This document shows, piece after piece, positions 1-53,046 of a stretch of DNA of 53,046 bases. The position numbers were made by a program, and so were the translations under genes. The notes beneath the pieces were generated by a model, which did not search any database, had not been told where the DNA came from, and was given only the letters and a program-made list of their open reading frames with translations. Each line of letters begins with the position of its first letter. Position 1 is the first letter of the stretch. Source of the stretch: Bordetella parapertussis (GTDB lineage Bacteria; Pseudomonadota; Gammaproteobacteria; Burkholderiales; Burkholderiaceae_B); contig CAMDEF010000025.1 in the NCBI GenBank assembly GCA_945895265.1, positions 1 through 53,046 on the forward strand, read 5' to 3'.

Positions 1-888
1 ATCACGACTCGCTCAGGGTTTCCTGTCATGCACGAAGTGTTTGAGGGCAATACCTTTGAAGGTCACACCATGCTTAAGATCTTACGCCGCTTTGAGAAGC
101 GGGTTGGCCAAACAAAGCCCATCATCGTGGCGGACGCGGCAATGCTATCCAAGGAGAACATGCAGCAATTGAACACTGATGGTTATCGTTATATCGTGGG
201 CGCCAGGCTTGCTAACACGGCTCAGCGTTTCATTGATCAGATTTATACCGAGTTGCCTCGAACCGACCAAGCCATCAAGCGCTTTGAATACGCCTACGCA
301 GGCCTCAAGGCCCCGATCGTGTGTGAGTTCTCAACGACGCGCTATCGAAAGGACAAACGCGAGTTTGACAAGCAGGTCGCACGCGCCATGACGCTCATCG
401 AGCGCAAAGAACCAGGTCGGCGAGCCAAGTTCGTCAAGAAGTCTGATCAACCAGGTGCACCCTTTGTGTTCGATGCAGACTTGAGGACTAAAACCGAGAA
501 GCTCCTAGGCATCAAAGGCTACGTTACTAATATTCCAGAGCAGGAAATGTCCAACGCCGAGGTTATCGCCTATTACAAAGATCTCTGGCACGTCGAGCAA
601 GCGTTTCGCATGAGCAAGTCCGATCTCAGAGCTCGACCAATCTTCCACCACACGCAAGAGGCTATCAAGGCTCACGTGTTAGTCTGCTTTATGGCATTAA
701 TGGTGGGCAAGTATCTCGAAATCAAAACCGAGCAGTCGCTCAGGCAGGTCAGAGATCAACTGTGGAAGGTACACGAGGCGCACCTGCGTGATGATCGCAC
801 AGGAAAAGTTCATATCCTGCGCACAAATACCGCCGATTGGGCCAACACTGCGCTGGGCAAATTGCTAGACCTCGAATTTACGCACTAA
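1..888 (+). CDS. IS1634-like DDE transposase, 5' end cut by window edge
   Basis: This is the C-terminal part of an insertion-sequence transposase of the IS4/IS1634 type. The frame is open from base 1, so the ATG at 28 is internal and the true start lies outside the window. Visible landmarks are the FEGNTFEGHT segment, the IIVADAAM strand with a catalytic-type Asp, and near the end HVEQAFRMSKSDL followed by RPIFHH. The last two form the C-terminal Y-R-E signature with the third catalytic acidic residue. The C-terminal half shows no frameshift or stop, so the element may be intact. After the stop, about 200 bp carry no gene; the right terminal inverted repeat should lie there, but I cannot place it without the left end. 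Confidence 0.85.
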   Translation: MTTRSGFPVMHEVFEGNTFEGHTMLKILRRFEKRVGQTKPIIVADAAMLSKENMQQLNTDGYRYIVGARLANTAQRFIDQIYTELPRTDQAIKRFEYAYAGLKAPIVCEFSTTRYRKDKREFDKQVARAMTLIERKEPGRRAKFVKKSDQPGAPFVFDADLRTKTEKLLGIKGYVTNIPEQEMSNAEVIAYYKDLWHVEQAFRMSKSDLRARPIFHHTQEAIKAHVLVCFMALMVGKYLEIKTEQSLRQVRDQLWKVHEAHLRDDRTGKVHILRTNTADWANTALGKLLDLEFTH

Positions 889-1089
889 ATGGCAGAAGTC
901 AGGGGGCGCCTGCACGCGCGCTAGCCCGACCGTTTGCCGTTGCCTAGGCTAAGGCACGGGTTTTCATGCGAGACTGTTGTCAAACTCGGCTTAAGTTGCT
1001 CAAGCACGGTTGCGTAGTGACAGGCCATCAGGCACTATGTCGACCAATATCATCACTCTTTCTTTCTATTAAATTTTAGGATTTAACTC

Positions 1090-2106
1090 ATGGATCTCAG
1101 CCGTTTCCCACGCCGTCGCTATTCGCAAGGGCCTTCGCCCATTGAGTTTTTGCCTAATTTCACCAAAGCCTTAGGTGGCCCACGGGTTTGGATTAAGCGT
1201 GATGACATGCTGGGCTTGGCTCCAGGTGGTAATAAAACCCGCAAGCTTGAATTTTTGATGGGCGATGCGCTGGCAAAGGGCGCTGATACGCTCGTGACCT
1301 GCGGTGCACCGCAATCAAACCATTGCCGCATTACGCTGGCCGCGGCCGTCAAAGAGGGGCTGAAGTGCCGTTTTGTGATTGAAGAGCGCGTACCGGGTAG
1401 CTATAAGTTTGACGCTACGGGTAATCAGTTTATGTTTCGTTTGTTAGGCGTTGAGGCTGTTACGGTTGTGCCAGGCGGCAGCAACATGGCCGAAGCAATG
1501 GAAAAAGTCGCCCAAGAGGTGCGTGCCGGCGGCGGCAAGCCTTACATCATTCCAGGTGGTGGTTCAAACGCCATTGGTGGTCTGGGCTACGTTGCCTGCG
1601 CCCAAGAGCTTCAGCAGCAATTGTTGCAGATGGGGCAGCCGATGGATCACTTTGTCGTGGGTTCGGGTAGTTCGGGCACACACGGCGGTTTGGTGGCTGG
1701 TTTTCTTGGCAACAACATTCAAATCCCGCTGGTCGGTATTGGTGTCAGCCGCGACCCGTCAGATCAAAATCCCTTAGTCCATAAAGAGGCGCAAGCGATT
1801 TTGGATCTGCTTGGGGTCAAGATCCAGGTACCTGCTGAGGCCGTGTTGAGTTTTGGCGACTGGTGGCGCCCCAAGTATTCGATACCTAACCCCGCGATGG
1901 TTGAGGCCGTGCAAATGCTGGCGCGCACCGAAGCGATTTTGCTTGACCCGGTTTACACCGGCAAGATCATGGCAGGGTTGATTGGTTTAAGCCGCAAGGG
2001 CTATTTCAAGCCGACTGATAATGTCTTGTTTTTACATACTGGCGGCGCGACAGCACTGCACGCCTATGAGTCTGTTGTGCTTGGGGATCCTGCGGACGCA
2101 GCGTAA
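1090..2106 (+). CDS. PLP-dependent D-cysteine desulfhydrase / L-cysteate sulfo-lyase-like enzyme
   Basis: A 338-residue fold-type II PLP enzyme of the ACC deaminase/D-cysteine desulfhydrase family. The Schiff-base lysine is in GGNKTRKLEF (about residue 49). QSNHCRIT holds the conserved Ser after the cofactor lysine, PGGGSNAIGGLGY and GSGSSGTHGGL are phosphate-binding loops, and the late tyrosines sit in KYSIPN and DPVYTGK. Family members remove sulfide from D-cysteine or sulfite from L-cysteate (CuyA), giving pyruvate and ammonia. I cannot tell these apart by eye. An AGGA-type ribosome site lies about 8 bases before the ATG. A dehydrogenase follows after 141 bp, so the two may act in one catabolic route, which is inference. 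Confidence 0.82.
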   Translation: MDLSRFPRRRYSQGPSPIEFLPNFTKALGGPRVWIKRDDMLGLAPGGNKTRKLEFLMGDALAKGADTLVTCGAPQSNHCRITLAAAVKEGLKCRFVIEERVPGSYKFDATGNQFMFRLLGVEAVTVVPGGSNMAEAMEKVAQEVRAGGGKPYIIPGGGSNAIGGLGYVACAQELQQQLLQMGQPMDHFVVGSGSSGTHGGLVAGFLGNNIQIPLVGIGVSRDPSDQNPLVHKEAQAILDLLGVKIQVPAEAVLSFGDWWRPKYSIPNPAMVEAVQMLARTEAILLDPVYTGKIMAGLIGLSRKGYFKPTDNVLFLHTGGATALHAYESVVLGDPADAA

Positions 2107-2247
2107 GCCCATGGCCCTGAGAACAACATCAGTGCAACGCTCGGCGCGACCTCGGCTGACAAGCTGAATCTGTGTCGAGCGCCAACGATCTATTCTTGGC
2201 AGATACCGCATCCAAATAAAAATAAATATATCCGGAAATAATAAAAT

Positions 2248-3153
2248 ATGAAACTTGGTTTAATCGGCCTTGGCAATATGGGTCATCATTTTGGTAACCG
2301 GTTTTTAGCAGCTGGCCATGACCTTGTCGTGTTCGACAATCATCCTCAGGCTTTAGAGCGTTTAAAGCAAAAAGGCGCGCGCGTGGCAGCCAGCGCCCAG
2401 GCGATGGCCGATGAGGTCGAGTTCGTCTTGCTCTGCTTGCCCATGCCTTCAATTGTTCAGTCTGTGGTGCAAGGCCCGGCCGGCGTGATGCACGGCAAGG
2501 CCGTCAAAGTGATTGTTGATTTATCGACGACGGGCCCTTCGGTGACCGATTCGGTTGCCGCTTTTGCGGCTGCCAAACAGATTCAATGGGTAGGGGCGCC
2601 AGTGAGCGGCGGGACGACCGGCGCCGAAAAAGGCACCTTAACCCTGATGGCATCGGGCCCAACAGAGGCGTTTGAGCGGGTCAAGCCCTTCTTGTCTGTG
2701 TTAGGTACAAATATTTTTTACCTGGGCGAGCAAGCAAGTCTGGGGCAGACGATGAAGATCATCAACAATACCCTGTGTGCCGTCAACATCGTGGCAAGCT
2801 GCGAGACCTTGGTGTACGGTGCTAAAGCTGGTTTAGATGCCAAAACAATGCTAGACGTGATTAACGTGTCGAGCGGTCGCTCATTTATTACTCAAGAAAA
2901 AATGCCACAGTGCGTGTTGACTCGTGAGTTTCCCACCCGTTTCACCACTGACTTGTTACACAAAGATATTAAACTTTGTGTCGAAGAGGCTGAAAAGCTT
3001 GGTGTGCCCATGACGGTCAGCCCAGCTGCTCGCCAATTTTTATCGTTCGCAATCGGGCAGGGCGATGGTCCCAAAGATTATGCCAATATTATTAAACATA
3101 TAGAGGGTTGGGCGGGCGCAGAGTTTGGCTCTGCTACGTCTAAAAATTCGTAA
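2248..3153 (+). CDS. 3-hydroxyisobutyrate dehydrogenase-family NAD(P)-dependent oxidoreductase
   Basis: A 301-residue beta-hydroxyacid dehydrogenase. The N-terminal Rossmann motif is GLIGLGNMG. The substrate-binding segment APVSGGTTGAEKGTL corresponds to the family DAPVSGG signature. The catalytic Lys is in GQTMKIINN (about residue 170), followed by the all-alpha C-terminal domain. The length is normal for the family, which oxidises 3-hydroxyisobutyrate, tartronate semialdehyde, 2-hydroxymethylglutarate and similar acids; the substrate cannot be read from sequence. The A-rich leader shows only a weak ribosome site. The enzyme is only a distant paralogue of the gene at 47688, because the residues around the signatures differ. 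Confidence 0.85.
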   Translation: MKLGLIGLGNMGHHFGNRFLAAGHDLVVFDNHPQALERLKQKGARVAASAQAMADEVEFVLLCLPMPSIVQSVVQGPAGVMHGKAVKVIVDLSTTGPSVTDSVAAFAAAKQIQWVGAPVSGGTTGAEKGTLTLMASGPTEAFERVKPFLSVLGTNIFYLGEQASLGQTMKIINNTLCAVNIVASCETLVYGAKAGLDAKTMLDVINVSSGRSFITQEKMPQCVLTREFPTRFTTDLLHKDIKLCVEEAEKLGVPMTVSPAARQFLSFAIGQGDGPKDYANIIKHIEGWAGAEFGSATSKNS

Positions 3154-3197
3154 GATCCATTGTGCAGTTTTTCTTAAACTTTTTTGTCGAGGTGCTT

Positions 3198-4058
3198 ATG
3201 AAGTTTCGTGTTCTCGTTCATGTGACAGCCCTTGCTGTTGCCTTTGCTGTCAACCCAGTGTTTGCCCAGCCTGCTGAGTCAACCAAGTTGGGTGACGAAA
3301 AGTATGAGCCGCGTGTCGGTCAGAGTGGTAAGGATGTGATCTGGGTGCCAACCAACGACGCCGTTGCTGATGCGATGTTGAAAGTCGCAAACGTCAAACC
3401 TACCGATTTGGTGTACGACTTAGGTGCCGGTGATGGCAAGATTGCAATCGCAGCAGCTAAAAACTTCGGTGCCACCGCGGTTGGTATTGAGTACAACAAA
3501 GAGATGGCTGAACTTGCGACACGCAATACCCAGCGCGCGGGCGTTGCAGACAAAGTCAAAATCATTAACGGTGACATCTTTGTTGAAGATTTTTCAAAAG
3601 CTACGGTCGTGACGATGTATCTGTTGCCCGATTTGAATTTGAAGATTCGCCCAACGATCTTGAAAATGGCGCCAGGCACTCGGATTGTGACGAACTCTTT
3701 CAACATGGGCGACTGGGAGCCTGATGATAAGGTTGGTACCGGCTATGCGCAGGGGTATTTCTGGGTTGTGCCTGGAAATGCTGCGGGCAAGTGGTCGTTA
3801 AAAGGGTTTGAGGGCTCACAGCAGCCGGTGACGCTTGAGCTCACCCAGCGTTATCAGCGAGTGGGGGGCACCTTGAACATTTACGGAAAACCACAACCGA
3901 TTCTTGGGGGTAGCCTGACCGGTAATCGCTTGAAGTTTTCCTTCTTGGATCAAAGTAACCAGTCGCGGATTGTCGATGTGACACTGAATGGCAACGAGCT
4001 ATCAGGTCAGGTGCTTGAGAATTCACCCCTTTATTCTATTACTGGTACGCGTAATTAA
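3198..4058 (+). CDS. Exported class I SAM-dependent methyltransferase-like protein
   Basis: A 286-residue protein with a typical secretion signal (residues 1 to about 23, cleavage after VFA) followed by a Rossmann methyltransferase domain. Motif I is LVYDLGAGDGKIAIAAA, the acidic SAM-ribose residue is in VGIEYN, and the post-motif segment is TVVTMYLLP. The last 80 or so residues are beta-rich and may form a small separate domain. I chose the ATG at 3198 because GAGG lies 5 bases upstream and the signal peptide then begins with MKFR; an in-frame ATG at 3162 would add 12 residues before it. The permease starts 2 bases after the stop, so they are co-transcribed. The periplasm is not known to contain SAM, so the role is unclear. 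Confidence 0.8.
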   Translation: MKFRVLVHVTALAVAFAVNPVFAQPAESTKLGDEKYEPRVGQSGKDVIWVPTNDAVADAMLKVANVKPTDLVYDLGAGDGKIAIAAAKNFGATAVGIEYNKEMAELATRNTQRAGVADKVKIINGDIFVEDFSKATVVTMYLLPDLNLKIRPTILKMAPGTRIVTNSFNMGDWEPDDKVGTGYAQGYFWVVPGNAAGKWSLKGFEGSQQPVTLELTQRYQRVGGTLNIYGKPQPILGGSLTGNRLKFSFLDQSNQSRIVDVTLNGNELSGQVLENSPLYSITGTRN

Positions 4059-4060
4059 TA

Positions 4061-5407
4061 ATGACTACCCCAACTACCCCGAGTAATCAACCGAAGCAAC
4101 AACTCAGCACCTTTAGTGCCATCGCAATCATTGTTGGCATTGTGATTGGTGCAGGTATTTTTAAAACACCTTCGATGGTTGCAGGCGTCACGGGTGACGC
4201 GGGGTGGTTAATTGTGGCTTGGGTGCTTGGGGGGGTAATCTCGATGGCCGGCGCGCTCTGCTATGCAGAGCTCGCCACGACCTATCCTCACGCGGGGGGC
4301 GATTATCATTTTTTAGCACGCGCCTTCGGTAAGCCGGCCTCTTTTTTGTATGCCTGGGCGAAGGCAACCGTGATCAACACGGGGTCGATCGCTTTGCTAG
4401 CGTTTGTGTTCGGCGATTACATGAGTAAAGTGGTGAATCTGGGGCCGCACTCAACGGCGCTGTGGGCTGTCGGCGTTGTGGTTGCAATGACGCTGATCAA
4501 TTTGATTGGCTTACATGCAGCCTCGTGGGTGCAAACTTGCCTGACAATGATCGAGGTCACGGGCTTGTTGTGTGTCGCGGTGGCAGGGATTGTGTTGTCG
4601 GGCGACGCACCGGCATCGCCTAGTATGTTTTCTTCTTCACCAAGCTTAGGTATGTTTGGCTTGGCGATGGTGTTTGTGTTGTTGACGTATGGTGGCTGGA
4701 ACGAAGCGGCGTACATTTCAGCTGAGGTGCGCGGCGGCAAGCGCGCAATCGTGCCCGTAATTGTGATCAGCATCATGATTTTGACCTTGATCTATGTGCT
4801 GTTCAATATTGCGGTGTTAGCTGGTTTGGGCTTGTCTGGTTTGGCGGGCAGTAAGGCGGTGGCGGCTGATCTGATGGGTAAGGCGTTTGGCCCTTGGGGC
4901 GAAAAAATGCTTGGAATTTTTGTTGCGGTGGCTGCCTTGACGAGTATCAATGCCACCATGATTGTCGGGGCACGCACCAATTACGCCCTAGGGCGCGACT
5001 GGCCTGCCCTGCGTTTTATGGGCAACTGGCACGCAGAGCGTGGCTCACCGGTAGCCGCTTACGTGGTGCAGTCGATCTTGAGTTTGGCGTTGGTCGGTTT
5101 GGGCGTCTGGCAAACCGATGGGTTTGAGGTCATGGTTGAGTTTACGGCGCCGGTATTTTGGGCCTTTCTGTTTTTGGTAGGGGTTTCGCTTTTTGTGATG
5201 AGAGTCAAAGACCCTCAGACAGAGCGCCCGTTTAAGGTGCCCCTCTATCCCTTGACGCCCATCATATTTTGTCTGACGTGTGCCTATTTGACCTATTCAA
5301 GTGTGACCTACGCCATCAGTAAGGGGGCGGTCTATATTTCTTTACTCGTGATGGCAGTGGGCGTGGTGGCGTTGGCGATCACACATTTTTCTAAAAAAGA
5401 CGCATGA
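4061..5407 (+). CDS. APC superfamily amino-acid permease
   Basis: A 448-residue integral membrane protein with about 12 hydrophobic segments. The first helix carries IVGIVIGAGIFKTPS, the unwound GxGxF substrate-binding loop of APC transporters. The second carries GALCYAELATTYPHAGGDYHF, matching the conserved A-E-L-x-x-x-x-P-x-x-G motif of L-type amino-acid exchangers and related permeases. Inner-membrane uptake or exchange of an amino acid is the expected role; which one cannot be said. It follows the exported methyltransferase gene by 2 bp and precedes the M14-like peptidase by 12 bp, so the three are likely one transcription unit. A peptidase plus permease would suit peptide or amino-acid scavenging, which is inference. 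Confidence 0.9.
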   Translation: MTTPTTPSNQPKQQLSTFSAIAIIVGIVIGAGIFKTPSMVAGVTGDAGWLIVAWVLGGVISMAGALCYAELATTYPHAGGDYHFLARAFGKPASFLYAWAKATVINTGSIALLAFVFGDYMSKVVNLGPHSTALWAVGVVVAMTLINLIGLHAASWVQTCLTMIEVTGLLCVAVAGIVLSGDAPASPSMFSSSPSLGMFGLAMVFVLLTYGGWNEAAYISAEVRGGKRAIVPVIVISIMILTLIYVLFNIAVLAGLGLSGLAGSKAVAADLMGKAFGPWGEKMLGIFVAVAALTSINATMIVGARTNYALGRDWPALRFMGNWHAERGSPVAAYVVQSILSLALVGLGVWQTDGFEVMVEFTAPVFWAFLFLVGVSLFVMRVKDPQTERPFKVPLYPLTPIIFCLTCAYLTYSSVTYAISKGAVYISLLVMAVGVVALAITHFSKKDA

Positions 5408-5419
5408 GCGTTAGGCAAG

Positions 5420-7348
5420 ATGCCACGAGTGTTTGAGTGCGAAATCGCTCTGACCTCGAGGCAACTGCTGTCTGACCCACGCTTAGACACTTGGGTGGGT
5501 CACACGCTTGAGCTGTGGTTGTTTGAAGGTGTCCAGGCGCGGCAGGCGTTAGCGATACAACTACAGCAACGAGGGATCCATGCGCTGGTACGCAGTGCAT
5601 ATAAACCTCTGTTGCATGCGTTTTTAGAAGAGATTGATACCAGCACGCTTGCCTCGGTCGTGATCGAATACCCGCGCCACACCGCCGCAGATCCACGGCG
5701 ATTTTTGCTCGAAGGTTATCCTTTAGAAGCGGTGATCCCAGGCATCGAGGTGTCTTGGGTGGCAGCGCAAGATACCGCAGCGACCTCAACCTCAACCGAG
5801 CAACCCGTTTACCAGCTTGCGTTGACGGATCGCAGCGGCTTGGTGCGAACGCTTCAGCTTGTTGCGCCAAACGCACTCAAGACGGATTTGGCACTGGGTC
5901 AACAGTCGCTCTGCCCAACAGGTTATCTTAGAGTGAGCCACTCGCAGTCAGGGCAACTGCTATTTGCCGAAAGGCTTGAGACAGAATTTGAGCAAGCTTT
6001 TCAGGCACTTATGCGTTGGGTGAGAGACCAGTCCTGGGGTTCTTCTGAGCCTTACTTTGAAAGACTCTTGCTGCGCGTTGAGCTGCCTGGTGCCGAGATT
6101 GTGGATCAGCAAGACCGGTTGCTTGCGAGCACCTATGAGGCACTGCACGAAGATTTATATTTTTCAGTGCTTGAGTTTTTTCAACACCGCTCGAAAAGAC
6201 CTTCAGGTAATCGAGGCCTGCAACCGGGCCAGATTGTGCCAGACATACGCTTTGGGCATGGGCTAGTTAAGGTATACGTCGAATGCTATCCCGCGGGCTC
6301 ACCGCTTTTCGAATTACAACAGCCAGAGCACCAAAATGCACTAAACGACTCAGATGCGCGTATCCAACAGAGCGTTCACACGAGCAAGCAAGAGATCAAG
6401 CAAGAGATCAAACAAGAGATCAAACAAGAGATCAAGCGAGAGATCAAACAAGTCATCAGTCAAGCGAGGGCGCACGAAATCAATCTTCAAACCTGTCGTG
6501 AGCCGTTGTCGTCTGAGTCGATTCGCGCAGGGCTGGCTTTATTTTCTGGGCAACCGTTTGAGGTGCTTTCGCGTCAAGGTCGTGCCGTGACTGGCGTGTA
6601 TCGCCGAGGCACGTTGCCCGCGATCGTGTTAACCGGTGGGCAACACGCAAATGAGGCTTCGGGCGTGGTGGGTGCGCTCAGAGGCGCGCAGTGGCTGGAA
6701 GCGCAACCAGAGGCGCACTTTGCCGTGGTGCCACTCGAAAATCCTGATGGGTATGCACTTTATGCACAATACCGTGCGATTCATCCACAACATATGCATC
6801 ATGCGGCGCGCTACACAGGGCTCGGTGATGATCTCGAGTATCGGGAGCAAGCGCCCTGGTATGAAACCGAGGCACGTCAACAAGCTATCGCACTCACGCA
6901 AGCGCAGTTGCATCTAAGTTTGCACGGCTATCCAGCGCACGAGTGGACACGGCCGCTCACAGGCTATGTGCCGCGAGGCTTTGCCACGTGGAGTCTGCCG
7001 AAAGGTTTCTTTTTGATTGTGCGCTACCAAGCTGCTTACAAAGATCTTGCCCTGCAATGGCTTGAAGCCTTGGCCGAGTCGGTATCCCGCTTGCCTGGCG
7101 TGGCTCAGTTTAATCGCGCGCAGCTGCAGCGCTATGAGTCTTACCTTGGCGTGAGCGGCTTTGAACTCAAGCACGGCATTGCCTGTATGGTTTCACAAAA
7201 CGATCAGCAAAACGTAGGCGTGAAGTTGGTGACAGAGTTTCCGGATGAGACCATTGCCGGCGAGGAGTTTGTGTTTGCACAGCAAGTGCAAACCGATACC
7301 GTACGTTTGGCTTGCCTGCATTGGTGGCGCCTGCATAGTGCAGCCTAG
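5420..7348 (+). CDS. M14-like zinc carboxypeptidase-family protein with internal KQEI repeats
   Basis: A 642-residue protein. The C-terminal half has an M14 metallopeptidase signature: LTGGQHANEASG with zinc ligands H409 and E412, NPDGY about 30 residues later, and HLSLHGYPAHEW with a candidate third ligand H502. E606 in VTEFPDE is a candidate catalytic base. The N-terminal 300 residues match no domain I know; they may bind substrate or be a second, decayed catalytic-type domain. Between the halves, residues 323-346 are six tandem four-residue units (KQEI x4, KREI, KQVI), predicted to form a charged helical linker. No signal peptide is seen, so it is probably cytoplasmic. Zinc binding is inferred from the motifs only. 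Confidence 0.75.
   Translation: MPRVFECEIALTSRQLLSDPRLDTWVGHTLELWLFEGVQARQALAIQLQQRGIHALVRSAYKPLLHAFLEEIDTSTLASVVIEYPRHTAADPRRFLLEGYPLEAVIPGIEVSWVAAQDTAATSTSTEQPVYQLALTDRSGLVRTLQLVAPNALKTDLALGQQSLCPTGYLRVSHSQSGQLLFAERLETEFEQAFQALMRWVRDQSWGSSEPYFERLLLRVELPGAEIVDQQDRLLASTYEALHEDLYFSVLEFFQHRSKRPSGNRGLQPGQIVPDIRFGHGLVKVYVECYPAGSPLFELQQPEHQNALNDSDARIQQSVHTSKQEIKQEIKQEIKQEIKREIKQVISQARAHEINLQTCREPLSSESIRAGLALFSGQPFEVLSRQGRAVTGVYRRGTLPAIVLTGGQHANEASGVVGALRGAQWLEAQPEAHFAVVPLENPDGYALYAQYRAIHPQHMHHAARYTGLGDDLEYREQAPWYETEARQQAIALTQAQLHLSLHGYPAHEWTRPLTGYVPRGFATWSLPKGFFLIVRYQAAYKDLALQWLEALAESVSRLPGVAQFNRAQLQRYESYLGVSGFELKHGIACMVSQNDQQNVGVKLVTEFPDETIAGEEFVFAQQVQTDTVRLACLHWWRLHSAA
6386..6457 (+). repeat. 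12-bp in-frame tandem repeat encoding KQEI
   Basis: Six consecutive 12-bp units lie inside the M14-like peptidase gene. Units 1-4 encode KQEI, unit 5 KREI and unit 6 KQVI. The unit is aagcaagagatc with a g/a swap at the third codon position of the lysine. Because the unit is a multiple of three, copy-number changes would keep the frame and only lengthen the linker. Confidence 0.95.
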
Positions 7349-7440
7349 TGCTTGAGGCAGCGCTTAGTGCTTGAGGCTAAGCTTAGTGTTCAAGGCAGTG
7401 CTAAGTGTTCAAGGCAGCGCTTAGTGTTTCAGGCCCAACA
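7346..7440. repeat. 19-bp tandem repeat, five copies, at a convergent gene junction
   Basis: Five head-to-tail units of exactly 19 bp start at 7346, 7365, 7384, 7403 and 7422. The first unit reads tagtgcttgaggcagcgct, and the others differ from it at several positions. The array begins on the TAG stop codon of the peptidase gene and ends inside the last codons of the leftward gene at 7421-7741, whose TAA lies at the boundary of units four and five. The perfect palindrome ctaagcttag (7377-7386) lies at a unit boundary. No T-rich terminator is seen here. Confidence 0.9.
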
Positions 7441-7741
7441 CGGCCAGGCTTTCGGCGTACACCACAGCGTTTTCGCATAAAAATACAACGATGTCGTCGG
7501 GATCCATGTTTTCAAGCACTTGTACAACTTGTTCTGTGCTGTCGCCGATCGCTTCAACACCCGCGACGTGAACTTGTGTACCGCTTTCAAAGACTGAAAG
7601 CGGCACAAGCGCTTCGACCACAGCCATGTCAACGTCTGAGATGACGATATAAGCCTGCACCTTCAAATCGTCGGCCTGTACTTCAAGCAAGACCCCTCCC
7701 TTGATGGTCTGGAGGACTTTACTGTTAATCATGAGATCCAT
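7421..7741 (-). CDS. Unrecognised small acidic protein
   Basis: A 106-residue protein I do not recognise. It is rich in Val, Asp and Glu, with few Lys or Arg, no signal peptide and no clear membrane segment. The alternating hydrophobic pattern (VLLEVQADDLKVQAYIVISDVD near residues 15-35, then VVFLCENAVVYAESLAVLG at the end) suggests a small alpha/beta fold. I chose the ATG at 7741 because AAAGGA lies 7 bases upstream; a longer frame reaches 7789 but has no good ribosome site. The stop lies inside the 19-bp repeat array. rdgC lies 86 bp upstream on the same strand, so co-transcription is possible. A function cannot be named. Confidence 0.6.
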   Translation of the reverse strand: MDLMINSKVLQTIKGGVLLEVQADDLKVQAYIVISDVDMAVVEALVPLSVFESGTQVHVAGVEAIGDSTEQVVQVLENMDPDDIVVFLCENAVVYAESLAVLGLKH

Positions 7742-7827
7742 GGAGGGGTCCTTTACATGTTGAGTGAAGCGGCTGCCTGGTCGAGCCACTGCCTCCTTTT
7801 CAGCTCGCGGTTACGCGCAGAGGCAAG

Positions 7828-8742
7828 TTATGCAGCTTTAGCTGTGATGACTTTTTCTTCAAGCGCTTCGAGCAAGGCAGAAAGCATCTGGTTTAACTCT
7901 GCGCACATCAAGGTAAAGTCGCCGTCAAATTGTTCGTTGGCATCAACAGGCATATTTTGTTCTGATTGATCGAGAATATCTTGTGCAGCCACTCGCTTGA
8001 TATCTAGATTTTCAGTTAAGACAAACGAGACACGATCATTGAAGGTGAGGGCGAGTCGCATGCATTGCTTGCCACCTTTGATGTGCTTCTGAATATCATC
8101 ACTGTCTAACGCATGTTTGACATAACGCACCGCTGCGGCTTTGTCGCCTCCGGCGCGCAATTCGGCATCTTGGTCAACCGAAAAATTTGCTGGGCCGTGC
8201 CCGCTCAGTACCCAGTCTGTCATGGCTGCGGCTGGGCTAATGGTGACTTGCACGGGTTCAACTGGGAAGGGGTAAATCGCTTTACCCAGTGCGGTCAGGA
8301 TTTCTTCGGATTTTGAGGCTGAAGCAGTATCAATCACAAGCCAGTGATTGACCGGATCAATCCAGACTCGAGTATCACGCGCAAGACTAAAGGCACGCGG
8401 CAACAGGGTTTGCGTGACTTCTTCTTTGAGATCGCGCAGCTGTTTGCGACCTGGCTTGAAGCCCTGTTGATCTTCGAGTTCTTGGGCGCGCACTTTGGCA
8501 AACTGATTAATCACTGAGCTGGGAAGTAACTTTTTTTCGGTGCGATAAGCGCACAGCACTTGACGACCAACGCCATAGGCAAAGCGCACGTCTTCTTCAC
8601 GCGGTGGTACCCAACCAATTGAAAGAGGGGCTGCAGCACCTGCTGATACAAACTGTTCTTTGGCTAAAAGTGCGTCGAGTTGAGGCGCCGTCAAGGTAAA
8701 AGAGGGTGACAGACGAAATAACTTAAGATTTTTAAACCACAT
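7828..8742 (-). CDS. rdgC: Recombination-associated protein RdgC
   Basis: A 304-residue full-length RdgC. It begins MWFKNLKLFRL as in the family, has the internal GWVPPREE segment and the VINQFAKVRAQELEDQQG helix, and ends with a long helix of alternating acidic residues. RdgC forms a ring-shaped dimer around DNA, binds without sequence preference, and in Escherichia coli limits RecA loading and promotes unusual recombination. Here it sits about 15 kb from recA rather than beside it. The gene is 65 bp from the TetR gene upstream on the same strand and may share its transcript. Confidence 0.95.
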   Translation of the reverse strand: MWFKNLKLFRLSPSFTLTAPQLDALLAKEQFVSAGAAAPLSIGWVPPREEDVRFAYGVGRQVLCAYRTEKKLLPSSVINQFAKVRAQELEDQQGFKPGRKQLRDLKEEVTQTLLPRAFSLARDTRVWIDPVNHWLVIDTASASKSEEILTALGKAIYPFPVEPVQVTISPAAAMTDWVLSGHGPANFSVDQDAELRAGGDKAAAVRYVKHALDSDDIQKHIKGGKQCMRLALTFNDRVSFVLTENLDIKRVAAQDILDQSEQNMPVDANEQFDGDFTLMCAELNQMLSALLEALEEKVITAKAA

Positions 8743-8807
8743 GACGCACTCGCAAAAAAGAAATCGATTCTAGCCGATGCGTAGTGCGAAACTGGCTGCA
8801 TGACTGG

Positions 8808-9428
8808 TCAAGTTTGCCCAGTCATGCCCTCAAACGTCGTGTGAATCACCAGGTCGACGATATCTTGGTTTGAGAAGGCTCCTCCCATTTGCAAGAAATC
8901 TGCAACTGGGTCGCAGGAGCGAGCATAAATTGTGTACAAAATCACTTCGCCAGGCAGCGAGGCAGACAAGCTGCGGTCGGCCTGAGCCTGTTCGATCCAT
9001 TCGCCGAGTTGCTCGGTTAGCGAGCTTAAGCGATCGATATAAGGTTGGTAGGCCAAGAGCGCTTGTTGAGTGCTTGAGCGCGTTGAGGGCAACAAGGGCA
9101 TGGTGCCACCCAAGTGCTCGGTAACGGCCCAGCGCACCACCGCCTTGAGCTTGTCGAGCGGCGTGTGATGCGCGGGCAAGCTATGTGCAAGCGTCAGTGC
9201 GCTCTCGAGCAGGCGAGTCATCGAGGCTGCAGCCAACTGCTCTTTCGATTGAAAATGTTTGTACAGGCTTGCTTTGGCAATCCCGACATCAGCCGCAACC
9301 TCATCCATGGTCATGAGGTCAAACCCTTTTTGCGCCAATAAGCGATTGACCGCATCCAGAATCGCGTTTTCACGAAATTGCAGTTGCTGCTGCTTGAACG
9401 ACAGTTTGACCGGAGCAGTTTCAATCAT
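8808..9428 (-). CDS. TetR/AcrR-family transcriptional regulator, divergent from lipid operon
   Basis: A 206-residue TetR-family regulator. The N-terminal helix-turn-helix is clear: ILDAVNRLLAQKGFDLMTMDEVAADVGIAKASLYKHFQSKEQL, residues about 22-64, with the recognition helix at IAKASLYKHF. The C-terminal two thirds are a helical ligand-binding and dimer domain with no assignable ligand. It is transcribed away from the nine-gene lipid operon that starts 136 bp to the right, the usual arrangement for a local repressor. A palindrome at 9524-9540 in the shared intergenic region is a candidate operator. That it controls the operon is inference from position. Confidence 0.9.
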   Translation of the reverse strand: MIETAPVKLSFKQQQLQFRENAILDAVNRLLAQKGFDLMTMDEVAADVGIAKASLYKHFQSKEQLAAASMTRLLESALTLAHSLPAHHTPLDKLKAVVRWAVTEHLGGTMPLLPSTRSSTQQALLAYQPYIDRLSSLTEQLGEWIEQAQADRSLSASLPGEVILYTIYARSCDPVADFLQMGGAFSNQDIVDLVIHTTFEGMTGQT

Positions 9429-9523
9429 TCGGATTCGCCAAGGGAGAAGGTCAATACGGGTTGAATTATTTCTATGCAGTATATTTTATTACCGAATAGT
9501 ATTTTTATGTACTTTATGGTGTA

Positions 9524-9540
9524 AATTAGGAAGACTAATT
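9524..9540. promoter_or_regulatory. Candidate TetR operator palindrome
   Basis: AATTAG, five bases (gaaga), then CTAATT form a perfect 6-bp inverted repeat in the AT-rich 136-bp gap between the divergent TetR gene and the lipid operon. It sits 24 bp before the first operon ATG. Spacing and symmetry suit a TetR dimer, but no binding consensus is known for this protein and a chance palindrome is possible. Confidence 0.35.
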
Positions 9541-9564
9541 CTTTTTTATAGCTAAAGTTTGATT

Positions 9565-10092
9565 ATGCCTGCTAGCGCGACCTTTGATGTTGTTTCTTCG
9601 CTGTTTCAGTCGCAAGACCTGCCGCCGCAGGTACTGGCGCAAACGGGAGGCGACTGGAAACTGTGTGGTCAGGGTGTTTTTAGCTGGAGCGTCTTCAAGT
9701 TCTATCGCATCCGGTTGTTCAGCCGTACGGGTCACTTTGAAGTCACGCAACCCCACCTCTTAGACTTATCGTATTTACGTAAGTTATCCGCGCAACAAAT
9801 TATTACGATTTCCCTGCAAGAAATTCAGCGACTGGCGGCACCGACACCAGAACAGTTGGCAAGTTGGCGCAGCGCACTCGAGGCAATCGTGCCTGATGTC
9901 GGGCTCGGTGATCGTTTGTTGGGCTGGTTCATCCCGGCTGAAGGGGTACATTTTTTTTCGGCGAACGCTGAACTAGGTGCAATCCTTGACACTGCTTTTG
10001 CGAGCGCGTTTGGTGCAATTTGGCTTGATCCCAAGACGCAACGGCCGGCACTGCGTCTGGAGCTTCTTGGTTTGCAGGGCGAAACGGCATGA
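9565..10092 (+). CDS. Chalcone-isomerase-like protein, no signal peptide
   Basis: A 175-residue member of the bacterial chalcone isomerase-like family, first gene of the lipid operon. Family features are the central GQGVFSWSVFKFYRIRLFS strand pair, the SYLRKLSAQQIITISLQEIQRL region and the C-terminal AFGAIWLDPKTQRPALRLELLG, which closely matches the end of the paralogue at 13448. It has no N-terminal signal peptide, unlike that paralogue. I chose the ATG at 9565; a TTG at 9559 is in frame. Bacterial members probably bind fatty acids or other small ligands rather than isomerise chalcone, but this is not proven. The stop overlaps the next start (ATGA). Confidence 0.75.
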   Translation: MPASATFDVVSSLFQSQDLPPQVLAQTGGDWKLCGQGVFSWSVFKFYRIRLFSRTGHFEVTQPHLLDLSYLRKLSAQQIITISLQEIQRLAAPTPEQLASWRSALEAIVPDVGLGDRLLGWFIPAEGVHFFSANAELGAILDTAFASAFGAIWLDPKTQRPALRLELLGLQGETA

Positions 10093-11369
10093 CCAACCCT
10101 CGTCGTCGTATTGCTGTCGTTGGGTCGGGTATCGCTGGGCTGTCTACTGCGTGGTTGTTAGCAGAGCAACATCAAGTCACGCTCTTTGAAGCGGGCGATT
10201 ATTTTGGCGGGCATTCTAATACCGTGGACGTGACGCTTGAGGGCGCGACGCATCCGGTGGATACCGGATTTTTGGTCCATAACGATCTGACTTATCCTAA
10301 TCTCGTGCCGCTCTTGGCGCATCTGGGTGTTCCTGTGCACGCCAGCGATATGTCGTTTGGTGTGTCGATTCATGAGCCAGATATCGAATGGGCAGGTACA
10401 AATCTTCGCTCTGTATTTGCGCAACCCGGTAATCTTTTTCGCCCAAAATTTATCGGAATGTTGCGTGATATTTTGCGTTTTAACCGTGAGGCTGAACGCT
10501 ATCTGCTTGAGGTTCGCCGCACCCCCGCGACGCTGGGTGAGTTGCTGGCGCGTGAGAAGTTCGGTCAAGCGATGCAAGAGTGGTATCTCTTGCCGATGGC
10601 TGCTGCGATTTGGTCGGCCTCTATCAGCGCGGTGCTTGATTTTTCGGCTGCAACGTTCCTGTCCTTTTGTCTAAATCACCGGTTGTTGCAAATCGACCAA
10701 CGTCCGCAATGGAAGACCATTCTCGGGGGCTCGAGGTTGTATGTGCAGGCGATGCTCAAACGACTCACTGATGCACGCTTGGCCTGTCCGGTGACTCGCG
10801 TACAACGCACAGCAGCGTGTGTGGTGATCAGCTCGCCCAGAGGCGACGAGAACTTTGATGCCGTCGTGATGGCTTGTCATGCACCGACCACGCTGGCGTT
10901 GCTTGAGCCTACGCCCAACGAGCACCGAGTGCTCTCGGCGATTCGCTATCAGGCCAACGAAGCCATCTTGCATACCGATGTGGCATTGCTACCCAAACGC
11001 CAAAAGGTGTGGTCTGCCTGGAACTACCTGGCCGCGGGTGGGCAGGGGGCAGAGCGCCCCGTTGCGGTGAGCTATTTGATCAATCAACTGCAGCCCTTAC
11101 CTTTTAAAACACCGGTCATCGTGACTCTCAATCCACATCAGCCACCTGACCCAGCCAAGGTATTGGCTCGATTCTCGTACGAACATCCGGTGCTTGATCA
11201 GGCTGCAAGTTTGGCTCAGTTAGAACTGCCTGGCCTTCAAGGTCAGCAGAGAACTTGGTTTTGCGGTGCGTGGACCGGTTTTGGTTTTCATGAGGATGGT
11301 TTGAAATCTGCATTGCGCGTGGCGCGTGCGTTTGGTGTGACACCTCCTTGGCAGGCGACGTATGAATAA
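10089..11369 (+). CDS. FAD-dependent amine-oxidase-like oxidoreductase
   Basis: A 426-residue flavoprotein of the protoporphyrinogen oxidase/phytoene desaturase type. The N-terminal dinucleotide fold is IAVVGSGIAGLSTAWLLAE with the acidic ribose-binding residue in VTLFEAGDYFGGHSNTVDV. The C-terminal FAD-binding end is WFCGAWTGFGFHEDGLKSAL, the usual substrate-oxidase finish. In other bacteria this family sits next to DUF1365 and a CFA-synthase-like methyltransferase, and in alphaproteobacteria related genes take part in furan fatty acid formation. Oxidation or desaturation of a lipid acyl chain is therefore a reasonable inference, not a demonstrated role here. It starts inside the previous stop codon (ATGA) and overlaps the next gene by 8 bp. 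Confidence 0.85.
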   Translation: MTNPRRRIAVVGSGIAGLSTAWLLAEQHQVTLFEAGDYFGGHSNTVDVTLEGATHPVDTGFLVHNDLTYPNLVPLLAHLGVPVHASDMSFGVSIHEPDIEWAGTNLRSVFAQPGNLFRPKFIGMLRDILRFNREAERYLLEVRRTPATLGELLAREKFGQAMQEWYLLPMAAAIWSASISAVLDFSAATFLSFCLNHRLLQIDQRPQWKTILGGSRLYVQAMLKRLTDARLACPVTRVQRTAACVVISSPRGDENFDAVVMACHAPTTLALLEPTPNEHRVLSAIRYQANEAILHTDVALLPKRQKVWSAWNYLAAGGQGAERPVAVSYLINQLQPLPFKTPVIVTLNPHQPPDPAKVLARFSYEHPVLDQAASLAQLELPGLQGQQRTWFCGAWTGFGFHEDGLKSALRVARAFGVTPPWQATYE

Positions 11370-12174
11370 CACCTCCGCCAAGCCTGAGTCACTTTTGTTG
11401 TGTCGTGGGCGTGTCATGCACGCGCGCCTGCGTCCGTTTGTGCACCGGTTTGTTTACCGAGTATTTTGTTTGCGTCTGCGGTTGGATCAACCTGCTGTGT
11501 TAGCGCGCAGTAACAGTTGGTTATTTGGGATTGAGCATGCACGGCCTATCAGTTTTTGGGCGCGTGATCACGGTGCACGCGACGGTACAGATTTGTTGCA
11601 ATGGCTCACGGGTGTGCTAGATGCGAGTGAGGTGCATTTTGAACGGGGTGCCGTGTGGTTGCAGTGTTTTCCTCGCGTCTTTGGGTATGTGTTTAACCCA
11701 GTGAGTTTTTGGCTCATTTACGACAAAGAGGGGACGCTCAGGGCGATGCTTGCCGAAGTGAACAACACCTTCGGGCAGCGCCATCAATATCTTTTGACCG
11801 CGCCAAACCTAGAACCGATTCAGGCTAGCACCAAACTGAGTTGTAAAAAGGTATTTCATGTGTCTCCGTTTTGCGCTGTGCAAGGGCGTTATCAGTTTGA
11901 ACTTGACGAGCGTGCGGGGCAACCGCGGCTAGCAATTGATTATTTTGATTCAGAGCAAGAGCAGCAGCCCTTGTTACGCACCGCGATTGTTGTGCAGCCC
12001 CAGCCCTTGCGTACTCGTGCACTGCTGCTCGCCTTACTCGGCATGCCGATGATGACATTCGGGGTGATGTTGCGTATACACATTCAGGCATTCAAACTGT
12101 GGCGTCGGGGTGCAAAGTACCGTACAAAACCACCATTGCCCACAGACGAAGTGACACACAATTTCAAGGTGTAA
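11362..12174 (+). CDS. DUF1365 family protein
   Basis: A 270-residue DUF1365 protein. It shows the family start LLCRGRVMHARLRPFVHRFVYRVF, then HGARDG, then the hallmark FPRVFGYVFNPVSFWLIYD and AEVNNTFGQRHQYLL, and a basic C-terminal segment with one hydrophobic stretch (ALLLALLGMPMMTFGVMLRIH). The function is unknown; the family almost always lies between an amine-oxidase-like flavoprotein and a CFA-synthase-like enzyme, as here. The start overlaps the preceding gene's end by 8 bp, which implies coupled translation. After its stop come 80 bases with imperfect repeats before the methyltransferase. Confidence 0.9.
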   Translation: MNNTSAKPESLLLCRGRVMHARLRPFVHRFVYRVFCLRLRLDQPAVLARSNSWLFGIEHARPISFWARDHGARDGTDLLQWLTGVLDASEVHFERGAVWLQCFPRVFGYVFNPVSFWLIYDKEGTLRAMLAEVNNTFGQRHQYLLTAPNLEPIQASTKLSCKKVFHVSPFCAVQGRYQFELDERAGQPRLAIDYFDSEQEQQPLLRTAIVVQPQPLRTRALLLALLGMPMMTFGVMLRIHIQAFKLWRRGAKYRTKPPLPTDEVTHNFKV

Positions 12175-12176
12175 AC

Positions 12177-12275
12177 GTGAATGAGCAAGAGCAACAGACG
12201 TGTCTAGGTTTCGCAAATGAGTACAAAAGAACAACAGTTTTTTAAGGTTGACAAATGAGTCTGCAAGAACAACAA
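12177..12275 (+). repeat. Three imperfect copies of the methyltransferase start region
   Basis: Similar start-like sequences lie at 12181 (atgagcaagagcaacag), 12217 (atgagtacaaaagaacaac) and 12255 (atgagtctgcaagaacaac), spaced 36 and 38 bp; the last is the real start of the methyltransferase. The middle copy opens a 13-codon frame, MSTKEQQFFKVDK, whose TGA overlaps the methyltransferase ATG. It resembles the enzyme's own start MSLQEQQ. This could be a decayed duplication or a translated leader; I cannot say which. Confidence 0.5.
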
Positions 12276-13469
12276 CTTTCGCTTGCTTCAACGCGTTTGC
12301 GTTGGTCGGGTCGCTTGTTGCTTAAACTTTTGAAAAAAATTACGCACGGCTCGCTGATACTCATCGACCCCCAGGGTTCGAGTATCGAGCTCGGTCAGCC
12401 GGGCGCCTCGCCGCACGCTTCATTGCATATTTACGACTGGCGGGCCGCCGGTTTGATTCTTCGTCAAGGTGATGTTGGCTTTGCCGAAAGTTTGCGCCGT
12501 GGGTGGGTTGATTCGCCCAATTTATTGGCCTTGTTTACGTTGGCGTTGCGTAACGAGCAAGTCTCTGAGGCGGTTGATGGACATTGGTGGGCCTTGCTGC
12601 TCAAAAAGCTATCGCACTGGGTACTCAAAGATAATAGTCGCAAGGGCAGCCGCCGCAATATCGTGAGCCATTACGATGTGGGCAATGCTTTTTATCGACT
12701 TTGGTTAGATCCTTCAATGACGTATTCGGCAGGTTGGTTCGAGGGCGATTTGACGCGGTCTTTGCAAGTGGCACAAGACGCAAAGTACGATCGAATCCTG
12801 AACCAATTGCAGGCTACACCAGGGCAGACTGTGCTTGAAGTGGGTTGTGGTTGGGGTGGGTTTGCAGAGCGCGTGGCTCAGCGTGGTTTAAACGTGGTTG
12901 GCATCACCTTGTCCGATGCACAGCTTGAGTGGGCTACGCAACGCCTGCATCAGGCGGGGCTGAGTCAGCAGGTGTCGTTACGCCTACAAGACTACCGCGA
13001 CGTACCTGAGCAATACGATCATATCGTTTCAATCGAGATGTTCGAAGCCGTGGGTTTACTGCACTGGCCAAGCTACTTTCAAATGCTGAGGCGTTGCCTC
13101 AAGCTCGGCGGGCGAGCGGTGGTACAGACAATCGATATTCAAGATCAACGTTTCGATACGTACCGACGCGGTACCGATTTTATTCAGCAATTTATTTTTC
13201 CGGGTGGCATGTTGCCTAGTCCGTCACGTTTTGAAAAAGAGTGTGAAGCTGCGGGCTTGCGTGTGCACGAGACCTTATCCTTCGGCCTTGACTACGCAGA
13301 GACTCTCAAGCGTTGGACTCAGCAATTTGAAGCGTCACTGTCTAGCATTCGCGAGCAGGGCTATGACGATGCGTTTATTCGGATCTGGCGTATGTACCTA
13401 GCTTATTGCGAAGCAGGATTTAGGGAACAACGAACAGATGTTAAACAATGGACACTATGCGCAAAATAA
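12255..13469 (+). CDS. Cyclopropane-fatty-acid-synthase-like SAM methyltransferase
   Basis: A 404-residue protein of the Cfa/mycolic acid cyclopropane synthase family. SAM motif I is VLEVGCGWGG (residues 193-202), preceded by SHYDVGNAFYRLWLD; IFPGGMLPS and the FGLDYAETL segment are also family features. By eye against remembered Escherichia coli Cfa, the acidic residue E264 (IEMFEAVG) and Tyr347 are kept. The Cys of the YSC motif is Ala159 (TYSAGW) and the His of LHTIG is Gln291 (VVQTID), so the bicarbonate site looks altered. Family members methylate cis double bonds of phospholipid acyl chains at the membrane surface. The gene is central to the operon, and its end overlaps the next gene by 22 bp. 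Confidence 0.88.
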   Translation: MSLQEQQLSLASTRLRWSGRLLLKLLKKITHGSLILIDPQGSSIELGQPGASPHASLHIYDWRAAGLILRQGDVGFAESLRRGWVDSPNLLALFTLALRNEQVSEAVDGHWWALLLKKLSHWVLKDNSRKGSRRNIVSHYDVGNAFYRLWLDPSMTYSAGWFEGDLTRSLQVAQDAKYDRILNQLQATPGQTVLEVGCGWGGFAERVAQRGLNVVGITLSDAQLEWATQRLHQAGLSQQVSLRLQDYRDVPEQYDHIVSIEMFEAVGLLHWPSYFQMLRRCLKLGGRAVVQTIDIQDQRFDTYRRGTDFIQQFIFPGGMLPSPSRFEKECEAAGLRVHETLSFGLDYAETLKRWTQQFEASLSSIREQGYDDAFIRIWRMYLAYCEAGFREQRTDVKQWTLCAK

Positions 13470-13966
13470 TCTGTAGTTTGTTCATGCTTGCTGCCCTTTG
13501 CGCGCAAGCCGTGGCGAGTGGCTCGTCGCCGTTTTTACCCAGCGCCCAATTAGTGGGGCAGGGGCTGTTCACTCGGTTTGGCTTTTCAGTTTACGAGGCT
13601 CGTTTATGGGCACCTCTAGGGCTTTACAGCCTGAGCGAGCCCTTTGCACTGTCCTTGACGTACTCACGTGAAATCGCGGGTGAGCGTTTGGTGCAGGCCT
13701 CGTTTGATGAGATGCAAAAGCTTCAGGCGCCGATCACCCAAAATACGCAATGGCGCGAGGCTCTTGAGCGCGTCTTACCCAACGTGGTCCCTGGCGACAC
13801 AATTACTGGCGTGTATCAACCAGGGCAAGGGGCAACATTTTTTCATCGTGAACGGCAAACCGGGCAAATTAGTGACGATTTAGCGAGGCATTTTTTTGCG
13901 ATTTGGCTTGACCCTCGTACAAGCGAGCCAAGTTTGCGTCAAGCCTTACTAGGCACTAAACGGTGA
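13448..13966 (+). CDS. Chalcone-isomerase-like protein, exported
   Basis: A 172-residue paralogue of the protein at 9565, here with a secretion signal (MRKIICSLFMLAALCAQAVASG, cleavage near residue 24), so it probably acts in the periplasm. Shared family features are GQGLFTRFGFSVYEARLWAP, the SYSREI-like strand before a long helix (FDEMQKLQAP), the VPGDTITGVYQPGQGATFF segment and the C-terminal FFAIWLDPRTSEPSLRQALLG. The ATG at 13448 lies inside the methyltransferase gene; 13457 is an alternative that shortens the signal by three residues. The stop overlaps the GTG start of the MFS gene. Lipid or small-ligand binding is inferred from the neighbourhood only. Confidence 0.78.
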   Translation: MDTMRKIICSLFMLAALCAQAVASGSSPFLPSAQLVGQGLFTRFGFSVYEARLWAPLGLYSLSEPFALSLTYSREIAGERLVQASFDEMQKLQAPITQNTQWREALERVLPNVVPGDTITGVYQPGQGATFFHRERQTGQISDDLARHFFAIWLDPRTSEPSLRQALLGTKR

Positions 13967-15234
13967 ATAAGTCAGGCCTGCTTGGCTATGCGGCGCTAAG
14001 TCTGCCGCTTGCCATGTCGATGATGCCCGTGTACATGATTTCGCCTAAGTTTTACGGCGATGTACTCGGGCTTGAGTTAGCAGCTTTAGGTGCGGTGTTG
14101 TTTGCCACGCGGCTGCTTGACGCCGTGCAAGACCCTTGGCTTGGACGGTTGGTCGATGGTTTACAGGGTAGAAAGGGCGCCTGGGCCTGGCTGATGTTCG
14201 TTGCGGCTTTAGTGTTGGGAATTGGTTTTGTTCTGCTGTTTACGCCGCCTGCGTGGTCGCATACCGGTTTGTTGGCTTGGCTGGCAGGTTCTCTGGTGTT
14301 GGTCTACGGCGCGCATAGTTTGTTAAGCGTTTGTTACCTGACTTGGGGCGCGCGACTGACCGATGATCTGGACGGCAGAGCCCGTGTCACAGCATGGCGC
14401 GAAGCCTTTGGTCTAGTCGGGGTCATCACGGCATCAGTCTTACCCGCGATCTGGGTGGCGCAGTATGGCGCACGAGTGGGGTATCAGTGGTTTGCCTGGT
14501 TGTTTGCCGCGCTGTTGTTACTTTTTCTTGGATGTACGCTGCGTTGGTCGCCCGCACCGCAAGTGGCACCTAAACAGTCGCTGCAGCATTGGCGCGAGGC
14601 CTTGGCACCACCCGCCGTGCGTCGGGTGCTGTGGTTTTATTTGTTCAACGCCATCTCGGTTGCGGTGCCAGCAACCTTGGTGTTGTTCTTTATTGCTGAC
14701 GTTGTGCAGTCGCCCGAACAGACTGGGCTCTTTCTAGGGCTCTACTTCTTAGCGGGTATGTTGGCCTTACCTGTTTGGGTGATGCTTGCAGATCGTATCG
14801 GTAAAGCGCCCGCTTGGCTGATCGGCAGTGGCCTCGCTGCGGTGTCATTGTTGTGCGCCTATTGGGTGGGTGCTGGCGATATCTTTTTTTATGGCTTGGT
14901 CTGCGTGATAGCAGGTGCTGGGCTCGGCGCTGATGTCGCGTTGCCGCCCGCCATGCTGGCCGATGCGATACCGCCTACCCATCGTCAAAGCACGGGGCTG
15001 TACTTTGGGATTTGGGTGTTGCTCGGTAAGTTAGCACTGGCGTTGGCTGCAGGGCTGGCGTTGCCTGCGTTGCAATGGTTTGATTATCAACCCGGGCGTA
15101 CCGACTCGGTGTTATCCCTGAGCCTGCTGTATACGTTGTTGCCCTTGTTTTTTAAGCTGTTGGCCATGGGTGTGTTGTTCTTTAGCACCTTCAAATATTT
15201 TTTTACGCGAGCCCACGCTCGTAAGGAGTCGTAA
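13963..15234 (+). CDS. MFS transporter (sugar:cation symporter-like clade)
   Basis: A 423-residue protein with 12 predicted membrane helices. The segment TRLLDAVQDPWLGRLVDGLQGRKGAW between helices 2 and 3 resembles the DAxxDPxxGxxxDR signature of the GPH-type MFS clade, and GLYFGIWVLLGKLALALAAGLALP is the matching late helix. Homologues of this transporter occur beside CFA-synthase-like genes in other proteobacteria, so a lipid-related rather than sugar substrate is possible; the substrate is unknown. The start is GTG, overlapping the previous TGA by 4 bp. Its TAA shares its last base with the next ATG (TAATG), so translation is coupled on both sides. Confidence 0.85.
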   Translation: MNKSGLLGYAALSLPLAMSMMPVYMISPKFYGDVLGLELAALGAVLFATRLLDAVQDPWLGRLVDGLQGRKGAWAWLMFVAALVLGIGFVLLFTPPAWSHTGLLAWLAGSLVLVYGAHSLLSVCYLTWGARLTDDLDGRARVTAWREAFGLVGVITASVLPAIWVAQYGARVGYQWFAWLFAALLLLFLGCTLRWSPAPQVAPKQSLQHWREALAPPAVRRVLWFYLFNAISVAVPATLVLFFIADVVQSPEQTGLFLGLYFLAGMLALPVWVMLADRIGKAPAWLIGSGLAAVSLLCAYWVGAGDIFFYGLVCVIAGAGLGADVALPPAMLADAIPPTHRQSTGLYFGIWVLLGKLALALAAGLALPALQWFDYQPGRTDSVLSLSLLYTLLPLFFKLLAMGVLFFSTFKYFFTRAHARKES

Positions 15235-15785
15235 TGAAATTGAAAACTTGGATCGCTTCGGCGACTGCCGCGTTCTTGACCGCCTGCGGAAGTGTTGACG
15301 TTGCACACTATGCGGCAGAAAAGCCAACCCTCGAACTGCCAACTTTTTTTAATGGCACGATTGATGCCTGGGGCATCTTTCAAAAGCGTACCGGTGAAGT
15401 GGCACGCCGCTTCAGTGTCGAAATTCAAGCAAGCTGGGTAAGCCCCAATGAGGGGACGTTAGACGAGCGCTTTACGTATTCTGATGGCGAAAAGCAACGA
15501 CGTGTTTGGACACTCAAACGTCAGGCCGACGGTAGCTGGCAAGGGACTGCCGATGATGTCGTCGGTGTGGCAACCGGACATGTATCGGGTAATGCCTTAC
15601 GCTGGACCTACGTGTTACGTTTGCCAGTTGACGGTAAAGAGTACTTGGTGAACTTTGATGACTGGATGTGGCAGATGGATGAGTTCTCGATGATGAATCG
15701 TTCAACGATGTCAAAGTTTGGGATTGATCTGGGCGAAGTGACTCTGTTTTTTCGGAAGCGCAACGCCCCTACGCCTGCAAAATGA
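15234..15785 (+). CDS. DUF3833 family lipoprotein
   Basis: A 183-residue predicted lipoprotein. Residues 1-18 are a lipoprotein signal ending in the lipobox LTAC, giving a lipid-modified Cys at position 18. The mature part matches DUF3833: FFNGTIDAWGIFQKRTGEVARRF near the start, WTLKRQADGSWQGTADDVVG in the middle, and NFDDWMWQMDEFSMMNRSTMSKFGIDLGEVTLFFRK at the end. The fold is probably a lipocalin-like beta barrel, which would suit a lipid carrier at the inner or outer membrane, but this is inferred. The start overlaps the MFS stop (TAATG) and its own TGA overlaps the next ATG. Confidence 0.88.
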   Translation: MKLKTWIASATAAFLTACGSVDVAHYAAEKPTLELPTFFNGTIDAWGIFQKRTGEVARRFSVEIQASWVSPNEGTLDERFTYSDGEKQRRVWTLKRQADGSWQGTADDVVGVATGHVSGNALRWTYVLRLPVDGKEYLVNFDDWMWQMDEFSMMNRSTMSKFGIDLGEVTLFFRKRNAPTPAK

Positions 15786-16603
15786 AAATAACTAGTCATC
15801 AATCACGCTCCTCGGCTTCATTTATGCTGAAACCACTCAACACACCGATCACCTCGTGGGTGGGCAAGCGGGTCTGGCTCGTTGGGGCCTCGAGTGGCAT
15901 TGGCGCGGCCCTGGCGCAAGCTCTATTGCAGGCTGGCGCAATTGTGGCGTTGTCGGCACGACGCGCCGACCAACTCGCCATAGTTGCTGCGCCTTATTCA
16001 AATGCAAGCGTGGTACCTTTTGATGTGACAGATACTGAGGCTTGGCCAACGGCGCTTACGAACGTTTTAGAACGCTTAGGTCAGATCGACTTGGTCATAC
16101 TGGGTGCTGCACGCTATGACCCCACGCATAGTTGGCAAATTGATATAGAGCAGGCCGAGAAAAGCTTTGATCTGAACGTGGTCAGTGTCTATCGCGGCTT
16201 GTCAGTGATCGTGCCTCAGTTGTTGGCACAAGGCCATGGTGGGGTGTCTCTGATCGCCAGTATCTCTGGCTACACCGGTTTGCCGCGCGCGCTGATTTAT
16301 GGGGCGACCAAAGCAGCTTTGCAAAACTTGTGCGAGACGCTTTATTTTGAATTAGCGCCAAAAGGACTTGCGGTGTATTTAATCAACCCTGGTTTTGTGC
16401 AAACCCCTATGACTTCAGCCAATGATTTTGAAATGCCCGGTTTAATGACGCCTGAAGCTGCCGCGCAGGCAATCATGCTTGGGTTTGAGCGTGGCCACTT
16501 TGAGATTCGATTTCCAAAGGCCTTTTCGCTTGTACTTCGAGTCATTAGCATGTTGCCCGATCGCTTGCGCTTTGCTCTTTTACATAAGACAACAGGAATG
16601 TGA
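15782..16603 (+). CDS. Short-chain dehydrogenase/reductase (SDR)
   Basis: A 273-residue classical SDR. The cofactor motif is GASSGIG (VWLVGASSGIGAALAQ, about residues 32-47). The acidic FDVTD strand end, Ser in LIASISGYTG and the YGATK active site with Tyr and Lys complete the catalytic set. ARR after the second strand may favour NADPH. The ATG at 15782 overlaps the lipoprotein stop; a second ATG at 15824 would remove a 14-residue polar stretch not usual in SDRs, so the start is uncertain. The likely role is oxidation or reduction of a keto or hydroxyl group on the operon's product; the substrate is unknown. Confidence 0.87.
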   Translation: MKITSHQSRSSASFMLKPLNTPITSWVGKRVWLVGASSGIGAALAQALLQAGAIVALSARRADQLAIVAAPYSNASVVPFDVTDTEAWPTALTNVLERLGQIDLVILGAARYDPTHSWQIDIEQAEKSFDLNVVSVYRGLSVIVPQLLAQGHGGVSLIASISGYTGLPRALIYGATKAALQNLCETLYFELAPKGLAVYLINPGFVQTPMTSANDFEMPGLMTPEAAAQAIMLGFERGHFEIRFPKAFSLVLRVISMLPDRLRFALLHKTTGM

Positions 16604-17037
16604 TGCAGTCTTTTCATGCGCGCTTTGACGAGTTGGCTGAGTGGTTTGAAACCCTGACCCCTGCATCGTTACAGAGTATTGCTTCGGTATATGCCCCGAG
16701 CGCCACGTTTCGCGATCCGTTTAATGATTTGCGCGGAGTGACAAGCGTGCGTCAGGTGTACCAGCACATGTTCGAGACACTTGTTGAACCACGCTTCGTG
16801 ATCACAAGCAAGCTGATTGAATCTGGCAATGCCTTTATGACTTGGCGGTTTCTGTTTACGCTGCGCGGCAAGGCCTATGTGATCGAGGGGGGCACACATT
16901 TCGTCCTCGACGAACAGGGGTTGATTGCGATGCATCGCGATTACTGGGATGCTTCGCAAGAACTCTACGAAAAAATCCCCATTTTAGGTGCGGTACTGCG
17001 AGGCTTAAGGCGAAAATTATCCATTGCTAACGCCTAG
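16603..17037 (+). CDS. SnoaL/NTF2-like protein
   Basis: A 144-residue single-domain protein of the NTF2-like superfamily, last gene of the lipid operon. Typical elements are the N-terminal helix ARFDELAEWFETLTPASLQSIASVYAPSATFRDPFNDLRG, the VRQVYQHMFETL helix, and the strands ending in GGTHFVLDEQGLIAMHRDYWDASQELYEKIPILG. Such conical folds often act as small isomerases, hydratases or ligand carriers. The ATG at 16603 shares bases with the SDR stop (TGATG); a GTG at 16600 is in frame. A strong hairpin terminator follows 15 bp after the stop, which closes the operon. Confidence 0.82.
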   Translation: MQSFHARFDELAEWFETLTPASLQSIASVYAPSATFRDPFNDLRGVTSVRQVYQHMFETLVEPRFVITSKLIESGNAFMTWRFLFTLRGKAYVIEGGTHFVLDEQGLIAMHRDYWDASQELYEKIPILGAVLRGLRRKLSIANA

Positions 17038-17051
17038 CGCAGCGCTGAGCA

Positions 17052-17088
17052 GTCGTAAAAAAAGCCCCTCAGGGACTTTTTTTACGAC
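17052..17088. terminator. Bidirectional rho-independent terminator
   Basis: A 13-bp perfect stem (gtcgtaaaaaaag pairing with ctttttttacgac) encloses a short CCTCAGG core. The run of A on the left and T on the right lets it terminate transcripts from both sides. It lies between the end of the lipid operon (17037) and the end of the leftward symporter gene (17139). Confidence 0.9.
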
Positions 17089-17138
17089 ACCCTTGCAAAA
17101 AATGCTTGGGTAGTCGGTTGCAATTAAACGCTTACATG

Positions 17139-19268
17139 CTATCTGACAGAGTCACCGCGCAGCGTTGGGTAACGCACATGGTCAACCAACTCTTGAATGT
17201 CTTTACGTGGCGCTGGGGTAAGCAAGCTGACGATGATAATCAGCGCGAAACCCAGCGGTACACCAAAGACACCGGCAGAAATTGGCAGGATGCCGTACCA
17301 CAACTCGATTGGCGAGGTCACGCCAAAGACGCCGCGCAGCCAGGGCTGTGTGGTGACCATGTAGTAGAACGTGACACTCAAACCACCGGACATACCAACG
17401 ATTGCTCCCCATTTGTTTGCACGCTTCCAGAAAATACCCAGAGTGAGTGCCGGGAAAAACGCTGCAGCCGCAAATGAGAACGCCGCAGACACTAAGAACA
17501 AAATATCCGCCGGTTTTTGCGCTGCCACATAGGCTGCAGCTAACGCGACGACTAGCAACAAGATTTTTGAAATCAAGACCCGACGCGCAGTGGGTGCGTT
17601 GGGATTGATCATCTTGTAGTAGAGGTCGTGCGACAAAGCGTTTGCGATCGTCAGCAGCAAGCCGTCTGCCGTTGAGAGCGCAGCAGCTAAACCGCCAGCA
17701 GCAACCATACCTGAGACCACGTAGGGCAAGCCACCAATCTCTGGTGTGGCCAACACCACGATATCGCCACCGATACGGATTTCACCTAATTGGAGAATGC
17801 CGTCTTTATTAATATCAATAATTGACAACAGGTTAGGGTCGACAGTACTCCACTGCGCGATCCAGGCGGGCAGCTTGTCAAACGGCGTGCCCACTAAGAC
17901 ATGGAACATTTCATACTTGACCAGAACGGCGAGCGCCGGTGCGGTGAAGTACAGCAAGAAAATGAAAAACAACGACCAGGTCACAGACTCGCGCGCTTGT
18001 TTGACTGAAGGCGTTGTGTAATAACGCATCAGAATGTGCGGTAAAGCCGCCGTACCAACCATCAAGCAAAAGATCAAAGCCAAGAAGTTTCGACGCGAAG
18101 TATCGAACGCTGTTTTGGCTTTTTCATCGCCGTTCGGGTCGCCTGCGAATTGATTGGCATGCCGCGGCATACCACCTAGAGGCGCTGTACGAGCTGCGTT
18201 TGCCGCTTTATCTCTGGTGTACTGGGCTTTCGCGGCGGCCTCGTTGGCTGGAAGTGCTGCCAAGGCTTTTGCTGCGGCGTCTTGCTGTGCTTTAGGCGCG
18301 TTGGCCGACTTTAAATCAGCAACAGCTTTTTCTGCTGCAGCCTTGTCGGCCGCCATTGCGGCGGGCACATTTTTAAGTTTCGCGTCGGCATCATCGGCAC
18401 GTTTTTTAAACGCAGCGATCACTTCAAGCTCTTTAGGGTCTTTCAGCAGTTGTGCTTCTTTTGCTGTGACCTTCTCAAGCTGGTAGCCGTAGATCGCCTG
18501 CGGGATTGGATTGCCGGTTTGTTTGACTGAGAGCCAAACCACAGGAATCATGTAGGCGATGATCAGGATGATGTACTGTGCAACTTGAGTCCAGGTCACG
18601 GCACGCATACCGCCCAAGAACGAACAAACCAGAATACCGCCCAATCCCAAGAAGATACCAATTTCAAAAGGCACGCCAGACAAGCGTGTGGTGATGAGGC
18701 CCACGCCATAGATCTGGGCCACAACATAGGTAAATGAGCACAAAATGGCGGCAATAATACCAAGCAATCTTGGCAGGTTGCCGTCGTAGCGCTCGCCTAA
18801 GAAGTCAGGGATGGTGAATTGCCCAAACTTACGCAGGTAGGGTGCTAAAAACAATGCAACCAAACAATAGCCGCCGGTCCAGCCCATCACGAAGGCTAGG
18901 CCACTATAGCCGGTCAAATACAACGTACCCGCCATACCAATAAATGATGCAGCTGACATCCAGTCGGCCCCAGTCGCCATGCCGTTATACAAGGCTGGTA
19001 CTCGGCGACCTGCAACGTAGTATTCAGCGGCGTCATTGGTGCGACTCATGACGCCAATGCCTGCATAGAGCAAGACTGTGGCTGCTAAAAAGATGTAACC
19101 GATCCAGGCACGGGTCAGCCCCATCTGTTCAGCAACAGCCAGCACACACACGAAGGCAATAAAGCCACCGGTGTACCAGGTATAAACTTTATTCAGTTGT
19201 TTTTTGAACGCTGAGTTGGTGGTATTTGACGAAAACATACCACCCTCGTTAGGTGTCATTCCGGCCAT
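17139..19268 (-). CDS. Sodium:solute symporter large subunit with Ala/Lys-rich cytoplasmic or periplasmic insert
   Basis: A 709-residue SSS-family transporter. Membrane segments include AEYYVAGRRVPALYNGMATGADWMSAASFIGMAG and the conserved GGLAAALSTADGLLLTIANALSHDLYY, the family sodium-site signature. It is coupled to a DUF4212 small subunit (1 bp gap), the pair known as the VC_2705-type symporter, thought to take up short carboxylates such as acetate. Between about residues 275 and 375 there is a long hydrophilic stretch rich in Ala, Lys and Asp (AAEKAVADLKSA, AAAKALAALPAN, AAKAQYTRDKA), followed by RRNFLALIF. Whether this insert is usual for the clade I cannot check. The start MAGMTP is close to the preceding stop and needs coupling. 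Confidence 0.88.
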   Translation of the reverse strand: MAGMTPNEGGMFSSNTTNSAFKKQLNKVYTWYTGGFIAFVCVLAVAEQMGLTRAWIGYIFLAATVLLYAGIGVMSRTNDAAEYYVAGRRVPALYNGMATGADWMSAASFIGMAGTLYLTGYSGLAFVMGWTGGYCLVALFLAPYLRKFGQFTIPDFLGERYDGNLPRLLGIIAAILCSFTYVVAQIYGVGLITTRLSGVPFEIGIFLGLGGILVCSFLGGMRAVTWTQVAQYIILIIAYMIPVVWLSVKQTGNPIPQAIYGYQLEKVTAKEAQLLKDPKELEVIAAFKKRADDADAKLKNVPAAMAADKAAAEKAVADLKSANAPKAQQDAAAKALAALPANEAAAKAQYTRDKAANAARTAPLGGMPRHANQFAGDPNGDEKAKTAFDTSRRNFLALIFCLMVGTAALPHILMRYYTTPSVKQARESVTWSLFFIFLLYFTAPALAVLVKYEMFHVLVGTPFDKLPAWIAQWSTVDPNLLSIIDINKDGILQLGEIRIGGDIVVLATPEIGGLPYVVSGMVAAGGLAAALSTADGLLLTIANALSHDLYYKMINPNAPTARRVLISKILLLVVALAAAYVAAQKPADILFLVSAAFSFAAAAFFPALTLGIFWKRANKWGAIVGMSGGLSVTFYYMVTTQPWLRGVFGVTSPIELWYGILPISAGVFGVPLGFALIIIVSLLTPAPRKDIQELVDHVRYPTLRGDSVR

Positions 19269-19269
19269 G

Positions 19270-19533
19270 TTATTCGTCCTCGTCTTCGCTCACGCCGTGC
19301 TGCACGTCGAGCTTGTTCATGAAATTGGCATAAAACCAAATAATCAGGCAATACACCACCAAGGACCCTTGCGCTCCCATCCAGAAGCTAAAAGGCCAGC
19401 CAAAAAAAGTGAAGTTCAAGTCGCGGGCAAAATAGCTCACGACAAAGGTGACCACAAACCAGATAAACAACAAGATCGATGTGATCCTTAAATTTGTTTG
19501 CCAGTAGGTCCGATGTTTTTCGGTTAGTTGCAC
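19270..19533 (-). CDS. DUF4212 symporter small subunit
   Basis: An 87-residue protein with two membrane helices: ITSILLFIWFVVTFVVSYFAR and FSFWMGAQGSLVVYCLIIWFYANFMNKLD. It has the family features RTYWQTNLRI at the start and an acidic tail ending in EDEDE. It is the predicted small partner of the SSS symporter, whose ATG comes one base after this stop, and the two are almost certainly one translational unit. Upstream, a GGAGG-type site (gaggcatcaccg in sense orientation) precedes the ATG. Confidence 0.88.
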   Translation of the reverse strand: MQLTEKHRTYWQTNLRITSILLFIWFVVTFVVSYFARDLNFTFFGWPFSFWMGAQGSLVVYCLIIWFYANFMNKLDVQHGVSEDEDE

Positions 19534-19683
19534 GGTGATGCCTCCTCTGCGTTTTTACAGGCCAGATTGCTCTGGGTTATCTCAGTTTTGACTCGGCCTA
19601 GGCCTCGTCGGATCTTAAAAAAGTAAAGCTATAAAAAAAGCGGTGTTGCAAGACAAATAACAAATGACAAAAAAGAGCCAACT

Positions 19684-19774
19684 ATCTCAAATCTCAAATC
19701 TCAGATCTCAAATCTCAAATCTCAAATCTCAAATATCGAATCTCAAATCTCAAATCTCAAATATCGAATCTCAA
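19684..19774. repeat. Heptanucleotide tandem repeat, 13 copies
   Basis: Thirteen consecutive 7-bp units cover 91 bp. Ten are atctcaa, one is atctcag, and two (19733 and 19761) are atatcga. The two variants are 28 bp apart, which shows a higher-order duplication of four units. The array lies 9 bp beyond the stop of the leftward TPR gene and 150 bp upstream of the symporter small subunit. Confidence 0.95.
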
Positions 19775-19782
19775 ATAAAGCT

Positions 19783-20349
19783 TCACCCAGACAATCCTGT
19801 TTCGCGCTCAAGTTGCGCGGCAAATTTTGGTTCAAAGCCCTTCAGATGTTTGATAATTTTTTGGGCGGCATCGGGCGCACCGCGGTCGAGATGGACGCGA
19901 GCCAGTTGATACCAGGCGTAGGGGCTCATCGGCTGCAGTTTGGTATTTTGCTCGAGCGCCTCAGTGGCCTCGACTAAGCGACCTTGCTCGATCAAGACCA
20001 AGCCCAAACCATACCAAGCCTGATCTAGCTTAGGGTTGAGCGCTAAGGCGCGACGAAACGAAGACTCTGCATCACTGAGGTGCCCCAGCTCTTGTTGAAG
20101 ATACCCAAGGTTGAACCAGGCCGAAACCGGAGCGCGCTCATCGCTCACCAAGCGTTGATAGACGCTGACTGCGCCAGCCTGATCACCACTTTCAGCTTTT
20201 AAATGAGCGAGACTTGAAAGTGCGTACACGTCTTTGGGGTTGCGCGCTAGCATGTCTGTAAAGATATCAGTCGCTTTCTTTTTGGCGCCGAAAACGATGC
20301 AGGTAATGGCCGCCCACTTATGCCAATGCCACGTGAAGTCAATATTCAT
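19783..20349 (-). CDS. TPR (tetratricopeptide repeat) protein
   Basis: A 188-residue protein with about four tetratricopeptide repeats. Examples are VYALSSLAHLKAESGDQAGAVSVYQRLV, SAWFNLGYLQQELGHLSDAESSFRRALALNP, QAWYGLGLVLIEQGRLVEATEALEQNTKLQP and YAWYQLARVHLDRGAPDAAQKIIKHL, each a helix pair with the Gly/Ala/Leu pattern. The N-terminus carries an odd, Trp/His-rich segment (FTWHWHKWAAITCIVFGAKKKA) that may touch the membrane. TPRs mediate protein contacts; the partner is not known. I chose the ATG at 20349, which overlaps the TGA of the upstream membrane protein (ATGA). The two probably work together. Confidence 0.8.
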   Translation of the reverse strand: MNIDFTWHWHKWAAITCIVFGAKKKATDIFTDMLARNPKDVYALSSLAHLKAESGDQAGAVSVYQRLVSDERAPVSAWFNLGYLQQELGHLSDAESSFRRALALNPKLDQAWYGLGLVLIEQGRLVEATEALEQNTKLQPMSPYAWYQLARVHLDRGAPDAAQKIIKHLKGFEPKFAAQLERETGLSG

Positions 20350-20642
20350 TTGCATGTCTGCACCCCAACTGACACACAGTGCTCAATTTTGACGACTGTC
20401 ACAGTGAGGTAAAGCGCCGCCACAACACAAAACGCGACAAAGGGATGATGGCGCGGGGCGATTTGTTTAGGAGAAATCAATGCTGCCAAGAAAGTCCAAG
20501 GCTTGTTGATCACTTCAAAAAGTTGATAAAACAAGTTGGTGTCTCGCTTAGCGCCTGCAAGAATAAACAATAGACCCTGACCGGCAAGTGCCCAAAGGCC
20601 AATGTATAAGATGAGTTGCAGAAGGTTCAAAATAAATAACAA
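20346..20642 (-). CDS. Small two-helix membrane protein of unknown function
   Basis: A 98-residue protein with an N-terminal hydrophobic segment (residues 1-30, FILNLLQLILYIGLWALAGQGLLFILAG) and a second one near 67-84 (VAFCVVAALYLTVTVV). A loop between them carries FYQLFEVINKPWTFLAALISPKQIAPRHHP, and a Cys-containing tail follows. It starts with TTG at 20642; GGAG sits 7 bases upstream in the mRNA sense, which supports it. I recognise the pairing with a TPR gene in related bacteria only loosely and do not assign a function. Its stop overlaps the TPR start by 4 bp. Confidence 0.65.
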   Translation of the reverse strand: MLFILNLLQLILYIGLWALAGQGLLFILAGAKRDTNLFYQLFEVINKPWTFLAALISPKQIAPRHHPFVAFCVVAALYLTVTVVKIEHCVSVGVQTCK

Positions 20643-20974
20643 CTGATGTCTCCGTCAAAAGCTTTTGCGCGCTCAACTGCGCCTGTTATCGCTGTTAACT
20701 TGCGCTAATGTAAGGTCTGTATCTGACGCGTGACTGACACGCGTGTGGCAATCAAACACCAGTCTGTCTGCGAACCCAATTTGCTTTAAACGCCTAGTAT
20801 TTTCCCTTAGGCGTTAACCCTATTTCGTACGTGTCAGCAGCCATTAGGATGAAGATTTACACAGGGTCCGTCCTCGCGATCTAGATGAAGGTGCGCGGCG
20901 GAATAGTCGCCGTGCTTTGGGTGAAGGTGCACAGCAGAATAGTTGTCGCCCTTAGGTTGAAGGTGCCCAGTCAC
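20643..20974. other. 332-bp gene-free region with inverted and tandem repeats
   Basis: No credible gene is seen here. It holds the upstream region of the small membrane-protein gene and the downstream region of the sensor kinase. An inverted repeat lies at 20789-20815 (aacgccta, 11-base loop, taggcgtt); it lacks a T-run, so it may be an operator or a weak hairpin. A 36-bp tandem repeat is listed separately. Confidence 0.6.
20886..20970. repeat. 36-bp tandem repeat, two full copies plus a partial third
   Basis: Units start at 20886, 20922 and 20958 with tgaaggtgc, exactly 36 bp apart. The first two share the core gaatagt and differ at scattered sites; the third stops after 13 bases (20970). 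The array ends 5 bp before the stop of the leftward sensor kinase gene. Confidence 0.8.
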
Positions 20975-22471
20975 TCAGTCGTTGAGGCTAGAGTTTGCAA
21001 GGAAGCTCAATTCAAAACGGGCACCTGTTGCACCATTGTCGGTTTCAGAAACATCACTGATACAGACGTCGGCTCGATGACGTTGCGCGATCTCCTTAAC
21101 GATGGCTAGTCCTAAACCGCTACCCTCCGCCTTTGCGCCAAGAACCCGATAGAAACGATCAAACACGCGAGAGCGCTCTTCGGGCAAAATGCCCGGGCCA
21201 GAGTCTTGCACAGAGAGCACAATGGTGTCCAAGCGTTCAGTCACCGCCACGGTGATGTGCCCAGGCGCCGGGGTGTAGCGCAAGGCGTTATCAATCAGGT
21301 TATTGATCGCCTCGGCTAAAAGAATTGGCTCCGCGTTAATCATGAGGGGGTGATCAGGGCCTTCAAAGCCAATATCCAGGCCTTGCCTGAGTGCTTGATC
21401 TACCCATAACAACGTCTGTTCGCGCGCGAGCGCCACGAGGTCAGTTGGGCTGAGTTTGAGTTCGTTGGGATTCTCTGCCGAGGCCATCAACAACAATTGA
21501 TTCACTAAGCGAGTGGCACGTTGCGTACCTTGAACAATTTGCAGCAGACTCGCATGCGTTTGCGTCTGAACGTCACTGCGCAGCGCGAGCTCCGCCTGTG
21601 TGCGTAAACCAGCCAGCGGCGTCTTGAGTTGGTGTGCCGCGTCGGCAACAAAGCGCCGTTGAGTCAGAACGTTGGCCTCGAGCCTGACCAAGAGATGATT
21701 CATGGCTGTGATCAAGGGTTCAATTTCTGATGGGGCAGCATGGCGGTCGATTGGCGATAAATCGTCTGGTCGCCGAGCACGTAAGCGTTTTTGTAGGGCG
21801 TTGATGGGCGCGATGCCGCTTGATAGTCCAAACCAAATCAAGAACGCTGCAATAGGAAGTACAAAAAACTGCGGAAAAATCACGCCTTTAATGATGTCGT
21901 TGGCGAATTGCGTACGTTGATCGACTGACTCAGCCGCGAGTAAAAGTACGGGAGCGCTATTGCGTTGACCAAAATCGTTCCATAAGTAGGCCACACGAAT
22001 CTCAAAATCTCGCAGATTGTAATTTTGGTAGTAGACGTGATTTTTTTTCTCGTGCGCAGCGAGTTGAGGAGAGGGCAGTTCGGCATCCCCCCCGAGAAGT
22101 TCTCCGCTGCTCGTTGTGACCTTCCAAAAAACACCATCGTTTTCTCGTGTGCGTAAGGCCAGACGCGCGGGCGCTGAAATCTTTAACACAGCATTGTTAT
22201 CTTCAATTTCTACCTGCTGTCCCAAAATCAATAGGGCGTTGGCTAAATTTTTGTCGAAAGGACCATTCGCTAGGTTTTGAGCGACCACGTAGGTAATGGC
22301 AATACTCATTGGCCATAACAAAAAAAGTGGCGCAAGGAGCCAATCGAGAATTTCACCCAGCAGAGAGCGGCGAATGGGAGCATCAAGCCCCTCTGACCCT
22401 TCCGCAGGTTGACCGGTGTCGGCTTCGCTGATTGGCAGTATGTGCGTAGGAATGACGCTTGAGCTTTGCAT
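20975..22471 (-). CDS. TctE-type sensor histidine kinase
   Basis: A 498-residue membrane histidine kinase. It has a hydrophobic segment near residues 40-65 (WLLAPLFLLWPMSIAITYVVAQ), a periplasmic sensor part, a second membrane segment near 205 (VIFPQFFVLPIAAFLIWFGL), then the HisKA box RRFVADAAHQLKTPLAGLRTQ with the phospho-accepting His. The ATPase motifs are NLIDNALRYTP, DSGPGILPEERSRVFDRFYR and GSGLGLAIVKEIAQRH. The architecture matches kinases that sense tri- and dicarboxylates. It forms a pair with the response regulator 33 bp upstream on the same strand. No tctCBA-type transporter is adjacent, so the ligand and target are unknown. Confidence 0.9.
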   Translation of the reverse strand: MQSSSVIPTHILPISEADTGQPAEGSEGLDAPIRRSLLGEILDWLLAPLFLLWPMSIAITYVVAQNLANGPFDKNLANALLILGQQVEIEDNNAVLKISAPARLALRTRENDGVFWKVTTSSGELLGGDAELPSPQLAAHEKKNHVYYQNYNLRDFEIRVAYLWNDFGQRNSAPVLLLAAESVDQRTQFANDIIKGVIFPQFFVLPIAAFLIWFGLSSGIAPINALQKRLRARRPDDLSPIDRHAAPSEIEPLITAMNHLLVRLEANVLTQRRFVADAAHQLKTPLAGLRTQAELALRSDVQTQTHASLLQIVQGTQRATRLVNQLLLMASAENPNELKLSPTDLVALAREQTLLWVDQALRQGLDIGFEGPDHPLMINAEPILLAEAINNLIDNALRYTPAPGHITVAVTERLDTIVLSVQDSGPGILPEERSRVFDRFYRVLGAKAEGSGLGLAIVKEIAQRHRADVCISDVSETDNGATGARFELSFLANSSLND

Positions 22472-22503
22472 AACGGCCGCCGATGTCTGAAGGCGTTGAT
22501 CCT

Positions 22504-23193
22504 TCAGCGTTGAGTGACTGATGCCGAAGGCTCACGCTCAAGGCAGTAACCAAGCCCGCGAACGGTTGCAATTTTGACGCCGCTGTCCTCTAGCTTCTTA
22601 CGGAGGCGATGTACATACACTTCGATCGCGTTTGAACTGACCTCTTCGCCCCATTCGCAAAGATGATCAACTATTTGGGTTTTGCTGACCATCCGACCAC
22701 TGCGTGTCAACAAGATTTCGAGCAAACTGACTTCACGAGCCGACAGCTCAAGCGGTTGATCATTGACCGAGGCGACTCGGCCGGTTTGATCGAACTCAAG
22801 TTTGCCATGACGCAAAAGCGTGCCGCCGCCGCCAGCACCACGCCGGGCAAGTGCCCGCACGCGCGCCTCAAGCTCTGACAGAGAAAAAGGTTTAGCCATG
22901 TAGTCATCGGCGCCGTGATCTAAGCCCTTGACCCGTTGCTCGATACTGTCGGCTGCCGTAAGTATCAATACAGGTAGGCGCGATTGGCGCGCCCGCAACC
23001 GGCTAAGCACATCGAGACCCGATAGCCGCGGTAGGCCTAAATCAAGAATGAGAAGGTCGAACTCTTGTGCCATCAGTGCGGCGTCTGCTGCGATACCATC
23101 AGTGACTGTATCGACCGCGTAGCCATGCTGACGCAACGACCGCGTCAGGCCATCAGTCAAAATACTATCGTCTTCTGCGATGAGAATACGCAT
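22504..23193 (-). CDS. OmpR/TctD-type response regulator
   Basis: A 229-residue two-domain response regulator. The receiver domain shows the acidic pair in AEDDSILTDGL, the phospho-acceptor Asp in LLILDLGLPRLSG (about residue 51), the Thr in LILTAAD and the Lys in DYMAKPFSL. The C-terminal winged helix has EVSLLEILLTRSGRMVSKTQIVDHLCEW and SNAIEVYVHRLRKKLEDSGVKIATVRGLGY. It precedes its cognate TctE-like kinase. Its start lies 182 bp from recA, divergently transcribed; the shared gap contains the recA LexA box but no clear operator for this protein. Confidence 0.93.
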   Translation of the reverse strand: MRILIAEDDSILTDGLTRSLRQHGYAVDTVTDGIAADAALMAQEFDLLILDLGLPRLSGLDVLSRLRARQSRLPVLILTAADSIEQRVKGLDHGADDYMAKPFSLSELEARVRALARRGAGGGGTLLRHGKLEFDQTGRVASVNDQPLELSAREVSLLEILLTRSGRMVSKTQIVDHLCEWGEEVSSNAIEVYVHRLRKKLEDSGVKIATVRGLGYCLEREPSASVTQR

Positions 23194-23321
23194 GGTTCGA
23201 AAGAGCCGTGTGACAACAACGAGAACCTATTCTGTCATAGCATCTAGGATCTGCCTACGAAGTTAGTTCTAATTTCGGGTAAACCCTAGTTTTGCACACC
23301 GTTGTAAAAAAACCTTGCGGT

Positions 23322-23341
23322 ACTGTTTATATGTACAGTAC
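23322..23341. promoter_or_regulatory. LexA (SOS) box upstream of recA
   Basis: The 20-bp site has the exact LexA core CTGT-N8-ACAG with flanking TA on each side, a near-perfect match to the gammaproteobacterial and betaproteobacterial consensus. It lies 35 bp before the recA ATG. It predicts LexA repression and DNA-damage induction of recA. A LexA gene is not in the window. Confidence 0.93.
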
Positions 23342-23375
23342 AATTGATTTATTGATTTCTACTTAAAGGATAGTC

Positions 23376-24506
23376 ATGGACGAAAAAGCCCTCAAAGCCG
23401 GCTCCCCCGAAAAAGCAAAAGCACTGGTTGCAGCGCTCGCGCAAATCGAAAAGCAGTTCGGTAAAGGGTCCGTGATGCGTTACGGTGACAACGAGGTCGA
23501 ACATGATATCCAAGTCGTTTCCACAGGCTCGCTAGGTTTAGATATTGCCCTAGGGGTCGGTGGCTTGCCTCGCGGCCGCGTGATCGAAATCTACGGTCCT
23601 GAATCTTCAGGCAAAACGACATTGACCTTGCAAGTGATCGCTGAAATGCAAAAGGTAGGTGGTACCTGCGCTTTCATTGATGCTGAGCATGCACTTGACG
23701 TGCAATATGCGTCAAAATTAGGCGTTAATCTCACTGATCTTCTGATTTCACAGCCTGATACGGGTGAGCAGGCTCTCGAAATTACTGACGCCCTGGTGCG
23801 TTCGGGTTCAGTTGATTTAATTGTGATCGACTCAGTCGCGGCACTGACCCCAAAAGCCGAAATCGAGGGCGAAATGGGTGATTCACTGCCAGGTCTTCAG
23901 GCTCGTTTAATGAGTCAAGCCTTGCGCAAACTCACCGCCAGCATTAAGCGCACCAATTGCATGGTGATCTTTATTAACCAGATTCGTATGAAAATCGGCG
24001 TGATGTTCGGCAACCCCGAAACCACCACGGGTGGCAACGCGCTTAAGTTTTATGCCTCGGTACGCTTGGATATTCGCCGTATTGGCGGTATCAAAAAAGG
24101 TGACGAGGTTGTTGGTAACGAAACCCGCGTTAAGGTGGTAAAAAACAAAATCGCGCCGCCGTTCAAACAGGCCGAATTCGACATCATGTACGGGGCAGGA
24201 ATTTCGCGCGAAGGCGAAATCATTGATTTGGGTGTGGTTGCAGGTATTGTCGACAAAGCAGGTGCTTGGTTCAGCTATAACGGCGATCGCATCGGTCAGG
24301 GCAAAGATAATGTGCGTGAGTATCTGCGCGAGCACCCAGCCATGGCTGTTGAAATTGAAAATCGAGTCCGTGAAAAGCTCGGCGTCGTTGCGCGTACACC
24401 CTCAGTGGCAGATGCCGCAGCTAGCGCTGGGGCGACTCCTAAGGCTGCTGCAAGCAAAGCTTCAAAAGCGGTCGCTGCAGAGCCTGACTCTGAGGATGAC
24501 CTTTAA
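23376..24506 (+). CDS. recA: Recombinase RecA
   Basis: A 376-residue RecA, slightly longer than the Escherichia coli protein because of a longer Ala/Lys/Ser-rich acidic tail ([21 protein letters not shown]). The Walker A motif is GPESSGKTT, Walker B is [22 protein letters not shown], and the L2 DNA-binding loop begins at [24 protein letters not shown]. RecA forms filaments on single-stranded DNA, drives strand exchange and stimulates LexA self-cleavage. The ATG has AAAGGA upstream. recX follows after a 160-bp spacer that is almost entirely an octanucleotide repeat. Regulation by LexA is predicted from the box at 23322. Confidence 0.99.
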
Positions 24507-24508
24507 CT

Positions 24509-24652
24509 CATTGAGTTATTGAGTTATTGATTCATTGATTGACTGATTGAGACATTGACTCAAAGAATCTTTGGCTCGCTGAATTGATGATTTTTTGGGT
24601 CTTTGAGTCGCTGATTCAGTGAATCTTTGATTCGCTAATTCCGTAATTCTTG
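24509..24652. repeat. Degenerate octanucleotide tandem repeat between recA and recX
   Basis: Eighteen head-to-tail 8-bp units run from 24509 to 24652 in strict register. Units include cattgagt, tattgagt, tattgatt, gactgatt, gaatcttt (twice, 48 bp apart) and cgct-ending variants (three times). It starts 3 bp after the recA stop and ends 15 bp before the recX ATG, so it fills the whole intergenic gap. The repeat is divergent and so is probably old. Confidence 0.8.
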
Positions 24653-24666
24653 GGGTATTTCACCAG

Positions 24667-25173
24667 ATGAGCGATGAATTCGAGACGGTGCGAGCAGCAC
24701 CCGAGCAAGTCAAACCGCGGTCCGGCCTGTCCCTCAGGGCGCGGGCCGTTGGTTTGTTGTCGCGGCGTGAGCATAGTCGCGTCGAACTGAGTCGTAAGCT
24801 TTCCGCGCATGCTCAAAGCCCCGAAGAGCTCAGCGCTCTGTTAGATTCGTTGGCCAAAGAGGGCTGGCAGTCAGACCAACGCTTCGTGCAGGGGTTTGTA
24901 CATCGTAAAGCCGGGCAGCAAGGTTGGGCCAAAATTGCCCAAGAACTTACACAACAAGGTATTGAGGCTGGGCAGGTGGCTCAGGTGCGCCTTGAACTCA
25001 AAGATTCTGAGCTAGAGCGTGCCCAAAGTGTCTGGCAAAAAAAATTTAGCATGAGTGGCTCCCCGCAAAATACGACTGAATATGCTCGCCAAGGTCGGTT
25101 CTTAGCTGCTCGCGGCTTTTCGCATGAGGTAATTCACCGCGTGCTGAAAGACCCGCCTGAGTGCGAGGGCTGA
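24667..25173 (+). CDS. recX: Regulatory protein RecX
   Basis: A 168-residue RecX, the small helical modulator of RecA that caps or destabilises RecA filaments. Recognisable family segments are LRARAVGLLSRREHSRVELSRKL near residues 21-43, LDSLAKEGWQSDQRFVQGFVHRKAG and GWAKIAQELTQQGI. The location downstream of recA is typical. The ATG has a weak Shine-Dalgarno (GGGGTATTTCACC) about 8-12 bases upstream. Its transcription from recA has to cross the octanucleotide array. Confidence 0.93.
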   Translation: MSDEFETVRAAPEQVKPRSGLSLRARAVGLLSRREHSRVELSRKLSAHAQSPEELSALLDSLAKEGWQSDQRFVQGFVHRKAGQQGWAKIAQELTQQGIEAGQVAQVRLELKDSELERAQSVWQKKFSMSGSPQNTTEYARQGRFLAARGFSHEVIHRVLKDPPECEG

Positions 25174-25326
25174 GTGGCACTTTTGGGCGTAATTCTTCGC
25201 TCTTTTGTCTTGGTCTTTGTCGACCAGTGGCGCCCAGGTCCGCTGCTGAGCCTCTAGGTGATATCCCTTTGTTGCGCTATACTTTTACACTTTGTTGCAC
25301 CGTGTCATTTGACAAGCTGACCCCGT

Positions 25327-25902
25327 ATGCCTTTGCCGTTGCCCGCTTACCCCCGCAAGCCAATGCACAACCGTTCCATACAGGTTCACTCCTTTGAACG
25401 TGAAGACGGATTGTGGGATGTTGAGGCTGAACTGATCGACTCGAAAGGTTTTAGCTATATCAAACGCGATGGTAGCGAGCAAAAAATTGGGCAGGCATTT
25501 CATCACATGCACCTGCGTATCACAATCGATAGCAGCTTTACCATTCGAGATGCGATGGCAACGTATGATGCGGCGCCGTTTGGTGAGACCTGCTCATCAA
25601 TTGCCACCGAATACCGTGACCTGATCGGTATGAATCTTTTAAAAAGCTTTAGGCAGCAGGTCAAAGAGCGTTTTAGTCGCACAGCCGGTTGCACACACAT
25701 GACAGAATTGGCGGCGGTATTGCCGACGGCAGCCGTGCAAACGATGTCTGGCCAACGGCGAAGTGCGGCTGACCCAACTAAGCGTCCTTATCAGTTAGGC
25801 GGCTGTACGGCCTGGCGCCTTGACGGTCCAATTACGAAAGAGCTCTATCCTCAATGGTATGTGGCTTCTGAAGTGCTCGGCCTTAAGATCAGTGAGAAAT
25901 AG
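25327..25902 (+). CDS. DUF2889 family protein
   Basis: A 191-residue protein of the DUF2889 family, of unknown function. Typical features are the N-terminal HNRSIQVHSFEREDGLWDVEAELIDSKGF and the RDGSEQKIGQAFHHMHLRITIDSSFTIRDAMATYDAAPF stretch with clustered His. RDLIGMNLLKSFRQQVKERFSRTAGCTHMTEL includes an invariant-looking Cys-Thr-His. I keep the ATG at 25327 because residues 1-12 align with the family start; no clear ribosome site is visible. The recA-recX-DUF2889-sucC order is conserved in Alcaligenaceae, as far as I recall. Confidence 0.85.
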   Translation: MPLPLPAYPRKPMHNRSIQVHSFEREDGLWDVEAELIDSKGFSYIKRDGSEQKIGQAFHHMHLRITIDSSFTIRDAMATYDAAPFGETCSSIATEYRDLIGMNLLKSFRQQVKERFSRTAGCTHMTELAAVLPTAAVQTMSGQRRSAADPTKRPYQLGGCTAWRLDGPITKELYPQWYVASEVLGLKISEK

Positions 25903-25977
25903 TCGGCTCAAACTGCTGACGCCGTTTGAGCCCCATTAGTTTTTGCGAGTTTTATCTTTTTAACGTTCAGGATTCCT

Positions 25978-27138
25978 ATGAAAATCCACGAGTATCAGGG
26001 CAAAGAGTTGCTGCGTCAGTTTGGTGTAGTCGTGCCACGTGGCATTCCAGTGTTTAGCGTTGACGAGGCGGTGGCTGCCGCTCAGAAACTAGGTGGCCCA
26101 GTCTGGGTCGTGAAAGCTCAGATTCATGCGGGCGGTCGCGGTAAAGGTGGCGGTGTCAAGCTAGCACGCTCAATCGAAGAGGTTCGTAAGATCTCTGGCG
26201 AAATCCTCGGTATGCAGTTGATTACGCATCAAACGAGCCCTCAGGGCCAAAAGGTGCGTCGCCTGCTGATTGAAGAGGGTGCTGACATTAAGAAAGAGTA
26301 CTACGTCGGTATTGTGACCGACCGCGCGACTCAGCGCGTGTGCGTGATGGCTTCAAGCGAAGGCGGCATGGACGTCGAAGAAGTCGCTGAAAATCATCCT
26401 GAAAAAATCCTCAAGGTTTTTGTTGATCCAGGTACTGGGCTCACAGACGCCGAAGCTCAGAATCTTGCACGCGGTATTGGTGTGCCTGAGGGCTCAGTCG
26501 CTAAAGCCGGGGCTGAGTTTCAAAAGCTTTACAAAGCCTATTGGGATACCGACGCCTCACTGGCTGAAATTAATCCGTTGATTTTGACTGGCAAGGGCGA
26601 CATCATTTCGCTGGACGCAAAATTTAATTTTGATCCGAACGCGTTGTTTCGCCACCCTGAAATCGTTGCGTATCGCGACCTTGACGAAGAAGACCCGGCC
26701 GAAATCGAAGCGAGTAAGCACGAGTTGGCCTACATCCAGCTTGATGGCAATATTGGCTGCCTAGTCAATGGTGCTGGCCTGGCGATGGCTACGATGGACG
26801 CGATTAAGTTGTTTGGCGGCGAGCCTGCTAACTTTCTTGATGTTGGTGGTAGCGCGACTGCAGAGCGCGTCACTGAAGCTTTTAAGATCATGCTCAGCAA
26901 CAAAGGCACCAAGGCGATTCTGGTCAATATTTTTGGCGGAATCATGCGTTGCGATGTAATTGCACAAGGTGTGATTACAGCGTGTAAAGCTGTCAATTTG
27001 AGCGTGCCCTTGGTGGTTCGCATGAAAGGTACCAACGAAGAGTTGGGCAAGAAAATGCTAGCCGATTCGGGTCTGCCTATTATCAGCGCCGACACAATGG
27101 CTGATGCCGCAACCCGCGTTGTCGCGGCGGCTAAATAA
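25978..27138 (+). CDS. sucC: Succinyl-CoA synthetase beta subunit
   Basis: A 386-residue ATP-grasp subunit of the citric-acid-cycle enzyme that makes succinate and ATP (or GTP) from succinyl-CoA. Hallmarks are the start [43 protein letters not shown] and [44 protein letters not shown] near the end is the substrate-CoA contact region. The length is standard. The alpha subunit follows after 19 bp. The start has GGATT upstream (caggattcctATG). Confidence 0.99.
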
Positions 27139-27157
27139 TTCTGCCAGGGATACTGAT

Positions 27158-28039
27158 ATGTCGATTCTGATTAATAAAGATACAAAAGTTATCACCCAAG
27201 GTATTACCGGTAAAACGGGTCAATATCACACGCGCACCTCGCGTGCCTATGCCAACGGCGAGGCTGCCTTTGTGGCGGGTGTGCATCCTAAAAAAGCCGG
27301 TGAGAATTTCGAAGGTATTCCGATTTTTGCCTCGGTAAAAGACGCGAAGGCAGAGACCGGCGCCAACGTGTCGGTGATCTATGTGCCGCCCGCAGGTGCC
27401 GCTGCCGCCATTTGGGAAGGCATTGAAGCCGAGTTGGACTTGGTCATTTGCATCACTGAAGGCATCCCCGTGCGCGACTTGCTTGAGATCAAGTACCGCA
27501 TGGCGCAAATGAAGAGCAAAACGCTTTTGCTTGGCCCTAACTGCCCCGGTTTGATTACGCCTGACGAAATTAAGATTGGCATCATGCCTGGGCATATTCA
27601 TCGAAAGGGCCGTGTCGGCATTGTGAGTCGTTCGGGTACCCTGACGTACGAGGCAGTGGCACAAGTGACTGAACTCGGCTTAGGTCAATCGAGTGCGGTC
27701 GGTATTGGTGGCGATCCAATCAACGGCTTGAAACACATTGATGTGCTCAAGTTGTTTAACGAAGATCCTGATACAGACGCGGTCATTATGATCGGCGAAA
27801 TCGGCGGGCCTGATGAAGTCAACGCTGCGTTGTGGGCAAAAGAGTACATGAAAAAGCCGATGGTCGGCTTTATTGCTGGCGTGACGGCGCCTGCCGGAAA
27901 GCGCATGGGTCATGCTGGCGCGCTGATTTCTGGTGGTGCTGACACCGCAGACGCCAAGCTTGAAATCATGGAAGCCTGCGGTATTCGCACGACTAAAAAT
28001 CCTTCTGAGATGGGCAAGCTTCTGAAATCAGTTCTCTAG
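27158..28039 (+). CDS. sucD: Succinyl-CoA synthetase alpha subunit
   Basis: A 293-residue alpha subunit. The CoA-binding N-terminus is MSILINKDTKVITQGITGKTG, and the catalytic histidine that carries the phosphoryl group is in KRMGHAGALISGGADTA. VSRSGTLTYEA and GIGGDPINGL are further family signatures. The ATG at 27158 has AGGGA about 7 bases upstream; an in-frame upstream ATG at 27104 lies inside sucC and is unlikely. A terminator follows 26 bp after the stop. Confidence 0.98.
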   Translation: MSILINKDTKVITQGITGKTGQYHTRTSRAYANGEAAFVAGVHPKKAGENFEGIPIFASVKDAKAETGANVSVIYVPPAGAAAAIWEGIEAELDLVICITEGIPVRDLLEIKYRMAQMKSKTLLLGPNCPGLITPDEIKIGIMPGHIHRKGRVGIVSRSGTLTYEAVAQVTELGLGQSSAVGIGGDPINGLKHIDVLKLFNEDPDTDAVIMIGEIGGPDEVNAALWAKEYMKKPMVGFIAGVTAPAGKRMGHAGALISGGADTADAKLEIMEACGIRTTKNPSEMGKLLKSVL

Positions 28040-28064
28040 GTTTCAACGTTTCTAGCGCTAAGCG

Positions 28065-28097
28065 CCGGCCTACTTTTACAGTAGGTCGGTTTTTTTT
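28065..28097 (+). terminator. Rho-independent terminator after sucD
   Basis: A 9-bp stem (ccggcctac pairing with gtaggtcgg, one G-U) with a 7-base loop, followed by eight T residues, lies 26 bp past the sucD stop. It ends the recA-to-sucD side of the map; the next genes need their own promoter. Confidence 0.88.
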
Positions 28098-28146
28098 GGC
28101 TGTCCGTGTTCAAATTGGGTTATTCAAATCATTTGGGATTTTATCT

Positions 28147-28257
28147 ATGACAACGCCTCCACCACCTCCTCAGCGCGGTCAAACTATTCTGCAGCGGTTG
28201 CTGTTGCTTGCTGTGATTGGGATCGTTGCTAGCGTGATTTTTAACTATCTACGCTAA
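28147..28257 (+). CDS. Small single-helix membrane peptide upstream of hemC
   Basis: A 36-residue frame. It starts [23 protein letters not shown] and ends IFNYLR. A short polyproline start and a basic Gln/Arg segment lead into one hydrophobic helix (residues about 17-32), then a polar tail. Short membrane peptides of this shape are real in many bacteria. The ATG has GGGA about 8 bases upstream. It ends 13 bp before the likely hemC start, so it could be co-transcribed with hemC. No homologue comes to mind. Confidence 0.5.
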
Positions 28258-28270
28258 AGGTTTGCCTCGA

Positions 28271-29218
28271 TTGATACCTCGCCACTTAACGATTGCTACG
28301 CGTGCGAGCAGACTGGCGCTATGGCAGGCTGAGCATGTGCAGTCGCGGTTGCAACTCTTGTATCCCGAGACGCAAATCGATTTGCTCACCTTAAGTACCC
28401 GTGGCGATGAGATTTTGGATCGCAGCTTGTCAAAGGTTGGTGGTAAAGGGCTGTTTGTTAAAGAACTTGAAAACGCCTTGCTGGACGGTCGGGCCGATTT
28501 AGCGGTGCACTCGCTGAAAGATATGCCGGTCGATATGCCCGACTTATTTGAGCTCTCAACCATTTTGACGCGCGCAGATTGTCGCGATGCGTTTGTCTCC
28601 AATCGCTTTGACACGCTTGCCGATTTGCCCGAGGGGGCTGTGGTGGGTACTTCGAGTTTACGGCGCGAGGCACAATTGCGTACTCGGTTTCCAAAGCTCA
28701 AGATCGAACCTCTGCGTGGTAATTTGGACACCCGTTTGGCCAAGTTAGATACGGGTCATTATGCGGCCATCATCTTGGCGGTCGCCGGCCTTGAGCGGCT
28801 TGGCTTGGCGCACAGGATTCGACAGCGCCTTGCTGTCGAAGACTCGTTACCCGCTGCAGGCCAGGGGGCCTTAGGGATTGAGATCTTAAGTCAGCGTTCT
28901 GACTTGCTTGAGATTCTGGCGCCGCTGTCGTGCCATGAAACAACCGCCTGTGCATTGGCTGAGCGTGCAGTCTCGCGTGCTCTGGGGGGCTCTTGTCAGG
29001 TGCCTTTGGCCGCCTACGCATCGATACAAGGGCAAGAATTGACTATTCGGGCGCTTGTCGCAACCCCTGACGGCAAAACGATTTACCGAGCGCAGGCGGT
29101 GGGGCATGCGCCAGAGGCCTTTAGCCTGGGCTTGCGGGTTGCCCAAGATTTACGTGAACAGGGTGCAGCAGTGATTTTGGCGAATTTAGCCTTGAACTCC
29201 GACTCGGGCCACTTTTAG
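28271..29218 (+). CDS. hemC: Porphobilinogen deaminase (hydroxymethylbilane synthase)
   Basis: A protein of about 315 residues that joins four porphobilinogen units into hydroxymethylbilane in haem synthesis. Family marks are RLTIAT-like start ([19 protein letters not shown]), [31 protein letters not shown], and the dipyrromethane cofactor Cys in [13 protein letters not shown]. No ATG fits; TTG codons at 28262 and 28271 are in frame. I chose 28271 because AAAGG ends at 28260, leaving 10 bases, whereas 28262 would leave only one. hemD follows 4 bp after the stop. Confidence 0.96.
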
Positions 29219-29222
29219 CCGC

Positions 29223-30029
29223 ATGGTACACCTGCGCCCCACTGCGATTCTGACTAGGCCCGCTGGGCGCAATACGGTATTGATGCAAGCCCTGGGGCAG
29301 ACGGGTTGGCCGCTACTCGAATGCTCGGCGCTCGAGATTCAATCTGTCCCAATGGTGCCGGCGAGTGTGGTTCCTCACCCTGAGGCGTTTGATTTGGTTG
29401 TTTTCGTCAGTCGGGCAGCAGTCGCCGGTTATCAGCATCAATTGCCAGAAGATTATTCGTGGCCTCAGCAAGTGACGGCCGCTTGTATGGGGCCTGTTAC
29501 CGCGGGCGCCGTGCGGCGTACCTTCGGTGCAGGCCTGACAGTTTTGCACCCAGAGGGTGCCGTGTCGCAAGACTCTGAGGCACTTTGGCCACTGCTACTT
29601 GCCCAACAGCGCTTGCCGCGCAAGGTGTTGATTTTGCGTGGGCAAGACGGTCGCGAGTGGTTGAGCGAGAAACTGCTCGCCTTGGGCGTCACTGTGACTG
29701 TGCAACAAGTCTATCAGCGCGAAGTTGCGTCGTGGCCAGACCCACTGTGCATGTCGTTGCGCCAATTGGCTGCTGAAGGCCGGCAGGCCGTGTGGCTGCT
29801 GACAAGCGCTCATGGAATCCAAGCGATTGTGCAAAAGCTTGGTGACTTAAAGCTTTTGATATGGTTTGAGCAGTGTGCGTTCGTCGTGACGCATGAGCGA
29901 CTGCGCCCCGTTCTTGCCAAGGCCCTTGGATGCGACCTTGGGCAGCTTTGCCTCGAGGTGGCGAGCGCTGAGGACGAGGCAATTGTGTTGTGTTTTGATC
30001 AAATATTCGCTCGACTGAACCGTACTTAA
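29223..30029 (+). CDS. hemD: Uroporphyrinogen-III synthase
   Basis: A 268-residue HemD-type protein, which closes and inverts the D ring of hydroxymethylbilane. The family is poorly conserved; visible marks are TAILTRPAGRNTVLMQALGQTGW, VVFVSRAAVAGY, KVLILRGQDGREWLSEKLLALGVTVTVQQVYQRE and the WLLTSAHGIQAIVQKL segment. Gene order after hemC and before a hemX-like gene confirms the call. It starts with ATG 4 bp after the hemC stop. Confidence 0.93.
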   Translation: MVHLRPTAILTRPAGRNTVLMQALGQTGWPLLECSALEIQSVPMVPASVVPHPEAFDLVVFVSRAAVAGYQHQLPEDYSWPQQVTAACMGPVTAGAVRRTFGAGLTVLHPEGAVSQDSEALWPLLLAQQRLPRKVLILRGQDGREWLSEKLLALGVTVTVQQVYQREVASWPDPLCMSLRQLAAEGRQAVWLLTSAHGIQAIVQKLGDLKLLIWFEQCAFVVTHERLRPVLAKALGCDLGQLCLEVASAEDEAIVLCFDQIFARLNRT

Positions 30030-30076
30030 TGCATTGAAAATGCACGTTTATGCGGGGCAACGACTACAATAGAGCC

Positions 30077-31333
30077 ATGACAGAACCTACCTCTTCGCCT
30101 CAGTCGTCAGCTCAAGCCGAGCCGGCTAAGCTAGCCACGCCCGCTATCAGCTCTACCCCCGAGTACTCTTCGCGGTTTCGTCGTAAAAACACAGGCCCCT
30201 CCTGGTCGGTCACGTTGATGCTGTTTTTTTTGTTGTTAGCGGTGGTAATTGGGGCCGGCGCCTGGTTTTCGCAAAAGCGTTTTGATACCGCTGGGCGCGA
30301 AGTCGCCACGCAAGTACAGGGTTTTACTGCTCAATTAGTTGAAACCAAGCGTGAAGCAAAACTGGCGCTTGGCTTGGTCGAGTCGCAAGCCAAACTCATC
30401 GTGACGCTGCAACAGTCGCTCGCCGAATCAAAAAGTCAGTTTGAGGGCCTCGAAGAAGCTTGGGCAAGTTTCAATAAAGGCATGGAAGACTCGATGCTTG
30501 CCAATGATATCGATCGCCTTGTGACGTTAGCAAGCCAGCAGTTGCGTTTGGCGAGCAACGTGAATAATGCCGTGATGGCGCTCGAAACCGCACTGTCTAC
30601 GCTGGTGCGTGCTGATCGGCCGCGTTTCGCTGCAGTTCAGCGCGCCATTAGCGCAGACCTCGATCGGTTACGCTCTGTACCGCTGGTTGACGTGAGCACG
30701 CTTTCAGTGCGCCTTGAAGCGCTCGCAACCTTAATTGGGCGCGCACCTTTGTTGGTGCCTGATGCCGCTGCGCCTAACGTGGCGGCGGTTCCTCCAGTTG
30801 CCGCGCGCGCGCCTACTGCTCGGCTCGCTGCGGCTCAAGCGACAGCTGTGGCGCCAGCGCCCGCAACACCGTCTGGCGTGCCGCAAATGGGTGCGACTGA
30901 ACCCCCTGTTGGCGAGGCCTGGTGGGATCTTGCTTGGCGCAAGACCGTTCTCTGGTCGAAAGCGGTGGCAGTATTTGTTGCTAAAGAACTAGCCAGTGTT
31001 GTGAGTATTCAGCGTGTGACCGACGCCAGCGCGTTATTGATGTCGCCCGAACAGGGTGCGCAACTGCGCGCGAACTTGCGCACGAGAGTGCTGACAGCAC
31101 AGATGGCATTGCTGATGCATCAGCCGTCTGTGTGGCGAGCCGAAATTGCCAGTATTGAGGCCTCTTTGACTACGCGTTACGACCCGAAAGCGGTTGATAC
31201 GGTGGCTGCGCTTCTCTTGGTGCGTGAGCTTGCGAGCGCGTCTGTCGTTGCAGCACTGCCAGATATGAGTGATAGCATTGCCGCCCTTGAAGCCGTGCGT
31301 GTGCAAGAGCTCAACAAAAAAAGCGAGGATTAA
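30077..31333 (+). CDS. hemX: HemX-like membrane-anchored protein
   Basis: A 418-residue HemX-family protein. It has a Ser/Pro-rich cytoplasmic start, one membrane helix (residues about 40-60, VTLMLFFLLLAVVIGAGAWF), then a coiled-coil region (TKREAKLALGLVESQAKLIVTLQQSLAESKSQFEGLEE). The C-terminal helical domain includes an Ala/Pro-rich linker and WWDLAWRKTVLWSKAV. Though sometimes annotated as uroporphyrinogen-III methyltransferase, this membrane form lacks the methyltransferase domain I would expect. Its role in haem metabolism is unproven. I chose the ATG at 30077, since the one at 30050 adds only nine polar residues. Confidence 0.88.
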   Translation: MTEPTSSPQSSAQAEPAKLATPAISSTPEYSSRFRRKNTGPSWSVTLMLFFLLLAVVIGAGAWFSQKRFDTAGREVATQVQGFTAQLVETKREAKLALGLVESQAKLIVTLQQSLAESKSQFEGLEEAWASFNKGMEDSMLANDIDRLVTLASQQLRLASNVNNAVMALETALSTLVRADRPRFAAVQRAISADLDRLRSVPLVDVSTLSVRLEALATLIGRAPLLVPDAAAPNVAAVPPVAARAPTARLAAAQATAVAPAPATPSGVPQMGATEPPVGEAWWDLAWRKTVLWSKAVAVFVAKELASVVSIQRVTDASALLMSPEQGAQLRANLRTRVLTAQMALLMHQPSVWRAEIASIEASLTTRYDPKAVDTVAALLLVRELASASVVAALPDMSDSIAALEAVRVQELNKKSED

Positions 31334-31335
31334 GT

Positions 31336-32970
31336 ATGCGTACTTGGTTCTGGACGCTACTGTTGACCACGGTTGCCGTGGTGCTGGCCGTAGCACTGCG
31401 AGAAAATACGGGCCAAGTGTTGATTATGTTAAACACTTGGCGCATCCAGGTGTCGTTTGCGTTTGCTGTGTTGGTGCTTGTGGCAAGCTTTATTGCTCTG
31501 TACGTTGTGTTGCGTGTGTTGGCTTGGTTTACAGATATCCCCGAGCGTGTGCGTGCTTGGCACGGCCGCAGGCAAGTACGGCGTGACCACGAATTACTTG
31601 AACAAGGCTGGACCGAACTGCTTGAAGGTCGTTACTCAAACGCCGAAAAAGATCTCACCAAGTTGCTCGATCAAACCCGTAGTGCCAATCGGCAGGTATT
31701 GGCGGGCTTGTCGGCGGCGCGAGCGGCGCATGCACTGGGTGAATATCTCAGGAGAGATAATTTACTGGCTCTCGCTAAAGATAAGGCCGGGCAGGATACT
31801 GGTTTAAGCGAGGCAGTCGCTACGGCTGCTGCAGATTTATACCTAGATCAAGGTCTGGCTCAGCAGGCACTTGATGTGTTGTTACCACTGCAACAAGCCG
31901 GTGCCCGACACGTGCATACCCTGCGTTTGCTGTTGCGAGCCTATCGTCAGCTTGGGCGCTCGGATCAAGTGTTTGTACTGGCTCGTACCTTAAGCCGTCG
32001 TAAAGCTTTGCCGGTGATTGAAGCGCGTGCCTTGATCGAAACTGCGGCGGCCGCTCGTTTGCGCGAGACCTTGCACTCTGGTGATTGGCAAAAAATCTGG
32101 AAAGACCTCAAAGCAGATGAGCGAATCTTGCCCGAGGTCGCGTTGGCCGGTGCGTCGGCTTTTGAGGCTTCGGGTCAGCCGCAAGAGGCTTCAAAGATTC
32201 TCGAGGCGGCTCTTGAACACGAACTCGATCCACGTTTACTTGAAGCCTATGCACGCTGTGAGCCTACACAAGTCGCTCGCAGACTCGAAAAAACTGAAGC
32301 CTGGTTGCAAAAGAATCCCGAGACTCCAGACCTACTGACGACCCTCGGCAATCTTTGTCTGTCGGGTCAGTTGTGGGGGCAGGCCGAACTCTACCTCACA
32401 CGCAGTTTGGCGCGTCGCAGCGATGCGCGGGTGCATGCTTTACTCGCAAGTTTGTTCGATAAGCTCGAACGCCCTCAAGAGGCTGCTGCCCAGTGGCGCC
32501 TAGCGACTGCGCTTGGCACGACCTTACCGGTTCTGTTGGCAGACTCGAACCTGCCGGCGGCCGAGGTTGAGTCTGACCCTGGCGTGTTTCATGCCGAGGG
32601 GCTAGCTTACTTAACCGATAGTGGGTTTCCGGTTGACTGGGCACAAAACGCCTCTGCCGCAAAGTCTGGCACTGACGCGAGGAGCGATCGGACGACGACT
32701 GTCGTTGCTAGCGGGTATACGCCCAGGCCGCCTGACGAGTTTGAAGAGTACTTTGACAGTGCTCCGATTGCGCACTTGGCCGAGCCAGCTGCCGTGTCAC
32801 CTTACGCGGGCCCCAATGCTGGCCCAGGTACTTCAACCCTCAGCGCAGCGTCCACTGCCGGCCCAGACACTTTGACCCCCGCCGTGGCGCCCACTGCTCG
32901 TGCGGACGCTTCGACCTCCGCCGCAGCGCCGCTTGCTTCGGCCAAAGGTGCTGAGCCGACAAAAAGTTAA
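31336..32970 (+). CDS. hemY: HemY-like TPR membrane protein
   Basis: A 544-residue HemY-family protein (not protoporphyrinogen oxidase). It has two N-terminal membrane helices (FWTLLLTTVAVVLAVAL and FAFAVLVLVASFIALYVVLRVLAWF), then TPR-like helical repeats such as QGWTELLEGRYSNAEKDLTKLLDQ and LAGLSAARAAHALGEY. RLLLRAYRQLGRSDQVFVL and GQPQEASKILEAALEHELDPRLLEAYARCE also fit. The C-terminal roughly 50 residues are a low-complexity Ala/Pro/Thr tail built from a 39-bp repeat. The role is thought to be assembly or control in haem synthesis. It starts 2 bp after hemX ends. Confidence 0.9.
   Translation: MRTWFWTLLLTTVAVVLAVALRENTGQVLIMLNTWRIQVSFAFAVLVLVASFIALYVVLRVLAWFTDIPERVRAWHGRRQVRRDHELLEQGWTELLEGRYSNAEKDLTKLLDQTRSANRQVLAGLSAARAAHALGEYLRRDNLLALAKDKAGQDTGLSEAVATAAADLYLDQGLAQQALDVLLPLQQAGARHVHTLRLLLRAYRQLGRSDQVFVLARTLSRRKALPVIEARALIETAAAARLRETLHSGDWQKIWKDLKADERILPEVALAGASAFEASGQPQEASKILEAALEHELDPRLLEAYARCEPTQVARRLEKTEAWLQKNPETPDLLTTLGNLCLSGQLWGQAELYLTRSLARRSDARVHALLASLFDKLERPQEAAAQWRLATALGTTLPVLLADSNLPAAEVESDPGVFHAEGLAYLTDSGFPVDWAQNASAAKSGTDARSDRTTTVVASGYTPRPPDEFEEYFDSAPIAHLAEPAAVSPYAGPNAGPGTSTLSAASTAGPDTLTPAVAPTARADASTSAAAPLASAKGAEPTKS
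32821..32937 (+). repeat. 39-bp in-frame tandem repeat in the hemY tail
   Basis: Three 39-bp units start at 32821, 32860 and 32899. They encode GPGTSTLSAASTA, GPDTLTPAVAPTA and RADASTSAAAPLA, so each adds 13 residues. The frame is kept; the repeat makes the low-complexity C-terminus of the HemY-like protein (residues about 496-534). Confidence 0.85.
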
Positions 32971-32999
32971 CTAGTCGCTTTAGAGATCAGGATTTAAAC

Positions 33000-33698
33000 A
33001 TGAGCAACTATGCAGTAGAAGTTCCAAGTATTGTTGGATTGCCAATTGTGGGTAGCGATCAACTGTTTCCGGTTCGCCGTGTCTACTGCGTCGGTCGTAA
33101 CTATGCCGAGCATGCAAAAGAAATGGGGTTCACTGGTCGTGAAGATCCTTTCTTTTTCTGCAAGCCGGCAGATGCATTAGTAGCTATTCCAGCGGGCAAG
33201 CCTGGTCAGATTCGCTATCCCTCTAAAACGGCTAACTTGCATTACGAAATGGAGTTGGTTGTCGCGTTGGGTAGTGGCGGTGTTGATATCCCGGTCGAGC
33301 AAGCGAACAATTGCGTATTTGGTTATGCGCTTGGCCTGGATATGACACGGCGTGATTTGCAAAACGAGTGCAAAAAACAAGGCCGCCCTTGGGAAATTGG
33401 TAAAGGTTTCGATGAGTCTGGCCCGATCGGGCCGATTCACCCGCGCGCGCTCACTGGTATCTTGTCACAGGGCAGTATTACGTTGTCGGTAAACGGTGTT
33501 CAAAAGCAAACAAGCGATCTTTCGCAAATGATCTGGAACATTCCAGAAAGCATTGCTTATCTGTCAGGCTTGTTTGAATTAAAGGCCGGCGATTTGATTT
33601 TTAGCGGCACACCCGAAGGTGTGGGCGCAGTGGTGAAGGGCGACAAAATGATTGGTCATGTCGCCGGCTTGGGCGAGTTTGAAGTACACATCGTTTGA
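33000..33698 (+). CDS. Fumarylacetoacetate hydrolase-family protein, fumarylpyruvate hydrolase-like
   Basis: A 232-residue FAH-family protein, normal length for the single-domain hydrolase clade. Metal-binding acidic residues lie in HYEMELVVALGSGG and GYALGLDMTRRDLQ; VYCVGRNYAEHAKEMG and FSGTPEGVGAVVKGD are conserved signatures. The VFGYALGLDMTRRD segment resembles fumarylpyruvate hydrolase of gentisate pathways, but other acylpyruvase-type activities are possible, and no other gentisate gene is adjacent. An AGGA site precedes the ATG by 7 bases. The stop is followed by a possible mobile remnant. Confidence 0.9.
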   Translation: MSNYAVEVPSIVGLPIVGSDQLFPVRRVYCVGRNYAEHAKEMGFTGREDPFFFCKPADALVAIPAGKPGQIRYPSKTANLHYEMELVVALGSGGVDIPVEQANNCVFGYALGLDMTRRDLQNECKKQGRPWEIGKGFDESGPIGPIHPRALTGILSQGSITLSVNGVQKQTSDLSQMIWNIPESIAYLSGLFELKAGDLIFSGTPEGVGAVVKGDKMIGHVAGLGEFEVHIV

Positions 33699-33800
33699 CA
33701 TCTTCCCCGCCCTCAGTCGATGACTGCCGCTTGCGCGGAAAGGAAGGCTTCGACTTCCGCGCTGAGATCCCCGCCCTGAACGGCGAGGTTTTACGCGCAA
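33699..33800. mobile_element. Possible IS200/IS605-type end remnant or repeated hairpin element
   Basis: The gap after the FAH gene holds an arrangement of hairpins. A stem gcgcggaa/ttccgcgc (33733-33762) with an inner gaag/cttc is followed by ccccgcc/ggcgagg (33769-33788, one mismatch), then TTTT and acgcgc. The ccccgccct block also occurs at 33705. The layout resembles the hairpin ends of IS200/IS605-type or similar elements, and the second hairpin may terminate the FAH transcript. No transposase is present. I base this on memory of such ends, not on a match. Confidence 0.35.
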
Positions 33801-33861
33801 ATTCGATATAGTGCCCTGATCACTCCACCCGCAGCTTGAGCGAAGGGATTCGCGCACTTTT

Positions 33862-35052
33862 TTAGATCACACCTCGTGCTTTCCAGTCGGCCTGTTGCGA
33901 GGCACTGATACCCAAAGACTGTAGTATTTCGGTTGTATGCTGCCCGAGCTCGGGCGCAGAGCGGGTAATCTGCCCTGGGGTCTGACTGAGTTTAGGTACG
34001 ATGCCAGGCACTTGCACCACTGAGCCATCAGCCAAGGTCGCATTCAAAATCATCTCGCGCGCCTGATAGTGTGGATCGTTGGCAATATCAGCGGCGTCGT
34101 AGCTTTTGCCCGCTGGCACGCCGGCCGCGTTCATAGCTGCTAATACGTCGTCTAATGAATGTTGGGCCGTGTAGGCTGAGATCGCAGCGTCAATTAAATC
34201 TGCATGTTCAGCGCGCCCAGCATTGCGCGCAAGCTTTGGATCGTTTGCCAAATCTTCACGAGCAATCATTTGCATCAGGCGCTTATAGATGCTGTCGCCG
34301 TTGCCAGCAATGAGCGCATATTTGCCGTCTTTGCAAAGATACGCGTTGGTTGGTGCAATGCCAGGCATGCTCGCGCCCGAAGGTTGTCGAATGGCACCAA
34401 ACTTTGAGTACTCGGGCAATACGCTTTCAAGCATATTGAAAACAGATTCGTACAGCGCGACATCAACTTCTTGCCCCACACCCCCTTGTTGCTCGCGGTG
34501 GCGTAAGGCAAGCAAAATACCGATGACGCCATGCAGGCCAGATAGGGTATCGCCAATCGAAACACCTGTGCGCACCGGAGGACGTCCTGCCTCACCCGTC
34601 AGGTAGCGTAAGCCGCCCATCGCCTCGCCGATCACACCAAACCCTGGGCGATCTTTATACGGGCCCGTTTGGCCGTAGCCCGAGACGCGCAGCATAATTA
34701 ATTTAGGATTGATGGCATGCAAGTCTTTGAAGCCGATCCCCCATTTTTCTAGAGCCCCTGGGCGAAAATTTTCAATCACAATATCGGCGTCTTTGGCTAA
34801 TTGCCGAATCACGTCTTGGCCCTCGGGTTCGCGTAGGTTCAGCGTGATTGAGCGCTTGTTGCGTGCGTGCGCTGCCCACCAGACCGAGGTGCCCTCGTGC
34901 AACATGCGCCAGGCACGAAGCGGATCACCGGTTTCAGGAGGTTCAATCTTGATCACGTCGGCACCAAATTCGCCCAGCATTTTTGAGGCAAAAGGGCCTG
35001 CAATGAGTTGCCCAAGTTCGATGACCCGCAGGCCGCTTAAAGGAAGTGTCAT
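33862..35052 (-). CDS. Class III CoA-transferase (CaiB/BaiF family)
   Basis: A 396-residue family III CoA-transferase. Typical segments are PLSGLRVIELGQLIAGPFASKMLGEFGADVIKIEPPETGDPLR at the start, RNKRSITLNLREPEG, ENFRPGALEKWG and RVSGYGQTGPYKDRPGFG. The catalytic Asp is in RTGVSIGDTLSGLHG (about residue 169). Members move CoA between carboxylates (formyl-CoA, carnitinyl-CoA, succinyl-CoA and so on); the substrate is not readable. It lies 121 bp downstream of leuD on the same strand, so co-transcription with leuC-leuD is possible. Confidence 0.92.
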   Translation of the reverse strand: MTLPLSGLRVIELGQLIAGPFASKMLGEFGADVIKIEPPETGDPLRAWRMLHEGTSVWWAAHARNKRSITLNLREPEGQDVIRQLAKDADIVIENFRPGALEKWGIGFKDLHAINPKLIMLRVSGYGQTGPYKDRPGFGVIGEAMGGLRYLTGEAGRPPVRTGVSIGDTLSGLHGVIGILLALRHREQQGGVGQEVDVALYESVFNMLESVLPEYSKFGAIRQPSGASMPGIAPTNAYLCKDGKYALIAGNGDSIYKRLMQMIAREDLANDPKLARNAGRAEHADLIDAAISAYTAQHSLDDVLAAMNAAGVPAGKSYDAADIANDPHYQAREMILNATLADGSVVQVPGIVPKLSQTPGQITRSAPELGQHTTEILQSLGISASQQADWKARGVI

Positions 35053-35173
35053 AGTGTGAGGATTTAATGTGTCTGCTAAGGATGAGCGTTGTACTGTTAT
35101 CGCTTAAACATGGATGGCTATCGGTCAATTATTCAAGCTATCAGCCAAGAATAGAGGGCGCTAGTTCGATCAG

Positions 35174-35803
35174 TCAGCTGGCCAGCCAAGGATGCGCGTT
35201 GTGATGCTGTCGCTCAAAGTTTTCGATGTCGCTAGCATAGCTCAAGGTCAAGGCGAGTTCATCAACCCCTTTGAGCAAGCATTCATGCCAAAAGGGATCC
35301 ATGGTGAAGGTGTATTGCATGCCCAGACCAGGGGCCTGTACGGTGCAGGCACTCAGGTCAATCGAGATCTCGCGGGTTGCTGCATTAGAGTCGCTCGAGT
35401 TGAGTAATGCCTGACGTACCGCTGCCAATGATTTGGCCCCAAGGCGGATTGGTAGCAAGCCATTTTTCAGACAGTTATTAAAAAATATATCGCCAAAACT
35501 TGGCGCCAGAATGGCTCGAATCCCAAAGTCTGATAAACAGTACACGGCTCCTTCACGCGACGAACCGCAGCCGAAGTTTTCGTCTGCAACCAAAATTTGT
35601 GCGCCCTGAAACGGCGGGCGATTCAGGATGAAATCTGGTCGTGGTGCGCCGTGGTCATCAAAACGGAGATCGTGAAATAAATAGGTTTTGTACAATTCAT
35701 CACGGTTCTTTTTCAGGAATCGCGCCGGAATAATCTGATCAGTGTCGACGTTTCGCCCCTCAATTGGGGCAGCGAGCGCCCGTAAGTGCGTAAAGGCTTG
35801 CAT
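35174..35803 (-). CDS. leuD: 3-isopropylmalate dehydratase small subunit (LeuD-like)
   Basis: A 209-residue LeuD-type swivel domain. It has NVDTDQIIPARFLKK, FGCGSSREGAVYCL and GDIFFNNCLKNGLLPI, all family hallmarks, at the standard length. Together with the large subunit it would isomerise 2- to 3-isopropylmalate in leucine synthesis, or a related hydroxyacid. Its ATG is 1 bp from the leuC stop, so translation is coupled. Because a CoA-transferase lies downstream and no leuA or leuB is in the window, a non-leucine substrate such as a citraconate- or dimethylmaleate-type acid is possible; the sequence alone does not decide. Confidence 0.88.
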   Translation of the reverse strand: MQAFTHLRALAAPIEGRNVDTDQIIPARFLKKNRDELYKTYLFHDLRFDDHGAPRPDFILNRPPFQGAQILVADENFGCGSSREGAVYCLSDFGIRAILAPSFGDIFFNNCLKNGLLPIRLGAKSLAAVRQALLNSSDSNAATREISIDLSACTVQAPGLGMQYTFTMDPFWHECLLKGVDELALTLSYASDIENFERQHHNAHPWLAS

Positions 35804-35804
35804 A

Positions 35805-37229
35805 TTATTGTTGACCCATTAAGGTTCGTACGTCGGTAAAGTGACCTGTGACTGCCGCGGCTGCAGCCATGGCTGGGCTGACAAGGTGTGTACGTACCCC
35901 CGGGCCTTGACGCCCCACAAAGTTTCGGTTCGATGTAGACGCGACGCGTTCATTTACCAGAGCCAAGTCGCCATTGATGCCGACGCACATTGAGCAACCC
36001 GGTTCGCGCCATTCAAGCCCCGCAGCTCGAAAAACTTTGTCTAAGCCCTCGGCTTCAGCGGCCTGCTTAATGAGCATCGACCCTGCCACCACGATGCCCG
36101 GCACAACAGCACGGCGACCACGCAGGACGTCTGCCGCCATGCGCAAATCAGAGAGGCGACTATTGGTGCATGAGCCGATAAAGACGCGATCAATTTTGAT
36201 CGTGCTCAAGGCGGTGCCGGGAGTTAGATCCATATAAGCAAGTGCGGCCAGCGCAGCTTGTTTAGCATGTGGATCAGAGAGGGCTGAAGGATCAGGGACC
36301 AGGCCGTCAATACCAACGCCAGTGTCTGGGGTGGTGCCCCAAGTGAGCATCGGTGATAGTTGTGCAACGTCGATACTAAGCGTTTGATCAAAATGGCAGC
36401 CGTCATCGGAGGGCAATTGTTGCCATTCGCGTAAAGCCTGATCCCACGCCGAGCCTTTCGGTGCAAAGTTACGACCGTATAAATAATTAAACACCACGTC
36501 GTCAGCGGCGATGAGCCCCGAGCGTGCGCCGGCTTCGATCGTCATGTTACACATGGTCAGACGTTCGTCGAGCGATAGCCATTGCAGCGCGCTGCCAGTG
36601 TATTCAACGGCGAAACCCACCGCGCCCGCGACGCCTAATTTTGCGATGACAGCCAATATGATATCTTTACCACCCACTCCCGCAGCCGGCTTACCGTTGA
36701 GCACGACGCGCATTTGCAAAGGCCTGGCCTGCCAGAGGGTTTGAGTCGCCATGATGTGCATGCTTTCTGACTGCCCAACTCCGAACGCCATTGCGCCCAT
36801 CGCACCATGTGTCGAGGTATGACTATCGCTGCAGGTGATAACAGAACCGGGTAAAGACATACCCTGTTCAGGGCCCACGACGTGAACAATGCCCTGCTGC
36901 GGGTCTTTGATCGAAAAATAGTGTGCGCCCGACCATTTCATGTTGTCGTCAAACTTAAGAATCACCTCTTTAATTTCAGCGGTAATGGCGTCGTTTGGAT
37001 CTCGACTAGTGGTTGGCACGTAGTGATCGGCAACACCAAAAATTTGTTTGGGATTGCGAATCGTTAGGCCGCGCGCGCGCAGATCTTTGAACGCATGAAA
37101 TGACCCTTCGTGAATAATGTGTCGGTCGATGTATAGCAAAGACGGGCCAGCAGTGCGAGGCATGACCACATGCTGGTCCCAGATTTTTTCAAAGAGCGTG
37201 CGCCGCGACTGAGGTTGAGAAGGTTTCAT
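35805..37229 (-). CDS. leuC: 3-isopropylmalate dehydratase large subunit (LeuC-like)
   Basis: A 474-residue aconitase-superfamily large subunit. It has the early HVVMPR-type start with LYIDRHIIHEGS, ITCSDSHTSTHGAMGAMAFGVGQSE, and the iron-sulfur Cys in FIGSCTNSRLSDL. The cluster Cys pair is in EPGCSMCVGINGD, followed by STSNRNFVGRQGPGVRTHLVSPAMAAAAAVTGHF. The length is normal. It forms a heterodimer with the LeuD-like subunit encoded next on the strand (1 bp gap). Its ATG overlaps the CDF stop (ATGA), an odd coupling between a metal exporter and a dehydratase that needs iron. Confidence 0.9.
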   Translation of the reverse strand: MKPSQPQSRRTLFEKIWDQHVVMPRTAGPSLLYIDRHIIHEGSFHAFKDLRARGLTIRNPKQIFGVADHYVPTTSRDPNDAITAEIKEVILKFDDNMKWSGAHYFSIKDPQQGIVHVVGPEQGMSLPGSVITCSDSHTSTHGAMGAMAFGVGQSESMHIMATQTLWQARPLQMRVVLNGKPAAGVGGKDIILAVIAKLGVAGAVGFAVEYTGSALQWLSLDERLTMCNMTIEAGARSGLIAADDVVFNYLYGRNFAPKGSAWDQALREWQQLPSDDGCHFDQTLSIDVAQLSPMLTWGTTPDTGVGIDGLVPDPSALSDPHAKQAALAALAYMDLTPGTALSTIKIDRVFIGSCTNSRLSDLRMAADVLRGRRAVVPGIVVAGSMLIKQAAEAEGLDKVFRAAGLEWREPGCSMCVGINGDLALVNERVASTSNRNFVGRQGPGVRTHLVSPAMAAAAAVTGHFTDVRTLMGQQ

Positions 37230-38173
37230 TTTGTGGCGGTTGCTTTGGGATCCGTTCGAGAGGGGACGGGATCAATATGCGTTAACAGGTTCAGTACACG
37301 ATGACGTTGCATAACGGCATGCCGTGCCGCCAGGCCAATATCGTGTCCCGTTTCAACGGTCAAAAATGCATCAACCTCGATGTGCGCATCCACCAGAATC
37401 ATGTCACCCATTTTGCGAGTACGCACGTCATGCACGCCTAACACCCCAGGGGTTTTCAACAGCGTGTCGGTGATTGCCTGAACTTCAATATCGTTGGCCG
37501 ACCGATCCATCAAATCGTGAAAGGCGTCAGAGCCAAAATCCCAGCCCATTTTGCCCACCATCAAGCCAACAATCAGTGCAGCGATGGGATCTAAAATCGG
37601 ATAGCCTAGCAGGTTGCCGATAATGCCGACTGCCACCACCAGTGAGGAGGCGGCGTCAGAGCGCGCATGCCAGGCGTTCGCAACCAGCATGCTTGATTTG
37701 ACGTCTTTGGCAATACGAAGCATGTAACGAAACAATGTTTCTTTTGCGATTAACGACAGGGCGGCGATCCATAACGCCACACCGTGCACCGAGTCGATGG
37801 TGTGCGGGTCTTTCAATTTTTCAAAGGCGGACCACAGCATGCCAAACCCGACGGCCAGTAGCAGGCCGCCTAACACCATCGAGGCCGCAGTTTCAAAGCG
37901 TTGATGACCATAGGGATGATCTTGATCTGCGTCTTTTTGACTGTGATGGCTGGCAAAGAGCACCACAAAATCAGAAATCAGATCCGAAAGCGAATGCACG
38001 CCGTCAGCAATCAAGGCTTGCGACTTTGCAAAAATACCCACGCTAATTTGGGTGGCGGATAACAGAATATTGACGATCACGCTCACCCATGTGCTTTTTT
38101 TCGCAGCGCTGGTGCGTTCTGCCGTCGTAAATTCGACGTCTTCGCTGTCGTCGTGCAAGTTTGAAACGTTCAT
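37226..38173 (-). CDS. CDF-family divalent cation exporter
   Basis: A 315-residue cation diffusion facilitator. Six membrane helices are visible, with the metal-site motif ALIADGVHSLSDLISD (His and Asp in helix 2) and the helix-5 partner ANAWHARSDAASS. The C-terminal cytoplasmic domain holds LLKTPGVLGVHDVRTRKMGDMILVDAHIEVDA, which carries His residues for regulatory metal binding. It exports zinc, iron, cobalt or manganese by proton antiport. Its stop overlaps the leuC start, so it is likely the first gene of that operon. Confidence 0.93.
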   Translation of the reverse strand: MNVSNLHDDSEDVEFTTAERTSAAKKSTWVSVIVNILLSATQISVGIFAKSQALIADGVHSLSDLISDFVVLFASHHSQKDADQDHPYGHQRFETAASMVLGGLLLAVGFGMLWSAFEKLKDPHTIDSVHGVALWIAALSLIAKETLFRYMLRIAKDVKSSMLVANAWHARSDAASSLVVAVGIIGNLLGYPILDPIAALIVGLMVGKMGWDFGSDAFHDLMDRSANDIEVQAITDTLLKTPGVLGVHDVRTRKMGDMILVDAHIEVDAFLTVETGHDIGLAARHAVMQRHRVLNLLTHIDPVPSRTDPKATATK

Positions 38174-38211
38174 GTTGCTCTCAGTGTTTGGAAGTTCGAT
38201 GCTTGCGCGGT

Positions 38212-39480
38212 TCAGCCAAAACGGGTTGGTCTAAACGGGTTCAAATCGATTTCGGGCTGAAGGCCCACAGCAAGTTGAGCCACTATACGCCCAGTTCTAG
38301 CTGATCCTACCAGCCCCACATGACCGTGGCCGTAGGCGTGAATAATATCCTTGCTACCAGAGGCCAAGCCAAGGCAAGGCAGCCCATCAGGGGTGCTGGG
38401 GCGGCGCCCCATCCAGATTTGAATTTGTTCGGGAGCCAGATTACGCGGTAGAGTGGGGTACAAGGTGAGCAAGTGGTCGCGCAAAATTTCGGCGCGACGC
38501 CAGTTCGGCGTGTCGTCAGCCTCAGCGATTTCAACTTGACCAGCCACGCGTAAGCCTTGGTTCATTTGCGTCACGATCACTTTACAGTCAGCAAACATGG
38601 TGGGCAGGCGTGGTCCGGCTTCGACGCCTGATACGACCGCGTGGTAGCCACGCTCGGTTTCTAGCGAGACGTTGTCGCCTGCCAGGGCTGCAAAGGCCTT
38701 TGAGCGCGCGCCCACGGCAATCACGGCCTTGTCACACGCCACTTCACCCCCTTCGATCAACACGGCTTTCAGTGAGCCGCGCTCGATTCGAAAACCGGTT
38801 GCTCGGGCGTGCAATAACGTCGCCCCGCGAGTTTGTGCATGGCGGATCAAGGCCGCAGTGTAAGCCCCAGGGTTGCGGCAGCTGCCGGTCTCTGCTACGA
38901 AAACGCCAAAGGTGTATTTGGGGTCAAGGTCTGGCTCAAGGTCGGCTAGTGCGGTTGCGTCGAGTTCTTGCCAACTGACCCCTTCTTTTCGGCGAATTTC
39001 CCAAGCCTTGGCATCGAGTAGAAAGTGTTCACGGGATAAAAAAGCGTGAAGTAAACCGTTACGTTCGATCAGTTCACCGACCCCCGCTTGTTGTGCCATG
39101 TGTTGATGCAGGGCTGGCGCGCCGGCCAGCAGAGTGCGCAGCGCGTGTGCGGTGCGTTCGATTTTTGGATAGGTCCAGGCCGCGGTAAGGTAGCGTAGGA
39201 GCCAGGGTAGGGCGCGTGGAAAATACCGCCAGCGCACTGAGAGGGGCCCAAGTGGGTCTGCCAGCCACCTCGGGACTTGCTTCCAAATGCCCGGTGAGGC
39301 AGGGGGTAAAACAGAGTGTGAAGATAACCATCCTGCGTTACCGTAGCTTGAGGCCTGCGAGGCACCGGGGGTTTCTGGTTCGATCAAGGTGACTTTCAGT
39401 CCGGCTTCTAGGCAATGAAAGGCACTTGCTGCCCCAACAATACCGGCGCCGATGATGACAACGTGGTCTGGATTGCTCAA
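38212..39480 (-). CDS. DadA-like FAD-dependent D-amino-acid dehydrogenase/oxidase
   Basis: A 422-residue FAD oxidoreductase of the DAO family. The dinucleotide motif is VVIIGAGIVGAASAFHCLEAGLKVTLIE, followed by SSYGNAGWLSSHSVLPPASPG, and the end GRRPSTPDGLPCLG with GHGHVGLVGSARTGRIVAQL holds the substrate/FAD contacts of DadA-type enzymes. The likely reaction is oxidative deamination of D-amino acids at the inner membrane. It is transcribed toward the CDF gene, 38 bp upstream of it. A 280-bp gap separates it from the divergent 2-hydroxyacid dehydrogenase. Confidence 0.87.
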   Translation of the reverse strand: MSNPDHVVIIGAGIVGAASAFHCLEAGLKVTLIEPETPGASQASSYGNAGWLSSHSVLPPASPGIWKQVPRWLADPLGPLSVRWRYFPRALPWLLRYLTAAWTYPKIERTAHALRTLLAGAPALHQHMAQQAGVGELIERNGLLHAFLSREHFLLDAKAWEIRRKEGVSWQELDATALADLEPDLDPKYTFGVFVAETGSCRNPGAYTAALIRHAQTRGATLLHARATGFRIERGSLKAVLIEGGEVACDKAVIAVGARSKAFAALAGDNVSLETERGYHAVVSGVEAGPRLPTMFADCKVIVTQMNQGLRVAGQVEIAEADDTPNWRRAEILRDHLLTLYPTLPRNLAPEQIQIWMGRRPSTPDGLPCLGLASGSKDIIHAYGHGHVGLVGSARTGRIVAQLAVGLQPEIDLNPFRPTRFG

Positions 39481-39760
39481 AAAAGATCCCTCTGGCGCTA
39501 GCGTAATTTGTAGCAGTGAATCTTAGCATTTGCGCCTGTGTGCACAGTGCCCTGATCCTAATATTGATGTTTGTGTGGGCGATGTCCTGAGCGTTGCACC
39601 GGAGTCCTCAGGCACGACAACTTGAACGCTGCATAAGCATTTTGCCAGCGGCGTGCTGGCCCACAGATCAGCTGGGGGCAGCTAGCACGCAAAAACGTGG
39701 TGCGGTCGGGTCAAAGCCCCGTTATGATGTCGTTATTGTGTTTTCTTTGGATTTTGCTAC

Positions 39761-40684
39761 ATGAAAGCTGTATTTATTGACGCCAATGGCAGTTTGGCCG
39801 ACGTGGCGCGCCGCTTGCACCAACCCGACGATATTGCCTTGTTGGTGAACGAACAGCCCGACATTACACCTGAGCAGATTCCTGGCGTCATGGGCGACGC
39901 TGAGATCTTGATCGTTGACCACACGGCTGTACCCGTTGAAATCGCGCAGCAATGCAAAGGCCTCAAGCACGTGGTGTTTTTAGGCACAGGGGCGCGTTCT
40001 TACATGAACCCCGAGGCACTAGCAAACGTTGGTATCGAAGTTCACATTATCAAAGGCTATGGTGATACTGCGGTTGCTGAGTGTGCCTTTGCCCTAATGT
40101 GGGCCAGCGCCAAGGGCTTTGCCCGGATGGATCGCGGTATGCGTGCCGGGCAGTGGTTGCGTACAGATGGAGTTGAGTTAACCGGTAAAACCTTGGGCTT
40201 AATCGGCTTTGGCGGTATCGCCGCCGAAATGGCTCGCTTGGCGCTCGGTGCCGGCATGAACGTGATTGCGTATAACCGTAGCCCTAAAACTCACGCTGGC
40301 GTGCGCTTTGCGGACTTGGACACGGTATTGGCAAGTAGCCACGTGCTGTCAGTGCATTTGTTGCTCAATGATGACACGCGTGGATTTATTACGGCTGAAC
40401 GTATCGCCAAAATGCGCGATGGCGTTATTTTGATCAACACGGCACGCGGCGCGGTCATTAATGAACAAGCACTGATCGCTGGGCTGACCTCTAAAAAAAT
40501 TGGTCACGCCGGCCTTGATGTGTTTGATATCGAGCCTTTGCCTGCCGATCACGCCTTCACCAAAATCGAAAACGTCACGCTGTCGGCCCACTCAGCGTTT
40601 CGTACTCCTGAGGCAAGCGACAACTTGATTGAGGCCTCACTGAACCATTGCCGGCGTATTTCTGGTCAAGGTCAACAGCGTTAA
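39761..40684 (+). CDS. D-isomer-specific 2-hydroxyacid dehydrogenase
   Basis: A 307-residue NAD(P)-dependent D-2-hydroxyacid dehydrogenase. The cofactor segment is KTLGLIGFGGIAAEMARLALGAGMNVIAYNRSP, and the catalytic triad appears in order: Arg in ILINTARGAVINEQALI, Glu in HAGLDVFDIEPLPADH and His in NVTLSAHSAFRTPEAS. The family covers lactate, glycerate, phosphoglycerate and related dehydrogenases. It is followed 17 bp later by a Bug-type receptor gene, so the two may serve one carboxylate: import receptor and first oxidation step. That is inference. Confidence 0.9.
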   Translation: MKAVFIDANGSLADVARRLHQPDDIALLVNEQPDITPEQIPGVMGDAEILIVDHTAVPVEIAQQCKGLKHVVFLGTGARSYMNPEALANVGIEVHIIKGYGDTAVAECAFALMWASAKGFARMDRGMRAGQWLRTDGVELTGKTLGLIGFGGIAAEMARLALGAGMNVIAYNRSPKTHAGVRFADLDTVLASSHVLSVHLLLNDDTRGFITAERIAKMRDGVILINTARGAVINEQALIAGLTSKKIGHAGLDVFDIEPLPADHAFTKIENVTLSAHSAFRTPEASDNLIEASLNHCRRISGQGQQR

Positions 40685-40701
40685 TAATAAGGAGATTCAC
40701 A

Positions 40702-41694
40702 ATGTTTCAATGGTCTAAAAAAGCGGTTTTTTTGTTGGCTGGCGTATTGCTCAGCACCAGTGTGCTCGCCCAGTCCGAGGCGTGGCCAAGTCGGGCGATC
40801 ACGATCGTCAACGGATTTCCAAATGGTGCGGGCACTGATCTATATGCCCGTAAGCTTGGTGAGGCGCTAACCGCCGTTTTAGGTGTGCCGATTGTGGCAG
40901 ACAGCAAGACAGGTGCTGGGGGTAACCTGGCGTCTGATTTTGTGGCACGCGCGCAGCCTGATGGCTACACATTTTTACTAGCTACGGCCGGGACGCACGC
41001 CATTAACGCAGCGCTGTACAAAAAGCTAAGTTTTGATGTCGAGCGAGACTTTACGCATATTGCGATTTTGGGTGACGTGCCAAACGTGCTTTTAATCAAT
41101 ACTAAAAAACACCCCACGATTAAAACCTGTGCCGAGTTGCTCACGTTGATTCGTGCCAACCCAGGCAAACTGAATTATGGCTCGACCGGTAATGGCGCAT
41201 CGACGCATTTGTCGGCAGCCCAATTCGCCAGTGCAGCTAAGGTCGATATTGTGCATGTCCCTTACCGCGGGCAGGGGCCAGCCATGACAGCATTACTGGC
41301 GGGCGATGTGGATTTGTTCTTTAATCAAAGCGCACCAGCAATCGCCTCGATTAAGGGTGGTTTAAACATTGGGTTAGCAGTCACCACACCTACCGTTCTT
41401 GCGGCGTTACCCAGTGTGCCAACGATGGCTCAAGCCTGCGCGCTGCCCGGTTTTGAAAGTAGCACGTGGTATGGGCTACTTGCTCCGGCCAAGTTGCCTG
41501 CGGCGATTATCGCCAAAATGAGTTCGGCGGTCATGCAAGTGATTTCAACCCCAGCTTTCAAAACGTGGTTAGTCGAGTCACAGGGTATTACACCAGCGCA
41601 AGATCCAAGCCCAGCAGCATTTGCTAAGATTCATCGCGCAGATATTGCAAAATGGGCTGAAATAGTGCGAATTTCAGGCGCGCAAGTCGACTAA
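40702..41694 (+). CDS. Bug-family (TctC-like) periplasmic solute receptor
   Basis: A 330-residue extracytoplasmic receptor of the tripartite tricarboxylate transport Bug family. The signal peptide is MFQWSKKAVFLLAGVLLSTSVLA, cleaved near residue 23. The mature part begins WPSRAITIVNGFPNGAGTDLYARKLGEAL, then KTGAGGNLASDFVARAQPDGYTFLL, both typical. The ATG at 40702 has AAGGAG 8 bases upstream; an upstream frame start at 40648 lies in the previous gene and is unlikely. No TctA or TctB membrane components are adjacent, as is common for Bug genes of Burkholderiales. The ligand, probably a small carboxylate, is unknown. Confidence 0.92.
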   Translation: MFQWSKKAVFLLAGVLLSTSVLAQSEAWPSRAITIVNGFPNGAGTDLYARKLGEALTAVLGVPIVADSKTGAGGNLASDFVARAQPDGYTFLLATAGTHAINAALYKKLSFDVERDFTHIAILGDVPNVLLINTKKHPTIKTCAELLTLIRANPGKLNYGSTGNGASTHLSAAQFASAAKVDIVHVPYRGQGPAMTALLAGDVDLFFNQSAPAIASIKGGLNIGLAVTTPTVLAALPSVPTMAQACALPGFESSTWYGLLAPAKLPAAIIAKMSSAVMQVISTPAFKTWLVESQGITPAQDPSPAAFAKIHRADIAKWAEIVRISGAQVD

Positions 41695-41808
41695 TCAGCC
41701 AGAGGATTGGTTGACGGGTGAATCTGCTTTTCGATCCCTTATTTAGGGGAAGAACCGCGCGTAAATGTGCTTTACTATCCCTTATTGATATTTTTTATCG
41801 TTTTGATT

Positions 41809-43377
41809 ATGAATCGATTTGCGTTGTCTTGTTGGCTGGCTAGCGCTGGCCTCGCGTTGTCAGGGTGTGTGGTCGGGCCCGATTATGTGCGGCCCGCCAC
41901 CAAGGTCCAAAACCAATTTACGCAACCTAAACAAACTGAATTTACCGAGGCGCTCGAGGCAACCAACGCTCAACGCATCAATCCGGTTGCTTGGTGGGCT
42001 AGTTTTAAAGACCCAATCCTGAATCAATTGCTCGCTCGTGCCGCCAGCGACAACCTGAGTTTGCAGCGCGCTGCCGTGCGTGTTGCGCAAGCGCGCTCAC
42101 AATTTGGGGTGTCTGAGGCCACGCTTTTGCCGACAGCAGCGCTCGCTGGTTCTGCGTCGCGCAATGACAATCCAAACGCCTTCACGCGATATCTCAACAC
42201 CTCGCCGCTATCCAATACCCGTAATCTGATGATTCAGGCCAACTGGGAAATCGACTTCTGGGGTAAGTATCGTCGTGGCATCGAAAGCACGCTGTCCTCT
42301 TACATCTCGGTGGCGGCGGCTTATTATTCAGCCGACGTGTCACTGGCCTCTGATGTCGCCAACGCCTATATCAACATCCGCAACTACGAGGGTTTAATTC
42401 AAGTTGCAAAAAATAACTTGGCCTTTCAGGCTGAAAGCTTGCGTATTGCCCGGTCGCGCTTCGATAATGGATCAACCTCATTGCTCGACTTAAGTCAGTC
42501 TGAATCGCAATACCAGCAGACAAAATCACAAATCCCCACGCTGATTGCTTCGCTCAAAATGGCTCAGTACACGATGAGCATCTTGTTGGGTGAATCCCCC
42601 GACTATTACGAGCAAAACTTTCAAAGTAGCAAAGCGGCTCTTGTGGCGCCTGCGGCGTTACAAGTGGGTATTCCAAAAGATTTGCTCCGGCGGCGTCCCG
42701 ATATTTTGCAAGCTGAATACGCGGCGGCGGCGCAGTCAGCCTTGATCGGTGTGAACGAAGCGGCGCTATATCCAAGTTTTACCTTGAGCGGCTTTTTTGG
42801 TTTCCAAAGCGTCACAACCGCCAACACAAACCAGTCGGGCTTGTTTTCTTGGGATAACCGTAACACCTCACTGGCCGGCGGCTTTTTGTTTCCGCTGTTT
42901 TACCGGGGCGCAATCACCGATCAAATTCGGGTCCAGGATGCCGCGTTTCAACAAAGCGTGCTGACCTATCAAAACCTGGTGCTGCAGGCACAAAAAGAGG
43001 TGCAAGACGCACTCATCACGATTTCAACGACGCGCAGTTCAGCCGCCGACCTTAAAAAATCAGTGATTGCCGCCGAGCAAGCGGCAAAACTGGCGGTTGA
43101 ACGCTATGGTGCTGGGCAGATCGATTACAACAACGTGATCCTTGCCCAACAGCAACTGTTGCTCGTGCAAAGTACCTTGGTGCAAACCAACACCAACCAT
43201 TTACTTGGCTACGTCGCGGCGTTTAAATCGTTAGGTGGGGGGTGGTCTGGCGATTTGTTGACGCCAGCGTTACCTGACGCCATGGTGGCCGAAATGAAGC
43301 AACGTTCTAATTGGGGCAACGTTTTGAGTCACCAACCCGATCCACGTTTAGTTCAGTCTAGCGAGGCCATTCAATGA
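41809..43377 (+). CDS. RND efflux outer-membrane factor (OprM/NodT-like lipoprotein)
   Basis: A 522-residue outer-membrane channel subunit. The lipobox LALSGC gives a lipidated Cys at residue 20 when translation starts at 41809; a GTG at 41767 would add 14 residues before the signal. Family marks are VVGPDYVRPATKV, the repeated long helices with NIRNYEGLIQVAKNNLAFQAESLRIARSRFDNGSTSLLDLSQSES, and the mirrored second half with AEQAAKLAVERYGAGQIDYNNVILAQQQLL. Its stop overlaps the fusion-protein start (ATGA), so the three efflux genes are one unit. The order is unusual: the channel gene comes first. Confidence 0.92.
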   Translation: MNRFALSCWLASAGLALSGCVVGPDYVRPATKVQNQFTQPKQTEFTEALEATNAQRINPVAWWASFKDPILNQLLARAASDNLSLQRAAVRVAQARSQFGVSEATLLPTAALAGSASRNDNPNAFTRYLNTSPLSNTRNLMIQANWEIDFWGKYRRGIESTLSSYISVAAAYYSADVSLASDVANAYINIRNYEGLIQVAKNNLAFQAESLRIARSRFDNGSTSLLDLSQSESQYQQTKSQIPTLIASLKMAQYTMSILLGESPDYYEQNFQSSKAALVAPAALQVGIPKDLLRRRPDILQAEYAAAAQSALIGVNEAALYPSFTLSGFFGFQSVTTANTNQSGLFSWDNRNTSLAGGFLFPLFYRGAITDQIRVQDAAFQQSVLTYQNLVLQAQKEVQDALITISTTRSSAADLKKSVIAAEQAAKLAVERYGAGQIDYNNVILAQQQLLLVQSTLVQTNTNHLLGYVAAFKSLGGGWSGDLLTPALPDAMVAEMKQRSNWGNVLSHQPDPRLVQSSEAIQ

Positions 43378-44498
43378 GGCCCTTCATGCATAAGCCGCTC
43401 ATGCGCACCGCTGCCTTGACTATTGCTGTATGCATGGGCTTGATACTTGCAGGCTGCGAAAAAAAGCCAATCGTTGCAGCGCCGCCGACTAAGGTGACGG
43501 TTGCCAAGCCGGTGACTCAAGACGTGCGAAGCTATGAGGTCTTTGACGGCGTAATTTCTCCGCTCTTGACTGTTAATCTTGAGGCGAGGGTGCCGGGCTA
43601 CCTCAACAAAATCGCCTTTCAAGACGGCGCATTTGTGAAAAAAGATGAGTTGCTGTTTGTGATTGAGCAAGATCAGTATATTCAGCAGGTCAACCTGACT
43701 GAGGCGATTTATAACGAAGCAAAAATCGAGTTGGCCCGCCAAAGGGCCCTGGTTAAAGACAAAGCTACTTCACAAGCCTCTGTGGACAAAGCCTTTTCGT
43801 CTTTTTTGCAATCCGAAGCCAATTTAAAACTTGCACAGCTTAACTTGAGCTACACCGAGATACGCGCGCCCTTTGATGGTTTGATGGGGCGCCATTTAAT
43901 CGACGTGGGCAATTATTTGGGTAGCAGTCCTCAAGGGATCAAGCTGGCAACGATTCAACAAATTAACCCAATCTATGTTTACTTTTATATCAACGAGCGT
44001 GATCTGCTGAAGTATCAACAACGCTACGTCAATGAAGAAAATCGTAAATCACTGGTCAACACGTTACCGGTTTACGTGCAATTGCAAGGTGAGACCGGTT
44101 TTCCTCACAAGGGTACGCTTGACTACTCTGCGAACTTGCTCAGCACCAGTACCGGGTCGCTGCAGTTGCGTGCTTCCTTGCCTAACACTAAGTTTCAGCT
44201 TTTGCCTGGCTTATACGGAAAGGTGCTGGCCGAGTATGGTGAGTCGCGAAAGGCTGCCTTGATCCCGGCGCGTACCGTCCAGACCGATCAACAAGGCGAT
44301 TATGTTTTTGTGATGGACGACAACAAAAAAGTTGAACGTCGTGCGATTAAGACGGGGCAGCGTTTCGGCTCATTGGTTGAAATCGTACAGGGTTTAAAAG
44401 AATCTGAAACGTTTGTGCTGAATGGCTTCATCAATATCAGCAATGGTCAGACCGTCAACCCCGAGATGGCAACGGTCGCACCTCTACCTGCACGTTAA
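43374..44498 (+). CDS. RND efflux periplasmic adaptor (membrane fusion protein)
   Basis: A 374-residue AcrA/MexA-type adaptor. A lipoprotein signal ends with the lipobox LILAGC near residue 27. The lipoyl half-motifs appear in ARVPGYLNKIAFQDGAFVKKDELLFVIEQ and LSYTEIRAPFDGLMGRHLIDVGNYLG, with a coiled-coil hairpin between them (EAIYNEAKIELARQRALV). Beta-barrel and membrane-proximal domains follow, ending IKTGQRFGSLVEIVQGLKESETFVLNG. It links the pump at 44527 to the channel. The start at 43374 is coupled to the channel stop; ATG codons at 43386 and 43401 are alternatives. Confidence 0.93.
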   Translation: MRPFMHKPLMRTAALTIAVCMGLILAGCEKKPIVAAPPTKVTVAKPVTQDVRSYEVFDGVISPLLTVNLEARVPGYLNKIAFQDGAFVKKDELLFVIEQDQYIQQVNLTEAIYNEAKIELARQRALVKDKATSQASVDKAFSSFLQSEANLKLAQLNLSYTEIRAPFDGLMGRHLIDVGNYLGSSPQGIKLATIQQINPIYVYFYINERDLLKYQQRYVNEENRKSLVNTLPVYVQLQGETGFPHKGTLDYSANLLSTSTGSLQLRASLPNTKFQLLPGLYGKVLAEYGESRKAALIPARTVQTDQQGDYVFVMDDNKKVERRAIKTGQRFGSLVEIVQGLKESETFVLNGFINISNGQTVNPEMATVAPLPAR

Positions 44499-44526
44499 TT
44501 CAAACAGTCAGGCAACCGGACACCCC

Positions 44527-47500
44527 ATGCTTTCAAAATACTTTATCGAACGTCCCGTGCTGGGCAACGTGATTGCGCTCATCACAATGTTGATCGGAGC
44601 GGTGTCTATTTTTGGTCTGCCGATTGCTCAATACCCGCCGATGACGCCGCCAACGGTGCAGGTGACCACCAGCTGGCCTGGTGCCAGCGCAGCACTGGTG
44701 CAACAATTAGTGGCAAGTAACGTCGAAAATCAGGTCAATGGCGTGGCAAACATGCTGTACATGCAATCCGATTCGACCAATGATGGGCGTTACACGCTGA
44801 CCGTTACGTTTGAAGTGGGTACCGATCCAAATATTGCTCAGGTGAATGTGCAAAATAGGGTGGCTATCGCATTGCCGTCCTTGCCTCAGGCCGTGCAGCG
44901 TCAGGGTGTGACTACCAAGGTGCAGTCCACTGCCATTTTGCAGTTTGTGACTTTGACCTCAAGCAACCCTGAACACGATGCGCTGTTTTTAAGTAACTTC
45001 GCCAATTTGCAAATGCAGAACCGGCTGGCTCGCATTCCAGGCGTGGCCGCGGCAAATGTGTTTGGGGTCGGTAATTACAGTATGCGAGTCTGGCTCGACC
45101 CAGCGCAGTTGAATATGCGCAGTCTGACTCCTGCTGATGTCAGCGCCGCGATTAGTCGACAAAACTTGATGTTGGCTGCAGGTCAGTTGGGCGCACCACC
45201 GGTGCCCAGCGGTCAAGATTTTCAGTTGACCCTGAACGTCACCAGTGCGATGGACACGCCTGAGCAGTTTGGTCAGATCTTGATTAAAGTCGACGAGCAG
45301 GGCGAGATGACCCGGCTGCGAGATGTGGCTCGGCTTGAGATGGGTAGTCAGAACTACAGCCAATTCTTTCGCTTAGGCGATCGACCTGCGGGTGGTATCG
45401 CAATTTATCAGCTCCCCTCAGCAAATGCCATAGCGGTCGCAAAAGCCGTGCGTACCGAGATGGAAAAAATCTCAAAGAATTTTCCGAAAGAAATAAAATG
45501 GGAAATCCCCTTCGACACCACGATGTTTGTGACGGCTTCAATCTCCGAGGTGTATCGCACCTTGTTTGAGGCCGGTATCTTGGTGTTACTTGTCATCATG
45601 CTGTTTTTGCAAGACTGGCGTGCAACGCTTGTGCCGGCAACGACCGTGCCGGTGACGCTGATTGGCGCTTTTGCCTGCATGGCAGCGATGGGCTTTTCGA
45701 TTAACCTTCTGACCCTGTTTGCGATTGTGTTGTGTATTGGTATCGTGGTTGACGATGCCATCGTGGTGGTCGAAGGCGTTGCTAAAAAGGTCGAACATGG
45801 GCAAACCCCACGTGAAGGTGCAATCAACGCCATGACCGAGCTGATGGGTCCGATTATCGGCATCACTCTGGTGTTAATGGCCGTATTTTTGCCGGCCTCG
45901 TTTATCGCGGGTATCACGGGTCAGATGTATAAACAGTTCGCGTTGGTGATTGCAGCCACTGCGCTGATTAGCGGTATCAACGCCGTCACGCTTAAGCCAA
46001 CACAGGCTGCGCAATTTATTCGTATCAAACCAGCAAACGAAAAAAAGAACTGGTTTTTTGCTGGCTTTGATCGCTATTTTGAAAAGTTATCAAACGGGTA
46101 CGCGCACCTTTTGCAAGGCCTCATGAATAATCGCAAAACTGCCTCTGTGGTTGGGGGCTTACTGATTATTGGGGCGATCGTCGGACTGATTAAGCTGCCC
46201 ACGGGCTTTATCCCCAACGAAGATCAGGGCTATTTGATTGTGGCAACTTCGTTGCCTGACGCCGCGTCGCTTGAGCGCACTCAGCTCGGCATGCAGCGGG
46301 TCGTGAGCGCAATCGAAAAAGTGCCTGGTGTGGATCGGGTTGTATCGATTGGCGGTGTGAATCCGCTAAATAACAATGCGTCACAATCAAATGCTGGGGT
46401 TATGTATGTGATCTTGAAGCCCTGGGATGCACGTGGTAAAGGCCAGGATTTAAGGTCCATTTATCAAGGAATGAGCGCGGTGCTGCGTGAGATTCAAGAG
46501 GTCAAGGCGCAAGTGTTGCTGCCTCCGGCCATACCAGGTTTGGGCTTGTCTGGTGGTTTTCAAATGCAAATGATGTTGACTGATGGTAGCAACAACTTCA
46601 AGAAGCTCGAAGATGCGACCGAAAACTTTTTGGCTGCTGCGCGACAGCTACCTGAGATCGCCGTGATTTTTACGCCATTTAGAAACAACGTGCCGCAACT
46701 GACGCTTAGTTTTAATACTGCGCGCGCCGAGACTTTGGGTGTTTCGATTGGCGATGCGTATGATGTTCTGCAAAATTCGTTAGGTTCTTCGTACGTGAAT
46801 CAGTTTTTTAAATATGGTCAAACGTATCAAGTGTTCATGCAAGCCGATGGCAAAAGTCGAATGACTGCTGATCAGATCAGTCGTTTGTACGTCAAGAACA
46901 AATCTCGCGAAATGGTGCCACTTGGCTCGTTTATCGAGATCGTCGAAAGCACGGGTCCCGCCATCGCTTCGCAATACAACTTGTATCCAACCGCTGCTGT
47001 CTTGGGCGCTGGTAGCGCAGGCACGAGTTCTGGCCAGGTGATTGCGGCGCTCGAGAAACTTGCAAAAACGAATCTCCCTGATTCGGTGACCTTCGAATGG
47101 ACGGCGATGTCCTACCAAGAAAAACTCGTTGGTAGCACCGTTGTTCTAGTGTTTGCACTATCAATTTTGTTGGTTTACTTGGTGTTAGCGGCGCAGTACG
47201 AGTCCTGGATCGCACCGATCCCGGTGATTCTCGCGGTACCGTTAGCCTTGGTGGGTACGGTTATTGCCTTGTTCTTCACTGGTCTTGCAAACAACATTTA
47301 TGTGCAGATTGGCTTAGTACTGATGATTGCGCTCGCCTCGAAAAACGCGATTTTGATCGTTGAAGTGGCGCTTGAGGCCAAGCATCAGGGTTTAAGTCTG
47401 GTAGATGCCGCGCTCAAGGCTTCGCACGAGAGGTTTCGTCCGATCGTGATGACTTCGATTGCGTTTATCTTGGGCGTGGTGCCCTTGTTGACTGCCTCGG

Positions 47501-47643
47501 GCGCAGGCGCTGCTGCGCGGGTATCGATTGGTATCACGGTGTTTAGTGGGATGATTGCCTCGACTTGCTTGGCGGTCGCTCTGGTGCCGATCTTTTTTGT
47601 GCAGATTGAAGGCTTGTTTGCTAAAAAAGAGGCTAAGGCTTAG
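44527..47643 (+). CDS. RND efflux pump, AcrB-type inner membrane transporter
   Basis: A 1038-residue HAE-1 family RND pump. It starts MLSKYFIERPVLGNVIALI, has the proton-relay Asp pair in CIGIVVDDAIVVVEGV, and ends with IPVILAVPLALVGTVIALF and GLVLMIALASKNAILIVEVALEA. Late helices include RFRPIVMTSIAFILGVVPL. The large porter loops contain GFIPNEDQGYLIVATSLPDA. I chose the ATG at 44527 because the frame extends upstream into the fusion gene but the family start is clear. It exports drugs, dyes or detergents by proton antiport with the two genes before it. No local regulator is seen. Confidence 0.97.
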   Translation: MLSKYFIERPVLGNVIALITMLIGAVSIFGLPIAQYPPMTPPTVQVTTSWPGASAALVQQLVASNVENQVNGVANMLYMQSDSTNDGRYTLTVTFEVGTDPNIAQVNVQNRVAIALPSLPQAVQRQGVTTKVQSTAILQFVTLTSSNPEHDALFLSNFANLQMQNRLARIPGVAAANVFGVGNYSMRVWLDPAQLNMRSLTPADVSAAISRQNLMLAAGQLGAPPVPSGQDFQLTLNVTSAMDTPEQFGQILIKVDEQGEMTRLRDVARLEMGSQNYSQFFRLGDRPAGGIAIYQLPSANAIAVAKAVRTEMEKISKNFPKEIKWEIPFDTTMFVTASISEVYRTLFEAGILVLLVIMLFLQDWRATLVPATTVPVTLIGAFACMAAMGFSINLLTLFAIVLCIGIVVDDAIVVVEGVAKKVEHGQTPREGAINAMTELMGPIIGITLVLMAVFLPASFIAGITGQMYKQFALVIAATALISGINAVTLKPTQAAQFIRIKPANEKKNWFFAGFDRYFEKLSNGYAHLLQGLMNNRKTASVVGGLLIIGAIVGLIKLPTGFIPNEDQGYLIVATSLPDAASLERTQLGMQRVVSAIEKVPGVDRVVSIGGVNPLNNNASQSNAGVMYVILKPWDARGKGQDLRSIYQGMSAVLREIQEVKAQVLLPPAIPGLGLSGGFQMQMMLTDGSNNFKKLEDATENFLAAARQLPEIAVIFTPFRNNVPQLTLSFNTARAETLGVSIGDAYDVLQNSLGSSYVNQFFKYGQTYQVFMQADGKSRMTADQISRLYVKNKSREMVPLGSFIEIVESTGPAIASQYNLYPTAAVLGAGSAGTSSGQVIAALEKLAKTNLPDSVTFEWTAMSYQEKLVGSTVVLVFALSILLVYLVLAAQYESWIAPIPVILAVPLALVGTVIALFFTGLANNIYVQIGLVLMIALASKNAILIVEVALEAKHQGLSLVDAALKASHERFRPIVMTSIAFILGVVPLLTASGAGAAARVSIGITVFSGMIASTCLAVALVPIFFVQIEGLFAKKEAKA

Positions 47644-47687
47644 CACTGATTGCTGATTGGCAAGCGGCAACGTTCACGGAGAATGCG

Positions 47688-48578
47688 ATGAATCAAGCGG
47701 TTAAGGCAGTAGAGTCAGTCGGTTTGGTTGGGCTCGGCGTAATGGGACGCGGTGTCGCTGCGAATTTACTCAAGAAAGGTTTCAGCGTAGTGGGGCGTGA
47801 TGTCAACCCCGAGGCCTTGACGTGGCTTGAGTCAATCGGTGGGCATGCCGCAAGCCCTGAGTATTCGATCGCCGATCACTGCGATGTCGTGATCAGTTTT
47901 GTCGTCAATGATAAGCAAACCGAAGAGATGTTATTTGGTGCAGATGGTTTGGCGGCACAACTCAAGCCGGGCTCGGTGCTTATTACGTGTAGCACGATGG
48001 CGCCAAAATACGTGCGGGATCTCGCCGAGCGCCTTGCTGCTTTGAAGATTCACCTGGTGGATGCACCGGTGACGGGGGGCAAGATCGGTGCTTCAAACGG
48101 CACACTGACTATCATGGTTGCGGGCGAGCCTAGTATCTGCGATAGAGTTAAACCCATCCTCGCTACCTTTGGCAGCAAGATTTTTATCTTGGGTGACGAG
48201 CAGGGCATGGGTAGCCAGATGAAGGTGGTGAATCAACTGTTATGCGGTGTGCATATTGCAGCCGCTGGCGAGGCGTTAGCCATGGCTAAGCGCGCAGGGT
48301 TGCCACTTGACACCACGCTTGAAATCTTAAAAAGTGGTGCAGCATCGAGCTGGATGTTAGGTGACCGCGGTAATCGTATGATCACTGAATCATTCGACGA
48401 TGTGACTTCGGCGGTTGATATTTTTGTGAAAGATTTAGGCTTGGTACTGGATGCTGCGCGCGAGCAGACGTTTGCAGCGTCGATGGCGCATGCGGCCTTT
48501 TTGCAATTTACCGCATCAAGCAGTCACGGTTTAGGGCGTTTAGATGATGCGGCCGTTATCAAGAATTACATTGACTGA
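47688..48578 (+). CDS. 3-hydroxyisobutyrate dehydrogenase-family oxidoreductase
   Basis: A 296-residue beta-hydroxyacid dehydrogenase. It has GLVGLGVMGRGVAANLLKKGF (cofactor site), VDAPVTGGKIGASNGTLTIMVAGE (substrate-binding signature) and GSQMKVVNQLLCGVHIAAAGEALAMAKRAGL with the catalytic Lys. The domain layout is the standard one. It follows the RND pump by 44 bp but with no clear functional tie. The protein is a paralogue of the one at 2248, of a different subclade by eye. The substrate is unknown. Confidence 0.9.
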   Translation: MNQAVKAVESVGLVGLGVMGRGVAANLLKKGFSVVGRDVNPEALTWLESIGGHAASPEYSIADHCDVVISFVVNDKQTEEMLFGADGLAAQLKPGSVLITCSTMAPKYVRDLAERLAALKIHLVDAPVTGGKIGASNGTLTIMVAGEPSICDRVKPILATFGSKIFILGDEQGMGSQMKVVNQLLCGVHIAAAGEALAMAKRAGLPLDTTLEILKSGAASSWMLGDRGNRMITESFDDVTSAVDIFVKDLGLVLDAAREQTFAASMAHAAFLQFTASSSHGLGRLDDAAVIKNYID

Positions 48579-48725
48579 GTGAAGCCAGCAACTCAACGCT
48601 TGACCCGATGGGTTTCGAGTCATGTCCTGCGTGGCCTCTAGGCAACGGCAGGTGACACCCGTGGCTATGGTTCAGTCACTATTCATTATTTCCAATCACA
48701 ACCTACCACCAAAGAGACTTTAACT

Positions 48726-49250
48726 ATGGCACGCATTCCCTACGCAGACTTAACAAATCCCGAAGCCAAGCCGCTGGTCGAGCGCATTGTCGCTGAGCGC
48801 GGTGGCGTCTTACACTTGTATCAAATGCTGTTGCATAGCCCACCGGTTGCAAGTGGTTGGTTGAACTACTTGACAGCGATTCGCCAACAAAGCACCTTGC
48901 CAGGCGGTTTGCGCGAATTAGTGATTATGCGTATCGCCGTGCTCAATGGCGCGCCTTATGAAGCTGAACAGCATGCGCCGATTGCACTGCGTGAAGGGGT
49001 ATCGCAAGTGCAACTTGATGATTTAGATAACTGGAAAGAGTCCAAAAATTACGACGCCACTCAGCGTGCTGTCTTGGCCTATACCGATGCGATGACCAAA
49101 GATATCCATGTTTCGCCAGAGGTTTTTGCGGCTGTAAAGGCCGTCATGACAGACCGGTTACTCGTTGAGTTGACCGCAACCGTCGGGGCCTACAACATGG
49201 TGTCGCGCTTTTTAGAGGCCTTGCAGATTCACTCGCATGACCAGCGATAA
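48726..49250 (+). CDS. Carboxymuconolactone decarboxylase/AhpD-like family protein
   Basis: A 174-residue all-helical protein of the CMD family. The signature helix is LPGGLRELVIMRIAVLNGAPYEAEQHAPIALREGV, with Glu and His where the redox members have CxxC, so a thioredoxin-like peroxidase role is unlikely. The rest, ATVGAYNMVSRFLEALQI near the end, is typical of decarboxylase-like relatives. It stands alone between a dehydrogenase and a DUF697 gene, with 147 bp and 302 bp gaps on its sides. The substrate is unknown. Confidence 0.85.
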   Translation: MARIPYADLTNPEAKPLVERIVAERGGVLHLYQMLLHSPPVASGWLNYLTAIRQQSTLPGGLRELVIMRIAVLNGAPYEAEQHAPIALREGVSQVQLDDLDNWKESKNYDATQRAVLAYTDAMTKDIHVSPEVFAAVKAVMTDRLLVELTATVGAYNMVSRFLEALQIHSHDQR

Positions 49251-49552
49251 CGATTAAGTTTTGCTGAGCGATTGACGGTCAAATAAGGGTTGGATGATCC
49301 TCTCAGTGCAAGCAACTAAGACATACTTTTTGGCTGCTTGCGAACTTAGTTCAGTGAATAGAGAAGTTAATTGATTTGATTAAAGAATTAGCCTATCTGA
49401 TTAAATTTTTGTGACTTTATGTTACTTGTGTCGTTTTGATGTTATTGTCGCTGTCTACTCCATTTAGCGAATAGTTTGTCTGATAAGCGCAAACCTCGCG
49501 TCGAGTGACAAGCGCTAGTACCGAGCGGTGCACTCAATCAACAGGATGATTT
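49251..49552. other. 302-bp gene-free region with interleaved inverted repeats
   Basis: No gene seen. Two inverted repeats interlock at 49308-49351: gcaagca (49308) pairs with tgcttgc (49335), and aactaag (49314) pairs with cttagtt (49345). That order allows an H-type pseudoknot in RNA, but not both hairpins nested. The later part (49370-49460) is unusually AT-rich and includes ttgatt, 17 bases, then tatctg, a possible weak promoter for the DUF697 gene. Confidence 0.45.
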
Positions 49553-50125
49553 ATGTCTACAAATGAACCTATTGACATTGAAGTCAGCGCGATTGAAGTG
49601 GCGCCTCAACCAATTGATGAATTGAAGCGCGCTAAGGTCGAGTCTGCCATCAACTACAGCATGTTGCTGTCGGGTGGCGTTGGTATCGTCCCGATACCGT
49701 TAGTGGATTTTGTTGGTGTCACAGCAATTCAGCTAGCCTTGGTGAAGCAACTAAGCTCGCTCTATGGTGTCGAATATACGTCTAGTGCCACCAAGCGTAC
49801 GATCAGCGCTTTGATCGGCGGTGCGATTCCAGCCTTCGGTTCTAGCACTTTGGCAAGCTGGTTAAAATTCATTCCTGGAGTGGGTTCTGTCTTGGGTGGT
49901 TCAGCGATGATGCTGCTCTCTGGCGCTTCGACCTATGCCGTTGGGCACGTGTTTGCGCAGCACTTTGAGAAGGGTGGCACAATTCTTGACATCGAGGCGC
50001 GTGATGTTAAGACGCAGTTCAACCAATACTACGAAGCCGGTAAGAATAAATTTTCACACAAGAAAGCGACTGCAGAAACTGTAGAGGCTTCTGTCTCACC
50101 GATTGACACTGCTCGTGCAGCCTAA
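49553..50125 (+). CDS. DUF697 family membrane protein
   Basis: A 190-residue protein of the DUF697 family. An acidic start leads to ELKRAKVESAINYSMLLSGGVGIVPIPLVDFVGVTAIQLALVKQLSSLYGV, the typical GxxPIPxxD region, then two or three hydrophobic segments (ALIGGAIPAFGSSTLASWLKFIPGVGSVLGGSAMMLLSGASTYAVGHVFA). The polar tail is rich in Lys and Ala. It is related to domains found with GTPases and YcjF-type proteins, but no partner gene is near. Function unknown. AGGATG lies about 7 bases before the ATG. Confidence 0.82.
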   Translation: MSTNEPIDIEVSAIEVAPQPIDELKRAKVESAINYSMLLSGGVGIVPIPLVDFVGVTAIQLALVKQLSSLYGVEYTSSATKRTISALIGGAIPAFGSSTLASWLKFIPGVGSVLGGSAMMLLSGASTYAVGHVFAQHFEKGGTILDIEARDVKTQFNQYYEAGKNKFSHKKATAETVEASVSPIDTARAA

Positions 50126-50143
50126 GTGAATTGAAATCGAAGG

Positions 50144-50875
50144 TTAGGCCTGAGCGAGCCATTGCGCGCGCTGAGCCCTAACCCGAATGGGTCGAGTCGG
50201 ATCAGACTTAAATGCTAACGCCATTAAATGATTCTCGGTAGGCTGGCTCTGCCAAAACCCCCACGCGTTGCGATCAGAGCCTGGTGCATCAAGTCTACGT
50301 AAGTATGCGGGTTGGGTAGCGGTGGCGAGTTTAAACGCAAACGAGTCAAGCGCGATTGAAAGACCCTGACCAACAGCTTTAATGTAAGACTCTTTCAAAG
50401 TCCAGAACTCGAGCATTTTTATTGTGCGTTCGTGTTCACTGCTTTGCGCCACCTCTTCACATTCTTCGGTTGAAAAAAAATGCTCTGCCAACGTCTGCGT
50501 CATGTCTTGACGATGTTTGTTCTCGACGTCGACGCCGAGTTCTGTGTGTCTTGAAATTGCAACGGCCGCCAAGCCTTCGGTATGTGATAAGTTGAAATGG
50601 ACGGCTTGGTGTTGGGCAGGCTCTGCAACAAAAGGCTTGCCATACGCATTGGTTTGAAAAGCAAACTGTGCCGGTTCAACTTGGGTGGCTAGACTTAAGG
50701 CACCACGCATTAACGCATGGCTAACGAGATAGGTGTGCCTGTGTTTATCGAAGCGAAAGCGCGCATGTTGGGCGCGTTCTTCTGGTGAAAGCCACTGCAA
50801 AAAACGACTTAAGCAGGCAGGATCTTGAATCGTTTCAGGCTCAATGAACCAGATCAGAATTTCGTGGCTGCTCAT
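50144..50875 (-). CDS. Sfp-type 4'-phosphopantetheinyl transferase
   Basis: A 243-residue phosphopantetheinyl transferase. The conserved blocks are VHFNLSHTEGLAAVAIS, GVDVENKHR (magnesium-binding acidic residues) and FWTLKESYIKAVGQG (the WxxKExxxK motif). The length is that of the Sfp type, which activates carrier proteins of polyketide and peptide synthases, and sometimes fatty acid synthesis. I chose the ATG at 50875, 13 bp after the Bug gene stop; a longer frame would overlap that gene. No synthase gene is in the window, so its carrier protein is elsewhere. Confidence 0.92.
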   Translation of the reverse strand: MSSHEILIWFIEPETIQDPACLSRFLQWLSPEERAQHARFRFDKHRHTYLVSHALMRGALSLATQVEPAQFAFQTNAYGKPFVAEPAQHQAVHFNLSHTEGLAAVAISRHTELGVDVENKHRQDMTQTLAEHFFSTEECEEVAQSSEHERTIKMLEFWTLKESYIKAVGQGLSIALDSFAFKLATATQPAYLRRLDAPGSDRNAWGFWQSQPTENHLMALAFKSDPTRPIRVRAQRAQWLAQA

Positions 50876-50888
50876 ATTAGCCGTCAGT

Positions 50889-51887
50889 CTAGTCAGCTGT
50901 AATTTTTGCACTTCGAGCGAGCTCTTGATAGCGCGTAGTTTGCTGTGCCAAATACTGTTTGAACTGCTCGGGGGTGGGGCTTGCACCAAGCTCAACACCC
51001 TTGGCCATAAATTGTTTGACGAGTTCGGGTGACTGTAATATTTTGGTCAGCTCAGTATGTAATCGGCTGATGATTGGGGCAGGGGTGCCAGCCGGCGCAA
51101 AGAGCCCATTAAAAGTTGAGTCTTCAAAACCTGTGAGGCCCGACTCATCAAGCGTGGGTACATTTGGCAAAATCGGTGAGCGTGTTTTGCTGGTGACGCC
51201 AATCGCAGCGATTTTTCCAGTCAAGATGTATTGCGCTGACGTACTGACCTGATCAAACATAAACGGAATTTGACCACCTAACAGATCAACCATTGATTGG
51301 GCGTTACCCTTGTAGGGCACGTGCAGGTAGGACACGCCGGCCGCACTGCTAAACAGTTCGGCCGCGATATGGCCGGTTGAACCATTGCCCGACGAGGCGT
51401 AGGCATAAAATTTTGGCTGTGCTTTAGCCAAGGCAATAAAGTCTTTGACATTACGTGCTGCGATTTTGTCAGGATTCACCACTAAGACCATTGGGATTTG
51501 GCAAGTCACCGTAATTGGGATGAAGTCTTTAAATGGGTCGTAGCCTGCATTTTTTAATAAGACTGGTGCTGTGACAAAGGTCGTTGAGTGTGCCAGAAGG
51601 GTGTATCCGTCTGGCGCCGACTTAGCGACAAAATTTGTACCTAGCAAGCTGCTGGCGCCAGGTTTGTTTTCTACGATGACTTGCTGCCCTAACGCTTTGG
51701 TTAATGCCTCGGCAATCGAGCGAGCAACCATATCTACCGTACCGCCCGGCGCGACCGGCACGATGATTTTGATGGGGCGATTTGGATAGTTTGTGGTGTC
51801 TTGCGCTTGCGTTGCCAGGGGCGCCAAGAAAACGAGGGTTGCTAAGAAAGCGCTTAGTTTTCTGCAATAAGATTGAAAGGTTTTCAT
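50889..51887 (-). CDS. Bug-family (TctC-like) periplasmic solute receptor
   Basis: A 332-residue receptor of the Bug family. The signal peptide is MKTFQSYCRKLSAFLATLVFLAPLATQAQ, cleaved near residue 27. The mature domain starts NYPNRPIKIIVPVAPGGTVDMVARSIAEAL and then KPGASSLLGTNFVAKSAPDGYTLLAHS. I chose the ATG at 51887 because the signal peptide then starts at once; a TTG at 51914 overlaps the amidohydrolase stop. No TctAB partners are adjacent. Clustering with a LigI-like amidohydrolase suggests the ligand feeds that enzyme's pathway, as inference. Confidence 0.92.
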   Translation of the reverse strand: MKTFQSYCRKLSAFLATLVFLAPLATQAQDTTNYPNRPIKIIVPVAPGGTVDMVARSIAEALTKALGQQVIVENKPGASSLLGTNFVAKSAPDGYTLLAHSTTFVTAPVLLKNAGYDPFKDFIPITVTCQIPMVLVVNPDKIAARNVKDFIALAKAQPKFYAYASSGNGSTGHIAAELFSSAAGVSYLHVPYKGNAQSMVDLLGGQIPFMFDQVSTSAQYILTGKIAAIGVTSKTRSPILPNVPTLDESGLTGFEDSTFNGLFAPAGTPAPIISRLHTELTKILQSPELVKQFMAKGVELGASPTPEQFKQYLAQQTTRYQELARSAKITAD

Positions 51888-51910
51888 CGTAAGTGTCTCA
51901 GGTTTGATTT

Positions 51911-52801
51911 TCAAAAATCGTAGAGTCGTGCTGGATTGTCGACAAGAATCTTTCTAGCGCGCTCAGCACTACCTGCCCAACGCACAACGCGCTTGAGCGC
52001 CGCTTGATTGTCTTCGTGATGAAAGCGCTCAATGACTTCGGGCTTTCGAACCTGACCTTTTGGTGGAAACGGGTGAGGCCAATCGGTACCCCAAACCATG
52101 CGATCAGGATTCGCGTCGATCAGTGCCTGAGCAAACGGGTTTAAATCCGCGTAATCGGCCGCTTCAGACACACGGTAGGCGGCCGAAAGTTTGACATACA
52201 CTTTGCCCGAACGCACGAGCGAAAGTAAGGCGTCAAAGCCCGGCTGCTTAAGACCTGCCGCAGCATTCAGGCGACCAAAGTGATCAATGACCACGGTGGT
52301 GGCAGCCTGCATGATCGTGTCGTGCATGCCATCAATCACGCCCAAATTGGTGTACATCTGAATATGCCAGCCAAACGGTGCAACCTGCCTTGCAGTGCGT
52401 AGCAACTGTTGTTGGCCGACGCTTGGGTCATTTTGCCCAACGGTTTCAAGATTCAAGCGCGTGCCGCGTACGCCCGCCTGATGCATCTCTGTGAGCGCTG
52501 CGTGTGAAGTTTGGTCATCGATGACGGCTACGCCACGCGCGTTGTCACCGATGGTGCGCAAGGCCCAAAGCAAGCAACTGTTATCCGCTGCGTAGGGGCT
52601 TGGGTGCACAATCACAACACGTTCGACACCGATTGAGCGATGCAAAGCGTGTAGATCTTCGATCGAGGCCTCATCGGGCGTGTAGTGACGCGTGGGTGAG
52701 AACGGAAATTGCGCTTGTGGCGCAAACACATGCGTGTGGCAATCGCAAATGCCAGACAGACCGAAGGGAGCAAGAGGGTTTGTTTGAAGCGTGGTGGTCA
52801 T
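51911..52801 (-). CDS. LigI-like amidohydrolase
   Basis: A 296-residue TIM-barrel amidohydrolase of the type that includes 2-pyrone-4,6-dicarboxylate lactonase. The HxH motif is in CDCHTHVFAP, a later His in VVIDHFGRL and the Asp in RMVWGTDWPHP; the segment GVRGTRLNLE is also typical. It probably hydrolyses a lactone or amide of a carboxylate. I chose the ATG at 52801 because AGGTAA lies about 9 bases upstream; an ATG at 52825 is in frame. The Bug receptor follows after about 24 bp. Confidence 0.88.
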   Translation of the reverse strand: MTTTLQTNPLAPFGLSGICDCHTHVFAPQAQFPFSPTRHYTPDEASIEDLHALHRSIGVERVVIVHPSPYAADNSCLLWALRTIGDNARGVAVIDDQTSHAALTEMHQAGVRGTRLNLETVGQNDPSVGQQQLLRTARQVAPFGWHIQMYTNLGVIDGMHDTIMQAATTVVIDHFGRLNAAAGLKQPGFDALLSLVRSGKVYVKLSAAYRVSEAADYADLNPFAQALIDANPDRMVWGTDWPHPFPPKGQVRKPEVIERFHHEDNQAALKRVVRWAGSAERARKILVDNPARLYDF

Positions 52802-52878
52802 CGATCCGTTACCTAGACAAGTCATCGTTCAGCCAGGCACGACTCTCGAGCCTGACTTATATGTCGTACATTAAAATA

Positions 52879-53043
52879 TCAAGACGCGTAATGCGGAAAG
52901 CCGCCTGGCTCGGCTTCAAGCAACCGCAACATGGCATGCCATTCAAGTTCGCCATAGGGTCGACGAACATTTGGCTGATACAGATGTGCAGATTTTTCAA
53001 GAACTTCTTTGCGAGGCAGGCTGAGTTCAGTGCCGGCTGCCAT
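52879..53043 (-). CDS. Short reading frame at right edge, possibly partial
   Basis: From the ATG at 53043 the frame encodes 54 residues starting MAAGTELSLPRKEVLEK, with YQPNVRRPYGELEW and a stop at 52879. The frame remains open to the window edge (the codon before is GCC), so it may be the end of a larger gene. I do not recognise it. It lies upstream of the amidohydrolase on the same strand, about 77 bp away. Confidence 0.4.
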   Translation of the reverse strand: MAAGTELSLPRKEVLEKSAHLYQPNVRRPYGELEWHAMLRLLEAEPGGFPHYAS

Positions 53044-53046
53044 GGC

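Follow-up and report, generated by a model that had tools for sequence, protein, structure and literature searches.

Organization of the locus

The stretch of DNA analysed here (the window) comprises 53,046 nt of Bordetella parapertussis contig CAMDEF010000025.1, positions 1 to 53,046. Between positions 9565 and 17037, it contains nine open reading frames (ORFs) that lie on the forward strand and form a compact operon. The leading gene, C1 (9565..10092), encodes a chalcone-isomerase-like protein without a signal peptide, whose Chalcone_3 score is barely over the curated cut-off (29.1 vs. 27 bits). It is followed by the genes of a UfaD-like flavoprotein (10089..11369; Amino_oxidase), a putative fatty acyl desaturase, of a UfaO-like DUF1365 protein (11362..12174; DUF1365, 248.9 bits), a putative furan-forming oxygenase, and of a UfaM-like SAM methyltransferase (12255..13469; CMAS, 282.6 bits). 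Downstream of them lie C5 (13448..13966; Chalcone_3, 42.1 bits), which is chalcone-isomerase-like and has a signal peptide, an MFS_2 transporter (13963..15234; 229.9 bits), a DUF3833 lipoprotein (15234..15785) with an LTAC motif recognized by eye, a short-chain dehydrogenase/reductase (SDR; 15782..16603; adh_short, 129.4 bits), whose assignment also draws on synteny, and a SnoaL-like protein of the NTF2 fold (16600..17037; SnoaL_2, 50.2 bits), which may start at the ATG at 16603.

The eight junctions consist of overlaps of 4, 8, 22, 4, 1, 4, and 4 bp and a single gap of 80 bp, located between UfaO and UfaM; the 22-bp overlap shrinks to 13 bp if C5 starts at its second ATG (13457). The overlaps suggest that the genes are translationally coupled. 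A TetR-family regulator gene (8808..9428, reverse strand; TetR_N, 56.4 bits) is divergent from the operon, and at the 3′ end of the operon a terminator hairpin (17052..17088, forward strand) folds with −21.1 kcal/mol (z −5.48 vs. shuffles); it is not among the matches listed by a consensus terminator scan. The first-pass annotation had described nine mostly overlapping genes between a divergent TetR gene and a strong terminator, and the ORFs, the junctions, the hairpin fold, and the Pfam matches above curated cut-offs (Chalcone_3 twice, Amino_oxidase, DUF1365, CMAS, MFS_2, DUF3833, adh_short, and SnoaL_2) all agree with it, which confirms the operon as real.

A putative furan fatty acid pathway

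The UfaD and UfaO genes adjoin in the window and UfaM follows, as indicated by ORFs, Pfam matches, and junctions. By family and by this order (D-O-M), the flavoprotein, the DUF1365 protein, and the methyltransferase, which resembles cyclopropane fatty acid synthases (CFAS), match the furan fatty acid pathway made up of UfaD, UfaO, and UfaM; UfaO is reported to contain DUF1365 (PMC7380195). In this pathway, UfaM would use SAM to methylate the cis double bond in vaccenoyl chains of membrane phospholipid, UfaD would desaturate the methylated chain, and UfaO would insert an oxygen atom from O2 and close the furan ring. The proposal of the earlier annotation that this gene set makes a modified acyl chain is well supported at the level of homology; the modifications expected from the core are methylation, desaturation, and furan formation.

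The chemistry of D, O, and M is reported for Rhodobacter sphaeroides and Rhodopseudomonas palustris; PMC10940516 lists the R. sphaeroides UfaD, UfaO, and UfaM as Q3IYV7, Q3IYV8, and Q3J4I7. The same three enzymes are encoded in one run by R. palustris RPA2571-2570-2569, with the published order D-O-M, and by the consecutive genes ufaD, ufaO, and ufaM of Halomonas sp. YLGW01, a likeness drawn from published gene order. The available excerpts on these two runs mention neither a TetR nor a chalcone-like gene, and the window has six genes more. R. sphaeroides RSP_1091-1087 encodes UfaD and UfaO followed by proteins of 402, 186, and 245 amino acids, so that five genes of the window recur in the same order; a published table gives a lipoprotein match for RSP_1088 and an SDR match for RSP_1087, as in the window. 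Unlike the window, this run has only five genes, lacks UfaM, and is under rpoE-chrR (ECF/ChrR) control. The window is linked to the R. sphaeroides and R. palustris enzymes through other named Rhodobacteraceae, published gene order, and protein lengths; identities to Cognatiyoonia are 42% for UfaD, 38% for UfaO, and 36% for the MFS_2 transporter.

The nine genes thus very probably constitute a furan fatty acid operon, in which the roles of D, O, and M are assigned from family, order, and active-site signature. This reading rests on the Pfam set, the contiguity of D-O-M, and the published R. palustris and Halomonas gene order, on the D-O-MFS-DUF3833-SDR order shared with RSP_1091-1087, and on the active-site residue and single clade of UfaM described below; the operator-like sites and the predicted DUF3833 barrel have also been counted for it. 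Alternatively, the operon could end at the methyl diene or yield another oxygenated chain, with D, O, and M acting on a different acyl chain and the SDR and SnoaL proteins serving as further enzymes. This is quite unlikely, given that D, O, and M of R. sphaeroides or R. palustris alone are reported to suffice for making the furan fatty acid and that the SDR RSP1087 is dispensable.

The methyltransferase and cyclopropane synthases

UfaM belongs to the CMAS family, and its best sequence matches in the PDB are cyclopropane synthases (5z9o, E 2.5e-52; Escherichia coli 6bqc, E 1.8e-46). A cyclopropane fatty acid operon, in which this enzyme makes cyclopropane chains and the other genes are general stress housekeeping, has therefore to be weighed, and the annotation of the Cupriavidus homologue as cyclopropane synthase family points the same way. 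The bicarbonate ligands of CFAS are Glu239, His266, and Tyr317 (PMC11387697). In the signature alignment with E. coli CFAS, Glu264 and Tyr347 of the window UfaM match Glu239 and Tyr317, but Gln291 takes the position of His266 and an Ala follows the Glu239 equivalent, so that the full triad is absent.

Gln occupies the His266 position in 98/98 operonic UfaM sequences examined, while His is found in 14 of 17 free-standing paralogues and the remaining three are Gln copies that adjoin a photolyase gene, in genomes whose operon is without UfaM. Similarly, R. sphaeroides RSP_2144 (ufaM) is listed together with RSP_2143 (phrB). The signature table draws its 17 free-standing and 13 GENOP rows from the best 30 loci in 20 genomes, and the GENOP rows mostly duplicate operonic ones. 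In a tree of 79 rows, the window UfaM and 47 other Gln forms, among them the free-standing copies next to photolyase, make up one clade (support 99/96), separate from free-standing CFAS, and in most genomes UfaM adjoins UfaD and the DUF1365 gene. Since Gln replaces the bicarbonate ligand His266, the window enzyme is probably not a cyclopropane synthase, and the cyclopropane operon appears highly improbable. UfaM may still form some rings. A point against the furan reading is that an E. coli strain with Halomonas UfaM, which produced the methylated chain, also contained cyclic fatty acids. Gln for His266 is proposed here as a candidate one-residue marker that could separate UfaM from cyclopropane synthases, whose names UfaM-like genes can bear, as in the Cupriavidus record.

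Conservation of the gene set

Among 299 genomes of the phylum, 130 have a DUF1365 match; 114 regions were fetched and 16 left out, two of them partial matches. A flavoprotein gene lies within 9 kb of DUF1365 in 114/114 regions; in 110 it is immediately upstream, and 90 have D, O, and M in an uninterrupted run. The genes thus co-occur far beyond chance, which answers in the affirmative the earlier suggestion to survey genomes for co-conservation. The finding extends a pathway known from experiment, but seldom annotated, to numerous Pseudomonadota. Survey ORFs start at the farthest start codon and some assignments slipped, with O labelled in 116/125 loci; each neighbour cluster is named from one representative. 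Within the best 80 of 392 named alphaproteobacterial loci, mostly from Rhodobacteraceae, the order flavoprotein-DUF1365-MFS-DUF3833-SDR is found in 71, and ECF and/or ChrR genes stand beside 75.

A similar arrangement is found on plasmid p2 of Cupriavidus pinatubonensis (NZ_CP080769.1), where D-O-M-chalcone-MFS-DUF3833-SDR-NTF2 follow one another as in the window (38–57% identical), with a divergent TetR homologue (41% identical) and the operator pattern described below. This operon lacks the leading C1 and is annotated by domain names only.

Accessory genes

C1 and C5 share 57 of 154 aligned residues. Of 300 candidates drawn from 5.8 billion, 82 proteins match C1 at E ≤ 1e-3; the N-terminal hydropathy peak is below 2.0 in all 72 relatives scored, compared with 2.74 for C5, and only 28/37 C5 ORFs pass the hydropathy cut. 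At one survey locus (L211), the leading chalcone-like gene is labelled C5, one of the slipped assignments, and none lies between M and MFS. The lineage-restricted leading gene without a signal peptide appears to be a distinctive feature here. The pair noted in the first-pass annotation, one member with and one without a signal peptide, is upheld. The envelope-located handling proposed there remains hypothetical: when RSP1087, RSP1088, and RSP1089 were deleted one at a time in R. sphaeroides, the fatty acid profile showed no detectable change (PMC7380195). Owing to this result, the profile would speak mainly to D, O, and M.

The DUF3833 protein has a calycin-like barrel fold in a confident model, which makes lipid handling plausible. 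In the Rhodobacteraceae genes looked at, DUF3833 has an N-terminal hydrophobic segment and not the lipobox of the window lipoprotein. The MFS_2 transporter has a homologue in Rhodobacteraceae operons, and a SnoaL-like gene is nearby in 51/114 regions. As the weakest part of the proposed mechanism, the chalcone-fold pair and the DUF3833, MFS_2, SDR, and SnoaL proteins would act on furan lipids or their oxidized fragments by binding, reducing, or transporting them. These co-conserved genes bear on the function of furan fatty acids and the fate of their oxidation products.

Regulation

Two operator-like sites lie between the TetR gene and C1: site 1, TTCTATGCAGTA (9470..9481), and, 20 bp away, site 2, TACCGAATAGTA (9490..9501), with the consensus TACY-N4-RGT. 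Both are aligned in 27 TetR-linked intergenic stretches; site 2 is present in 27/27, and site 1 conserves C3 (23/27), T4 (23/27), G10 (25/27), and T11 (24/27). The pattern occurs in 27/27 TetR-linked loci vs. 2/117 loci without TetR, having been picked after viewing the alignment, in which several stretches are near-copies; at L139, the match falls outside the aligned columns. Alone, the 12-mer is not rare in the window (2 matches vs. 0.79 expected). Repression is the usual mode of TetR regulators. Here, TetR would act from the two tandem operators in response to some signal.

Of 21 same-genus genomes with a DUF1365 gene, 18 carry the TetR orthologue on the contig of that gene, in divergent orientation and some 2 kb from it; this adjacency count was made by hand from coordinates, like that for Cupin_7 below. 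A divergent TetR gene is also found in four other families of the order (f4 L091, f13 L095, f29 L139, and f64 L149), as well as in C. pinatubonensis. The earlier observation of TetR in place of sigma-E/ChrR beside the operon stands; the arrangement is not special to the window. A LitR-type regulator (MerR-B12) at L213, in the same genus, represents a third arrangement beside TetR and ECF/ChrR, and neither ECF nor ChrR is found within 8 kb at L211, L212, and L213. What seems distinctive relative to other loci is TetR with two conserved operator-like sites, replacing an adjacent ECF/ChrR or LitR. In the light-inducible pmlR1 region of Pseudomonas mendocina, ufaM occurs with genes for an SDR and an FAD-dependent oxidoreductase and with several hypothetical genes; unlike in the window, this cluster is under LitR/LOV light control and includes phrB (PMC9758184).

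In R. sphaeroides, singlet oxygen is reported to activate RpoE fully only when RSP_1090 and RSP_1091 are present (PMC3818230), which raises the reading that UfaD and UfaO gate stress regulation and do not protect the membrane chemically. Cupin_7 domains (ChrR-type cupin, a family wider than ChrR) elsewhere in most same-genus genomes make an RpoE/ChrR partner in trans possible. However, no ECF, ChrR, LitR, or photolyase profile matches anywhere in the window, no Cupin_7 match lies on a DUF1365-bearing contig in the genus, and the enzymes have demonstrated chemistry. Such a signalling operon is unlikely; should the furan lipid itself serve as the signal, the two readings would be compatible.

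For the furan fatty acid operon, a tentative and rather doubtful extension is that the accessory genes form a dedicated branch for lipid traffic and clean-up. DUF3833 and the periplasmic chalcone-fold protein would pick up furan lipids or oxidized fragments in the envelope, MFS_2 would move and the SDR reduce them, and the cytoplasmic chalcone-fold protein would deliver them or present them to TetR, whose two operators would make the operon responsive to furan lipids and not to light. TetR and the operator-like sites provide a testable regulator–operator pair.

Core genes and their conservation

The nine genes of the operon (9565-17037, forward strand) form, as the first-pass annotation had described, an unbroken run bounded on one side by a divergently oriented TetR gene and on the other by a terminator hairpin, with junctions that overlap by 4, 8, 22, 4, 1, 4 and 4 bp and a single gap of 80 bp. 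The best named protein matches place the organism close to the Alcaligenaceae, with 86% to "Alcaligenaceae bacterium" for DUF1365 and 66-67% to Zwartia. By eye, the gap, which separates UfaO from UfaM (12175-12254), appears to repeat the UfaM start region twice in degenerate form (ATGAG...AACAACAG-like). A sodium:solute symporter gene (17139-19268, reverse strand), whose product is rich in Ala and Lys over a long central stretch, converges on the terminator.

In the furan fatty acid pathway, vaccenoyl chains are methylated by UfaM and the product is desaturated by UfaD; the furan is then formed by the DUF1365 protein UfaO, which takes the oxygen from O2 (Lemke et al., 2020, PMC7380195). R. palustris carries the three genes as RPA2571-2569, whereas R. 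sphaeroides has UfaD and UfaO as the first genes of RSP_1091-1087 and UfaM elsewhere as RSP_2144 (PMC7380195). In Halomonas they are consecutive, and its UfaM produces the methylated chain in E. coli, where cyclic chains were also detected (PMC12089945, published in 2025). Homologues of all three proteins exist in plants (PMC10940516). The order UfaD-UfaO-UfaM is present in the window and, judged from sequence, the core function can be assigned with high confidence to this pathway.

DUF1365 is present in 30 of 41 relatives. Across the phylum, 130 of the 299 genomes searched have a match, which in 129 exceeds the cut-off. Of these 130 regions, 114 were fetched, spanning 37 families. Within 9 kb of DUF1365, co-occurrence, which had been proposed as a check, is borne out by a flavoprotein in all 114 and a UfaM-type gene in 101, accompanied by SDR (83), SnoaL (51), DUF3833 (47), chalcone-like (33) and MFS (29) genes. 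UfaD, UfaM, chalcone-like, MFS, DUF3833, SDR and SnoaL genes occur together in 10 of 124 regions, all from the window's taxonomic order; Cupriavidus pinatubonensis is a named carrier of this combination, 38-57% identical to the window gene by gene.

Other neighbours, counted within 8 kb over the 124 regions and the window, include ChrR (60 loci), ECF sigma factors (54), photolyase (39), DUF2878 (32) and MerR-B12 regulators of the LitR type (22), and the window belongs to none of these clusters. The frequency of ChrR, ECF, photolyase and LitR-type neighbours indicates that in many lineages the set accompanies genes for the response to light or singlet oxygen; no regulator of this kind was seen in 34 of the 114 regions. 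Among the best 80 of 392 loci in named genomes, mostly Rhodobacteraceae, UfaD adjoins UfaO in all 80, the run UfaD-UfaO-MFS-DUF3833-SDR is complete in 71, and ECF and/or ChrR adjoin the operon in 75, which is the RSP_1093 to RSP_1087 arrangement of R. sphaeroides (PMC3818230; PMC5507510).

UfaM and cyclopropane synthase

The bicarbonate ligands of the E. coli cyclopropane fatty acid synthase are Glu239, His266 and Tyr317 (PMC11387697). Mapped through an alignment with 6bqc, whose chain numbers are one higher, the window enzyme keeps the glutamate (Glu264, adjoined by Ala265) and the tyrosine (Tyr347), and Gln291 replaces His266. All 98 operonic copies, the window's included, have this Gln and 97 have the Ala, while 14 of 17 free-standing paralogues have His at both positions. 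The three exceptions come from genomes with a UfaM-less operon (G116, G230, G238), and all adjoin a photolyase gene, resembling RSP_2143-2144 of R. sphaeroides. A further 26 copies near the operon have Gln (9) or His (17). In a tree of 79 rows, made up of the window, a sample of 35 operonic rows and all of the 26 near and 17 free-standing copies, a single branch (99/96) separates all 48 Gln forms from the rest. This grouping and the Gln/Ala signature are good evidence that the window enzyme is probably UfaM and not a cyclopropane synthase, and Gln at the His266 position is a candidate marker for UfaM. That the ion presumed to carry out deprotonation has lost a ligand would fit a methyl-alkene product.

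A third CFA-like class near the furan operon, with His, His and Phe at positions 240/266/268, forms its own clade of 16 rows (L092, L096, L100, L104-L109, L125, L132, L134, L138, L140, L161, L182), and several of these loci also carry DUF1295, DUF2177 or a fatty acid desaturase.

Regulation

Profile matches to ECF, ChrR, LitR or photolyase are absent from the window and TetR adjoins the operon, so the earlier impression that it differs from sigma-E/ChrR-linked versions stands. A TetR homologue lies within 9 kb in 4 of the 114 regions, divergent and adjoining UfaD in three. In the same genus, 18 of the 21 DUF1365-bearing genomes have it divergent from the operon; the exceptions are split over contigs (G007), 65% complete with no TetR match (G021), or carry LitR instead (G024). 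The G024 locus, L213, also lacks the leading chalcone-like gene C1, which suggests an exchange of regulator within the genus. TetR matches in G002, G004, G008 and G016 each contain a single in-frame stop codon within the alignment, possibly a start-site effect.

The pattern TACY-N4-RGT, selected after the data were seen, is common to 27 TetR-linked intergenic stretches; in first-order resampled sequences it averages 1.31 of 27 and never exceeds 5 (n=300), and in 280 bp around the UfaD start it occurs in only 2 of 117 non-TetR loci (1 of 22 LitR loci). In the window it lies at 9490-9501, with a looser second copy 20 bp upstream (9470-9481). Three features appear new, none of them being described among the literature matches listed: TetR with paired operator-like sites in place of adjacent ECF/ChrR or LitR, the signal-less chalcone-like leader gene, and the candidate Gln marker for UfaM. 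Of 25 same-genus genomes, 21 have Cupin_7 (ChrR-type cupin) domains elsewhere, in no case on the DUF1365-bearing contig, and control of the operon in trans is therefore possible.

Accessory proteins

Single deletions of RSP1087-1089 left the fatty acids of R. sphaeroides unaltered (PMC7380195), which argues against the accessory genes being essential for synthesis. The DUF3833 protein is confidently predicted as a barrel like those of nitrobindins and fatty-acid-binding proteins, its highest-scoring match being a designed transmembrane barrel; for UfaO, also confidently modelled, no clear structural relative was found.

The two chalcone-isomerase-like proteins, C1 and the fifth-gene product C5, share 57 of 154 aligned residues, and the Tyr, Tyr-x-Arg and Ile-Trp-Leu positions are conserved in both groups. 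They had been noted as differently located, and their N-termini do differ: a hydrophobic segment is found in 0 of 72 C1 relatives scored and in 28 of 37 of the C5 group. Since plant fatty acid binders and fungal haem binders are both known among chalcone-isomerase folds (PMC9996372), ligand binding by C1 and C5 is plausible by analogy. C1 is narrowly distributed, with 82 proteins matching at E<=1e-3, and two chalcone matches flank DUF1365 in 15 of 21 same-genus genomes.
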